A stretch of DNA of 42,715 nucleotides, taken from positions 1 through 42,715 of IMG/VR virus record IMGVR_UViG_3300042923_000243. One strand, given 5' to 3'. The notes below the pieces were generated by a model that searched no databases, had not been told where the DNA came from, and worked only from the letters and a program-made list of their open reading frames with translations. Numbering within the stretch: the first letter of the stretch is position 1; the number at the start of each line of letters is the position of its first letter. This DNA comes from a virus. A program made the position numbers and the translations under genes. This document shows, piece by piece, positions 1 to 42,715 of this stretch.

Positions 1-127
1 TAGGCTTACCTAGAAAATAGTTAGTCTTCTGGTCAACCATCTTGGCATACTGATTGTCCACTATCCTGTTGTTAGGAAGATTATAAACTTCAACGAGCGA
101 ACCATCTTCACCAATTATCTCTCTTTT
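1..127. repeat. Terminal direct repeat, left copy
   Basis: These 127 bases are identical to the last 127 bases of the window (42589-42715). Both copies lie inside the portal gene and keep its frame when merged, so this is the overlap of a circular assembly rather than a biological repeat. The circle is 42,588 bp. Confidence 0.95.
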
Positions 128-292
128 TCTGTTCAAGATATCATGTTCACCACTGTAATATCTTTCCCCGGCAAACATATCTTTTCTCTTTTGTGAGCTC
201 TTAAACTTCTTTATTTCAGCTTCAAAGAATTCCAATCTTGTCATTGAAGTCTTAGCAGCATTTTTAATGTTTAAAATGTTGAAATCAAACAT
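1..292 (-). CDS. Portal protein, N-terminal part (continues at 42588)
   Basis: This is the first 97 codons of the portal gene, read on the minus strand and running off the left edge. The ATG at 292 follows AGAGGTG. The protein reads through GERYYSGEHDILNRKREIIG and DNQYAKMVDQKTNYFLGKP, which is the classic N-terminal region of SPP1 gp6-type portals. Joined across the duplicated ends to 41411-42588, it gives a single 489-aa protein of normal length. The portal forms the dodecameric channel at one capsid vertex, through which terminase drives DNA and onto which the tail connector docks. It follows terL directly (36 bp gap). The split is only an artefact of where the circle was opened. Confidence 0.93.
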   Translation of the reverse strand, partial: MFDFNILNIKNAAKTSMTRLEFFEAEIKKFKSSQKRKDMFAGERYYSGEHDILNRKREIIGEDGSLVEVYNLPNNRIVDNQYAKMVDQKTNYFLGKP

Positions 293-327
293 ATTTTTCA
301 CCTCTTGCAAGAGTTTTTATAAATCTA

Positions 328-1728
328 TTAATCAAAACTAAACGTATTACCTTGTCCTATCTTTTCAGCAATACCAGTTGTACAGTCAGGCGCATCGTCA
401 TGCAGGTTCTTGCCTTCCTTCTGGTACTTGCTCATTGCTTCATAATATTCAGGCCACTTATCAGCCCAATTTATCGGAAAATAAATATGATCCATTACCC
501 AGGTTGCATTGGAAAGGATCCTTGATTGTTTATTCTTCGATTGATGGAATGGTTGAATTCTTGTTTTATTACTCTTATGCTTTTCTTTCAATATACGTTC
601 AACTGAACGTGCAAAACCTCTACCACCATTGTTTGATTCTATATCCGCTACATCAACCTTATCCTCATGAAGCATCTTAGCAGTTGCCGGCTCAGTTATT
701 TCCATGCCGTCCTTAGTGTAAAGCACGTTAATAACATAAGCTTCTTTTCTGTATTCTATATAATCAATGCTGCACAAGAAGTCATCACCTGTGTCAGCTG
801 TATCTGTGTAGTTCTTAATTGCTGTATATACCAAGTTGCCTTTTTCATCTTTAGGCAACTCTTTATAAGTCTTAAAGCTTGTATATAATCGACCTTTGAT
901 GTCTATTGGTTCCTGCTGATAGTTGGCGCTGAATATATCAAGCCCCATAGCCTTTTTCTTGTTCTCAGCCGATCTGCGTGAGAGTATTTCAGGACACAGC
1001 ATTGAACCATCATCCTGGATTGCTTTCATGGTTATGTGCTTAATCTTTGCACCAACTTCAGTGAAGTGTTTTAAGGCTCTTCCGGCTAGATCTAAACTGT
1101 GCCACCTGGTCATTACAATGAGTATCTTGCCACCTTCTTCAAGACGTGACAGCATTGTATTAGTAAACCATTCCCAGTGCTTTTCAAGCACATCAGAGTT
1201 GTTTGCTTCCAGAGCTGATTTGATTAAGTCATCTATGAGCATGAAGGTACAACCAAATCCTGTCGCTGTACCTGTAGGAGATGTTGCAAGGTAGTTATTA
1301 TATCCACCTTCCAAGCTCCATAAATTCATGGCGCCATCACCGCGTTTTATCTTTGTGTCCGGGAAGATATCAGAATATACTATCTTATTTTCATCTGCTT
1401 TTTCTTCCTGAATGCTATTTCTCACATTCTTTGAAAACATAGTTGACAGTGTTTCATTGTATGATCCGGTCATTATTTTTTCTTCTTTATTTTTCCCCAG
1501 GATCCATTCAACTAACAGTCCGGCTGTTCTTGATTTACCGTGTCGAGGCGGTAAATTGATTATACCAACTTCATCATCGGATTCATAAAACTCCTGGAGA
1601 TCATTGCAGAACTCAACGAGATATTCTCTACCGTCTTTATAAAACTCAGGCGCCTTAATATTGCAATAATAAAAGAACTCGCGTCTTGCAAGTTCTAAAG
1701 TAAATTGTTTTTCTAATTCAGGTGTCAT
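328..1728 (-). CDS. terL: Terminase large subunit
   Basis: This is the ATP-driven DNA packaging motor with a headful nuclease, docking on the portal. The 466-aa protein has a Walker A region at residues 60-68 (PPRHGKSRT), a Walker B strand FMLIDD at 162-167 and a TRWH segment near 205. It also has an RNase H-like nuclease half with acidic residues near D308/D310, E362 and D443/D446. This pattern matches the phage terminase large subunit of SPP1/PBSX-like phages. Its ATG overlaps the terS stop codon (ATGA), so the two subunits are translationally coupled. The portal gene follows after 36 bp, the usual terS-terL-portal order. Headful packaging is inferred from the family, not seen directly. Confidence 0.95.
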   Translation of the reverse strand: MTPELEKQFTLELARREFFYYCNIKAPEFYKDGREYLVEFCNDLQEFYESDDEVGIINLPPRHGKSRTAGLLVEWILGKNKEEKIMTGSYNETLSTMFSKNVRNSIQEEKADENKIVYSDIFPDTKIKRGDGAMNLWSLEGGYNNYLATSPTGTATGFGCTFMLIDDLIKSALEANNSDVLEKHWEWFTNTMLSRLEEGGKILIVMTRWHSLDLAGRALKHFTEVGAKIKHITMKAIQDDGSMLCPEILSRRSAENKKKAMGLDIFSANYQQEPIDIKGRLYTSFKTYKELPKDEKGNLVYTAIKNYTDTADTGDDFLCSIDYIEYRKEAYVINVLYTKDGMEITEPATAKMLHEDKVDVADIESNNGGRGFARSVERILKEKHKSNKTRIQPFHQSKNKQSRILSNATWVMDHIYFPINWADKWPEYYEAMSKYQKEGKNLHDDAPDCTTGIAEKIGQGNTFSFD

Positions 1729-2183
1729 TTCTTCCCCAACGCCTTTTTAATATCTTCTGTTGAAATTCCTTCAAATGGATTACTAATTTGCCCTGAGTGT
1801 TCTATTTGTTGCTTATCTCTCCATAAATCAGGTCTTCTATTCTTCAGCCAAAATATCTGTGCTGTTGTATCCGGAATAACTTCTTTTATGGTTGTAGTAA
1901 CCTTTTTACCGTCTTTTTTACTTACTTCTGTTTTCGTTTCAACATAAGCATACCCTAAAGCACGTTTTAATAAAGCATTTTCGACTTCGATATCAACAAC
2001 ATCTTTTCCCCTTTTTAAGGCCTCGCAAATCTCGCAATACTTTTCCTTGTATCTATATAAAGTTGCGACATTTATGCTCATGTTCTGTGCTATTTGCTCA
2101 TCAGTTAAACCGTTTCTTGCCCATGCTTCTAGCTTCAGCAAGCCTTCAGGTGTTAACCAATATTCATACTTACCTTTGGCCAT
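1725..2183 (-). CDS. terS: Terminase small subunit
   Basis: This is the DNA-recognition subunit that selects the pac site and loads TerL. The protein is 152 aa from the ATG at 2183, preceded by AGGTGA at good spacing. A GTG at 2192 in the same frame would add three residues but sits on the ribosome site. The N-terminal third carries a helix-turn-helix (LTDEQIAQNMSINVATLYRY), expected for TerS. The middle is basic and the tail (NPFEGISTEDIKKALGKK) probably contacts TerL. It is coupled to terL by an ATGA overlap. An intrinsic terminator at 2205-2230 separates it from the small gene upstream, so some read-through or another promoter must feed it. Confidence 0.88.
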   Translation of the reverse strand: MAKGKYEYWLTPEGLLKLEAWARNGLTDEQIAQNMSINVATLYRYKEKYCEICEALKRGKDVVDIEVENALLKRALGYAYVETKTEVSKKDGKKVTTTIKEVIPDTTAQIFWLKNRRPDLWRDKQQIEHSGQISNPFEGISTEDIKKALGKK

Positions 2184-2204
2184 CCGGCTCACCTGCCTTT
2201 CGTT

Positions 2205-2230
2205 AAAAAAGACACCCTATTGGATGTCTT
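2205..2230 (-). terminator. Intrinsic terminator upstream of terS
   Basis: On the minus strand AAGACATCC and GGGTGTCTT form a hairpin around a 4-base loop, followed by a run of six T. It lies between the 45-aa gene and terS, so it would limit read-through into the late operon. Confidence 0.7.
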
Positions 2231-2242
2231 CACTTTATTTAT

Positions 2243-2380
2243 TTATTTGTTTAACTTTTCTCTTAATTTATTGATAAACTTAGCAATTTCTTCTGCAGTT
2301 TCTTCATTGTCAGCACCACTATAAAGAAGTCCCTTCTCTATCATGGCTATTGTTATTTCTTTTATGTATTCATCATTCAT
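2243..2380 (-). CDS. Small hypothetical protein (45 aa)
   Basis: This is a short gene with an ATG at 2380 preceded by GGGGGAGAG. The predicted protein is small, helical and acidic (for example NDEEYIKEI-like start and AEEIAKFINKLREKL near the end), with no membrane segment. I do not recognise it. It lies directly behind a very good sigmaA-type promoter (2419-2447) and in front of a terminator, so it is the first gene of a transcript leading toward terS. A short acidic helical protein at the early/late border could be a regulator or an anti-defence protein, but nothing in the sequence decides this. The ribosome site and promoter make a real gene likely. Confidence 0.6.
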   Translation of the reverse strand: MNDEYIKEITIAMIEKGLLYSGADNEETAEEIAKFINKLREKLNK

Positions 2381-2418
2381 TTTTCTCTCCCCCTTTTTGT
2401 ATGACGATAATTACTAAT

Positions 2419-2447
2419 ATTATACCAAGGAAAACTATTTCAATCAA
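2419..2447 (-). promoter_or_regulatory. Promoter before the terS transcript
   Basis: The minus strand reads TTGATT, 17 bases, TATAAT, with a TGG directly before the -10 (extended -10). It drives the 45-aa gene and, past a terminator, possibly terS and the late operon. It is the best candidate in the window for a late promoter. Confidence 0.72.
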
Positions 2448-2470
2448 CAATAATTTACAATATTTGACAC

Positions 2471-2665
2471 TTAGTATTGCTTTACTCTTCTGTTAATACG
2501 TTTATACTTCTCATGCTTCATACAATCCTTTATACCATTGAACTTTTCATGGTCAAACTCTTCTATTTCACATGTCTTAAATCTGTCGCAAGCAGGATTA
2601 CCTACTTTACATAAACATATTAGATATTCTTTATTCCATCTTGTATAACAATTGTATTTTGATAT
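2471..2665 (-). CDS. Small Cys-rich hypothetical protein with possible ATA start
   Basis: The open frame encodes about 64 aa rich in cysteine and charged residues (NCYTRWN, LICLCKVGNPACDRFKTC). I do not recognise it; the paired cysteines suggest a small metal-binding fold. The strong ribosome site GGAGGTG (2672-2678) lies 8 bases before an ATA codon at 2665-2663. The only other in-frame candidates are a GTG inside the ribosome site (2674) and a TTG at 2680, both badly placed. The context closely matches terS, where AGGTGAGCCGG precedes ATG. It belongs to the small-gene cassette between promoter 3398-3426 and the terS promoter, downstream of terminator 2683-2707. Confidence 0.5.
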   Translation of the reverse strand: MSKYNCYTRWNKEYLICLCKVGNPACDRFKTCEIEEFDHEKFNGIKDCMKHEKYKRINRRVKQY

Positions 2666-2682
2666 CCTGCTCACCTCCAAAA

Positions 2683-2707
2683 TAAAAAGAACTCTGTTAT
2701 GAGCTCT
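2683..2707 (-). terminator. Intrinsic terminator
   Basis: On the minus strand AGAGCTC and GAGTTCT pair (one G-U) around a 6-base loop, followed by five T. It closes the two-gene unit 2720-3368. Confidence 0.7.
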
Positions 2708-2719
2708 TTCTATTTACTA

Positions 2720-2947
2720 TTATTCTGTTTTATTATCTATGCTTGTAACTACACTTTCAATATTGCTTACTGTAGTATCAATGCTGCTAAGTCTACTGTC
2801 TACCCAACTTGTATTTGATTCAATACTTACTGTGTTACTGTCCATATTAGTTATGTAATTTTCAATCCTTGAAAACGTCTTAGAGATTTCATCAAGTTTG
2901 TCCAACATTCCTTCAAATAAACTTACTATATCTTCGTCCATGCCCAT
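2720..2947 (-). CDS. Small coiled-coil protein
   Basis: The protein is 75 aa from the ATG at 2947 (preceded by AAAGGT); a longer in-frame start lies inside the upstream gene. It begins MGMDEDIVSLFEGMLDKLDEI and then becomes an unbroken heptad-like pattern with repeats of the type S-I-(E/D)-S-N/T spaced every 7 to 11 residues up to the C terminus. It has no membrane segment or cysteine cluster. A trimeric or tetrameric coiled coil is likely. Function is unknown. It overlaps the 3' end of the 137-aa gene before it and is closed by a terminator, so the two form a small operon of their own between the replication and packaging modules. Confidence 0.65.
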   Translation of the reverse strand: MGMDEDIVSLFEGMLDKLDEISKTFSRIENYITNMDSNTVSIESNTSWVDSRLSSIDTTVSNIESVVTSIDNKTE

Positions 2948-2954
2948 TATACCT

Positions 2955-3368
2955 TTAAAATGGCAGCATGCTTTCAAATTCTGCTGTGCTCATTTCATTT
3001 TGATCTAAATCCCTACATACATAAGGATAGCAATTTAAAATTATATTCTTATACTTTTTAAAAGCCTCATCATCAAATTTCTGCTCACCACTTTGCAAGT
3101 TGTTTAGTACTGCAACCACATTTTTTATATATAGATATGGATTTGTAAATTCGGTGACTTCTCTCCATCCATCTATGTAATCTTTAGGTCTTCTTGATTT
3201 TAAAATTCTATCGCAGTCCCCTTTGCAACATACCTTTATGTCTTTTATAGCCCTAGTATCTGCATCTTCATGAAATACTATTATTGACATACCTGGGTTA
3301 TCGAATAGATTTTTACCACATACATCGCACGTTAGTGGTTCGCTTTTATAAACATTTGATTTTTTCAC
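2955..3368 (-). CDS. Hypothetical protein with N-terminal zinc-knuckle-like cysteines
   Basis: The protein is 137 aa with a GTG start at 3368 directly after GGAGGGG. The N-terminal part has CDVCGKNLF followed about 30 residues later by VCCKGDCDRIL, a four-cysteine arrangement that looks like a small zinc-binding domain. The C-terminal half is acidic and helical. I cannot assign a family. It is the first gene after an excellent promoter (3398-3426) and is cut off from the replication operon by a terminator (3437-3467). Expression independent of the main early operon is therefore likely, as for accessory (moron) genes. Confidence 0.7.
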   Translation of the reverse strand: MKKSNVYKSEPLTCDVCGKNLFDNPGMSIIVFHEDADTRAIKDIKVCCKGDCDRILKSRRPKDYIDGWREVTEFTNPYLYIKNVVAVLNNLQSGEQKFDDEAFKKYKNIILNCYPYVCRDLDQNEMSTAEFESMLPF

Positions 3369-3397
3369 TTTACCCCTCCGTAAAATTATTTAATTGA

Positions 3398-3426
3398 ATT
3401 ATATCACTGCAAACATTTTCTTTCAA
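3398..3426 (-). promoter_or_regulatory. Promoter of the accessory cassette
   Basis: The minus strand reads TTGAAA, 17 bases, TATAAT, with TGA just before the -10 (extended -10). It lies downstream of terminator 3437-3467 and upstream of the GTG-start gene at 3368. Confidence 0.75.
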
Positions 3427-3436
3427 TCATAATATT

Positions 3437-3467
3437 AAAAAAGGCGCCCTTATTATGAGCACCTTTT
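3437..3467 (-). terminator. Intrinsic terminator at the end of the early operon
   Basis: On the minus strand GGTGCTC pairs with GGGCGCC (two G-U) around a 7-base loop. The A/T flanks extend the stem and are followed by six T. It lies after the sigma-like regulator gene and ends the early transcript. Confidence 0.72.
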
Positions 3468-3542
3468 TACGGAGGTTTTAAGAACGATACTTGTAGTCAA
3501 TCTTGGACACTATCATTGTCTCACGGAAATACTCTCATTCAA

Positions 3543-3959
3543 TCACATGTTTAATAAATCTAATGCTTGTTCATGAAGTCTATATACATGTTGCCAACTG
3601 TAATTATTCTTCCAAGCTATTTCTTCCCAGGTCCAATAATTTATATATCTGTCCTTTAGTATATTTCTTAGTCTATCATCATCAATTGAATCTATTTTTC
3701 TATTGATTTCTGCTTTACTATCAACATATTCATCAATGTCTGCATTAATTTGATTGTTTATATCTATCATATTTGCAACATTTTCTGACATTCTGTCTGT
3801 TACATCACTACCTCTAGGCATGTCCGATATTACGCTTGTAATTTTACATGCTCTACTCTGCCATTTTTCAAGTTCTAAAATATTTCTGTCAATTTGTTTA
3901 TCTAAGGTTTTTAATCGTTTTAAATATTTTATTTTTTCCTTCTGTTCGGCTGTTAGCAT
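3543..3959 (-). CDS. Sigma-like late transcription regulator (DUF1492/ArpU type)
   Basis: The protein is 138 aa with an ATG at 3959 behind GGGAGGAAT. The first two thirds is a long charged helix region. The last 40 residues form a sigma-region-4-like helix-turn-helix (RLRNILKDRYINYWTWEEIAWKNNYSWQHVYRLHEQALDLL). This layout is that of DUF1492 and ArpU-type phage proteins, which sit last in the early operon of Firmicute phages and are thought to activate late promoters. Here it is exactly in that place, followed by a terminator and then by the promoters leading to terS. The late-activator role is inferred from family and position. Confidence 0.75.
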   Translation of the reverse strand: MLTAEQKEKIKYLKRLKTLDKQIDRNILELEKWQSRACKITSVISDMPRGSDVTDRMSENVANMIDINNQINADIDEYVDSKAEINRKIDSIDDDRLRNILKDRYINYWTWEEIAWKNNYSWQHVYRLHEQALDLLNM

Positions 3960-3960
3960 C

Positions 3961-4368
3961 TTATTCCTCCCATATTAATACTTCAACTCTTGGCTTGTCA
4001 TCAAACCACTTATCAATTTGACAGCTCACAATACTTTTATCATCGTCATATGCCAATCCATTAAGACTATCAAATATTATCTTTGCTATGTTATCAATGT
4101 CCGGCTTCTTTGTAGGTCTTAATTTGCCATAATAAGCATCTTCTTTTTTAAGCTTACTGTAACTACTTGGTATGCTATAGAAACATTTTATTTCTGCCTT
4201 TAGTTGACCTGTGAGCTTACTTTGCTTTGCTTCCTGAAAACATATCTTAACCCAGTTTTCATAATTAACCGTTGTTTCAGGTGTGTATGTCTTTACGAAC
4301 TTTCCTTGCCTTGAAAACTTAGGTCTGTCTTTTCCTTTTGGTTCTCCTGGTATTGTAAATTTAATCAA
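3961..4368 (-). CDS. rusA: RusA-type Holliday junction resolvase
   Basis: This is an endonuclease that resolves four-way DNA junctions formed during phage recombination and replication. The protein is 135 aa. It shows the N-terminal G-E-P-x-x-K-x-R-P motif (IPGEPKGKDRPKFSRQG) and the catalytic acidic block KKPDIDNIAKIIFDSLNGLAYDDDKSIV near residues 85-115. The aspartates there correspond to the metal-binding residues of RusA. The length is normal for the family. It starts with TTG at 4368 after GGAGATGA. It lies between the C5 methyltransferase and the late regulator, and works with the SSB, Rad52-like and NinB-like proteins of the same operon. Confidence 0.9.
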   Translation of the reverse strand: MIKFTIPGEPKGKDRPKFSRQGKFVKTYTPETTVNYENWVKICFQEAKQSKLTGQLKAEIKCFYSIPSSYSKLKKEDAYYGKLRPTKKPDIDNIAKIIFDSLNGLAYDDDKSIVSCQIDKWFDDKPRVEVLIWEE

Positions 4369-4379
4369 TTAATCATCTC

Positions 4380-5798
4380 CTAACCTGCAACATTCTCGAA
4401 TATTTCTTCTTTGTAGTTTGCTTCTACTAATGCCTTTGCTAATGGAGGACATACACTATTTCCACACTTAGCAACCTGTTCCGTTGTAGGATATAGATTG
4501 CCTTCACTATCTCTATCAATTATGTAATTATCCGGAAATCCTTGTGCTTTGAATAATTCATGCGGTTTCAGCATTCTCATTCCAATATCCACAATTTGAT
4601 ATTCAATCCCTTTTACAGTTACAATTCCGAATCTGTCTTTTGCAGTTATAGTTCTTAATGGCTGGTCTAGTCGTTGTCCTAAATCATTTCCGTTGCCATA
4701 ATACGTCATGAGAAACGTTCTAACCTCTCCTATATGCCCTGGACCAGCAACTATCGTATTCATTGGTTTATTTAAATCTCTGCCATCACAATTATTATTC
4801 ATTTGTATCAAGTGACTTGTAACAAGTCCTAGTCTGTCTTTGGTGGTTAATGTTGATACAGGTTCATCAATTCCGTTTCCACAACCTTCATAATAACCGC
4901 CAAAGTATTTTGTTAAGAATGGTGTAACCAGTCCATAACGGTTAGATGTGTCAAGTGTCATTATTGGTTTTCCTAGTTCTTGCCCTCTAAAGCCTTCTCC
5001 GTAGCTGTGATATTGAATTATAAACGGTTCTGGATTATCAATTACAAACTTTTGAATTCCCTTTGCAATACGTTTTAGTGTATTTTCTGCAAGTGGTTTT
5101 TTTCTGTCAAATATGCTTGGACAAGGTATTGACCAGTCTATGCACTCTGCTGCAGTTCGCCATGGCTTTAATAATCCGCATCTTACTTCAATTCCTTCAG
5201 GATCTCCATGGCTCGGCTCTGGCCATACTATTTGTTTACCATCACACCTTGCAATCATGAAAAATCTTTTTCTTGATGTAGGAGCTCCATAGTCACACGC
5301 TCTTAGCTCTCTGAAAGCCACTTTATAACCTTGTTTTTCTAATGCCTTGATAAATAGTTCAAATGTTTGTCCCTTCTTATTTGGATCAGGATATAAGTCT
5401 CCTTTTTCATCCTTAATTAATGGTCCCCATGTTTGAAACTCTTCTACATTTTCAAGAATAATAACTCTTGGATGAACAGCCTTTGCCCATTTAACAGCTA
5501 CCCATGCAAGCCCTCTTACATTTTTATCTACCGGCTTACCGCCCTTGGCTTTGCTAAAATGCTTGCAATCAGGACTAAACCATGCTAATCCTACAGGTTG
5601 ACCTTGCGTTGCTTCAATTGGATCTACTTGCCATACATCCTCTATATAATGTTTTGTATCAGGGTGATTTACTTGATGCATTTTAATTGCCATTTCATCA
5701 TGATTTATCGCTATATCAACACTTCTACCTATTGCCATTTCTATTCCTGTACTTGCTCCACCGCCACCGGCGAAGTTGTCCACTATTAACAATCTCAT
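4380..5798 (-). CDS. DNA (cytosine-5) methyltransferase
   Basis: This transfers methyl from S-adenosylmethionine to C5 of cytosine in DNA. Motifs seen in the 472-aa protein are I (DNFAGGGGASTG), IV with the catalytic cysteine (FSPDCKHFSKAKGG), VI (ENVEEF), VIII (RKRFFMIAR) and X (GNSVCPPLAKALVEA). Between VIII and X the recognition region contains four repeats of the form P-(x)2-T-(I/L)-x-x-x-x-R-x-G-x-V, about 45 residues apart. It has no restriction partner, so self-protection against host restriction is the likely role. An ATG behind AAGGAGGGG is preceded by a perfect 7-bp hairpin (5811-5828) that also holds the end of the upstream gene. Confidence 0.93.
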   Translation of the reverse strand: MRLLIVDNFAGGGGASTGIEMAIGRSVDIAINHDEMAIKMHQVNHPDTKHYIEDVWQVDPIEATQGQPVGLAWFSPDCKHFSKAKGGKPVDKNVRGLAWVAVKWAKAVHPRVIILENVEEFQTWGPLIKDEKGDLYPDPNKKGQTFELFIKALEKQGYKVAFRELRACDYGAPTSRKRFFMIARCDGKQIVWPEPSHGDPEGIEVRCGLLKPWRTAAECIDWSIPCPSIFDRKKPLAENTLKRIAKGIQKFVIDNPEPFIIQYHSYGEGFRGQELGKPIMTLDTSNRYGLVTPFLTKYFGGYYEGCGNGIDEPVSTLTTKDRLGLVTSHLIQMNNNCDGRDLNKPMNTIVAGPGHIGEVRTFLMTYYGNGNDLGQRLDQPLRTITAKDRFGIVTVKGIEYQIVDIGMRMLKPHELFKAQGFPDNYIIDRDSEGNLYPTTEQVAKCGNSVCPPLAKALVEANYKEEIFENVAG

Positions 5799-5801
5799 TT
5801 A

Positions 5802-5828
5802 CCCCTCCTTAGGGAGCCAAAGCTCCCT
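5802..5828 (-). promoter_or_regulatory. Hairpin directly before the ribosome site of the C5 methyltransferase
   Basis: AGGGAGC and GCTCCCT pair perfectly around a 4-base loop (minus strand), right after the upstream stop codon and right before AAGGAGGGG and the ATG. A near copy of this hairpin plus ribosome site lies at 6706-6730. It has no T run, so an RNA-stability or translation-control role is more likely than termination. Confidence 0.6.
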
Positions 5829-6557
5829 TTAATCCATACACTCACAAGGAATATTAAAATCATTATCTAAAAAGCTTATTTGATTTTTACTTTTCATGAC
5901 TTCTTCCCTTACGTCCTCTAAAGTGCAATCTTTAAATACTGTATGTCCTATTTTGTGTTCCATCTGTACTGCTCTTTCAAACTCTTCAGGATAATACTTA
6001 CATACTTGTTTAAAGTGACTTTTCCCGGCTTTAAAACATGGTATGCAGTTGTTGTGACTTAGATATTTATAAGGCTCTGGCAACTCAATTTTCCATTCAT
6101 CTTGGATAATTCTTTTAATATGTTCATTTGCTATTCCGCTTTCATATACCAAGAACTCTGTTTTATATCCTTTAACCTCAAGTCTTGCCATAACCTTCTG
6201 AATACGTCTATATTCATCAGTTCCAAAGCCATAATGTATATTTACCTCTTCAGCCATTTTCTTTAAGAATATATCCGTTTGTTTGATTTTAAGCTGTTGA
6301 GTACAGAAAGGAATATGAAAGCTTGGTAAACAGTTATTATCTTCTATAAGTTTCCATAGGTCCCTTCCATCCTCTTGCACCGTTATTGCTAACCCTAAAT
6401 ATTCAGCTACCTGTTGCCTGAATGTATCTGCTGTTGGATGCTCTGCATATGTTGGAGTATGCAATAAAATTGTGTTTTCTTTTCCGTATTTATCTATTAC
6501 TAGCTTAGCAGTATAAGCACTTGAAGCTCCACCACTAAACATTACTATTTGTTTCAT
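5829..6557 (-). CDS. PAPS-reductase-like adenine nucleotide alpha hydrolase
   Basis: The 242-aa protein from the ATG at 6557 (a GTG at 6566 is possible) has the ATP-pyrophosphatase P-loop near its start (MFSGGASSAYTAKL). It also has HTPTYAEHPTADTF, a GFGTDE motif and the C-terminal cysteine segment NNCIPCFKAGKSHF, ending in CECMD. This is the phage branch of the PAPS reductase/DndC-like family. The P-loop reads SGGASS, not the SGGxDS common in the family. Its chemistry in phages is unknown; sulfur or nucleotide transfer to nucleic acid is possible. Its neighbours are the C5 methyltransferase downstream and a hypothetical gene upstream. There is an unusual 180-bp noncoding leader (6558-6738). 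Confidence 0.82.
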   Translation of the reverse strand: MKQIVMFSGGASSAYTAKLVIDKYGKENTILLHTPTYAEHPTADTFRQQVAEYLGLAITVQEDGRDLWKLIEDNNCLPSFHIPFCTQQLKIKQTDIFLKKMAEEVNIHYGFGTDEYRRIQKVMARLEVKGYKTEFLVYESGIANEHIKRIIQDEWKIELPEPYKYLSHNNCIPCFKAGKSHFKQVCKYYPEEFERAVQMEHKIGHTVFKDCTLEDVREEVMKSKNQISFLDNDFNIPCECMD

Positions 6558-6738
6558 ACCAACCACTTACTTATCATAGTAATGTGGTTAATTATTTAGT
6601 TTGCTATAAAGCCACGACCTCAAATTTTATGCTGAAATGTCTCTATTCACTATCCAGCAACCTAGTTTCACTAGGATAGGTATTTCCCCTTTCTTTTCAT
6701 ATTTACCTCCTAAGGGGAGCCGAAGCTCCTTTTATCTT
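6558..6738 (-). other. Intergenic leader with hairpin-ribosome-site copy and possible gene remnant
   Basis: After the 6739 gene the minus strand shows a GGAGC-TTCG-GCTCC hairpin, then TTAGGAGG and an ATG (6699 region) that opens only 9 codons before a stop. The frame two bases over is open for about 20 codons (reading GEIPILVKLGCWIVNRD) but has no start. This suggests a small frameshifted gene. CTATCC/GGATAG and CTAG/CTAG inverted repeats could also fold within it. I see no promoter. Confidence 0.35.
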
Positions 6739-7218
6739 CTAATGAAAATCTACTGCACCGTTTTCTATAGCCATCTCGAAAGCTTTTTTCCAATCTAAAT
6801 ATTTTTCAAACCACCAATCACCATTTTCTCCTAAAGTTTTTGAGAATTCTTTAGCTTCTTCTTCATAATCCGAAAATTCTTTAGCCAACTTTTTAGATAC
6901 TACAGGTCCAATAACTCCTTCATTATCTGCAAAGTCAACTAATTCCTGGAATGCGACTTCACCTTTAAAGCATGCAAGTTGTTCTCTCCAATAGTTATAT
7001 CCGCTATAACTTCCAGCTCTAAAATCATAATCTTCTTCGTAAGAGTAAACTGTTTTAGCTTCAACACCTTTTCCTCTTCCTGGCCATACACTTTCTGACC
7101 ATTCCATACTTGCTCCAGGTCTCCATTCTGTATCCCAATTTACTAAATCTCCATCTTTATCAATTTGTGGATTATCCACCTTTTTCAAATTTTTATAAGC
7201 TGTTACATCTAATCCCAT
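6739..7218 (-). CDS. Conserved-looking hypothetical phage protein
   Basis: The protein is 159 aa with an ATG at 7218 behind AAGGAGGAT. It starts MGLDVTAYKNLKKVD and is rich in aromatic and acidic residues (VNWDTEWRPGASMEWSESVWPG, GYNYWREQLACF, GDWWFEKYLDWKKAFEMAI). It has no signal peptide, membrane segment or catalytic motif that I can name. The opening resembles hypothetical proteins found in many phage replication regions, but no function is known to me. It sits between ssb and the PAPS-reductase-like gene and is co-directional with both. A GGAGC-TTCG-GCTCC hairpin lies across its 3' end. Confidence 0.75.
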   Translation of the reverse strand: MGLDVTAYKNLKKVDNPQIDKDGDLVNWDTEWRPGASMEWSESVWPGRGKGVEAKTVYSYEEDYDFRAGSYSGYNYWREQLACFKGEVAFQELVDFADNEGVIGPVVSKKLAKEFSDYEEEAKEFSKTLGENGDWWFEKYLDWKKAFEMAIENGAVDFH

Positions 7219-7232
7219 GTTTTTTATCCTCC

Positions 7233-7676
7233 TTAAAATGGTATGTCCTCATCGTCCACTACATGAAAACCATCTTCACCGTCAAACGCTTCATTGAAAT
7301 AGCCTTCTGCGTCTACTGGCTTTCCATTTGTCTGCTTTGCTTGTCCTACAAACTCAATCCTGTCTGCTATTACATCAGTTGTGTATCTCTTTTCACCTGT
7401 TTGAGTTGTGTAACTTCCTGTATTGATTCTGCCGTGTACAGCACATTGACTTCCTTTGTTGAGATAATTTGCACAGTTTTCTGCTGTCTTGCCAAATACC
7501 GTTACGCCGATAAAGTCTGCAGTTTGTTTTCCCTGTGCAGCTGCTTCTTGCTTCTTGTCTTTGCTCATTTCTCTGTCTACTGCTAAGTTGAACTTTGCTA
7601 CGGCCATACCTGTTGATGGTATGAATTTTAGTTCTGGATCTCTAGCCAAACGGCCTATAAGTACAACGCTATTCAT
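7233..7676 (-). CDS. ssb: Single-stranded DNA-binding protein
   Basis: This coats single-stranded DNA during replication and recombination and recruits partner proteins. The 147-aa protein begins MNSVVLIGRLARDPELKF, the first strand of the OB fold. It continues through FNLAVDRE, FIGVTVFGKTAENCANYLNKGSQ and GRINTGSYTTQTGEKRY, all typical of bacterial and phage SSB. A short glycine-poor linker leads to the acidic tail VVDDEDIPF, the docking peptide for SSB partners. The length is slightly shorter than host SSBs. Its start overlaps the 3' end of the 86-aa gene before it. It supports the Rad52-like annealing protein and the replisome organizer of the same operon. Confidence 0.96.
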   Translation of the reverse strand: MNSVVLIGRLARDPELKFIPSTGMAVAKFNLAVDREMSKDKKQEAAAQGKQTADFIGVTVFGKTAENCANYLNKGSQCAVHGRINTGSYTTQTGEKRYTTDVIADRIEFVGQAKQTNGKPVDAEGYFNEAFDGEDGFHVVDDEDIPF

Positions 7677-7929
7677 TTATTTGCCCCCTCAATGTTTTTT
7701 CAATTATCTTCTTACAGCCATTTATTTCGTCTATAAGTTGTGTGATGCTGGTTGCCTTTGAAGTATTCACCTTATACTGTAAGTACCCTTTCAGCGCGCT
7801 TTCAACTGTTCCAAAGTAACCTATCGTTGTTTCGTACTCATTGCCTTCTTGTGATGTTTTGTTTTCAACTAAAATCACGTTTCGAGGGTCACTTTTCAAT
7901 GAACATGTTTCATCTATTTTGATATTCAT
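7669..7929 (-). CDS. Hypothetical phage protein (86 aa)
   Basis: The ATG at 7929 overlaps the stop of the upstream 36-aa gene (ATGA). The protein starts MNIKIDETCSLKSDPRNVILVENK, followed by a segment GYFGTVESALKGYLQYKVNTSKATSI and a C-terminal helix. This order resembles small phage proteins of the DUF5405 kind, but I am not certain. No membrane segment or metal site is visible. It is translationally linked on both sides, overlapping ssb by 8 bases, so it is probably co-expressed in fixed ratio with SSB and may act in replication. The assignment to a family is tentative. Confidence 0.7.
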   Translation of the reverse strand: MNIKIDETCSLKSDPRNVILVENKTSQEGNEYETTIGYFGTVESALKGYLQYKVNTSKATSITQLIDEINGCKKIIEKTLRGQINE

Positions 7930-8036
7930 TCCTGTACCTCTCTAGCCATTGCTTTGAACTTTTGTCTTGTGTTTGTCCAGTTTCTATGCTTGTACAACCA
8001 CTTAATGCAGTGATAGTAATATTTAAGCTTTTTCAT
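7926..8036 (-). CDS. Very small basic protein (36 aa)
   Basis: The ATG at 8036 lies behind a near-perfect ribosome site (GGGAGGAAC). The 36-aa product is strongly basic and aromatic (MKKLKYYYHCIKWLYKHRNW) and ends EVQE. Its stop overlaps the next start (ATGA), and dUTPase ends one base upstream, so it fills the only gap in this part of the operon. I do not recognise it. The basic charge suggests nucleic-acid contact. The ribosome site and exact coupling support a real gene. Confidence 0.62.
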   Translation of the reverse strand: MKKLKYYYHCIKWLYKHRNWTNTRQKFKAMAREVQE

Positions 8037-8037
8037 A

Positions 8038-8472
8038 TCAGTTCCTCCCTGTACTTCCGAAGCCGCCTGTTCCTCTTTCGGTTTCATCAAGTTCTTTAAC
8101 TTCTACCAACTCAGCCTGAACCACCGGAGCTACTATTCCCTGTGCTACTCTGTCACCTGGTTTAATATCGAAAGGCAATAACCCATGATTCGTTAAAAAG
8201 ACTTTTATTTCTCCTCTGTAATCAGAATCTATAGTTCCAACTCCATGAGTAATGCTTATAGCATGTTTCATTGCCAGTCCGCTTCTACCTCTTATCTGAA
8301 GCTCATAACCTTTAGGCACGGCTACATATAAACCAGTAGGCACAATTACTGTTTCACCAGGATGAATTACATCATCGCTCTTTATTGATGCTCTTATATC
8401 AAATCCTGCAGCTCCTGAAGTTTCATATTTCGGTAAATCAAAACCACTTTTATTAATTATTCTTACTTTCAT
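8038..8472 (-). CDS. dut: dUTP diphosphatase
   Basis: This hydrolyses dUTP to dUMP and diphosphate, keeping uracil out of phage DNA and feeding thymidylate synthesis. The 144-aa protein carries all five motifs of trimeric dUTPases: AGFDIRA (I), GRSGLA (II), GVGTIDSDYRGEI (III), PGDRVAQ (IV) and the glycine-rich C-terminal RGTGGFGSTGR (V). These include the catalytic aspartate of motif III. The length is normal for the family. An ATG follows AGGAGGAT. It lies between the amino-methyltransferase and a very small gene in the replication operon. No truncation is seen. Confidence 0.96.
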   Translation of the reverse strand: MKVRIINKSGFDLPKYETSGAAGFDIRASIKSDDVIHPGETVIVPTGLYVAVPKGYELQIRGRSGLAMKHAISITHGVGTIDSDYRGEIKVFLTNHGLLPFDIKPGDRVAQGIVAPVVQAELVEVKELDETERGTGGFGSTGRN

Positions 8473-8480
8473 TTATCCTC

Positions 8481-9461
8481 CTAAAATAAACTCATTTGAT
8501 TTTCTTCTTCAATCACTGATTGACAATTCTTAACCGCCTGATTGTAGTAGCTTTCTTTTAATTCAATTCCTACAGCCCTTCGCTTCATCTTCAATGCTTG
8601 ATAAGCTTCAGAGCCTATTCCCAGAAAAGGTGTTAATACTATGTCTCCCGGATTGCTCCACAGCTCAATGGCTCTTTCTATAACTTGGAGCTGAAGAGGG
8701 CATATATGGCGTTCATCCCTTTCTTCTCTGGCTTCACTTCGATTTAATGTATAGCTTTGGTCTATATCCATCCATACAGGACTTGCATATCTTCGCCATA
8801 CTTGATGAGAATAAACCGGATCAACTTTTGCCATTGATATATCTCTGTGTTTCCTGCTATCAGTTAATGTTGGCTCTTTCTTTGGTGCTTCCGGTTCATC
8901 TTCACCTATAAATCTTATAAATCCGTCTGGATGTTTTATAGGTTCATCGTTATCACCTGGCTTTCTCATTGTAACCAAGTAATCAGGAAGTCCGTTCCTA
9001 CACATAGCAGAGTCTTTACATAATTGTTTGTGCATTAATCCAATAGCTTTTGTCCTTGTTGCTTCAACTAGTGGATCTTTCCATATAGCTGTTCTTGAAT
9101 GATATATAAATCCACAGTCTTGGAATAGTCTAATTAAATCTCCCGGAAAGTCCTGAAGCCCTATATAACCGTCACGCTCTTTCATTGCTGGTATATCCAT
9201 GCAGTGAACAGACATTAATCGTCCTGGCTTCAAAACCCTGAAAAGCTCCTCAACAATAAACCTAAACTGCTTGAAGAATTCTTCATTATTTCTGCAATTA
9301 CCTAAATCTCTGTCACTGTTTGAGTATGTGTACAAACTTGCAAACGGCGGACTGTAAATACTGAAATGGATGCTGTCGTCTGGAATACCTTTTAGTACTT
9401 CACAGCTATCGCCATTGTACAAACACATCCTATCCGTAATATATTGATTGTTTACTTTCAT
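8481..9461 (-). CDS. DNA N4-cytosine or N6-adenine methyltransferase
   Basis: The protein is 326 aa. The N-terminal catalytic motif IV is IYSPPFASLYTYSNSDRDLGN, and the SAM-binding motif I comes at the C-terminal end (LTPFLGIGSEAYQALKMKRRAVGIEL). This gives the beta-class order. SPPF is the form commonly seen in N4-cytosine enzymes, though N6-adenine enzymes also use (D/N/S)PP(Y/F/W), so the base modified is not certain. No restriction endonuclease is nearby. The start codon overlaps the stop of the helicase gene (TAATG), so both are translated together. Protection of phage DNA from host restriction is the likely role. Confidence 0.9.
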   Translation of the reverse strand: MKVNNQYITDRMCLYNGDSCEVLKGIPDDSIHFSIYSPPFASLYTYSNSDRDLGNCRNNEEFFKQFRFIVEELFRVLKPGRLMSVHCMDIPAMKERDGYIGLQDFPGDLIRLFQDCGFIYHSRTAIWKDPLVEATRTKAIGLMHKQLCKDSAMCRNGLPDYLVTMRKPGDNDEPIKHPDGFIRFIGEDEPEAPKKEPTLTDSRKHRDISMAKVDPVYSHQVWRRYASPVWMDIDQSYTLNRSEAREERDERHICPLQLQVIERAIELWSNPGDIVLTPFLGIGSEAYQALKMKRRAVGIELKESYYNQAVKNCQSVIEEENQMSLF

Positions 9462-10834
9462 TAACTAACCTCCATTAACCATTCCGGTAATTTAATTTCA
9501 TGCTGTGGCGTGTAATCTATTACATTCCTGGATGTGTTCTTAATCTCATTTTTTAATATTTCAGAAGTCAAAGCCACCATGTTACTTGACATCATCTGTG
9601 CAAGCTCTTCTTTCCGTCTAACATTCTGCAATACACTTTCTTCTTTTTCTGAGATAATCACATGAACATTGACTTCTTTTGTCTGCCCGAACCTATAACA
9701 ACGTCTTATTGCCTGATAGAATCTTTCATAACTGTCTGATAGTCCGCAGAATATCATGTTATTACAGTTCTGCCAGTTCATTCCGAATCCTGCTATTTTC
9801 GGCTTCGTTACAAGATATTTGACTTCGCTTGTTGCGAATCCTATCAATGCTTTTTCTTTATGCTCTGGAGTGTCTGCTCCTTTTACTTCTATAGCTCCAT
9901 CGATAGCCTTTGATAAAGCAGTGCTCTCATCATTGTAATCACACCATATCAAGCAGCTTTCCATGCCTTGAACTAATTCAACTGCCTTATTAACTCTGTC
10001 CTGCAAGCTCTCTTTTCTTGCTTCTCTTCTCTCATCCAATGTCTGAGCCGGAAGAGTAATAAACATATCTTCAGTTGTTGGGCTTTCAACATAATGAGTT
10101 TGAATATTCAGCTGAGGAAGCTTGTATTTGCTTCCGTCATATCCAAGGTCTTCAGGATTTTTTACAACCATTGCCCAGGATGCAATCCACTTCCAGAAAT
10201 CATTCTCAGCATGTCCCTTTAATCTCCATTTTGCTGTGTCTCCACCATCATGTACAAAGAATGTTGCAAGCATTTCAGGTCTAGTCATTACCCCTAAAAA
10301 CTCTGCATGGTTTCCTAATTCTTCATAATCGTTCGGCGCCGGAGTAGCTGTGCATGCTAATTTGTAATGTGTAAATCTGAACAAATCGAGCATTTCTTGT
10401 GTTGTTTTTCCACTGAAGCTTTTTATAATTGAGCTCTCATCAAGCACTATTCCATCAAATTCATTAGGATTGAAGTGTTGAAGCATCTCATAGTTTGTAA
10501 TGTTAATTCCTTGCTTTACATCTTTCTGGCTTCTGCAGCTTGTAACTTCTATTCCGAACTTTGCGCCTTCTCTAACGGTCTGCTTACTTACTGCCAGAGG
10601 AGCCAAAATTAAAACCTTGCCATTTGTATATTTGCAGACTTCATCGGACCATGATAGTTGAATTATTGTTTTTCCGAGTCCTGTATCAAGAAACACTGCA
10701 GCTTTGCCTTTCTTTAATGCCCATTTTGTAATGTCTCTTTGAAAATCAAATAGGTATTTGTTAGAAGGCTCACACTCAAATCCGGAAGGTTTGATAACTC
10801 TTTCTTTGCTTTTTAAAAATTCTTCGTATTGCAT
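9461..10834 (-). CDS. SNF2/DEAD-type DNA helicase-translocase
   Basis: The 457-aa protein shows Walker A in AAVFLDTGLGKTIIQLS (motif I), the DExx box VLDESS (II), TATPAPNDYEELGN (III), then GFGMNWQNCNNMIFCG and FYQAIRRCYRFGQTKEV (V and VI, with the arginine finger). This is the superfamily 2, SNF2-like set found in many phage replication modules. It is compact, without extra DNA-binding domains. It probably moves on or unwinds double-stranded DNA during phage replication or recombination. It is coupled by a one-base overlap to the methyltransferase, a pairing that suggests joint action on DNA. An ATG lies behind CTAGGAGG. Confidence 0.9.
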   Translation of the reverse strand: MQYEEFLKSKERVIKPSGFECEPSNKYLFDFQRDITKWALKKGKAAVFLDTGLGKTIIQLSWSDEVCKYTNGKVLILAPLAVSKQTVREGAKFGIEVTSCRSQKDVKQGINITNYEMLQHFNPNEFDGIVLDESSIIKSFSGKTTQEMLDLFRFTHYKLACTATPAPNDYEELGNHAEFLGVMTRPEMLATFFVHDGGDTAKWRLKGHAENDFWKWIASWAMVVKNPEDLGYDGSKYKLPQLNIQTHYVESPTTEDMFITLPAQTLDERREARKESLQDRVNKAVELVQGMESCLIWCDYNDESTALSKAIDGAIEVKGADTPEHKEKALIGFATSEVKYLVTKPKIAGFGMNWQNCNNMIFCGLSDSYERFYQAIRRCYRFGQTKEVNVHVIISEKEESVLQNVRRKEELAQMMSSNMVALTSEILKNEIKNTSRNVIDYTPQHEIKLPEWLMEVS

Positions 10835-10843
10835 TCATTCCTC

Positions 10844-11080
10844 CTAGTTAGTTTTCTTGAACTTGTCTTTGAGCTCCTGCATCTTAATATCCATGCCAGT
10901 CTCTATTTCTTCTATCATGTTCACATTTTCAAAGTTCAGTAAGTGTTGGTCTCCGTTGCCTGTCTTAATCAGTACTGCATTGCCTTCTTGAACTATCTCT
11001 GCGACATTATAGAAATTTCTTGATGTTGATATAGTCTTAAACCATACTTTTATGGTTGCGCCCTCAAATGTTGCTTTCAA
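10844..11080 (-). CDS. Hypothetical protein (78 aa)
   Basis: TTG start at 11080 behind AGGAGG with 7-base spacing. The N-terminal 50 residues look like a small beta barrel (MKATFEGATIKVWFKTISTS, AEIVQEGNAVLIKTGNGDQHLLNFENV) and the tail is a charged helix (DIKMQELKDKFKKTN). I do not recognise a family. It lies between the replisome organizer and the helicase with 3- and 9-base gaps, so it is part of the replication operon. A beta-rich accessory protein for the helicase would fit but is only a guess. Confidence 0.68.
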   Translation of the reverse strand: MKATFEGATIKVWFKTISTSRNFYNVAEIVQEGNAVLIKTGNGDQHLLNFENVNMIEEIETGMDIKMQELKDKFKKTN

Positions 11081-11083
11081 TTC

Positions 11084-11908
11084 TTATCCTCCTGTTTTAA
11101 ACTTTTCATGTTTTCTTCTTGCAATTTCTTCAAGTTCTGCTTCAGTCTTTTTACCAATCTTGCTGTCAAAGTTGTGAAAACTGTTTGGCTTTATAATTGG
11201 TTGAGTCTTAACAGGTTCCTTCTTTGCCCAATTTCTTATCGTTGCCAAATAATCTTTATATGACTTCCCTGTACTTGCACAGTATTCCGATACTCTCTCA
11301 ATACGTGCTTTCCAATCCGTAGGGAATTCATTTTGTAATTTTTCAAGCTGTTCATCAGATAAAAGTACATTTTGATATTCACCATATTTATGTTTTTGAG
11401 GTTTCTTCTTTATATCTTTATCTAATTCTTTATCTAATTCTTTATCTATATCTAGCGAGCTAACATTAGCTTTACTGTTAACTTTACTGTTAGTTTTACA
11501 ATCTTCTTTACCCTCAGCTATTAACTTTTGCTTTTCTCTGTATTCTTGCATGTAGGTTCTCATATACTCTTTTTTGTTTTCTAACTGATCTAATGATTGA
11601 TGTTTGCTCCAATTTGGAATTGTTATTGCATTGTTTATTACTTCAATCATTCCAAATCTTTCAAAAGTATTTATTGCTAATCGGACTATATTAATTGGTC
11701 TTCTGAAAATAGTTGCAAGCATTTCATCTGTATATGGAAGTTTGTCATTGAATAATAGAACACCGCCATTGTTAATTTTGCCTGCTAGAGTTAGCAACTT
11801 AAACCAAATTACTATCATTGCATCAGCTTCAGGCATACTTTCAATTAACAGTATTTTTTCATCGTCAAATATATCTGTAACAATTTTAATCCACTTGACT
11901 TCTGCCAA
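11084..11908 (-). CDS. Phage replisome organizer (replication initiation) protein
   Basis: The protein is 274 aa. The N-terminal 110 residues (WIKIVTDIFDDEKILLIESMPEADAMIVIWFKLL, then LPYTDEMLATIFRRPINIVRLAINTFERFGMIEV) match the winged-helix N domain of phage replisome organizers. A low-complexity charged linker follows, with repeats of LDKEL (about residues 155-170). A C-terminal DnaD-like helical part then contains WKARIERVSEYCASTGKSYKDYLATIRNWAKKE. Such proteins bind the phage origin and load host helicase. The origin usually lies inside or near this gene; repeats coding LDKELDKEL at about 11405-11460 are possible iterons. Confidence 0.87.
   Translation of the reverse strand: MAEVKWIKIVTDIFDDEKILLIESMPEADAMIVIWFKLLTLAGKINNGGVLLFNDKLPYTDEMLATIFRRPINIVRLAINTFERFGMIEVINNAITIPNWSKHQSLDQLENKKEYMRTYMQEYREKQKLIAEGKEDCKTNSKVNSKANVSSLDIDKELDKELDKDIKKKPQKHKYGEYQNVLLSDEQLEKLQNEFPTDWKARIERVSEYCASTGKSYKDYLATIRNWAKKEPVKTQPIIKPNSFHNFDSKIGKKTEAELEEIARRKHEKFKTGG
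11405..11460. repeat. Short direct repeats inside the replisome organizer gene
   Basis: TTTATCTA(A/T) units (TTTATCTAATTC three times, plus related flanks) repeat at about 12-base spacing on the plus strand. They code for the LDKEL linker repeats. Repeats within an initiator gene can be initiator-binding iterons, as in lambda O and in lactococcal phages. This role is inferred. Confidence 0.45.
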
Positions 11909-11912
11909 TTTA

Positions 11913-12443
11913 TCACCTTCCCCATTGTTCCTTTAATGCTTGAATCTCTGCTGGTGTCATTGTGTTTATTTTTAAGTCTTTGCATTCGCTCACTATTCCG
12001 TCTATAAGAATACTCATTTGCTTTGTATCATATTCGCTTGAGCCCATGAACACTTTTATGTGCTTGAACATTTTACCGTTCAGTTCAGACTCTCCGAACT
12101 CTTCATAATATTTAACTGATCTCATAAATAAATCAGCTGCAGGTTCTACTACTGATACAACACTGCTCTGGCCATATCTTTTGAGCATCTTCAAATAGAT
12201 TTCATCCTTTGAAGTCCTTAAAACATCTGCAATCTCTGTACAGAGCTTCCAACAATAAGCATTTGCGTTTAATGAGCGCTTCTTTTTCTTGTGGTCTATC
12301 TTGCATTCTTTTAGCTTTTCATCGTTCAGGAGCTCATTTAAAGCTTCTACCTTGCTTTGTTCTTGCTTGGGAACTATGAGCGTAACTTCATAGTCCCCGG
12401 AAAGCTCTCTTGTTATTTTGCCTTTTGTAAAAGTAAGTTCCAT
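11913..12443 (-). CDS. NinB-like recombination protein
   Basis: The protein is 176 aa. The segment KKKRSLNANAYCWKLCTEIADVL matches the signature of NinB/Orf proteins, where RSLdqNrklW opens the conserved domain. The later part (MFKHIKVFMGSSEYDTKQMSILIDGIVSECKDLKI) also fits the length and helix order of that family. Lambda NinB (Orf) is a recombination mediator that binds SSB and single-stranded DNA. Here the gene lies between a hypothetical gene and the replisome organizer, with the Rad52-like annealing protein further upstream. The assignment rests mainly on the RSLNxN motif and context. Confidence 0.7.
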   Translation of the reverse strand: MELTFTKGKITRELSGDYEVTLIVPKQEQSKVEALNELLNDEKLKECKIDHKKKKRSLNANAYCWKLCTEIADVLRTSKDEIYLKMLKRYGQSSVVSVVEPAADLFMRSVKYYEEFGESELNGKMFKHIKVFMGSSEYDTKQMSILIDGIVSECKDLKINTMTPAEIQALKEQWGR

Positions 12444-12451
12444 GTTGTCAC

Positions 12452-12967
12452 CTATGAAGGTATTTCAAACGGTTCCATGTCTTCTTTTTTTATAAAATCT
12501 AAATTTTTATCTATGCTTGCACATCTGCCAGTGCCATTGCCGTTATGAACCCAAGTATGTCCACATAAATAAGGTTTAGTGTTAAAGGCATAAATTTTAT
12601 CATTTGAATCTCTACATATCCAATTAAAACCTAGTGTTTTAAGTGCCTTGAAGATTTCTTTTTGTTCTTCTGTGTATTCTTGACGTTCCCAAACCAATAT
12701 TCTTTCGTTTAAATTAAGAACATTTGAATTAAATGAACTACCAGTTTCGATTTCATAAACTTTCATAATGTCATAATTAGAGCTAAAACCAGTTGATTTA
12801 TTTTTAATTAAATTTTCATTGTAATCGTCACCAAGTATAAAACTATCATTAACAAATACAATGTTTTGATGTCCATAATTTTTAGTTTCAACATCCTTTA
12901 AAACTAAGTAAACATAGCCCTCTCTTGTTTCAACTCTCATTCCTGTTTTTAAATCTGATTTATTCAT
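12452..12967 (-). CDS. Hypothetical protein
   Basis: The protein is 171 aa with an ATG behind AGGAGGAC. The N-terminal half is beta-rich (MNKSDLKTGMRVETREGYVYLVLKDVE) and resembles small SH3-like modules in clostridial phage proteins. The C-terminal half includes FKALKTLGFNWICRDSNDKI and YLCGHTWVHNGNGTGRCAS, with spaced Cys and His that might hold a metal. I do not recognise the whole protein. It sits between the HNH gene and the NinB-like gene with 8 to 9-base gaps, within the recombination block. Confidence 0.7.
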   Translation of the reverse strand: MNKSDLKTGMRVETREGYVYLVLKDVETKNYGHQNIVFVNDSFILGDDYNENLIKNKSTGFSSNYDIMKVYEIETGSSFNSNVLNLNERILVWERQEYTEEQKEIFKALKTLGFNWICRDSNDKIYAFNTKPYLCGHTWVHNGNGTGRCASIDKNLDFIKKEDMEPFEIPS

Positions 12968-12976
12968 AACGTCCTC

Positions 12977-13252
12977 CTAACGATAATTTTTTTTAAAGAT
13001 TTTCATAAACTCTTCAAAAGAAAAGTTCTTCTCAAATTCAATCTGTGCAAGCTGTTTTATTCTCAGGTCAAGCTCTGCATTTTTATCATGGAGCTCTGTA
13101 TGACATTTTGCACACAGCGGAACAGTCATTCTGTACTTGTCCGCTTGCTTTCTGTTAGCTGTTCCATGGAAGCAATGATGCTCTTGCAAGTTTTGAGTTG
13201 TGCCACATACAAAGCAATGTTCCAGGTCTGCTGTAACTAGACTACTTTTCAT
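12977..13252 (-). CDS. HNH-type zinc-finger protein
   Basis: The protein is 91 aa. The sequence CFVCGTTQNLQEHHCFHG followed by RMTVPLCAKCHTELHDK gives two CxxC pairs around an HH and an H, the layout of a small HNH/beta-beta-alpha metal nuclease. It is shorter than most free-standing HNH enzymes but matches small HNH-like phage proteins near ninB-type genes. A role in DNA processing is likely but cutting activity is not proven. Its start overlaps the stop of the DUF1351 gene by 4 bases (ATGA). Confidence 0.75.
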   Translation of the reverse strand: MKSSLVTADLEHCFVCGTTQNLQEHHCFHGTANRKQADKYRMTVPLCAKCHTELHDKNAELDLRIKQLAQIEFEKNFSFEEFMKIFKKNYR

Positions 13253-14400
13253 ACTTCACCATCATCAACAACAGCGTAATCAATGCCGTTGTCCTTTAAA
13301 AACTTAGATACACTTAACAACTGCTCATGCTTCCCAACGATTCGATAAATAGCATAGTATTTAGGCTCTTCCTGAATAGGTTCAAATATTGGTTCTTTTA
13401 TATGTTCAGGAGTTGGTTCCATTACCGGCTCAGGCTGATTCACTGGTTCAGGTATTGGTACCGGACTTATTTCTGGTACTGGCTCAGGTATTGGAGGATT
13501 CTCTGCTTCGTATATCCTGCTTGCAGAAAGCTTTATTTCACCTATAACCTCTTTCGTTGTCATGCCTCTGTCTATGTATCTCTTGAAGTCCTCAAATTTC
13601 ATTTTACGGTTGATTCTTTCGTTCTCTGAATCAATTACATCTTTGATGATATCAATCAATTCATTTTCTCTGTCCTGTTCAACTTTTAATGTCATTGCCT
13701 TTGAAATCAAGTCTTCTTTGACCTCATTTGATTTAGCTGTTAGGTTGCAGTACTTGTCCAAAATTTCAAGTCTGTCAGCGTACTTTTCATTAAGACCGTA
13801 TTCAGCTGCAACTTCCTTTGCAAGCTCTATTGCTTGGTTTCGCTTCAAATCTCTCTTCTGGTCATCGAATACTTTTATGCCTTCCTTAATTGGTTGTTCT
13901 GCCTGCTCAATCAAGCCTATTAATTCCTTGCATTGATTTTCAAATTCTGTTATTGGCTTTGATAAGTCTTTTTTCTTGTCTTTTCTGTAGTTGTCTATTT
14001 TCACCCTCAAGCTTGCCAGATCCTTTTGTTTTGACTTACAGGAAGACAAACTTTGCTCAGTTACTACAATTCCCTTGTATTCTGTTAATGTACCTTTAAG
14101 AGCAGATTTCATCTCTTCAAAGTTGATTTTAATTACCGGAAGGACTTCTTTTTCTACCTTAAATTCCAATGTAGAAGATTCTTCTGTTTCAACATCAGCA
14201 GCAAGACCTTTTATTACTTTAATTTCAAAATCACCTTTTTCCTCTGCAACATTAACTTCTGTTACAGTCAATATCTTATCTTTACCTGCCATGTCAGCGA
14301 CTACCAAATCACCCACATTAACTTCAATATCGCTATTGTATGTATAAGCACGCCCTTTGGGTTGTCCGTTATCATCGATTACTTTAACTTTTATAAACAT
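13249..14400 (-). CDS. DUF1351-type protein with Pro-Glu-rich linker
   Basis: The protein is 383 aa. It has an N-terminal beta-rich domain (KVKVIDDNGQPKGRAYTYNS). A long helical DUF1351 core follows from about residue 90 (EEMKSALKGTLTEYKGIVVTEQ, KDLASLRVKIDNYRKDKKK). Then comes a proline-glutamate linker at about 300-350 with many PEP repeats, and a small C-terminal domain ending in VVDDGEV. DUF1351 proteins occur next to phage annealing proteins and are thought to act in recombination, but their reaction is unknown. It is placed directly after the Rad52-like gene. The N- and C-terminal domains beyond DUF1351 look like additions to the core. Confidence 0.82.
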   Translation of the reverse strand: MFIKVKVIDDNGQPKGRAYTYNSDIEVNVGDLVVADMAGKDKILTVTEVNVAEEKGDFEIKVIKGLAADVETEESSTLEFKVEKEVLPVIKINFEEMKSALKGTLTEYKGIVVTEQSLSSCKSKQKDLASLRVKIDNYRKDKKKDLSKPITEFENQCKELIGLIEQAEQPIKEGIKVFDDQKRDLKRNQAIELAKEVAAEYGLNEKYADRLEILDKYCNLTAKSNEVKEDLISKAMTLKVEQDRENELIDIIKDVIDSENERINRKMKFEDFKRYIDRGMTTKEVIGEIKLSASRIYEAENPPIPEPVPEISPVPIPEPVNQPEPVMEPTPEHIKEPIFEPIQEEPKYYAIYRIVGKHEQLLSVSKFLKDNGIDYAVVDDGEV

Positions 14401-14409
14401 TTCGTCCTC

Positions 14410-15183
14410 CTATAGACCTAGGTCTTTCTTTTGTTTTGTTTGTACTTTTTCAAGTCTTGTCATCAGTTTTTTCCATTGTTCAAGCTTCAATTCTGATAAT
14501 GCCTGGATGCTGTATTCTTTACAAATTTGAGCCGTTTTTACACCTGTTCTTTTCAGCTCAGCTTCTAAAGTTCCTAACTGGATTCTGTCAATTACCTTAT
14601 CATTTATAGCTTGTACATCTTCGTTTGGAACTTCTATCGGTTTTGAAGTCTGATTTTCAACTGGTGCAAATTTAGAATACTGTGTAACTCCTTTAGAGTC
14701 TTTTATTACCAAGCCTGTAATCTCTCTTTTGTGCTCTGTCTCTTTATACCTGATATCTGATACATAAGCTCCGTTAAACTGATAAGGATTAACTAATTCG
14801 TGCCCCTTACCGCCCTGCTTTGGTTGTGTAGCACAAGGAACAAATGTAAATCCTGCAGTATAAAGCTCTCTGCCTATTCCTACATTGAAAGCTGCTCTTT
14901 TAAAACTGTCTGAAGCTTCTCCTTTTTCTTTTTCTGTGAAGCTTTCAGTTCCGCAATCCCATTTCCAAACCCATTCTTTAATATCTCTGTTCCAGATACC
15001 TATACCGCAGTATAGATTGCCGTTTATAACTTCATGTTTTCTCTGCCATCCTTCAGGTCCGTATGTTTCATCTAGAATGTTCATATCGCACCTGGCATCT
15101 TTATAAAGGAGTAATGAAACACCTTTAGCTGTTACAGTCCCTACTCTTACATCTATTTCATCAGGTCTTAATCCTCTGAACAT
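14410..15183 (-). CDS. Rad52/Rad22-like single-strand annealing protein
   Basis: This anneals complementary single-stranded DNA coated by SSB and promotes phage recombination and repair. The 257-aa protein shows the Rad52 core: an N-terminal segment MFRGLRPDEIDVRVG, then GVSLLLYKDARCDMNILDETYGPE, GWQRKHEVINGNLYCGIGI, WKWDCGTES, and KGEASDSFKRAAFNVGIGRELYTAG, the hallmark of the family. The C-terminal 90 residues form a charged helical region likely to contact partners. It is followed by the DUF1351 gene and preceded by a coiled-coil hypothetical gene. No exonuclease gene of the classic lambda type is seen next to it. Confidence 0.9.
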   Translation of the reverse strand: MFRGLRPDEIDVRVGTVTAKGVSLLLYKDARCDMNILDETYGPEGWQRKHEVINGNLYCGIGIWNRDIKEWVWKWDCGTESFTEKEKGEASDSFKRAAFNVGIGRELYTAGFTFVPCATQPKQGGKGHELVNPYQFNGAYVSDIRYKETEHKREITGLVIKDSKGVTQYSKFAPVENQTSKPIEVPNEDVQAINDKVIDRIQLGTLEAELKRTGVKTAQICKEYSIQALSELKLEQWKKLMTRLEKVQTKQKKDLGL

Positions 15184-15185
15184 AT

Positions 15186-15728
15186 TTAAATGCCTCCTCT
15201 TAATTCCTTTAATAAAGCAATGTTAATAGGTGCCATTATCTCATTCTTAGTAACATTTTCTTCTGGAATTTCAAATCCTAATTCTTTTAAATACTCTGTT
15301 GCCTTAACACCAGTCATTGATGAAACATTGCCAAGTATCTTAGAAAATTCCTCATTGATTACCGCCTTTTGATTATCAAATTTTGAGTATGGTTCAAACC
15401 TCATATAAGCTTTTGTGTCAATGCTATCTTGAATGTCTTTTTTTATACCTTTGTTAAGAGAAGTTTGCAAATAATCCATAGCATTGGATATTCTTGAACA
15501 ATTGTAGGTATAATTTTTATTCCTATCAAAATAAGTCTGTATATTCTTCAACTTACCTAACAGTTTTTCAATATCAATTTCCAATTCATAAACTGAAATG
15601 CTTTTTAAAGATTCTTCGGCCTCTTGTTCCTTTATCCTATTTATTTCTTCAGTGGCTTTCTGTTTGGCGTTCTTAATAGTTTTTATTCTTTCTTCTTCTA
15701 TGAATTTCTTTATTTGAATTTTGTTCAT
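15186..15728 (-). CDS. Hypothetical coiled-coil protein
   Basis: The protein is 180 aa. The first 60 residues are strongly charged and helical (MNKIQIKKFIEEERIKTIKN, then KQKATEEINRIKEQEAEESL), forming a coiled coil. The rest is helical with a hydrophobic C-terminal part (MAPINIALLKELRGGI). I do not recognise it. It ends three bases before the Rad52-like gene, so translation is nearly coupled and a recombination role is plausible. Its start overlaps the preceding gene by 4 bases. No catalytic motif is visible. Confidence 0.72.
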   Translation of the reverse strand: MNKIQIKKFIEEERIKTIKNAKQKATEEINRIKEQEAEESLKSISVYELEIDIEKLLGKLKNIQTYFDRNKNYTYNCSRISNAMDYLQTSLNKGIKKDIQDSIDTKAYMRFEPYSKFDNQKAVINEEFSKILGNVSSMTGVKATEYLKELGFEIPEENVTKNEIMAPINIALLKELRGGI

Positions 15729-16084
15729 TTAACTTCCCCCTCGATTTTATTTTCATCATTTTCAAACAACAAACTATCTGTGATGCAAAAGAATGTTAAG
15801 CCGCTGATAATGCATGTGTATTTATATTGTCTTTTGTCAAATCTCTCAACTGTGTATTTTTTGTCTTCTATAACTTTCTTGAAATTTTCTTCGCCGTAAT
15901 ACTGAAATGCCTCTTTTTCATTTCCTAGGTATGAAATATTTATAATACCTAGTTCCTTTGCTTTTAATGTTGCTAGTCTATAATCAACTGCACCGTCAAC
16001 TAATTTTTCTATTTGCATTTCTTTGTCCTTTCTGCTACAATGTAGCTGTATAAGATTTTTTAATTGCTGCTGATTAGTTCGCAC
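15725..16084 (-). CDS. Hypothetical protein
   Basis: The protein is 119 aa with a GTG start at 16084; the ribosome site is weak (GATTAGGTG), so its translation may depend on coupling to the overlapping upstream gene. The sequence has a basic helical N terminus (MRTNQQQLKNLIQLHCSRKD) and a beta-rich C-terminal half (YTVERFDKRQYKYTCIISGLTFFCITDS). No family is recognised. It overlaps the genes on both sides, typical of compact phage early regions. Confidence 0.65.
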   Translation of the reverse strand: MRTNQQQLKNLIQLHCSRKDKEMQIEKLVDGAVDYRLATLKAKELGIINISYLGNEKEAFQYYGEENFKKVIEDKKYTVERFDKRQYKYTCIISGLTFFCITDSLLFENDENKIEGEVK

Positions 16085-16431
16085 CTAATCGGCTCTTTTT
16101 TTCTACAGTTCGATGGTAAGCCGTATTTGATTCTCCAGTACCTTATTGCCCCCTCACTTAGACCAATTTTTAATGAAATTTTGTAGTCACTTAAGTTTTG
16201 CTTGTAATACTCAAGGAACTTATCTTTTGTTAGCTCCTTTTTATGCTTGTTGTTCACCTTTGCAGGTGCTTCTAACTCGCAACCATTATCTTGAAGTATT
16301 TTGATAATTTTTTCTTTGCTAAAAAGAGTCAATTCTTGAAGCAACTTTATTCTGTTTAGGTTTACGTCTGCTTTTTTGTACATTCCGCATATTTCTTCTT
16401 CTGAATACAACAGCCTTGAAATTTTCAACAC
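16060..16431 (-). CDS. Helix-turn-helix protein of early region
   Basis: The protein is 123 aa from the GTG at 16431 (a TTG at 16428 is equally close to AGGAGG). The C-terminal half contains LTKDKFLEYYKQNLSDYKIS followed by LKIGLSEGAIRYWRIKYGLP, a clear helix-turn-helix of the resolvase or homeodomain kind, with a basic tail RKKEPIRC. It is probably a small DNA-binding regulator of early genes. The N-terminal half is helical and may mediate dimer formation. Its 5' end overlaps the 71-aa membrane protein frame by 113 bases. Confidence 0.72.
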   Translation of the reverse strand: MLKISRLLYSEEEICGMYKKADVNLNRIKLLQELTLFSKEKIIKILQDNGCELEAPAKVNNKHKKELTKDKFLEYYKQNLSDYKISLKIGLSEGAIRYWRIKYGLPSNCRKKEPIRCELISSN

Positions 16432-16534
16432 CTCCTATGTCCTGCCAAGCAAACACACATATCCATCCGGCTACTGTTATAAAGAATGCTTGTACTGCTA
16501 TTGTTATTAATTCACTTGCTAGATCTGAAAACAT
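16319..16534 (-). CDS. Small membrane protein (71 aa)
   Basis: The ATG at 16534 follows GGAGGGAGG. Residues 5-29 form one hydrophobic helix (ELITIAVQAFFITVAGWICVF). The rest is very basic (FRRRNMRNVQKSRRKPKQNK), so the C terminus should face the cytoplasm. The last third is read from the same DNA as the start of the HTH gene in another frame, an overlap of 113 bases. The basic tail may be only a by-product of that overlap. Function is unknown; small membrane proteins in this position can act in superinfection exclusion. Confidence 0.5.
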   Translation of the reverse strand: MFSDLASELITIAVQAFFITVAGWICVFAWQDIGGVENFKAVVFRRRNMRNVQKSRRKPKQNKVASRIDSF

Positions 16535-16545
16535 ATCCTCCCTCC

Positions 16546-17076
16546 TTAGATTGATTTTAAATATTCTGGTATATTCTGATATCTAACAGGAAATATCATT
16601 GCTATTTCTTCATTATCTTGTGTGTAGATTGGTTGATTTGGACCTGAACCATATAATTTTGTATAATCAGCTATGTCAACAATATCCGCGTACACTTTAT
16701 TAACAAAGATATAGTCACTTTCTGATTTTAAAATAATGTCATTTTGGAGACTTCTTATGTTCATAAGACTTGTGTATTTGATTTCATTCTTCGGTATGTT
16801 CTCCAGTAGCTCTACAAGAAATTTAATTCTCTCTTCATCTAGAGGCTCTGGACCTTTGTACATATTTCTTATTTCATATCCCTTTCCTACTTCCGGTATT
16901 GCCTGAAATAAATTTATAAGGGTTACAAATATGCCTTTTTCTATGTGCAGTTGCTTTGTTGTTCTTATTCCCCAGTACCCGGCAAAGAGGTAACTGTATT
17001 TTTCTGTCCTGAACCAAACTACTTGTGAATACTTGCTGTATTTAAGCGCCTTTCCAAGATTTTTAAAATTAATCAT
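16546..17076 (-). CDS. Hypothetical protein
   Basis: The protein is 176 aa with a well-formed globular sequence (MINFKNLGKALKYSKYSQVV, LFAGYWGIRTTKQLHIEKGIF, DYIFVNKVYADIVDIADYTK). It contains many beta-strand-like stretches with a regular hydrophobic pattern. The SDYIFVNKVYADIV part and its length slightly recall sliding-clamp-like folds, but I cannot support that. It lies between the antirepressor and the membrane protein and is transcribed with them. There is no signal peptide or membrane segment. Confidence 0.68.
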   Translation of the reverse strand: MINFKNLGKALKYSKYSQVVWFRTEKYSYLFAGYWGIRTTKQLHIEKGIFVTLINLFQAIPEVGKGYEIRNMYKGPEPLDEERIKFLVELLENIPKNEIKYTSLMNIRSLQNDIILKSESDYIFVNKVYADIVDIADYTKLYGSGPNQPIYTQDNEEIAMIFPVRYQNIPEYLKSI

Positions 17077-17091
17077 CTTACTTCTATCCTC

Positions 17092-17853
17092 CTATGCTAT
17101 ATTCTTGAACTTATTTACAAAGTATATCTGTCCCTTGCCTGTTACCTTTGGAGTCTTATTAACGCTTATGTGTCCATCAGCATGTGTTATCGAGGTCTCT
17201 TTAATCTCAAACAGTCCCAGGTCCATGCTGTATTGAGTTGGCATATTGTAATCAGTGCCTTTTCTTCTTATTAAATAACCATTGTTTCTCAGCCATTCAA
17301 ATAATCTGTTCTGTCCGATATCAGCACCGTTTTGATTCAATAATTTTGCTAACTCTCCAACAAGTATTGATGTTTTAGATGTTTGCACACTTTCCGCAAA
17401 TAAGACCATTGGTTTATTGCTTTCAATTTGCTTTTCAGCCTGCAATCTCTTTTCTCTTTCTGCTTTTAGATCTGTTGCAAGTCTTATGATCGTGTCTGGA
17501 TTTAATAAAGCTTCTTCAATTTTTTCAGGTGTCATATAAGCACCATGCTTTCTGATAGAAGGGAGAACTTCATCAAATACCCACTTTTCAAATTTCTCTG
17601 CTGATGAAAGCTTACTGTTTGTGATTAAGCGGTACATATCACCCTCTGTGATAAAAAGCATTTGTTGTATTCCACCACTTGTAGGTACTTCCATTTTGGA
17701 AACCCCTTTGCAGTGAGTATTAACCGCTTTGCTTGGGATGACATATCCTAATGCTTTTGCAACATCACTTCCACAGAATAAAATCTTTCCGGCTTCCTCA
17801 ATCGTTCTTATCTCTCCAAATTCTTGATTATTAAATATCTTTAGTTCGTTCAT
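17092..17853 (-). CDS. BRO/ANT-type phage antirepressor
   Basis: The protein is 253 aa. Residues 1-105 form a BRO-N domain (IFNNQEFGEIRTIEEAGKIL, LFCGSDVAKALGY, then EKWVFDEVLPSIRKHGAYMT). A coiled linker follows, then a C-terminal KilAC/ANT domain (ILVGELAKLLNQNGADIGQNR, LFEWLRNNGYLIRRKG, GKGQIYFVNKF). Antirepressors of this type neutralise the phage repressor or control early genes. An ATG follows AAGGAGG. It is the first large gene of the lytic arm after the Cro-like gene and a 55-aa gene. The terminator-like hairpin upstream (17911-17946) may delay its expression. Confidence 0.92.
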   Translation of the reverse strand: MNELKIFNNQEFGEIRTIEEAGKILFCGSDVAKALGYVIPSKAVNTHCKGVSKMEVPTSGGIQQMLFITEGDMYRLITNSKLSSAEKFEKWVFDEVLPSIRKHGAYMTPEKIEEALLNPDTIIRLATDLKAEREKRLQAEKQIESNKPMVLFAESVQTSKTSILVGELAKLLNQNGADIGQNRLFEWLRNNGYLIRRKGTDYNMPTQYSMDLGLFEIKETSITHADGHISVNKTPKVTGKGQIYFVNKFKNIA

Positions 17854-17910
17854 CTTTCCTCCTTAGTTCTAAATTATCTCTACCTACATATGTTGGTTAA
17901 GAGCTTGTCT

Positions 17911-17946
17911 TATAAAAAGTATTTTTATAAAGAGCTTTGAGCTCTT
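17911..17946 (-). terminator. Terminator-like hairpin before the antirepressor
   Basis: On the minus strand AAGAGCT and AGCTCTT pair perfectly around a 3-base loop, then an A/T-rich tract that itself forms TATAAAAA/TTTTTATA. The T run is imperfect, so partial termination or attenuation is more likely than a full stop. Confidence 0.5.
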
Positions 17947-17963
17947 CTTTGTCATTTCTGTGT

Positions 17964-18131
17964 TTAACTTAATTCCTTTTGTTTACTCATTAGGTTAACT
18001 AATTTCTTTTTAACTCTAATTTGTGCTTTTAAAAGCTCTTCAGGTGTTAATACAGGACGTATGTGTGTTACTGTAACCTCTCTGCCGCCTAACATTACTT
18101 TTTCAACTGTCTTATATGTTTCACGTTTCAA
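17964..18131 (-). CDS. Small hypothetical protein of the lytic arm (55 aa)
   Basis: TTG start at 18131 behind GAGGTGGTG. The product begins MKRETYKTVEKVMLGGREVT, continues VTHIRPVLTPEELLKAQIRV and ends basic (KKKLVNLMSKQKELS). It is a small mixed alpha/beta protein with no membrane segment. The sequence type is familiar from clostridial phage early regions but has no named function. It is the second gene of the lytic transcript, between the Cro-like gene and the antirepressor. The clear codon pattern and ribosome site support it. Confidence 0.66.
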   Translation of the reverse strand: MKRETYKTVEKVMLGGREVTVTHIRPVLTPEELLKAQIRVKKKLVNLMSKQKELS

Positions 18132-18216
18132 TAGCACCACCTCTGTATAATTTATTCAATCCTGGTTGTACATTATGCTGTATTTGTTTATTTACAATCT
18201 TGGTAATTATCCATAA

Positions 18217-18522
18217 TTACACAGCTTTATTCTGAGCTATGATAGATATATAGCATTTAACTAAATCTTTCTGATTTTCTGTTAGTGCATCATATATCTT
18301 TGAAAAATTTCTTGATTCTTGAGATGGAAGAAATTCATCTGTGTTCAATAAATAATCTGTGCTTACGCAGAAATATTTAGCAACTGATAGAACTTTGCCT
18401 ATTGTAGGTTGATTGACATCCCATCTATGAATTGTCCCATTACCAAAACCTAGAATTCTTTCCAATTCTGAAATTGTAATATTTTTTGTTTTACATAAAA
18501 TTTTTATTTTTTCTAAAATCAT
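18217..18522 (-). CDS. Cro-like HTH regulator
   Basis: The protein is 101 aa from the ATG at 18522, behind a perfect AAGGAGGTG; a longer frame upstream to 18693 would use the operator region and is rejected. An XRE-type helix-turn-helix occupies residues 5-60 (ITISELERILGFGNGTIHRW, then VAKYFCVSTDYLL). The stretch LGFGNGTI is identical to that in the divergent repressor, so both probably read the same operators. It is the first gene of the minus-strand lytic transcript from promoter 18685-18713. Cro-like function is inferred from position. The short C-terminal part is helical and could dimerise. Confidence 0.83.
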   Translation of the reverse strand: MILEKIKILCKTKNITISELERILGFGNGTIHRWDVNQPTIGKVLSVAKYFCVSTDYLLNTDEFLPSQESRNFSKIYDALTENQKDLVKCYISIIAQNKAV

Positions 18523-18560
18523 AATTTTCACCTCCTTGTCGATAAAATAATATTGACATT

Positions 18561-18580
18561 TAATAGAAAATAATCTATTA
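18561..18580. promoter_or_regulatory. Operator-like inverted repeat O5 (divergent copy)
   Basis: TAATAGA and TCTATTA arms with a 6-base centre. The geometry is the same as O1-O4 but the outer bases differ, so it is the weakest candidate. It lies close to the Cro-like start. Confidence 0.45.
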
Positions 18581-18597
18581 TAAAATAAAGACAAATA

Positions 18598-18613
18598 AAA
18601 GATTATTTTCTTG
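18598..18613. promoter_or_regulatory. Operator O4
   Basis: AAAGA, 6 bases, TCTTG. The right half matches the consensus; the left half has one change from CAAGA. Confidence 0.6.
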
Positions 18614-18658
18614 TCATTTAAATAAAAATTGCAGTTTTTATTTAAATTGTTTGAAATA

Positions 18659-18674
18659 CGAGATTTATTTCTTG
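18659..18674. promoter_or_regulatory. Operator O3
   Basis: CGAGA, 6 bases, TCTTG. The centre lies 32 bases from O2. It overlaps the start region of the minus-strand promoter. Confidence 0.7.
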
Positions 18675-18684
18675 TGACACTTTC

Positions 18685-18713
18685 ATTATACAAGATTATA
18701 TTCTTGCTGTCAA
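18685..18713 (-). promoter_or_regulatory. Lytic promoter (Cro side)
   Basis: The minus strand has consensus TTGACA and TATAAT with exactly 17 bases between. The spacer is operator O2 itself (CAAGA, 6 bases, TCTTG), so a repressor bound there would block RNA polymerase. It drives 18522 and the early operon. Confidence 0.88.
18691..18706. promoter_or_regulatory. Operator O2
   Basis: CAAGA, TTATAT, TCTTG. It fills the spacer of the lytic promoter. Confidence 0.8.
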
Positions 18714-18720
18714 TAACTTT

Positions 18721-18740
18721 AACAAGATTTTTTTCTTGTT
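18721..18740. promoter_or_regulatory. Operator O1
   Basis: AACAAGA and TCTTGTT perfect arms with a 6-base T centre. It lies upstream of the lytic -35 and just before the ribosome site of the CI-like gene. The centre is 32 bases from O2. Confidence 0.8.
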
Positions 18741-18757
18741 AATGAAAGGAGATACAT

Positions 18758-19093
18758 ATGGATTTACGAGATAGAATTCGTGAGCTCGCTAAAAAGAAGG
18801 GATTAAGTTTGCCTAAGCTTGAAGAAGAGTTAGGTTTTGGCAATGGGACGATTGTAAAATGGGATAAAGCTAAACCGAATATTGATAAGCTAAAAAAAGT
18901 AGCTGATTATTTAGATGTATCTATAGACTACTTAGTCGACGGAAAAGAAATCGAGGATTCAGACCCCGATATTCAACTAATCAGAAGAGCAAGTAAAAAA
19001 ATGAATATAAAGCAAAAAGAAAAAATGATGGAATTACTAAAAATTTCATTTGAGGAATTATTTGATGATGAAATGGAGGATAAAGAACGATAG
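18758..19093 (+). CDS. CI/ImmR-like repressor
   Basis: The protein is 111 aa with an ATG behind AAAGGAGA. An XRE-type helix-turn-helix spans residues 4-60 (GLSLPKLEEELGFGNGTIVK, then LKKVADYLDVSIDYLVDGKE). The C-terminal half is helical and acidic, and suited to oligomerise. It lacks the S24 LexA-like self-cleavage domain. Inactivation therefore probably needs the metallopeptidase encoded next (19096), as with ICEBs1 ImmR and ImmA. It is the first gene of the plus-strand lysogeny transcript, with operators O1-O3 just upstream, so it should repress the lytic promoter and control itself. The recognition region matches that of the Cro-like protein. Confidence 0.9.
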   Translation: MDLRDRIRELAKKKGLSLPKLEEELGFGNGTIVKWDKAKPNIDKLKKVADYLDVSIDYLVDGKEIEDSDPDIQLIRRASKKMNIKQKEKMMELLKISFEELFDDEMEDKER

Positions 19094-19095
19094 TC

Positions 19096-20163
19096 TTGAC
19101 ACCAAATTATACTAGCGCAGTTAATCGCTCTGTTGAAGTGTTAGGTCAATACGGCATTAATGAGGCACCTATTGACCTAAGAATTATTATAAATCAAATC
19201 CCTAATATGCGAATTTGTTCTTATTCTGACTTTTCCAAATTAAATGGATGCTCAATTGATGAAATTATAGAGTTTTTAGGTAGTGAATTAGGGGCAATAG
19301 CTAAAGATTCCAAAAAGAAAAGATACGTTATATATTATAATGACACTAAATATAATCGTGGACTTGATAGGTTTACTGTAGCTCATGAACTTGGACATTA
19401 TTTTTTAAATCATTATGATAGAGTTGATAAAGCTGTACTTAATAGAGGTGGCTTTAACGAAAAAGAGTATCAATCTATAGAAAACGAAGCTAATTGTTTT
19501 GCACGTAATTTATTATCACCAGTACCTTTATATAATAGAATTATAAGAGATCCATTGACGTTTGAATGGAGAGTGATGGAGGCTTTTAATATTTCATATG
19601 AAGCTAAAAATTCAAGAATAAAATTCTTGCCACTTGATGAATATAGAGTAACGAGAGCACACATTAAATATTTTAACAATTATAAAATGCCATATTTTGA
19701 TTATTGTGCAAAATGTAATCATCCAATTGAAAAATTAACAAATTACTGTCCAATATGTGGCGGAACTGAATTAAGGACAATTTGGGATCCAGAAATAAGT
19801 GATGACGGTTGGAATATAGAAAGGAGAAAACCTATGTTTTATAATGGAATAGAGGTAGATAATGAATCAAAGGCAATAGTATGCCCTGTATGTAATAATG
19901 AAGATTCAAATCAAGGAGATTATTGTTCTATTTGTGGAACTTATATTGTAAACAGATGTACTAATACTGATTATCCTGGTAGAAGTGAATACGATGATGA
20001 ACCATGTGGTGCCTTATTAGATGGCAATGCAAGATATTGTACTCATTGTGGACAACAATCAACATTTCTAAGAGACGGGTTATTAAAACCTTGGAATGAA
20101 TCTAGCCACAATGAAACCGAAGTGAACATTTGGGATGCAGACAGCGAAGATATTCCGTTTTAA
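19096..20163 (+). CDS. ImmA/IrrE-type metallopeptidase with zinc ribbons and SSB-like tail
   Basis: The protein is 355 aa with a TTG start at 19096. Residues 90-140 form the peptidase core: RFTVAHELGHYFLNH with HExxH at 97-101 and ENEANCFA with a likely third ligand near 131. Known ImmA proteins cleave the adjacent phage or ICE repressor. Unlike the usual short ImmA, the C-terminal 155 residues hold three CxxC pairs of zinc-ribbon type: 204/207 with 218/221, 263/266 with 277/280, and 288/304 with 315/318. The last residues are DADSEDIPF, almost the same as the SSB tail DDEDIPF. It lies 2 bases behind the repressor, so the pair is co-translated. Confidence 0.88.
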   Translation: MTPNYTSAVNRSVEVLGQYGINEAPIDLRIIINQIPNMRICSYSDFSKLNGCSIDEIIEFLGSELGAIAKDSKKKRYVIYYNDTKYNRGLDRFTVAHELGHYFLNHYDRVDKAVLNRGGFNEKEYQSIENEANCFARNLLSPVPLYNRIIRDPLTFEWRVMEAFNISYEAKNSRIKFLPLDEYRVTRAHIKYFNNYKMPYFDYCAKCNHPIEKLTNYCPICGGTELRTIWDPEISDDGWNIERRKPMFYNGIEVDNESKAIVCPVCNNEDSNQGDYCSICGTYIVNRCTNTDYPGRSEYDDEPCGALLDGNARYCTHCGQQSTFLRDGLLKPWNESSHNETEVNIWDADSEDIPF

Positions 20164-20183
20164 TAATAGAAGGGAATGGTATA

Positions 20184-21680
20184 ATGATAGCAATTTATAC
20201 ACGTCAAAGTATAGATAAAAAAGATAGTGTCAGTATTGAAGTGCAAATAGAGTTTTGCAAGAAACAATTTAGTGATGAAGAATTCAAAGTATATAATGAT
20301 AAAGGTTATTCTGGAAGCAACATCAATCGACCAGCCTTCGAAGAAATGATTGATGATATTCATGCAGGAAATATAGAAAAAGTAATTGTATATAGATTAG
20401 ACAGAATAAGCAGGTCCTTACTTGACTTCGCCAATATCATAGAGATGTTTAATCAATACAATGTAGAATTTATAAGTTCAACTGAAAAGTTTGACACAGG
20501 AACTCCTATCGGACGTGCTATGTTAAATATTATAATGGTTTTTGCACAATTAGAAAGAGAGACTATTCAATTAAGAATTAAGGATAATTATTATTCTAGG
20601 GGAAAGCAGGGTCTTTTTATGGGAGGAAGAATTCCATTTGGTTATGTAAGAGAACCTTACCCTGCAGCTGGTAGAAAGGCTTCTACATATGCACCTAATC
20701 CAATTCATGCTGATATAGTCAAGAATATATACAAATTGTATTCAACCACACTCTCTACCGGTCAACTGACAGAATATTTAAATAAAATATTACCAGATGA
20801 ACCGTGGGCAAATACTAAAATTACAAGAATACTAAGAAATCCATGTTATGTTAAAGCAGATGCTGATATATACATGTATTATAAGAACCTTGGGGCTATA
20901 ATTGACAATGACTTAATTGACTTTAATAATATTAACGGATGCTTTCTATACGGGGATAGAAAGTCTAAAACAAAATTTAAAAAAGAGAATATAGAAGGGC
21001 AACATTTGTGTATATCTGTTCACCCTGGATTAGTTGATAGCAGCACGTGGCTTGCTTGCCAATATAAACTGGACAACAGTCAGTTTATAAGAAATACTGG
21101 CAAAGGTAAAGTAACATGGTTATCCGGCTTAACTAAATGTATTGATTGTGGTTATGCTATGGTGGCAAGAAGAACGGGAAAAACTGATGATAAAATTTAT
21201 TTCTACTGCAAGGGCAAATATGACTACAAGTGCTGTGATACTAATGCTACATGGAATACAAGAGAATTAGAAAATTATATTGAAGAACTTATTTTAAAAA
21301 AAATCGAGAATCTTAGGACTATTAATTTCAAAGAAGAAAATATTAATACATCTGAAATAAATGATATAAAATTAAAAATTGTTGGTATTGATGAAAAAAT
21401 TGAAAATCTTATTAACCAACTCCAAGATTCATCGACAGTAACAGCAAAATACATTAATGAGCGAATTGAAAAATTAGATTCTGAAAAAAAAGAATTAAGT
21501 AGTCAGATTAATAATCAACTAGGACATAAAATTAATAATCAAAAAATTATTGAGTTAGTGAATTCATTTTCATCATGGCAAGAATTAAGTTTTGAAGATA
21601 AGAAAAATTATATAAGGGTATTTATCAATAGGATATATTTAGGTAATAATAATATTGATATAGAATGGATAGAATACTAG
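20184..21680 (+). CDS. Large serine recombinase (phage integrase type)
   Basis: The protein is 498 aa from the ATG at 20184, behind AGAAGGG. The N-terminal resolvase domain begins MIAIYTRQS with the nucleophile at Ser9, then YRLDRISRS (about 70-78) and TPIGRAMLNIIMVFAQLERE. The recombinase domain follows (GRIPFGYVREP), then a zinc ribbon with Cys 319, 322, 342 and 350, and a coiled coil of about 75 residues before a short C-terminal tail. This domain order and the length are those of TP901-1-type integrases. It is the last gene of the lysogeny transcript. A 44-bp inverted-repeat site starts 15 bases after its stop and is the likely attP. Confidence 0.93.
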   Translation: MIAIYTRQSIDKKDSVSIEVQIEFCKKQFSDEEFKVYNDKGYSGSNINRPAFEEMIDDIHAGNIEKVIVYRLDRISRSLLDFANIIEMFNQYNVEFISSTEKFDTGTPIGRAMLNIIMVFAQLERETIQLRIKDNYYSRGKQGLFMGGRIPFGYVREPYPAAGRKASTYAPNPIHADIVKNIYKLYSTTLSTGQLTEYLNKILPDEPWANTKITRILRNPCYVKADADIYMYYKNLGAIIDNDLIDFNNINGCFLYGDRKSKTKFKKENIEGQHLCISVHPGLVDSSTWLACQYKLDNSQFIRNTGKGKVTWLSGLTKCIDCGYAMVARRTGKTDDKIYFYCKGKYDYKCCDTNATWNTRELENYIEELILKKIENLRTINFKEENINTSEINDIKLKIVGIDEKIENLINQLQDSSTVTAKYINERIEKLDSEKKELSSQINNQLGHKINNQKIIELVNSFSSWQELSFEDKKNYIRVFINRIYLGNNNIDIEWIEY

Positions 21681-21694
21681 TTAATTTTGCATAT

Positions 21695-21738
21695 GTTCCT
21701 TTGGTTGCATATACTAGAATATTTGTAACCAAAGGAAC
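21695..21738. promoter_or_regulatory. Candidate attP of the serine recombinase
   Basis: GTTCCTTTGGTT (21695-21706) and AACCAAAGGAAC (21727-21738) are perfect 12-bp inverted repeats around 20 bases. The size and symmetry fit a serine-integrase attP, with arms where the zinc-ribbon domain would bind. No T run follows on either strand, which speaks against a terminator between these convergent genes. Confidence 0.6.
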
Positions 21739-21761
21739 TACTGAATAATAAGGATAATTAA

Positions 21762-22763
21762 CTATGCTGCCATAAACTGTTCATAGGCAATCTGGAGTTG
21801 CCTGTTGTTGGTCTTGGCATATATTTCAGTTGTGTTTATTTGCGTATGCCCCAGGATCTGCTGGATTAAGGTTATACTCATGCCGCGCTGCAGGGCTAAA
21901 GTTGCAAAAGTATGACGGAAAATGTGAGGGCTGATAGATTTCTTTATGCTTGTTCGTAGAGCTATCTTTTTTATTATTTTTTCAATACCTGACTTAGCCA
22001 GAGGTCTAAACGGTGAGCGCTCTCCCAGGAACAAACTATCACTGTCACCTTCCCGGCTATTCAAATATTCCTGCAGGTATAATTTACATTTGACTGAGAA
22101 GTAGACTGTTCTGTATTTATCACCCTTCCCATGAACAACCAGGCTGTTACTATTCCAGTTTATATCGGATACTTTAGCTTGTACAACTTCAGACACCCTA
22201 CATGCAGTAGAATATAAGAATTCAACCAATGTCTTTTCTTTGATATCTTCACACACATTCCTTACTGTCTCCAGCTCTTCAGCTGTTAAATGCTCCCTTA
22301 GATTCTTAACATCGACCTTTATATTTTTTAATCTGATTGTTGGGTCCTTTTCAATGATTTCTTCCTTGTACAGCGTCCCAAAGAAGCTTTTTAGCACACT
22401 CATTTTGCCGTTAATAGTAACTTTCGCATATGGTCGTTCTGATTGTATAATCGCGAAATAGCGCCTAATATCATTGACCGTAATTTGATTGACAGGCTTT
22501 AATACATACTTACTAAACATTGATAGTTCGTCTCTGTATCGCTGAATAGACTGTTGTGAAAGTCCTTCAAGTGACTTTAGTCCTAAGAAAAATGTTATTT
22601 TCTCCGGCAAGTCTGATACCATTAAGCTTGTCTCATTAGATGTTAAAGTGTAGTCATCCAGGTTCCTTTCTAAGATATCTTTGATAATCATGTTATCAAC
22701 TTCGAACCTCTCCTGAATCTCTGACATAATTTTGATGATTACTAATTCTTTGTGGTCCTCCAT
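21762..22763 (-). CDS. Tyrosine recombinase (XerC/D-like integrase)
   Basis: The protein is 333 aa from the ATG at 22763, behind AGGAGGG; a GTG at 22769 is possible. It has an N-terminal helical domain, then a SAM-like core-binding domain at about 50-140 (KITFFLGLKSLEGLSQQSIQRYRD). The catalytic domain has Arg189 (STACRVSE), Lys near 213, HIFRH with His280 and Arg283, His306 (ILGHTQ) and the nucleophile Tyr315 (TEIYAKT). All catalytic residues are present, so it should be active. It converges on the serine recombinase gene. Its leader (22764-22873) is structured, and repeats resembling arm sites lie upstream at 22986-23206. Confidence 0.93.
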   Translation of the reverse strand: MEDHKELVIIKIMSEIQERFEVDNMIIKDILERNLDDYTLTSNETSLMVSDLPEKITFFLGLKSLEGLSQQSIQRYRDELSMFSKYVLKPVNQITVNDIRRYFAIIQSERPYAKVTINGKMSVLKSFFGTLYKEEIIEKDPTIRLKNIKVDVKNLREHLTAEELETVRNVCEDIKEKTLVEFLYSTACRVSEVVQAKVSDINWNSNSLVVHGKGDKYRTVYFSVKCKLYLQEYLNSREGDSDSLFLGERSPFRPLAKSGIEKIIKKIALRTSIKKSISPHIFRHTFATLALQRGMSITLIQQILGHTQINTTEIYAKTNNRQLQIAYEQFMAA

Positions 22764-22873
22764 AAACACCCTCCTGTAAGTGTTATTTTTCCTGAATAAA
22801 AATGAGTAGGTTCGTGCTCAGGAAAGCACTAGAGATTGAATGATCAGTTCAACCTTAACCTACTCATATTATA
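22764..22873 (-). promoter_or_regulatory. Integrase promoter and structured leader
   Basis: On the minus strand TATAAT at 22868-22873, preceded by TGT (extended -10), leads into an 11-bp inverted repeat (arms 22802-22812 and 22857-22867). This encloses two small hairpins (GTGCT/AGCAC and TTGAA/TTCAA) and is followed by TTTTTATT. The loop TTTCCTG can also pair with CAGGAAA at 22788-22794. It could be an attenuator or an operator before the integrase start. Confidence 0.5.
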
Positions 22874-23270
22874 ACAGTATCACAGACAGGAAAAAAGGTC
22901 AATCAAAATGGACTTTTTGAAGATAGATAAACCTAATTAGTTGCCGCCTTTTTTGTTAAAATTAATGTCAAAATTTTAGAAATCGGTTGTACTCATAAAC
23001 GTACTAAAATTCAAGCTATATATTTGTAGTTTTCAACATTTTACAAAAAGTAAAATAATCAAAATCTCTGATTTTTAAAACTATGCTTATGGGTACGGTT
23101 AAGACTGACACTTTTTACCCTTAAACGTACTCATTAATGAACTAATAAATGCAGTAAATTTCATACTTATAAATGTTACTTATAACCGTACTTAATATCG
23201 TACAACAGGGATTGCTAAAAATATTTTAATTTTTATACATTTATGATAATATATCGTTGAGGTGATTATT
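22874..23270. other. Noncoding region upstream of the tyrosine recombinase, with repeated GTAC boxes
   Basis: No gene is seen. Six GTAC-centred boxes of the form AAcCGTACT are found at 22986-22998, 22998-23010, 23091-23100 (inverted), 23121-23135, 23184-23196 and 23196-23206. The two outer pairs are each spaced by exactly 12 bases. Between them ATTTTAC/GTAAAAT (23038-23056) is an inverted repeat with a 5-base centre. The arrangement resembles arm and core sites of a tyrosine-integrase attP; an origin with iterons is the alternative. Confidence 0.5.
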
Positions 23271-23510
23271 TTGAAAATTTTAAACGAACCTATAAAGGTT
23301 ATGGCCGTATTTACAAGAGACGGAAAAATTGAACCGGTCAAGTTCTGGTATGAAGATGAACCGGTAATGGTAGAAAAAATTTTGAAAGTATATGAAGACA
23401 AGAATTTCGGAAAAAACAATATTATGTTTGTATGCCAGCACAGAGGCAGTGACATATATGAATTAAAATATGATATTAAAAATAATACTTGGTATCTTTA
23501 CAAAAAATAA
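23271..23510 (+). CDS. Small host-like protein (79 aa)
   Basis: TTG start at 23271 with AGGTGA 5 bases upstream. The product begins MKILNEPIKVMAVFTRDGKI and continues EPVKFWYEDEPVMVEKILKV, MFVCQHRGSDIYELKYDI and NNTWYLYKK. It is a compact beta-rich domain that resembles small chromosomal proteins of Clostridia, where a strand pattern PIKVxAxFxxxGKIxPxKF and an ending like W.LYK recur. Function is unknown. It stands alone on the plus strand between the attachment region and the lysis block, so it is probably a lysogenic accessory gene (moron). Confidence 0.65.
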   Translation: MKILNEPIKVMAVFTRDGKIEPVKFWYEDEPVMVEKILKVYEDKNFGKNNIMFVCQHRGSDIYELKYDIKNNTWYLYKK

Positions 23511-23694
23511 AAAAAGCAGAATTAATATTCTACTTATATTTTACAACCCAGGCGTACAGTTCTCATATGCTATTAGTTCAACTTTCTTACGAAAGTTTAT
23601 ATATAACTATTAAATTACATAGTACAATGATTAGAGAAACCAAAGTTTTCATACTATATTTGTACCCCCATTCATAAGACTTAATATTGCAAAA
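23511..23694. other. Noncoding region after the small plus-strand gene
   Basis: An AGAAT/ATTCT hairpin (23518-23531) followed by an A/T tract may end the plus-strand gene. A perfect 7-bp hairpin AACTTTC/GAAAGTT lies at 23580-23597. No gene with a ribosome site is seen on either strand. Confidence 0.4.
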
Positions 23695-23827
23695 TCATAT
23701 TACCTTGGGGTGCTGAATATAACCAATAAACGACGGCCGTAAAGACTTCGCTATGTCTCCCTGTACGCTTCCCTGCTTCCACGAACCCTTTAATGTTCGC
23801 AATGTGTGTTCCACATCTCTCAATATC
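23695..23827 (-). ncRNA. Candidate structured noncoding RNA
   Basis: A consensus promoter (23828-23855) fires into a segment visibly richer in G and C than its surroundings. It could fold into several hairpins, for example ATGTG/CACAT, CGAAC/GTTCG, AGAC/GTCT and TTGG/CCAA. The only long frame on this strand has no ribosome site, and its ATG falls in the -10 box. No known RNA family was recognised and the 3' end is uncertain. A short peptide gene is the alternative. Confidence 0.45.
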
Positions 23828-23855
23828 ATTATACTACTTTTGATAACGATGTCAA
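23828..23855 (-). promoter_or_regulatory. Consensus promoter of the candidate RNA
   Basis: The minus strand has TTGACA, 16 bases, TATAAT, both hexamers perfect. It starts right after the terminator of the lysis operon, so the downstream transcript is separate from it. Confidence 0.8.
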
Positions 23856-23871
23856 TAAAGTTGTACAAAAA

Positions 23872-23901
23872 TAAAAAAAAACCGGACACAAAATGTCCGG
23901 T
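23872..23901 (-). terminator. Terminator of the late/lysis operon
   Basis: ACCGGACA and TGTCCGGT pair perfectly around a 5-base loop, followed on the minus strand by eight T. It is the strongest terminator in the window; the plus-strand direction has a weaker T tract. Confidence 0.9.
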
Positions 23902-23944
23902 TTATTTATGCAGTCACCAGCATAACAGATGGAGGGATCACCTC

Positions 23945-24322
23945 CTACTGATTTTCTGTTTCAGATGTTTCACCTAATAGTGCAACACCCTCTTGTAAAG
24001 CCAAATCTGTAAATAGTAAATTTTGAGCTTTGTTCAGTTCATAAACTGCAGCTTCAATAAGTGCATCAAGTTCTTTATCTGTAATAGTGATGCCCTTATC
24101 TTTAATAAACGTTAAAACATACTGCTTTCTATCATCCTTATTCAAAGCATCTGCTTTCTTAAGCTGTTCTGCAGCAGCTACAGCTACTTGAACCCACATC
24201 TGGACAATGCCCATTTTTTCAGTACCTATTTTAGCCTTTACCCACGGTACAACAAAACCGGTCAGCACCAAGCCAAGAATTGATATTACGAGTGTTGCGA
24301 TTTGATACATTAAATTGTTCAT
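23945..24322 (-). CDS. Phage holin, LLH family
   Basis: The protein is 125 aa. Residues 7-28 form one hydrophobic helix (QIATLVISILGLVLTGFVVP), followed by a long amphipathic cytoplasmic part (WVKAKIGTEKMGIVQMWVQV, AVAAAEQLKKADALNKDDRK, ITITDKELDALIEAAVYELN). This is the standard layout of LL-H-type holins. In this phage it follows the amidase gene, while a second holin-like gene precedes it. It may act as holin, antiholin or a helper for enzyme release. It is the last gene of the late operon, before the strong terminator. Confidence 0.87.
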   Translation of the reverse strand: MNNLMYQIATLVISILGLVLTGFVVPWVKAKIGTEKMGIVQMWVQVAVAAAEQLKKADALNKDDRKQYVLTFIKDKGITITDKELDALIEAAVYELNKAQNLLFTDLALQEGVALLGETSETENQ

Positions 24323-24334
24323 AAATACTCCTTT

Positions 24335-25069
24335 CTACTTCTCCAATAGTCTTTTCATAATAATTGTATTAAGCCATGCCAGCTCATGAACTGTTATGGT
24401 TTTGTTCTTTACTTTTGTTTCCCAGTCGGCTGTATTCAATATGCCTTTTTCACGCAATGTTTTCACATTTTCATACAGCATGTCCCATTGCCATTGCTCT
24501 GTTAACTGTAAAGCCATTTCACACCTCTCATTAACATCATTTTTAAATCTTACCCACTCTGCAGGGTTATTCACAAACCATCGGTGACAATCCTTCCATC
24601 CAACAACTTCCTGGTGCAACCACAGAGGCTTTTCTGTGCCTACCAGATCAAACTGTTGCATTAAATCGGCGACTCTATTTATCAGAGTTTCATATGTCTC
24701 AGAGGTCATTTTCCCTGTCCAGTCTATGTGTGTACATTCAATGCCATATGTGCAGTTATTTGGATATGCACCTAAGTATTTTTTTGCTTCATCCGTATAT
24801 GGTTTTGTACTGCCTACATGGTAAGCCATTTCATCTGCAGGAATATCAACTATAATACTGCCATCTAAATCAATAATCTCATGTGCTGATCCATAAAGGC
24901 TTTTCCCTGATTTTCTATTTTCAAAGAAATTTCTATTAGCGGCAGCTGTGGAAAGTGGATTCGCAACCCAATGGATTACAATCCCTTTCACTTTTTTTAG
25001 CTTGATTCCTGGTCGTGAAAATTCATTTACAGTAAGTAAATTTTCTGTTACTTTATACTTTTGACTCAT
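24335..25069 (-). CDS. N-acetylmuramoyl-L-alanine amidase (endolysin)
   Basis: This cuts the bond between muramic acid and the peptide stem in the cell wall and so lyses the host. The 244-aa protein has an Amidase_2 domain at about 20-190: GIVIHWVANP with the first zinc histidine, SAHEIIDLDGSIIVDIP, AYHVGS, YGIECTHIDWTG, WLHQEVVGWKDCHRWF with the later zinc ligands, then a helical C-terminal segment of about 55 residues that may bind the wall. It resembles XlyA-type phage amidases. No signal peptide is present, so export needs the holins on both sides. It overlaps the upstream holin gene by 17 bases. Confidence 0.93.
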   Translation of the reverse strand: MSQKYKVTENLLTVNEFSRPGIKLKKVKGIVIHWVANPLSTAAANRNFFENRKSGKSLYGSAHEIIDLDGSIIVDIPADEMAYHVGSTKPYTDEAKKYLGAYPNNCTYGIECTHIDWTGKMTSETYETLINRVADLMQQFDLVGTEKPLWLHQEVVGWKDCHRWFVNNPAEWVRFKNDVNERCEMALQLTEQWQWDMLYENVKTLREKGILNTADWETKVKNKTITVHELAWLNTIIMKRLLEK

Positions 25070-25580
25070 TGTCTATTGTTTTAACCTCCTTTATGGTCCC
25101 ATCCGCATTGATTCCTTCCTCTTCCAATATTTTTTCTTTTCTATGCTTTACTATTGCCAGCAGCCACTTTACATCACTACCTGCATCATCTAAATTTTCC
25201 AGTATGGATTGACATTCACGTAAAAATAAAATAGAGTAAACAACCGTGCCTAGAAATGCTGCTACACCGGCGACCGGTGATACCCTATAACTTAAGCCAA
25301 CCATTATAAAAATAATTAGATATGCAAATATCTTTCTTGATGTTCCCACCCACATACTATTACTGTTTATATATTTGCCTTTTATGCTCTTCCATAGCCC
25401 GCCATGATGGACAGCAATTGAGTAATACTTTGTAATGATGTCTAACACCATAACACCTACTACTGCACAAAATGCCGTCAAATATGAGCTCTCAGGAAAC
25501 AGAACGTACATTACAGCACTTAAAAATATTGCTGCTATTGGCTGCACGTTCTCAAATGCATTTTTTAAATACTCATTCAA
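25053..25580 (-). CDS. Phage holin (TcdE/phage_holin_4_1 type)
   Basis: The protein is 175 aa from the TTG at 25580, behind AGAGGTG; a TTG at 25595 would place the ribosome site inside the gene. Hydrophobic helices are at about 15-50 (IAAIFLSAVMYVLFP, SYLTAFCAVVGVMVLDIIT) and 85-120 (IFAYLIIFIMVGLSY, VAGVAAFLGTVVYSILFL), followed by a charged cytoplasmic tail. The pattern is that of TcdE-like holins from clostridial phages. It forms membrane lesions at a set time, letting the amidase reach the wall. A terminator precedes it on the transcript. Confidence 0.88.
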   Translation of the reverse strand: MNEYLKNAFENVQPIAAIFLSAVMYVLFPESSYLTAFCAVVGVMVLDIITKYYSIAVHHGGLWKSIKGKYINSNSMWVGTSRKIFAYLIIFIMVGLSYRVSPVAGVAAFLGTVVYSILFLRECQSILENLDDAGSDVKWLLAIVKHRKEKILEEEGINADGTIKEVKTIDNESKV

Positions 25581-25612
25581 TCCAACACCTCTCAATTATA
25601 ATTTTTCAATAT

Positions 25613-25640
25613 AAAAAGGACCTCCGGAAGAGATCCTTTT
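25613..25640 (-). terminator. Hairpin terminator inside the lysis block
   Basis: GGATCTC and GAGGTCC (one G-U) with a short loop, followed by five T on the minus strand, between the 81-aa gene and the holin. Confidence 0.6.
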
Positions 25641-25643
25641 GCG

Positions 25644-25889
25644 TTACTGCCCGTCTAGGGCTGAGTGTTTTGCAAATTTCTCCGCTATACCCTCTTTATC
25701 ATATTCAATTTTGTATAATAAATCTTTGATTTTTTCTTCTAATTTTGTAGCTCTAGTATTTAGATATCCATCACTTTGTGCTCTAGATATTTCGTAAACT
25801 CTGCCGTCTTTCAAAAGTTGCAACTCATATTGAATTATATTTAGTTCACTTGAATATCTTTTTAGTATTCCTAATCCTTTTTCATCCAT
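25644..25889 (-). CDS. Small helical protein before the holin (81 aa)
   Basis: The ATG at 25889 has a modest ribosome site (AAGGTGG further upstream). The product is highly charged and helical (GILKRYSSELNIIQYELQLL, then TRATKLEEKIKDLLYKIEYD), ending AEKFAKHSALDGQ. There is no membrane helix. I do not recognise it. It is the first gene after a promoter (25921-25949) and is followed by a terminator and the holin, so it may control lysis timing or be an accessory coiled-coil protein such as the XhlA-position gene of PBSX. That parallel is only positional. Confidence 0.62.
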   Translation of the reverse strand: MDEKGLGILKRYSSELNIIQYELQLLKDGRVYEISRAQSDGYLNTRATKLEEKIKDLLYKIEYDKEGIAEKFAKHSALDGQ

Positions 25890-25920
25890 TTATAGTATGC
25901 CACCTTATAGTTTTTTCTCA

Positions 25921-25949
25921 ATCATACCATAGGTATTTTTAAGGGACAA
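25921..25949 (-). promoter_or_regulatory. Promoter of the lysis block
   Basis: The minus strand has TTGTCC, 17 bases, TATGAT with TGG before the -10 (extended -10). It allows lysis genes to be transcribed apart from the tail genes. Confidence 0.6.
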
Positions 25950-26044
25950 GGATTTTTCGCTATAACTCTCGTTTTGTTCCCTATGTATATTAGTGTTATT
26001 TTATGTGTTAATTTCCACACCAAATTTTTCTTTTGTTCCTTAAC

Positions 26045-26173
26045 TTATGCCTGCGGTGTAGCAAGTATCATGTCAGCTTCTTCTTGTGTTATGTATCCTT
26101 TTGTAACATAAGCTTGTACTTGTGTTGCTGTAATTCTTTTCATTATCCACATATTTAAAATAAAACCGTACAT
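26045..26173 (-). CDS. XkdX-like small tail-region protein (42 aa)
   Basis: The ATG at 26173 lies 7 bases behind AGGAGGT. The 42-aa sequence (MYGFILNMWIMKRITATQVQ, then AYVTKGYITQEEADMIL) matches the XkdX family: an aromatic start, a basic residue, then a TxxQVxxYVxKGxIT signature. XkdX proteins sit between tail fibre and lysis genes in PBSX-like phages; their role is unknown. Position and sequence agree well. Confidence 0.8.
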   Translation of the reverse strand: MYGFILNMWIMKRITATQVQAYVTKGYITQEEADMILATPQA

Positions 26174-26174
26174 A

Positions 26175-26417
26175 TTACATACCTCCTAACGTTAAGAATA
26201 TCATTGCATCTTCGAGACTTTGAATTCTTTCTTCTGCTGTTGGCTCATGTGGTGGTGTTGGCTCTAATGCTTTTCTTGCTTCAAACTCTTGTTCTGTTAA
26301 TATTTCAACTTCTTCGGCTGTAACCCCTGCACTTTCAGCATTTTGTAGCATTACTTCTTGAGTATTTTCAGAACCATCTATAACTGTTGTCGTGTTTTTT
26401 ATTATGCAATATTTCAT
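26175..26417 (-). CDS. Hypothetical tail-region protein (80 aa)
   Basis: The ATG at 26417 lies behind AAGGAGG; an in-frame ATG eight codons upstream lacks a site. The product starts MKYCIIKNTTTVIDGSENTQ. It is acidic, has the segment VEILTEQEFEARKALEPTPP and ends with ERIQSLEDAMIFLTLGGM. This resembles short proteins next to tail fibre genes in clostridial phages (XkdW position), possibly fibre chaperones. The role is not shown. The gene starts 11 bases after the stop of the fibre-like gene. Confidence 0.68.
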   Translation of the reverse strand: MKYCIIKNTTTVIDGSENTQEVMLQNAESAGVTAEEVEILTEQEFEARKALEPTPPHEPTAEERIQSLEDAMIFLTLGGM

Positions 26418-26427
26418 ATAATCCTCC

Positions 26428-26946
26428 TTATTTAAATGCAATATATTTAGCGGTCAAACTTCCACTTAAAGTTCCTGTTGGAGTCCATAGTAATGTAAAA
26501 CCATCTGTATCAAACGTTGCTACTTTTGCAGTTAAATAATTTGCAGATGATCCTTGATATATCTGTATCGCACTATTAACATTAGTTCCCCAGTTATTAG
26601 CTGCAACACTATACCTATCGTAGACAACTTGTGCATCTGTTACTTCTGAATCGCTCTGAAAGCCGATTGAAAATATGCCAACATCAGCTTGTTTTGCAGC
26701 AATAAAAATTATTGCCTTTGGTTTAAACCCCAAACCCGCAATTGCTTGATTACCACTTAAAGCCATATCTCTAGTTATGCTTCCAATTTTAAATCTTGCA
26801 TTAGTGTTAAAGGCATCCAAAGAGTTAATTTGTGCCCTATCAGCTGTTATTAATTCATTTACTTTATCGGCATTATCGTTTAGAATTTGTAAGTCATACG
26901 CCTCAGTTACCAGAGGCTTTTTTAAACCTAAAGTTGTTAAATCCAT
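26428..26946 (-). CDS. Tail fibre-like protein
   Basis: The protein is 172 aa. The start MDLTTLGLKKPLVTEAYDLQILNDNADKVNEL is the typical base-plate attachment end of short tail fibres. The C-terminal 110 residues form a beta-rich domain (GSITRDMALSGNQAIAGLGF, KPKAIIFIAA, DGFTLLWTPTGTLSGS, LTAKYIAFK) of the kind placed at fibre tips. It is much shorter than XkdV. No other fibre gene is seen, so this is the best candidate for the receptor-binding protein. It ends 2 bases after the XkdU-like gene. Confidence 0.72.
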   Translation of the reverse strand: MDLTTLGLKKPLVTEAYDLQILNDNADKVNELITADRAQINSLDAFNTNARFKIGSITRDMALSGNQAIAGLGFKPKAIIFIAAKQADVGIFSIGFQSDSEVTDAQVVYDRYSVAANNWGTNVNSAIQIYQGSSANYLTAKVATFDTDGFTLLWTPTGTLSGSLTAKYIAFK

Positions 26947-26947
26947 A

Positions 26948-27481
26948 TTACAGTACCTCCTCTTTTAATTGAAAATGCGTATAGGCTGCAAGTTGTGCAT
27001 GGGTAAATGTAGCTAAATCACTATGCTTATTGTAAAGCAGGCCAACAGTTATAACCAAATTACACGGAGCCATATTCTTTACCATTGTTTCAGCATCATC
27101 AAGCATTCTTTTTACGCCCAGGGATATTCTAACCGTCAAAGTGTATGCCCCATGATTTAAAACAATCATATATCCATTTAAACCCACTAAATCAGCAAGT
27201 TTCTTCTCTAACTGCGGGATTGTGTACGGAAGTTGATTATCCCACTTCACACCCACTCTAAAGCGCCGGGTTTCCAAAGTGTCATCGTTAAACGGCTGTA
27301 TGTCTAACATCTTCTCTCTTCTTGCTATTCCGTTGATTGTTGCATCCTGGATAAACTGATCATCAAGTAAATTTTTTGTTTCCGCATTAAGGTTCACTAC
27401 TTCAGGATCTACAGCTTCAGCTATGGCCTGAAATTCTTGAACCTTTTGTATTTCATCAATCCAGTAATCTTTTAAACTCAT
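26948..27481 (-). CDS. Baseplate protein, XkdU/YmfQ-like
   Basis: The protein is 177 aa. Features of the XkdU/YmfQ (DUF2313) family are an N-terminal YWIDEIQKVQEFQAIAEAVD, then TINGIARREKMLDIQPFNDD followed by TLETRRFRVGVKWDNQLPYT, and the late ITVGLLYNKHSDLATFTHAQ. In Mu-like and PBSX-like tails it caps the baseplate wedge and lies between the J-type wedge and the fibre. The ATG overlaps the stop of the XkdT-like gene by 4 bases. Length and order match the family. Confidence 0.86.
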   Translation of the reverse strand: MSLKDYWIDEIQKVQEFQAIAEAVDPEVVNLNAETKNLLDDQFIQDATINGIARREKMLDIQPFNDDTLETRRFRVGVKWDNQLPYTIPQLEKKLADLVGLNGYMIVLNHGAYTLTVRISLGVKRMLDDAETMVKNMAPCNLVITVGLLYNKHSDLATFTHAQLAAYTHFQLKEEVL

Positions 27482-28533
27482 ATGTTAGTCACCGTCCCCA
27501 GAACAGGAATTTGAACAGCTGACAACATCAAATTAATAACTCCACCGTTTAAAGTTGTGCCTGTAATGTCAACCACTCCTGTCACTTTGAGAATTGCGCT
27601 TTCAACTTGACTAATTCTAACAACAAGAGCACTTTCATTTTCCCAGGTCTTTTTGAGGTCAAGAAAATAACCGTTAATCACATCTTGAATATAAGGCTCA
27701 ACATCCGCCCAAATGTACCCTGCCGATAAGGTGATTGTGGAACCAACATTCACTATTAATTCAGTTACAGCTTCTACCGTCACAACATGGCCAATCGGAG
27801 CAATTCCTAATCCAATGCCCTGGTTAACAACAGGATCTATAGCAGTCTGTACCGTGTCAATCAATTCAACGGTTGGTTTATTAAAGCTGCTATCCACAAT
27901 AACAAGCTTAACTGTTCCACCGCCATTCCAAACCGGATAAACTTTAACACCACCCACACCGTTGAGCTCTTTTGTTTTTTGTTTATAATCTGCTTGATTT
28001 CCACCGAACGCTTGAGCTTCCAAATCATCGAAATAACGCTGCCTGAATACTTCAGTTTCTTCTTCATCGGCGCCGGGTATCAGCACTTCAACCAATTCTG
28101 CTGTCGTTAAGCCGGCAATGTAATCAATTGGCAACAGTATTCCGAGTATATTTCCTTGTGCTCCTGCTGTTTCACACTGCAACTTATAATTATAGTTGTA
28201 TATCTTTTCAATGGCCACGAAGGTTAAACTGTCTAAGCTAAATCTTGAACCTATTGGCACGTCCATATTGAAAGATACCCTTGATACCGCCTTTGTAGCA
28301 GACTCAGGGGAAAGTCCTCTTTCAGCTGCTCTTTTAATCAAATACTGTCTTGAAGCCGTATCTGCAAAAGTTTCTGCAAGCAGCGCATCCAGGTCAATGT
28401 AAGTTTGCTGAAGTTCAACTGCGACCGGAGCAAGAGCCAAGTATATTGGTGAGCCTTCCCTTTTATCAATAGAATTGTTAACCCTGGAGAGCATATCTTG
28501 TAATATACTATCAAAAGTTTTATTTTCAAACAT
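27478..28533 (-). CDS. Baseplate J-like wedge protein (XkdT-like)
   Basis: The protein is 351 aa. The sequence DREGSPIYLALAPVAVE-like opening (DKREGSPIYLALAPVAVELQ), FADTASRQYLIKRAAERGLS and the middle AGADEEETEVFRQRYFDDLE-like segment with AFGGNQADYKQKTKELNGVG are hallmarks of Baseplate_J (P2 gpJ/XkdT). The C-terminal half is a set of beta strands building the wedge rim. It forms the ring that switches shape on contraction. It starts right after the DUF2634 gene and overlaps XkdU-like. Confidence 0.93.
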   Translation of the reverse strand: MFENKTFDSILQDMLSRVNNSIDKREGSPIYLALAPVAVELQQTYIDLDALLAETFADTASRQYLIKRAAERGLSPESATKAVSRVSFNMDVPIGSRFSLDSLTFVAIEKIYNYNYKLQCETAGAQGNILGILLPIDYIAGLTTAELVEVLIPGADEEETEVFRQRYFDDLEAQAFGGNQADYKQKTKELNGVGGVKVYPVWNGGGTVKLVIVDSSFNKPTVELIDTVQTAIDPVVNQGIGLGIAPIGHVVTVEAVTELIVNVGSTITLSAGYIWADVEPYIQDVINGYFLDLKKTWENESALVVRISQVESAILKVTGVVDITGTTLNGGVINLMLSAVQIPVLGTVTNI

Positions 28534-28932
28534 TTACACGTTCACCACCTTTTCTGCGTTTATGATGCCGAATATCGTCCCCACATTAAAGTTAACATTG
28601 ACTTGTCTCTTGGTAACTTCAAAGTTAAAATTGTCAACAGATTCTATTCTGTCATCTTGCAGGAGCGCTTCTGTAATACGCCTTTTAAGCTCAGGTAAAA
28701 CAAAAGGAATCGGCTGGCCAAATAGGTCCACAAGCTCAATTCCATAATCCCAAGAGAATATTACATGTTCATATCTTTCTGTGTTTAAAATTAAAAATAT
28801 AGCCTGTATGACAGCTTCAATTCCATCTGTGAAGCCTATCATCCTATGCTTATCAAAATTTATTTTAAAAGCCTTACTAGGCTGTGTTTCTATTTCAAAA
28901 TCAGGTTGTAGATCATCAACTACTGGAATCAA
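28534..28932 (-). CDS. Baseplate protein, XkdS-like (DUF2634)
   Basis: The protein is 132 aa. TQPSKAFKINFDKHRMIGFT and DGIEAVIQAIFLILNTERYE with IFSWDYGIELVDLFGQP match the DUF2634/XkdS family, equivalent to gp25-like wedge proteins with a lysozyme-like core. It connects the inner baseplate and the sheath. It is coupled to the genes on both sides (4-base overlap with DUF2577, none with XkdT). Length is normal. Confidence 0.9.
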   Translation of the reverse strand: MIPVVDDLQPDFEIETQPSKAFKINFDKHRMIGFTDGIEAVIQAIFLILNTERYEHVIFSWDYGIELVDLFGQPIPFVLPELKRRITEALLQDDRIESVDNFNFEVTKRQVNVNFNVGTIFGIINAEKVVNV

Positions 28933-29360
28933 GCTACCACCACCTTATCAATTACTAAATATTTTTGTCCGCCCTGCATTCTCAAGAGCATCACCATATC
29001 ACCAGCTTTTAACGCATTGTGTACTTTTATTATCTTAGTGCCGGTTACAGCGTGGCCATGAGTGTTGTCCTGAGTTGCTCCACTGTAACTATGCGTATGC
29101 AAATCACTCGTGCCGGTTACGCCACTATAGCCGTGATTATGTGTTATATCTTCAGTTGACCAGTCCATAGTTACACTTACATCATGGTCAACAACATTGT
29201 TCGTTAAAAGCAATTGTGCTGCCCCTAAAGTTAATCTTTGTTCAACATTCACTTGAAGAGGCGCAATACTTAATACAGTACCAACCATAATAGCCATAGG
29301 ATCAGATTCTTTTATTGCTTCAAGAGCAGCTCTCTTAATTAATTTAGTTATGTCATTCAT
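28929..29360 (-). CDS. DUF2577/XkdR-like baseplate protein with three HxH motifs
   Basis: The protein is 143 aa from the ATG at 29360; a GTG at 29378 inside the previous gene is less likely. After an N-terminal helix (TKLIKRAALEAIKESDPMAI) comes a beta-barrel-like region (GTVLSIAPLQVNVEQRLTLG). Then come three HxH motifs at residues 74-76 (HNH), 88-90 (HTH) and 101-103 (HGH), 13 to 14 residues apart in glycine- and threonine-rich strands, and an OB-like end (ALKAGDMVMLLRMQGGQKYL). In P2 gpV-type spikes, HxH motifs bind iron at the tip. A spike-like role is inferred. Confidence 0.82.
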   Translation of the reverse strand: MNDITKLIKRAALEAIKESDPMAIMVGTVLSIAPLQVNVEQRLTLGAAQLLLTNNVVDHDVSVTMDWSTEDITHNHGYSGVTGTSDLHTHSYSGATQDNTHGHAVTGTKIIKVHNALKAGDMVMLLRMQGGQKYLVIDKVVVA

Positions 29361-29361
29361 G

Positions 29362-30324
29362 TTACGCAATAAAATCACCGCCTCTAACAGTCAAGTCCAT
29401 GAAGTGTTCACCATGTTTAAAATTATGCTTCGCGTTCTCAACCATCATGTAATTCTTGACAGTTATATCGCCTAAATTGAGGTTTACGACAATTAAACTA
29501 CCGCCCCTAACTCTCACATCCCCTATTATGTTTTTAAGCTTTAAACTCCTTGTTTTTCGGTTATAAAGGGATAAAAGAGCATCAGCTTTGACTTGTCCGT
29601 TTGTCTGCTCTTCAATTTTTTCAAAATATTGCAGCACACCCCATTTATCTATGTTATCCGGATCGTTAACAATGTAAATTTCTCTTTTTCCTGTCTCTGT
29701 GTTGTCATAAGCTAATTTGATTTTATTATAAGTCTGTGAATCAATCGATGAAGTATAATCAAAATCTTCTCCGGTTTCATCGTCAACAAGAAAGTCAACT
29801 TTCATAGAGCCAATGTTTTTAAGTGTGAGCTTGCCAAAATCATCATATAGCACAAACATTTCTTTCGCGTTTGCAAGTGTTATGTCCAAAGTATTTTGAG
29901 ACATATCAAACAACGTTTTGTTGTCTTCAACCCTTGAAGGAATAACAAACTTCGTGTCTTCAATTGTGCCTGGGCTTAATTGAAAATCTGCTATAAGCCT
30001 TTTATGAAAGTCACTCGCCGTCTCATTCTCAATGATATAAGTATCTTTATTTTTAAAATACCTGAGCTGATCATAAGCCGTGACTTCGATTGTTGGACCT
30101 TTATTTCTTTTCTTACTGAAGATGAATCCGTAAAATACATTCTTACCATCTTTTTTAAATGATACCGGATTTCCTTCCTGAAAGTTTAGTGTAGGATCCT
30201 TCACTACTGTAAAAGTCAACTTACCAGGTGCGCCGGCTCTGGTGGTTTCCCAACCAATAGGCTCCTCCAGTGCCGGTATTTGTATTGAGTTACCATTTTG
30301 AATTATTAAATCTACCTTATCCAA
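29362..30324 (-). CDS. XkdQ-like baseplate hub protein (gpD-like)
   Basis: The protein is 320 aa. It opens with DLIIQNGNSIQIPALEEPIG, followed by WETTRAGAPGKLTFTVVKDP, the segment FYGFIFSKKRNKGPTIEVTA and YDQLRYFKNKDTYIIENETA. These match the XkdQ/YqbQ family, which corresponds to the hub of contractile baseplates. It connects tail tube, tape measure and spike. Start overlaps the LysM gene by 8 bases. The order LysM-hub-DUF2577-DUF2634-J is exactly that of PBSX. Confidence 0.9.
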   Translation of the reverse strand: MDKVDLIIQNGNSIQIPALEEPIGWETTRAGAPGKLTFTVVKDPTLNFQEGNPVSFKKDGKNVFYGFIFSKKRNKGPTIEVTAYDQLRYFKNKDTYIIENETASDFHKRLIADFQLSPGTIEDTKFVIPSRVEDNKTLFDMSQNTLDITLANAKEMFVLYDDFGKLTLKNIGSMKVDFLVDDETGEDFDYTSSIDSQTYNKIKLAYDNTETGKREIYIVNDPDNIDKWGVLQYFEKIEEQTNGQVKADALLSLYNRKTRSLKLKNIIGDVRVRGGSLIVVNLNLGDITVKNYMMVENAKHNFKHGEHFMDLTVRGGDFIA

Positions 30325-30967
30325 AACGTATCACCTGCCCTGGATAAATTAAATTTGCATTTGCAATACTGTTTAGTGAAGCTATTTCATTATACTTTGC
30401 ACCATCACCCAATTCCTTTTTACATATTTTCCAAAGAGAGTCTCCCGGCTGAACAGTATAAGTCTTGGGTATTGGTTTCGTGACGGTTCTTTTATCTGCA
30501 ACCGACAGAGTTGTTTTGGTTGGTGTAGTTTTTATAATCGGTATTTTCTTTCCGAAATACTTGTACTGTTTCAACTTTATTGATACTATTACGTCCAACC
30601 CTTCCGTTGCGTTTTCCTCAATGTCGTAATCTTCAATCGACACCCTTAAATTCGTATCAAACAGAAGTTCTCCACCCTGGGACATCCTTGAAACGACAAA
30701 TTGAAAAGGCTCAACGCTTTGTTTCAGTGTTTCAAGTTTATTTAAGAAGAATTCTGCCGTTTTAAAACCGTTGGGATATACTCCAAATGGATATCTCACC
30801 TGAGGGAATCTCGCGTCAAAATTAACTTCTGTCAATCCGGCTCTTTTTAGCAGATTGACTTCACCATCATTTATGAGGTTTAAAGTCTTGTTTTGGTTCT
30901 TGATTTTTATTGTTAGCTTAGAAGGTGCGATTGGTAATTGTACTCCGTCTAAATAAAAACTATACAT
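30317..30967 (-). CDS. XkdP-like LysM baseplate protein
   Basis: The protein is 216 aa. The N-terminal 150 residues match the XkdP/YqbP family (YSFYLDGVQLPIAPSKLTIK, then EVNLLKRAGLTEVNFDARFP). The C-terminal 50 residues are a LysM domain (TYTVQPGDSLWKICKKELGD, ANLIYPGQVIRFG). In contractile tails this gp53-like protein clamps the hub. It lies directly after the tape measure gene (one-base overlap). Its LysM part probably acts in assembly rather than in wall binding. Confidence 0.93.
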   Translation of the reverse strand: MYSFYLDGVQLPIAPSKLTIKIKNQNKTLNLINDGEVNLLKRAGLTEVNFDARFPQVRYPFGVYPNGFKTAEFFLNKLETLKQSVEPFQFVVSRMSQGGELLFDTNLRVSIEDYDIEENATEGLDVIVSIKLKQYKYFGKKIPIIKTTPTKTTLSVADKRTVTKPIPKTYTVQPGDSLWKICKKELGDGAKYNEIASLNSIANANLIYPGQVIRFG

Positions 30968-32790
30968 TATTCATGCACCCCCTCAGCTATTGAAATTATT
31001 GAGTCTTCTAACTTTTCACCGAATATATCTATGACACCATCAATGTCCATATCTGAACTAATATTATTATGGTTGGTCATTTCCACTTTTACTTCGGCAG
31101 TCGTGAATCTATTTACAGTTTCACGTTCGGCCATATCTCTTATATATTTTAACTCTTCCTCAGATATCTCCATGCTGTCTGCAATTTTAGAAGTGTTCTC
31201 AGCTGTGTCATAAGTATTATTGTAAAGGCCTGCATAGTCTATCCCTGAGTTACTTGCTTGAGCAGCTGCATTTTCTCTCGCTATGTCAATTTCCATCTGT
31301 CTCATGGAATGATTCAAACTTGCGTCATACTTTAAATTTTTAAGTGCGTCTGCTCTTCCACGTTGTTCTGCTTCAAACTCAACTTGAGCTGTTGTTGCAA
31401 AAGTCATATGGTCCAGAGTATCAAATGCGACACCAGGTATCTTATTTAACAAATAAACAAAACCGTTGATGATATCTATAGAATCGTTAACCATGTCCTG
31501 AAGTTCAGTTAATACCCATACTTTCATGAACCCCATTAAATCGCCTATTCCATAAACACCAGTCATTACGCCCACACCAATCAAATCCCATGCATATAAA
31601 ATTTTATCTTTTGCTATTTCCCAAGCTATAGCAGCACCACCTACTGATTGAACCCATTTATAAATAGCTCCAACTGCTATTCCTATCCCTAAAGCAATCC
31701 ATGTCCAAGGATTTGTAAGCATCCCCAACATAAACTTTTTATTTTCAGCATCTGCAAGCCATATACTTGCTGCAACGATTCCCATAGCAGCAGCATACAC
31801 TGTAGCACCAGCAGCAGCTCCAAAGAATATAGGTTGAAGATTTTCCCAATTGTCACCTACCCATTGAGCTCCTTCACCAATTCCTTGGATGACTGGATCA
31901 AATACCTGAAGCATCGTATTTGCAACTTCGTTTCCCACCTGCGCCCAGGTCATTGGCATTTCTTCAAACTTAGCATTAGTTTCATCAGCTACGCTGAATA
32001 GAGCATTTTTTATAATATCCGCTGTTATAACACCATCTGATGACATTTCTTTTAATTCGCCTTTAGGTATATCCATATAATCAGCAATACTTTGAGCTAA
32101 CATTGGAGCATTTTCCATAATGGACCTAAATTCATCACCTTGTAGCTTACCAGCTGCCATGGCTTGTGTTAATTGATACATTGCAGATGTTTGTTCCTGA
32201 ACACTTGCGCCACCAATAACAAACTGTTTATTCATCTGTTCAGCAAATGCAACAATTTCTTCTGTTGAACCAAAAGCATCTCCGGCAAGCACACCGAGTT
32301 TAGCAACAGCAGCAGCCGTATCAACATATTTGGCTCTTGCATTATCAGCTGATTGATATATCATTTGTTGAAGCTCATCGGTTGTCTGCAAGCCGTCGTT
32401 CATCATTTTGAGTCGCGCTGTTGTGGAAGTCATTGTGTCTGATAGGTTTGTAATACCTTTTATACCAAACGCAACTCCAGCAGCTCCGGCAATTCTACCA
32501 ATGCCCCTTAATAAACTGTTAGCAGCTCCTGAGCCTTGATTCATTTTGTCATTTAATTGATTCTGTGCTTCAGCAGCTTCTCTTATTTCCTGTTCAACCG
32601 AATTTATTGCAATTTCGGATTTATTAAGTTCAGCTCTTGCAGCTTTAATACTGGCAGTATCTATGGAATTACCACTTACACTTTGAAGAGATTCAAAGCT
32701 ACTTAAAACCATGTTTAAAGCACTGTTCATGCTTTTCAATGCAGGTGTCATACCATTTTGTATTTGAATAGCAGTTCTTATTGTTGACAC
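30967..32790 (-). CDS. Tape measure protein
   Basis: The protein is 607 aa. It has an N-terminal coiled region, then a tape-measure domain (GIKGITNLSDTMTSTTARLK, AAAVAKLGVLAGDAFGSTEE, QFVIGGASVQEQTSAMYQLT, AAGKLQGDEFRSIMENAPML). Two hydrophobic helices follow at about 320-385 (FFGAAAGATVYAAAMGIVAA and WIALGIGIAVGAIYKW), as is usual for tape measures that enter the host membrane. Six hundred residues predict a tail of roughly 90 nm. A 13-bp hairpin (32811-32846) lies between the tail chaperone and this gene. The ATG follows AAAGGTAGG. Confidence 0.93.
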   Translation of the reverse strand: MSTIRTAIQIQNGMTPALKSMNSALNMVLSSFESLQSVSGNSIDTASIKAARAELNKSEIAINSVEQEIREAAEAQNQLNDKMNQGSGAANSLLRGIGRIAGAAGVAFGIKGITNLSDTMTSTTARLKMMNDGLQTTDELQQMIYQSADNARAKYVDTAAAVAKLGVLAGDAFGSTEEIVAFAEQMNKQFVIGGASVQEQTSAMYQLTQAMAAGKLQGDEFRSIMENAPMLAQSIADYMDIPKGELKEMSSDGVITADIIKNALFSVADETNAKFEEMPMTWAQVGNEVANTMLQVFDPVIQGIGEGAQWVGDNWENLQPIFFGAAAGATVYAAAMGIVAASIWLADAENKKFMLGMLTNPWTWIALGIGIAVGAIYKWVQSVGGAAIAWEIAKDKILYAWDLIGVGVMTGVYGIGDLMGFMKVWVLTELQDMVNDSIDIINGFVYLLNKIPGVAFDTLDHMTFATTAQVEFEAEQRGRADALKNLKYDASLNHSMRQMEIDIARENAAAQASNSGIDYAGLYNNTYDTAENTSKIADSMEISEEELKYIRDMAERETVNRFTTAEVKVEMTNHNNISSDMDIDGVIDIFGEKLEDSIISIAEGVHE

Positions 32791-32810
32791 TGTCTCACCT
32801 ACCTTTAATA

Positions 32811-32846
32811 AAGATAGGGTTTAAATCATGATCTAAACCCTATCTT
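32811..32846. terminator. 13-bp inverted repeat between tail chaperone and tape measure
   Basis: AAGATAGGGTTTA and TAAACCCTATCTT pair perfectly around 10 bases. It overlaps the stop of the frameshifted chaperone. The better T tract (CTTCTTTTTC) is on the plus strand; on the minus strand it is only TTTATT. Partial attenuation of tape measure transcription, or mRNA stabilisation, is likely. Confidence 0.6.
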
Positions 32847-33465
32847 CTTTTTCTAGTCTTTCTATTTGCTTTATTAATTTTGTCATTTTCTTTTTTCTCG
32901 TCATCACTCTTGACTTGAATAGAAGCAATTATAAATGCTTTCTCACGACGTGGCAAACTTTCATATTTGCTCGGAAGCATATGTAATTTGTGAAGGCAAT
33001 AATGGGCTACAACAGCATCAGCATCACCTTCACGTATTAGTTTTTTGCTTCTTCTATGACCTCATCCATCGGTACATCAAAGCCGTTAACTGCTTGTATT
33101 TTTTTCAAATAGTCTTGGTATTCGCCAGGCTTCAACATCACCTTTAAAAGCTTTTCTGCTCCCATTACCTTATAACTGTCCTGAAGTTCAGCATCGTTAA
33201 GATTAGGAAAAACAGTACACTTTGCAGCCATTACTCCCAGATATCCGTTAGCATCGAAATCTTGCATAAATCGATTCTTGGCACCAGGAACAGGAATCTG
33301 CTTCGTGTATTGTTTTCTTATGATTTCATCTTCTTCACTTGTTATAGATTTAATCTCCCATAACATAGGTTTGCCGTTTTCATCGACAAACCTGTTAGAA
33401 GTTGCATATTTTACATTTTCATTTTTTAACGCGTTACCCGCCAAGAAAGCACTTAAATTACTCAT
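32840..33465 (-). CDS. Tail assembly chaperone, long form by -1 frameshift
   Basis: The long form has 142 residues shared with the short chaperone, then a -1 shift at A-AAA-AAC (33040-33046) adds 66 residues up to a stop at 32840. The extension (LIREGDADAVVAHYCLHKLH, then MLPSKYESLPRREKAFIIAS) is well formed, with no stop, and resembles the T part of gpG-gpGT systems. It binds the tape measure and the tube subunits and controls tail length. The 6-base spacer and a 7-bp stem downstream make the shift very likely. The coordinates cover both frames. Confidence 0.82.
32990..33046 (-). promoter_or_regulatory. Programmed -1 frameshift signal
   Basis: Slippery heptamer A-AAA-AAC at 33040-33046, zero-frame stop TAA right after it, 6-base spacer, then GTGAAGG (33027-33033) pairing with CCTTCAC (32990-32996). 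All parts have the spacing of known -1 sites. Confidence 0.82.
33037..33465 (-). CDS. Tail assembly chaperone, short form (XkdN-like)
   Basis: The protein is 142 aa. The sequence MSNLSAFLAGNALKNENVKY, EIKSITSEEDEIIRKQYTKQ and YLGVMAAKCTVFPNLNDAEL matches XkdN-type core tail proteins, which function as gpG-like chaperones of the tape measure. It lies between the tube gene and the tape measure. Most ribosomes end here at TAA directly after the slippery site; a few shift to produce the 208-aa long form. Confidence 0.9.
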   Translation of the reverse strand: MSNLSAFLAGNALKNENVKYATSNRFVDENGKPMLWEIKSITSEEDEIIRKQYTKQIPVPGAKNRFMQDFDANGYLGVMAAKCTVFPNLNDAELQDSYKVMGAEKLLKVMLKPGEYQDYLKKIQAVNGFDVPMDEVIEEAKN

Positions 33466-33486
33466 TATTCATCATCCTTTCAAATT

Positions 33487-33954
33487 TTATAGCATACCTG
33501 CCAAATTAGTAAACTTCTCAGGCATTTCCCAGTCTTCAAACGTGAAATCAAGACTTTCATCAAGATATTCAGCGTCTGCGTCAAACCTTGTCAATAACCC
33601 ACCGTCTATATTGCAATCTTTCAAAATTATCGTCTGTCTTCCGACAGCTGAAGAAGGATCTTCGTTTGTAACCTGGATATCGAAATAGATTTCTTCACCT
33701 GTGTTTTTGTATCTGTACAATAATTCCCTGAATATAGAAGTGTTATAATGGAATGTCGCATTACCTGAACCAGTCCAGCCAGTTGCTTTATTGCCTTTTC
33801 CGGTCTTACCCAATATTGGAACTTGGCTCTTTACCTTTTCCATGTTTGCTTCAAGGTTGATAGCTTGCATGAAGTTATATCTATTACCGTCTATTGTCAC
33901 AAAACATTCGGCAAGGGAAGCACTTACGGCATCTTTAGCATTCATTGTCTGCAT
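33487..33954 (-). CDS. Tail tube protein (XkdM-like)
   Basis: The protein is 155 aa. NAKDAVSASLAECFVTIDGN, EANMEKVKSQVPILGKTGKG and NKATGWTGSGNATFHYNTSI match XkdM-type tube proteins, which stack as hexamers under the sheath and carry the DNA. FEDWEMPEKFTNLAG is the usual end. It follows the sheath gene by 17 bases, so sheath and tube are made together. Length is as expected. Confidence 0.92.
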   Translation of the reverse strand: MQTMNAKDAVSASLAECFVTIDGNRYNFMQAINLEANMEKVKSQVPILGKTGKGNKATGWTGSGNATFHYNTSIFRELLYRYKNTGEEIYFDIQVTNEDPSSAVGRQTIILKDCNIDGGLLTRFDADAEYLDESLDFTFEDWEMPEKFTNLAGML

Positions 33955-33971
33955 ACTTTACAACTCCTTCC

Positions 33972-35279
33972 TTATTGAGCCACAACAGTCATGTACAATT
34001 GAGCCATTGCATTTACAATGGTTACAACGTCATTAACTACTACAGCTTTTTTAGTTAACCCCTGTTCAACTGTCACATGATCTGCTTCAAAGTCTTCAAT
34101 GGCTCTGATTCTCTGAAGTTCTCTATGATGAGTTACAACATCATTCCAGAATGAAATACGTCCGGAAGCGTCATTCGGTACAGTGCCGAGATATTTTGTG
34201 TTGAACAATAAAGCAATATCATTTGCTATCTGGTCAACCACCCTGATTGTTTGGTTCTCTTTGAAGATGTCACCCTTGGTGTCCGAAGTTGTTACGAGTG
34301 AATTTATATCACTCAATACGCGAACATCAGTTCCAACCTTGTGGAATGTGAATTCTCCGGCCTTAATTGCCGATTCAAGCTGTGCTTGAGTGTAATTAGT
34401 ATCAACTGTGAATTCCCCATCATATTTTTTGTTCAAATTCGATTTATTGACTTCACATGCTGCGCTTATGCCTGTTACCCAGTAAACAAGTGAAGCTGCA
34501 CTCGCTCCAACATCAGTAACCGTGTTTTTAACGTTGATGTTACCCTCATAATCCGCTGGGTTAGCAAAAGTTACAACCTGGAATTTAATACCCTGCTCAT
34601 CTCTCAATCTCTTGCAGAAAGCAGAATATAATTGATTTGTAACCAAGTCATTTGAAACAACACCCATTGTATTGAATGAATAGGCTTCAGCTTTATCAAG
34701 GAATGCCTGATGCGCTGTTCCGTCAACTGCCAAGTTTGTTCCACCTGCCAGTGGTGTTGAAGCTGTAACAGCGAGTACTGCTGCCGGTTTAAAGTCAACA
34801 AAGTCATTTGATACAAGTTCAGCTGCTGTGGTCACTGTTTGTGTGTCAATCAGCTGTGTTCCAATGTAAGTTTTTACATCGAAATCTGTCGGCACATCAA
34901 CATTTGCTGATATAACAATTTTTAAATCATTACCTTTTACTCCTGCGTATTTTGCAGTTGCAAAAGTATTTGTCGCTTTAACTCCACCGCCTGTTAATTT
35001 ATAGGCGAAAAGAGTTTTAGTGTATTTGAATAAATCTCTAAGGCCTTTCATCTTTGGATCAGTGTATGCATAACCAAAGATTTTCAGAGAATCTTTTTGA
35101 AAGTCTCCGTTAGTAACTTCAAATATTTCTCCATCAGGTCCCCAATCAAGTTCCAATCCCATTGCAGCGATACCACGGTCAGAAATCGAAGCTGAGGCTC
35201 TTGCTGCTGAAATAACATTGATGTAAGCACCCGGAAGTACTTTATTTTGAGTCACAAAAGTTCCGCCACCTAATGCCAT
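33972..35279 (-). CDS. Tail sheath protein (XkdK-like)
   Basis: The protein is 435 aa. GGGTFVTQNKVLPGAYINVI, AARASASISDRGIAAMGLEL and DWGPDGEIFEV are the signature of XkdK-type contractile sheath proteins. The C terminus (RIRAIEDFEADHVTVEQGLT, VVNDVVTIVNAMAQLYMTVV) is the conserved interlocking arm. This proves a contractile (myovirus) tail. The ATG overlaps the stop of the 54-aa gene (TAATG). Sheath length fits the PBSX/phiCD group. Confidence 0.95.
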   Translation of the reverse strand: MALGGGTFVTQNKVLPGAYINVISAARASASISDRGIAAMGLELDWGPDGEIFEVTNGDFQKDSLKIFGYAYTDPKMKGLRDLFKYTKTLFAYKLTGGGVKATNTFATAKYAGVKGNDLKIVISANVDVPTDFDVKTYIGTQLIDTQTVTTAAELVSNDFVDFKPAAVLAVTASTPLAGGTNLAVDGTAHQAFLDKAEAYSFNTMGVVSNDLVTNQLYSAFCKRLRDEQGIKFQVVTFANPADYEGNINVKNTVTDVGASAASLVYWVTGISAACEVNKSNLNKKYDGEFTVDTNYTQAQLESAIKAGEFTFHKVGTDVRVLSDINSLVTTSDTKGDIFKENQTIRVVDQIANDIALLFNTKYLGTVPNDASGRISFWNDVVTHHRELQRIRAIEDFEADHVTVEQGLTKKAVVVNDVVTIVNAMAQLYMTVVAQ

Positions 35280-35443
35280 TATTTCACCTTACCTTTCATG
35301 TATTTTTTAATTAATGCGTCAACTTCACTGAAGCTGTACGTTTGGTCATCTTTCAAAAGAACATTTACAATGTCTTTTCTGTCAGTATATTTTTTGCTTT
35401 TAAGTAACTGCTCTTTTGTAAATTTTGTTTCTATCTCTTTCAT
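35279..35443 (-). CDS. Small protein before the sheath gene (54 aa)
   Basis: The ATG at 35443 follows GAGGTGA and overlaps the stop of the tail-terminator gene (ATGA). The stop overlaps the sheath start (TAATG). The product (MKEIETKFTKEQLLKSKKYT, then DRKDIVNVLLKDDQTYSFSE, ending LIKKYMKGKVK) is helical and basic. In B. subtilis PBSX a small gene (ykzL) has the same place between xkdJ and xkdK. Function is unknown; sheath assembly help is possible. Coupling on both ends supports it strongly. Confidence 0.78.
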   Translation of the reverse strand: MKEIETKFTKEQLLKSKKYTDRKDIVNVLLKDDQTYSFSEVDALIKKYMKGKVK

Positions 35444-35868
35444 TGGATCACCTCGTTATTGACTGCTACATTTTCCATGTAATCAGAAGGAATTTCCACT
35501 TTGTGAACGTATATATTGTAACTAACAAAGAAATGCAGAACCTCATCAACAATCTGATGATTAATACCTGTGCCATGAAGCTTGTCACCATTTTCAAGCG
35601 TTATAAATTCCATGGCATCATTCAATCTGTCAGCAACATCATTCATTTCTGTGTTCTTATCAGCTGTACTTGGAAAATAATGAATGTCAAATGGCTGTGT
35701 TCTGAAATACCTTTTTCCAATTACTTGCGTTTGTGCCGGGTTTAAAAGCACAATAAAAAAACAAGGTTCAGTCAAACCCTGCTTTACTGGTTCATCATGA
35801 ATTTTATAAGTGTCGCCAAATTCAAGGTTCAGCTTCTTTGAAATTGCAATTATAATATCATTTAACAT
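35440..35868 (-). CDS. Tail terminator-like protein (XkdJ-like, DUF6838)
   Basis: The protein is 142 aa. MLNDIIIAISKKLNLEFGDT and EPCFFIVLLNPAQTQVIGKR with RYFRTQPFDIHYFP match the XkdJ/DUF6838 type. It is thought to be the ring that ends the tube and joins it to the head. It lies between the HK97 gp10-like gene and the small gene before the sheath, as expected. It overlaps both neighbours. Confidence 0.82.
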   Translation of the reverse strand: MLNDIIIAISKKLNLEFGDTYKIHDEPVKQGLTEPCFFIVLLNPAQTQVIGKRYFRTQPFDIHYFPSTADKNTEMNDVADRLNDAMEFITLENGDKLHGTGINHQIVDEVLHFFVSYNIYVHKVEIPSDYMENVAVNNEVIQ

Positions 35869-36364
35869 CGAATGCCTCCCCTAAGTATTTTATTAATTTC
35901 TTTTCTATGATCTGTGGCGCCTGGGCTTCAAGTTCCTGCTCAGATACGGTCAACATAAATCTGCCATTTACCCAGCCTTTATGATTCCTTGTTCTGTGGC
36001 CAAACTCAACATAGGACGCATAGTGAACCGGATTTACTATTTCAATCTGATATACATTTCCAACCCGCTCAACTTTAAGTGAGTTCGCATATGTTTTAGC
36101 AGCATTTCCACCACCAAATACGGCAGTTGCTTCAGCTTCCTGTTCAGTTTCAGAGGTCCACCCACGTCTTAAGGTTCCACCCATCATACCAGTATCAGAA
36201 TATTCACCAACAGGTGTTCTTTTAATAACTTTTGCAAGAAGCCTTGCAGCCAGTTCTTTCGCTATGTCGTTAATGAATTTATCCAGGTCTACACCGGCAA
36301 GCTTATCAAGGTTCTTTTGTAGCCTTTTAAGCTGCTTATAATCAACCTTTCCCCACTTAGCCAT
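35858..36364 (-). CDS. HK97 gp10-like tail-component protein (XkdI-like)
   Basis: The protein is 168 aa from the ATG at 36364 behind GGTGG. It begins MAKWGKVDYKQLKRLQKNLD, then ELAARLLAKVIKRTPVGEYS and GTLRRGWTSE, with INPVHYASYVEFGHRTRN-like text (IVNPVHYASYVEFGHRTRNH). This is the HK97 gp10 family signature of head-tail joining proteins. It sits between the stopper-like protein and the tail terminator. Confidence 0.9.
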   Translation of the reverse strand: MAKWGKVDYKQLKRLQKNLDKLAGVDLDKFINDIAKELAARLLAKVIKRTPVGEYSDTGMMGGTLRRGWTSETEQEAEATAVFGGGNAAKTYANSLKVERVGNVYQIEIVNPVHYASYVEFGHRTRNHKGWVNGRFMLTVSEQELEAQAPQIIEKKLIKYLGEAFDVK

Positions 36365-36366
36365 TA

Positions 36367-36747
36367 TTAAGACCACCCATCAAACAATTCCAGGACAACC
36401 TCCTGATGTGAGCTATAAATAGCAGGCTTACCACTATTTTTATATTCTGCCGCGATACCGTTTTGTGTCACGGTAATCTTTGAACCCGGTTTAATTGTTA
36501 CCTCAGGTGCAATGAATAACTTTATTATTTGAGTCAAAATCGAACCTGTCCCGGTTGAATTGGTATTGATTATATTTTTATAAGATAAGTGGCAAGGTTT
36601 ATCGGTGTGAACATTATCTTCAACATGTTTGGTAATCTTGGTGATAGGATCCGTTAATGGGTTATATTCCGTTACGGTGCATTTGCCATCATACATTGAT
36701 TCGATAGCAGCTCTTACAGCAGCAACTGTCTTTTCATGGATTACCAT
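36367..36747 (-). CDS. Head-tail stopper-like protein (XkdH-like)
   Basis: The protein is 126 aa. The pattern MYDGKCTVTEYNPLTDPITK, DKPCHLSYKNI and IKLFIAPEVTIKPGSKITVT followed by VVLELFDGWS matches the minor capsid/stopper proteins of PBSX-like phages. They close the head channel after packaging. It overlaps the adaptor gene by 7 bases and ends 2 bases before the gp10-like start. Confidence 0.78.
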   Translation of the reverse strand: MVIHEKTVAAVRAAIESMYDGKCTVTEYNPLTDPITKITKHVEDNVHTDKPCHLSYKNIINTNSTGTGSILTQIIKLFIAPEVTIKPGSKITVTQNGIAAEYKNSGKPAIYSSHQEVVLELFDGWS

Positions 36748-37136
36748 TTTATTTTCCTATGCGAAGCGATATCGCCCTTTCCTTGATTTAACAAATAATT
36801 AATCAATGCATCCAACCTTTGTTCAGGCGTTAATGAACCGCCGAAATCAACCTTTATATCGCCTTCCTGAATGGTTTTAACAGCAGTAGTCAAATCAAAT
36901 CCGACAAGAGCCCCGGATGCCTTTTTACTATGCAAGAACTCTCCGCAAACCCTATCAACTGCAATTTGATGTAACTCATCAGGTATTTTTGTGGTCAACG
37001 TTAAAGAATCATATACACCGCAATCACTTTTTATGCTGTTCTCAACCTTATTGCTTATATAGTCAAGTACCCAATTATCACCCTGGACAACTGTGTAACC
37101 GAGTGACAATAGTCTTTCTGTGATATCAGTTAACAT
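36741..37136 (-). CDS. Head-tail adaptor-like protein
   Basis: The protein is 131 aa, mostly helical (DITERLLSLGYTVVQGDNWV, then IPDELHQIAVDRVCGEFLHS and LTPEQRLDALINYLLNQG). Position and helix layout match gp6/gp15-type adaptors (YqbG-like) that sit on the portal. It is the first connector gene after the capsid block. The assignment rests on position and general pattern rather than a sharp motif. Confidence 0.75.
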   Translation of the reverse strand: MLTDITERLLSLGYTVVQGDNWVLDYISNKVENSIKSDCGVYDSLTLTTKIPDELHQIAVDRVCGEFLHSKKASGALVGFDLTTAVKTIQEGDIKVDFGGSLTPEQRLDALINYLLNQGKGDIASHRKIKW

Positions 37137-37149
37137 TGATTATCACATC

Positions 37150-37527
37150 CTATTCTTCTATTTTTTCAGCTGCTTCTTGTATCTTCTTCAGTATTCCTTC
37201 TTTTGAAGTTGCCTTTCCGATATCAATTCCGTTGTCTTCAGCAAACTTGATTAATTCTTCAACTGAATAAGTTTCTAAATCAATGGTCCCTGGGCTGGTA
37301 ACATCAGGATTTAAGTCACCTTCATTTACTTCTCCCGGAGCGCCTGGATTATCATCTGGATCACTATCATCTGGATCAGGAACTTTTAAATCCTCTTCCA
37401 CTTCATAACCGTGTTTCTTAAACCAGTCTATCAGGTATTCATCTGTGGCTTCACCTACACCCTGAACGAATGTAACACCTGCTGAAATACCAACATACTG
37501 TTTATTTGGACTATATATCTTTGCCAT
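37150..37527 (-). CDS. Capsid-region protein with acidic linker and HeH-like C-terminal domain
   Basis: The protein is 125 aa from the ATG at 37527. The N-terminal 50 residues form a small domain (MAKIYSPNKQYVGISAGVTF, DEYLIDWFKKHGYEVEED). An acidic, proline-rich linker follows (DPDDSDPDDNPGAPGEVNEG), then a 35-residue helical end (YSVEELIKFAEDNGIDIGKA, TSKEGILKKIQ) of the HeH/SAP type. Such proteins follow the major capsid gene in many Firmicute phages. Function is unknown; DNA or connector binding is suggested by the HeH fold. Confidence 0.8.
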   Translation of the reverse strand: MAKIYSPNKQYVGISAGVTFVQGVGEATDEYLIDWFKKHGYEVEEDLKVPDPDDSDPDDNPGAPGEVNEGDLNPDVTSPGTIDLETYSVEELIKFAEDNGIDIGKATSKEGILKKIQEAAEKIEE

Positions 37528-37553
37528 TACTCTCATCCTTTCATAAAGAAATT

Positions 37554-37580
37554 GAACCAGTCACATAAGTTGACTGGTTC
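37554..37580 (-). terminator. Hairpin after the major capsid gene
   Basis: GAACCAGTC and GACTGGTTC pair perfectly around 9 bases, followed by AATTTCTTTAT on the minus strand. The T tract is weak, so it probably reduces rather than stops transcription after the capsid gene, or protects its mRNA 3' end. Confidence 0.6.
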
Positions 37581-37585
37581 ATAGA

Positions 37586-38542
37586 TTATTGAACTTTAAT
37601 TTTTCTGAAAACACCAGCTGCTTTAGTAGCTTTCAACGCTACAGCTGCAACCATTTCAACTTCACCAGTCTTAACTGCCCCTGAAGTTTTGAAGTCAGGT
37701 AACCAGGATTGAACAGGTGCTACACCAGCCATAGAAACAGCATGGAAACCGTCAAGGCCTAATCTTGCAGCAAACAATGAAGTCTCACCTGAAACACCAT
37801 CTACAGTAACAACAGGATTGTTTGAGCCTGCTTTGGCTCCGAAGTCTACGAATGGAATATTTCCATAGTATTCAACCTGCTGCCCGAAGTTGTCTTTTGT
37901 TACCTGGTACATTCCTGCTCTTCTTGCAATTGCTCTTAACTTAGCAATCATCTTAGTGTTACCACCAAGGAAAGAAGGTGTTCCATCAAGCCCACCAAGG
38001 AACTCATCAAGCATGTCAAGGAAATACATGTAGTTTGATGTCACCAGTGCAGAAGTAGAAAGGTCTATTGCTGCCACTGTATTGTATTCAGTTGATGATC
38101 CTGTGAGTCCTTTTTCAAGACCGTCAAATGCATCCACGTCAATAGCTGAGTCTCCGTTGATAACTGTGTCGTTAAACAAAGCAGCAGCAGCTTTAATTTT
38201 CTGTTGCATTTGAAGTGTAACTTCGTCCGCAATACCACCCATGTTCGCGATAACACGGTCAACCTGGAAGCTTCCACCAAATACTTTAAGGTCAACAGTG
38301 TATCTTTGTTTTGTTACTTCCTGAGGAGCATATTCAGTATTTACAGCTCTGAAGTCTGCCGTTGGTTGTGTGATTAATCTTGTATAACCGTATGTGAGAG
38401 TTGCCCCTCCACCTGTAGGCGACACAACATCATCAAATGTCATGTTGTTAAATAAGAAGTTGCTTTTTGCGAATTCATCAATAATCATTGATTGTAAATC
38501 GTCTTGTACGTTAAGTTTAGCTTGCGCCAATGTTACTGCCAT
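37586..38542 (-). CDS. Major capsid protein
   Basis: The protein is 318 aa. It begins MAVTLAQAKLNVQDDLQSMI, IDEFAKSNFLFNNMTFDDVV and has QPTADFRAVNTEYAPQEVTK, KVFGGSFQVDRVIANMGGIA, FNDTVINGDSAIDVDAFDGL and AAVALKATKAAGVFRKIKV. These belong to the HK97-fold capsid type of PBSX/phiCD-like phages that lack a protease-processed delta domain. A separate scaffold gene lies 32 bases before it, and a strong hairpin follows. The good ribosome site agrees with high expression. Confidence 0.92.
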   Translation of the reverse strand: MAVTLAQAKLNVQDDLQSMIIDEFAKSNFLFNNMTFDDVVSPTGGGATLTYGYTRLITQPTADFRAVNTEYAPQEVTKQRYTVDLKVFGGSFQVDRVIANMGGIADEVTLQMQQKIKAAAALFNDTVINGDSAIDVDAFDGLEKGLTGSSTEYNTVAAIDLSTSALVTSNYMYFLDMLDEFLGGLDGTPSFLGGNTKMIAKLRAIARRAGMYQVTKDNFGQQVEYYGNIPFVDFGAKAGSNNPVVTVDGVSGETSLFAARLGLDGFHAVSMAGVAPVQSWLPDFKTSGAVKTGEVEMVAAVALKATKAAGVFRKIKVQ

Positions 38543-38574
38543 ATAAGTGTTCTCCCTTCACTCTTTTATATTTT

Positions 38575-39183
38575 TTATTCGTTGTTGCTGGATAATTTAA
38601 GTTTAATTGCTTCAGCAAGTGAAGAAGGTGCGCCTTCTGATCCAGCCCCAGCTCCACCCTTTCCTTCACCTGGATTAACACCTTTGAATTTTGGTATACC
38701 TGGTTTGGATTCGGTATCAAATAAGAACTTAGAATCTTCTGCTTCAGTCAGCTTCTTAATCTGATCATCAAGGCCTTTGATTGTTCCATCATCGTTGAAT
38801 TCAACTTTTTTTATATCAATATCAAGAAGCGCTCTTGCTGCTTTTGGATTCTTAGCTTTTGATGTTGCCAATGCTGCATTAATTGCATTTTCAGCTTTGA
38901 GCTGTTTTAATTCAGCAGCGTGAGTTTCATCTTTTGTTTTGTTCTCAGCCTGAAGAGTTGTGATTTGTATTTTTAAAGCTTCCACATCACCAGTTGATGT
39001 CTTCAAAGTTTCAAGTTGTTTATCTCTGTCTTTGACATCATCTTCAAGCTTTTTTTTCTCTGTGTTCACTTCATCAAATCTCGTCTTAGGAATAAATGTT
39101 TTTAATTCCTCTGTTGAAGCTTTTTCAACTTTTACTGCTGTAGCTTCATCAAGTCCTAGTGCTATTAATTCTTCTTTTCTCAT
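38575..39183 (-). CDS. Scaffold protein (gp20-like)
   Basis: The protein is 202 aa. The opening MRKEELIALGLDEATAVKVE, then a long coiled coil (TEKKKLEDDVKDRDKQLETL, KIQITTLQAENKTKDETHAA), the segment NAALATSKAKNPKAARALLD, LDIDIKKVEFNDDGTIKGLD and a Gly-rich end match the GP20/DUF4355 scaffold type. It directs capsid assembly and is then lost. It stands directly before the capsid gene. Its leader (39184-39338) is unusual. Confidence 0.9.
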   Translation of the reverse strand: MRKEELIALGLDEATAVKVEKASTEELKTFIPKTRFDEVNTEKKKLEDDVKDRDKQLETLKTSTGDVEALKIQITTLQAENKTKDETHAAELKQLKAENAINAALATSKAKNPKAARALLDIDIKKVEFNDDGTIKGLDDQIKKLTEAEDSKFLFDTESKPGIPKFKGVNPGEGKGGAGAGSEGAPSSLAEAIKLKLSSNNE

Positions 39184-39338
39184 TTTCTTTCATCCTTTCA
39201 AATACATTGTTTTTCGTGGTTCAGTCCACGTTATTTGTCTTATCAGTTAACGTCCGTAATACCAAAGTGACGAATTTTAGACATAAAAATAAGACCTTTA
39301 ACCCAAGTCTTCAGGGAGATAAGAGGACCACCACCTTT
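39184..39338 (-). other. Structured leader of the scaffold/capsid genes
   Basis: A terminator (39284-39311) is followed by a 13-codon frame starting ATG at about 39282 (MSKIRHFGITDVN, ended by tandem TGA-TAA), a CGTGG/CCACG hairpin, then the scaffold ribosome site. TGG-TATTAC is a possible extended -10. This noncoding piece is far longer than other gaps in the late operon. Confidence 0.45.
39284..39311 (-). terminator. Intrinsic terminator before the scaffold gene
   Basis: AAGACTT and AGGTCTT pair (one G-U) around a short loop, followed by TATTTTTAT on the minus strand. Confidence 0.6.
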
Positions 39339-39527
39339 CTAGCTTTCAATTATTTCAAATGATTTATCTACCGACAAATACACTGCGCATTCGGATCCGT
39401 TTTCATCGATATAATTAAAACAGTTATAATCGTAGTTCCTGGATAACGATGTTATTTTGTCATATTCCTTATCATCGTATTTAACTTTCACACCCTTGAT
39501 AATTTTAGGCTTATATGATTTGCCGAT
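39339..39527 (-). CDS. Small hypothetical protein with possible ATC start (62 aa)
   Basis: The open frame begins after TAGGAGG (39536-39542), which also holds the stop of the upstream gene. The codon 8 bases behind that site is ATC (39525-39527); the next plausible start is GTG at 39491, with only a weak AAGG. The product (IGKSYKPKIIKGVKVKYDDK, then YDKITSLSRNYDYNCFNYID, ending VDKSFEIIES) is a compact beta-rich domain. I do not recognise it. It lies in the head operon before the scaffold leader. Confidence 0.55.
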   Translation of the reverse strand: MGKSYKPKIIKGVKVKYDDKEYDKITSLSRNYDYNCFNYIDENGSECAVYLSVDKSFEIIES

Positions 39528-39539
39528 GTCTCTCGCCTC

Positions 39540-39890
39540 CTACAAACAATTTGTATCTTGAAAAGCTTTCAATATTTTAGGGAACTGAATAGCAATCCAG
39601 TCAACCATTTCCTCGCACTGCGACCAGCCTCTACTATATTGCATACTATTGACTGATAAACCGCTTTGATATAAAAAAGCATGAACTATTTCATGTCGTA
39701 AAACCTTTTTATTATATTCATCCAGATTGCCAGTCATATTATCTTCTTTTCGTTCATCTTCGGTATAATTTCTAACAACTATTGTGTTTGTGTGATTATC
39801 GCAATAACCGTCACAAGTTTTAAGATCATTATCATCTTTCAATAGTTTGAACTCTATTTTGTATTCTGTTCCTAAAACATTTATTATCAA
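39540..39890 (-). CDS. HExxH metallopeptidase-like protein in the head operon
   Basis: The protein is 116 aa from the TTG at 39890, behind TAGGAGG; the longer frame to 39965 would include a terminator and is rejected. DEYNKKVLRHEIVHAFLYQS gives the zinc motif HEIVH, and WSQCEEMVDWIAIQFPKIL provides a likely third acidic ligand. This is the short zincin-like type also seen in other phage late operons. A role in head maturation or wall degradation is possible; no target is known. It lies between two terminators, so its expression may be set apart from the capsid genes. Confidence 0.72.
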   Translation of the reverse strand: MIINVLGTEYKIEFKLLKDDNDLKTCDGYCDNHTNTIVVRNYTEDERKEDNMTGNLDEYNKKVLRHEIVHAFLYQSGLSVNSMQYSRGWSQCEEMVDWIAIQFPKILKAFQDTNCL

Positions 39891-39916
39891 TTTAGCGCCT
39901 CCTATATTATTGCAAT

Positions 39917-39941
39917 AAAAAACCCCGGATTGCTCCGGAGT
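39917..39941 (-). terminator. Intrinsic terminator in the head operon
   Basis: ACTCCGGA and TCCGGGGT (one G-U) pair around GCAA, followed by six T on the minus strand. It lies between the 113-aa gene and the metallopeptidase-like gene. Confidence 0.75.
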
Positions 39942-39998
39942 CAGACCTGCACTGTTACGCTTCAATGAGAGGCTTTGCAGGGACTATTCTTATTTAAA

Positions 39999-40340
39999 TT
40001 AAAACATTTGTTGCATTAATATATTATATAAAGTCTGATCTATTTTCAGTAGACTTCGCTTGCCATCCTTGAATTGCACTGAAACTCTGTAAACACCTTT
40101 TTCTTTAGCACTTAAAGCACCGCCTAAAGCACCTACTGGACCAAGTAAAGCTCCGCCAACCCCCCCTCTTATAATACCGCTTGAAGCTGATTTGCTATGT
40201 TCATCATTAACAAGTTCATAAGATTCGATTGTATCTTTATCTACCTTTACCTTTTTAAATCCGCTTTTTAAAAACATCCCCTTAAATCCAGCACCAACTT
40301 GCCATCCCGAGTAATCACCCGCTACAACAAAACTCATCAT
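39999..40340 (-). CDS. Glycine-zipper-containing hypothetical protein
   Basis: The protein is 113 aa from the ATG at 40340 behind GGGAGG. It has an N-terminal beta part (SFVVAGDYSGWQVGAGFKGM), a glycine zipper (SGIIRGGVGGALLGPVGALG, about residues 58-80) and a beta-rich end (KGVYRVSVQFKDGKRSLLKI). Proteins of this kind occur in Firmicute phages and chromosomes; function is unknown. The zipper could insert in a membrane. It lies between minor head gene and terminator 39917-39941. Confidence 0.7.
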   Translation of the reverse strand: MMSFVVAGDYSGWQVGAGFKGMFLKSGFKKVKVDKDTIESYELVNDEHSKSASSGIIRGGVGGALLGPVGALGGALSAKEKGVYRVSVQFKDGKRSLLKIDQTLYNILMQQMF

Positions 40341-40380
40341 AATATTACCTCCCTTTGGTAATATTATAGCCAATATTTAA

Positions 40381-41433
40381 CTATATTACAAATAATTCTT
40401 TCCATTCGTCATATTTCAACTTTCCGTCTACATAATATACTTTTCCGTCAACTCCTCTTGCAGCTCTTTCAGTATAGTTATCTTCAAAGTATGGAACAGT
40501 TGTTGTCCTGCACCAAACATGAAACGGCGGTGCTGTAACCCCTATCTCATAATCTTTGATATCGAATATGTCACCGTCTATGTCCTGGCATATTTCAGAA
40601 GTACGATTGTCCAGGGTTGCAACAACTTCAAACTTTTCTACATCAAGATCATTAAAACACTTTTGTTGAGCAGCAGAAGAAAAGAATGCTGATTCCGTCA
40701 TAACTAACCTTCCGGCTTTGTATGTTGCTTTTCTTTTGTCTTCAGCTCCGAGCAATTCTCTTACAGCTGCTATTATGTTTTTAGGACCTTCACCCCGGAT
40801 TATGCTTTGAGTCATTTCTCTGTGCAGTGTGCTTATTAGGTCCTGCTTATTCACCCAAATTCTATCGCTGAATGTTTTGTTATCCACTGTCCAGGGCTTG
40901 AATATGACGTTTGACAACTCTTCATTGCTGAACTGATGAAGATTCCATCCTAAATTAAAACCGTGCTGTATTTCATACGCAGTGTGATAATACGTGTCTT
41001 CATATGTATTTCTTAAATGCATATCAACGTCTTTAAGCTGCTTATCATGAAGCACTTCAATGTGATGTTGTACTTGTAATTTTAACACTTGCAGTCTTGA
41101 AATATGAAACTTAGCCGATGCATTTTCGAGCTCTTTCATCCATTGTTGATTCATGGCATTTTCTTTACCAAGTTTTATGTATTCTTGAACCGTCCAGTGA
41201 AACTCTTCAAGCTCATCAATATTGAGCATCTTTTTAGCTTCGGTAAATGATATTTCATTATTGACCGCAAATCGGCCATACCACTTATTTATTTCATCAT
41301 CAATCTTTCTCGATGTGATTTTAAACTCATGGATAATTTCATTATAAAGCTTTTTATCTTTTTTCTCTTGGGCTTTTTTAATCAATAAAAATCTATTCTG
41401 CCAGTACTTATTAGTCTTCTTGGCCACCTTCAT
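40381..41433 (-). CDS. Minor head protein (SPP1 gp7/Mu gpF-like)
   Basis: The protein is 350 aa. A long helical N-terminal part (KYWQNRFLLIKKAQEKKDKK) is followed by the conserved C-terminal head-morphogenesis domain: RLVMTESAFFSSAAQQKCFN, EKFEVVATLDNRTSEICQDI, DGDIFDIKDYEIGVTAPPFH and VWCRTTTVPYFED. Such proteins enter the head with the portal and affect DNA exit. The ATG at 41433 lies inside the end of the portal gene (23-base overlap), which fits the usual portal-gp7 coupling. Confidence 0.92.
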   Translation of the reverse strand: MKVAKKTNKYWQNRFLLIKKAQEKKDKKLYNEIIHEFKITSRKIDDEINKWYGRFAVNNEISFTEAKKMLNIDELEEFHWTVQEYIKLGKENAMNQQWMKELENASAKFHISRLQVLKLQVQHHIEVLHDKQLKDVDMHLRNTYEDTYYHTAYEIQHGFNLGWNLHQFSNEELSNVIFKPWTVDNKTFSDRIWVNKQDLISTLHREMTQSIIRGEGPKNIIAAVRELLGAEDKRKATYKAGRLVMTESAFFSSAAQQKCFNDLDVEKFEVVATLDNRTSEICQDIDGDIFDIKDYEIGVTAPPFHVWCRTTTVPYFEDNYTERAARGVDGKVYYVDGKLKYDEWKELFVI

Positions 41434-42715
41434 CACCACCTAAAGGATCTATCAAAGTTTGACCATAAAGCTTATCAATCTCATCTTGCTTTTCTTCTTT
41501 GATACGCTTCAACTCTTCATCATTGTCATTAACCCATGGATGCTGAGAAACAATAGTTTCATTTGAGATAACGCCGACTGAGTTTTTACAGTTTGTAATT
41601 GCTTCAGATTCATTGATTAAAACATCACGGTTAAATATAACTTCAACTTGTTCATTAGTGTAATCACCTTTACCAGAGTTGGTTAAGTGTACATTAATGA
41701 ACCATAACAGTTCTTCAAATGAAGCCTGCCATTCTGTTTCCATTCCATTTGCATCCAGGTCAATATCAGAGTACATTGATTGAATATTCATCTGGTTTGG
41801 ATTGTTGTTCATTCTCTCATCTTTAGCGTCATAACCTCTGGCATTCTCAATCAATGACTTCTTAAAGATGTCAAGAATTGCTTTGTAGTTGTCAGCATTA
41901 ACTTCAATAGTCAATGTCTCAACAGCTCCATCAGCACCGTCAACTGTTTTAACTTTGACAGCCCCAAACTGAGCAAGATTACGTCTGAACTCGCCCAAAT
42001 TAGTTCCATCGTAGTTCTTAAGTATCAATATTGTGTTCCTTGCGTCTTCCTGCATGTTGTTTTCGAAATCAGAAATAATACTGTTGATACCATCTTGCAG
42101 GCACTTAACACGCTTAATTAATGGAATTTCTTTGTTGTTATATTTGAAAGCTATAACCGGAACTCTCTCCCAGTTCAATCCTGATTCTTTACCTTCAGGA
42201 TCTTCAACCTTGAAATGAGTGGATGAAGGTTCTTCCACATCAGCAATTAACTTATTGTCCTTTAAGACATATCTTTCAATTCCTTCAGTGGTATATATTT
42301 CAACCTTTTCAATAGTAACTTCTCTTGCACCCTCGTAAGCTTCTACCGGATAGATACGAAGGAAGCAATCAAGCTCTGTATGCTCTGCATCCTTCCAGAA
42401 CGGTAGCCCCTCATTCGGATAGAATATTTTGAATGCTATATCGCCCTTATCGTTATAATATGGATACAAATAAGCAATACCACCATTGAATGAGCTTTCA
42501 CCCAAGTTCTTAATTGTTCTTTGGAACTTTTTATTAAATATAGCTTCCAGCTGCTTTGAATAGTCCTTATTGTCAGTCTTGAATGTTATAGGCTTACCTA
42601 GAAAATAGTTAGTCTTCTGGTCAACCATCTTGGCATACTGATTGTCCACTATCCTGTTGTTAGGAAGATTATAAACTTCAACGAGCGAACCATCTTCACC
42701 AATTATCTCTCTTTT
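41411..42715 (-). CDS. Portal protein, main part (start lies at 292 across the circle junction)
   Basis: This is the body and C terminus of the portal protein; the frame is open to the right edge. The last 127 bases repeat the left edge. The text NYFLGKPITFKTDNKDYSKQ, LGESSFNGGIAYLYPYYNDK and KRVKCLQDGINSIISDFENN with RNTILILKNYDGTNLGEFRR matches SPP1 gp6-type portals. An ATG at 42649 is internal and not the real start. The acidic tail (GGDEGGQED) is short. It is coupled to the minor head gene by overlap. Confidence 0.94.
   Translation of the reverse strand, partial: KREIIGEDGSLVEVYNLPNNRIVDNQYAKMVDQKTNYFLGKPITFKTDNKDYSKQLEAIFNKKFQRTIKNLGESSFNGGIAYLYPYYNDKGDIAFKIFYPNEGLPFWKDAEHTELDCFLRIYPVEAYEGAREVTIEKVEIYTTEGIERYVLKDNKLIADVEEPSSTHFKVEDPEGKESGLNWERVPVIAFKYNNKEIPLIKRVKCLQDGINSIISDFENNMQEDARNTILILKNYDGTNLGEFRRNLAQFGAVKVKTVDGADGAVETLTIEVNADNYKAILDIFKKSLIENARGYDAKDERMNNNPNQMNIQSMYSDIDLDANGMETEWQASFEELLWFINVHLTNSGKGDYTNEQVEVIFNRDVLINESEAITNCKNSVGVISNETIVSQHPWVNDNDEELKRIKEEKQDEIDKLYGQTLIDPLGGDEGGQED
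42589..42715. repeat. Terminal direct repeat, right copy
   Basis: Identical to 1-127, base for base. It should be removed when the genome is closed. Confidence 0.95.

Follow-up and report, generated by a model that had tools for sequence, protein, structure and literature searches.

A branch of zinc-ribbon ImmA-type proteases, represented in the window (the whole 42,715-nt stretch of viral DNA analysed, IMG/VR record IMGVR_UViG_3300042923_000243) by the product of the gene at 19096–20163 (Table 1), ends in a peptide resembling the C-terminal tip of SSB, and comparison of homologues indicates that this peptide is clearly selected. The ImmR-ImmA switch is already known, and the unreported part is the SSB-tip peptide on a zinc-ribbon ImmA: in line with the sequence-only reading, which knew of no described ImmA with such a tail, we found no description of an ImmA with an SSB tail and zinc ribbons in the literature searched, subscription journals lying largely outside that scope. 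By what route DNA damage is signalled to ImmA-type proteases is unsettled: some elements depend on RecA, and in others RecA is dispensable or represses the response (PMC12637031). The SSB-tip peptide adds to this question a concrete, removable part. Most relatives with zinc ribbons carry the peptide and none of those without ribbons does, a pattern that hints at a way in which prophages of this kind might detect DNA trouble. The reading that we prefer, and to which we give an even chance, is that the protease docks through its tail on SSB partners of the host, and that repressor cleavage would thereby follow ssDNA at forks.

Table 1. Features of the lysogeny locus, the tailed protease and the comparison SSB in the window.
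Feature	Position	Strand	Basis or remark
Phage SSB ending VVDDEDIPF, comparison peptide	7233..7676	-	PF00436, 8.5e-31
Ant-type antirepressor	17092..17853	-	phrog_130, 1e-99
Cro-like HTH regulator, divergent	18217..18522	-	Counted from internal ATG
TTGACA-17-TATAAT promoter-like site, 12/12, early lytic direction	18685..18713	-	Consensus match only
immR-like repressor, 111 aa, HTH_3/HTH_19	18758..19093	+	Pfam, phrog; directly upstream of protease
355-aa ImmA/IrrE-type metalloprotease with zinc ribbons and an SSB-like tail	19096..20163	+	Translation, Pfam, phrog, model, fold comparison
HELGH catalytic zinc-binding motif, residues 97-101	19384..19398	+	Sequence and alignment
ENEA, residues 129-132	19480..19491	+	Sequence and alignment
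Zinc ribbon 1: C204, C207, C218, C221	19705..19758	+	Sequence and alignment
Zinc ribbon 2: C263, C266, C277, C280	19882..19935	+	Sequence, Pfam, alignment
Zinc ribbon 3: C288, C304, C315, C318	19957..20049	+	Sequence, Pfam, alignment
SSB-tip-like C-terminal peptide DADSEDIPF, residues 347-355	20134..20160	+	Disordered in model
Large serine integrase, downstream, same operon	20130..21680	+	Longest ORF, Pfam

The protease has a Peptidase_M78 domain (PF06114, 4e-12, above the Pfam cut-off) with an HExxH motif and a downstream ExEA, which qualifies it as an ImmA/IrrE metalloprotease. Translation, alignment and Pfam bore out the features that the sequence-only reading had picked out, namely HELGH, ENEA, three zinc ribbons (12 cysteines) and the DADSEDIPF end. 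Across 46 aligned relatives, the HExxH motif residues as well as E129, E131 and A132 of the ENEA segment, which is the probable third metal ligand, are invariant, as are 11 of the 12 ribbon cysteines, with C304 nearly so; Pfam additionally matched the double zinc ribbon DZR (1e-7). The ribbon region is net acidic, so that ssDNA binding by the ribbons is not favoured. Translation begins at a TTG, a plausible but not certain start, given that about 16 nt separate it from the GGAGG upstream.

At the extreme C-terminus, the D-S-E-D-I-P-F of the window protease agrees with the SSB-Ct consensus of acidic residues followed by I/L-P-F behind a disordered linker, but differs from it in being placed on a protease, whereas that of SSB is placed on an OB-fold ssDNA-binding protein. 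A Pfam search found no OB-fold domain (PF00436) in the protease, which is not itself an SSB. The phage's own SSB and its DDEDIPF ending, to which the tail had been likened, proved correct, with the gene lying on the minus strand, a point the earlier comparison had left unstated. The AlphaFold model of the protease has a mean pLDDT of 86, falling below 50 over residues 341–350 and remaining about 50 onward to the C-terminus, and the tail is predicted to be disordered and accessible, as an SSB-Ct should be. The family phrog_19315, which has no annotated function, spans residues 3–343 (1.7e-68) but stops short of the tail.

The protease gene starts after a gap of two bases from the end of the repressor gene, and its 3′ end is overlapped by the longest ORF of the integrase, although the integrase itself probably starts at an ATG further downstream. 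Pfam detected no peptidase S24 self-cleavage domain in the repressor and, since this is a bare HTH protein, induction plausibly must pass through the protease. By adjacency and the non-S24 HTH repressor, the locus is, as read from its genes, an ImmR-ImmA switch with putative repressor cleavage. The promoter-like site faces the divergent genes for the Cro-like regulator and the antirepressor. A similar order of antirepressor, Cro, repressor, zinc-ribbon ImmA and integrase occurs in phages of Bacillus, Latilactobacillus and Streptococcus and in plasmid-borne elements of Bacillus and Cytobacillus, and a post-induction lysate is the recorded source of the tail-bearing Latilactobacillus phage TMW 1.706 P1. 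Where an ORF precedes immA (69 loci), it is mostly short and HTH-like by eye. On the far side of the window locus, a tyrosine recombinase gene (21762–22769, minus strand) adjoins the serine integrase gene, and the two face each other.

Relatives of the protease were obtained by six-row profile searches together with genome searches (1,843 genomes counted, with two overlapping phylum draws), as scans with a single protein, run on viral and on genome contigs, had found none. We defined ribbon-bearing homologues as having at least four CxxC after the HExxH (75 non-redundant sequences) and ribbonless homologues as having zero CxxC (76 sequences). If the tail recurred together with the ribbons, the sequence-only reading had argued, it would be selected, and this pattern was found: an exact PF end occurs in 46/75 ribbon-bearing homologues, or 49/75 with three further near forms, vs 0/76 ribbonless ones (Fisher 7e-21, with related sequences treated as independent). 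The residue before the PF is hydrophobic or aromatic in 41 of the 46. Seven members have one to three CxxC; a hydrophobic-PF end occurs in two of them and a near form in another. An independent genome draw that did not derive from the first pattern search gave tails in about 14 of 22 ribbon-bearing members and in no ribbonless one, and two extra members found through the ribbon module alone end in NDPPF and IDDLPF.

The expectation that close homologues with the same ribbons would keep the tail was borne out only in part: 26/75 ribbon-bearing relatives lack it, among them the fairly close L009 and L185, although in L185 a zinc-ribbon protein encoded next to the ImmA has the tail instead. On a tree of the sequences without their final 12 residues, its root not fixed, the tail label needs about 16 changes and is clustered, with 2 of 500 shuffles equally low. 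These changes and the 26 tail-less members indicate that the tail is not essential to the module, and the distribution fits an ancient tail that was lost repeatedly, repeated gain being the alternative on an unrooted tree. We considered a frame-shift origin of the losses and rejected it: only two chance PF-stop readings were found in other frames among the 26, so that the losses are real sequence differences. In one subclade (L057, L060, L065, L189 and L202), an extra domain of ~100 aa replaces the tail and ends, for example, in CIKEYGQTIITNV.

Counted from the C-terminus, the 46 tails have L/I at position −3 in 36 cases and D/E at −5, −4 and −6 in 74%, 65% and 43%, respectively, with no consensus from −8 backwards. 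This profile matches the published SSB tip, D-D-D-I/L-P-F (PMC3000357), although it is less strongly acidic than the SSB consensus, as the frequency at −6 shows, and some tails are only moderately acidic (KEKLPF, YTQLPF, NYEVPF). The linker, counted from the conserved W333, has lengths of 5 to 124 aa and is unalignable, and the tail proline is encoded by all four codons (19 CCA, 16 CCT, 6 CCG and 5 CCC) and the phenylalanine by both of its codons. Because the tail is kept despite such a linker and such codon usage, it is strongly supported by these comparisons that the peptide, not the DNA, is conserved and selected. That the tail is a neutral remnant, e.g. of an ssb terminus that was captured, or a signal for stability with no link to DNA repair, would sit well with its repeated loss, but we hold this to be highly improbable, as amino acids have been retained through synonymous codon turnover behind an unalignable linker, and the tail is absent from ribbonless relatives and recurs on companion proteins.

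These companions, found in L202, L185 and L057 (= L232), are neighbouring proteins of 119–137 aa, encoded beside immA, that are homologous to the last two ribbons of ImmA and end in SDDDLPF, INDLPF or NNPPF, and the ImmA of each of these systems is tail-less; L185 sits in the window protease's own clade. Since a companion carries the tail where the ImmA does not, the arrangement argues that the function of the tail is wanted by the system and may be able to act in trans, and the free-standing two-ribbon protein is possibly an adaptor. The companions also bear on a different account, in which the acidic tail would fold back onto the protease or its ribbons, block an ssDNA or repressor site, and be displaced by ssDNA or by the acidic C-terminus of the repressor. 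The predicted flexibility of the tail would permit such autoinhibition, and repressors with an acidic run and a hydrophobic end occur beside 24 of 69 ribbon-type proteases vs 0 of 63 ribbonless ImmA proteins. We nevertheless regard it as quite unlikely: blocking by charge would leave the terminal Pro-Phe unneeded, yet this is the most conserved part and the one that SSB partners read, the linker ranges widely in length, three systems bear the tail on a separate protein, and the window repressor lacks an acidic-hydrophobic end. The acidic repressor ends close in I, L or F (e.g. EDDDDDDDDDDDL, DDEHDF), and overlap with the start of immA may account for part of the pattern. We rejected them as a counterpart of the tail, because many loci show them overlapping the start of immA and the window lacks them, and kept them within the autoinhibition account only.

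PF-type endings are also found elsewhere in the same loci, in 27 non-redundant hydrophobic-PF ORFs among ~8,100 ORFs of at least 80 aa. SSB and DUF669, the latter a distant SSB homologue (PMC8093625), form the largest nameable group among these 27, which points to the tail marking mainly ssDNA-handling proteins and the zinc-ribbon protease branch. Pfam confirmed DUF669 for two of these ORFs and several others look alike; two more are ATPases that are Sak4-like by eye, and some of the remainder are unrelated. Many minus-strand PF-ending ORFs of the relatives had been taken as SSB, of which only three score as such. The tail might instead bind replication or recombination enzymes that the phage itself encodes, and so couple repressor removal to phage DNA replication. 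The window phage does encode an SSB and a Rad52/22-like annealing protein, and related phages carry tailed DUF669 proteins and the Sak4-looking ATPases, but these genes are expected to be silent in the lysogen when the protease must act, and the same tail is found beside differing recombination sets, making this account very unlikely. As separate observations, a phage protein with another SSB-like tail, VPDENVPF or VSDEKVPF, is encoded by a minus-strand ORF of L017 (8655, 129 aa) and by ORF 7586 of L027, with no Pfam match for the L017 copy, and an ORF of 137–144 aa at 2955–3389 of the window (minus strand), also without a Pfam match, ends in AEFESMLPF.

In its catalytic part, the protease is most similar by both structure and profile to CapP (7t5t), followed by IrrE/PprI (Foldseek 1e-4), including its ssDNA complex 8sln. 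The C-terminal half of PprI (8sln/3dti) is absent from the window protease, the Foldseek alignments covering ~174–185 columns with a TM of 0.31–0.32 by query length, and the zinc-ribbon half has no named relative in Foldseek searches of PDB and BFVD. We know of no zinc ribbons or SSB-like tail in PprI/IrrE. The Deinococcus protein shares the catalytic fold and the derepression by a protease-repressor pair upon DNA damage, and is directly activated by ssDNA (PMC10904395), but it has an unrelated C-terminal half and is a host regulator, whereas the window protease belongs to a phage. CapP of CapH-CapP likewise forms a protease-transcription factor pair that is DNA-damage responsive, as cited in PMC10904395, but governs an immune operon (CBASS control), and its profile match omits the ribbons and tail of the window protein. 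The ImmA proteins of ICEBs1, phi105 and TnSmu1 resemble the window protein in being M78 metalloproteases of integrative elements, encoded next to an HTH repressor. To our knowledge they are short and have neither zinc ribbons nor an SSB-like tail. The ICEBs1 protein nonetheless responds to DNA damage, upon which the repressor is cleaved (PMC11841131), and we count this against docking; the same cleavage has been proposed for TnSmu1 (PMC10233336).

As the protease of an ImmR-ImmA lysogeny switch, the window protein belongs to a widespread zinc-ribbon branch in which a selected SSB docking tip ends a disordered linker. In the docking reading, this tip would bind the conserved SSB-tip pocket of host genome-maintenance proteins such as RecO, PriA, RecG, RecQ and RecJ, among others, and in B. 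subtilis the SSB-Ct binds at least 12 such proteins (PMC3000357). Once docked, the protease would be at SSB-coated ssDNA where forks are stalled or damaged; there its PprI-akin catalytic domain would cut the repressor and the prophage would be induced. The ribbons probably serve to position the protease, either on the partner or on ssDNA. Pneumococcal ImmAR prophages respond, in differing ways, to the ssDNA-binding host proteins RecA and DprA, and ssDNA or an ssDNA-associated protein was suggested as the signal (PMC12637031), for which the SSB-tip tail offers a physical means.

If the tail and SSB use one pocket, competition between them follows, and the same tail evidence, with its likeness to the SSB docking peptide, also fits a reversed arrangement in which, in undisturbed cells, the tail keeps the protease on free SSB partners (e.g. 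RecO) and so apart from the repressor, until ssDNA accumulates and DNA-bound SSB tips outcompete it and release it. Such sequestration seems unlikely, because low-abundance partners would need to hold the phage protein and many members are tail-less without obvious loss of the module. Returning to docking, we more tentatively speculate, with some doubt, that this prophage protease branch reads fork distress through the occupancy of SSB partners and not directly through RecA filaments, with a peptide that can be moved to a ribbon adaptor. If docking is true, the peptide links repressor cleavage to SSB partners at forks across a widespread branch, and the SSB tip is a portable docking tag beyond ssDNA-binding proteins.

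Elsewhere in the window, three minus-strand genes (4380–5798, 8481–9461 and 5829–6566) possibly serve DNA modification or anti-restriction; judged by eye, two of the products are DNA methyltransferases and one is PAPS-reductase-like (DndC-like).
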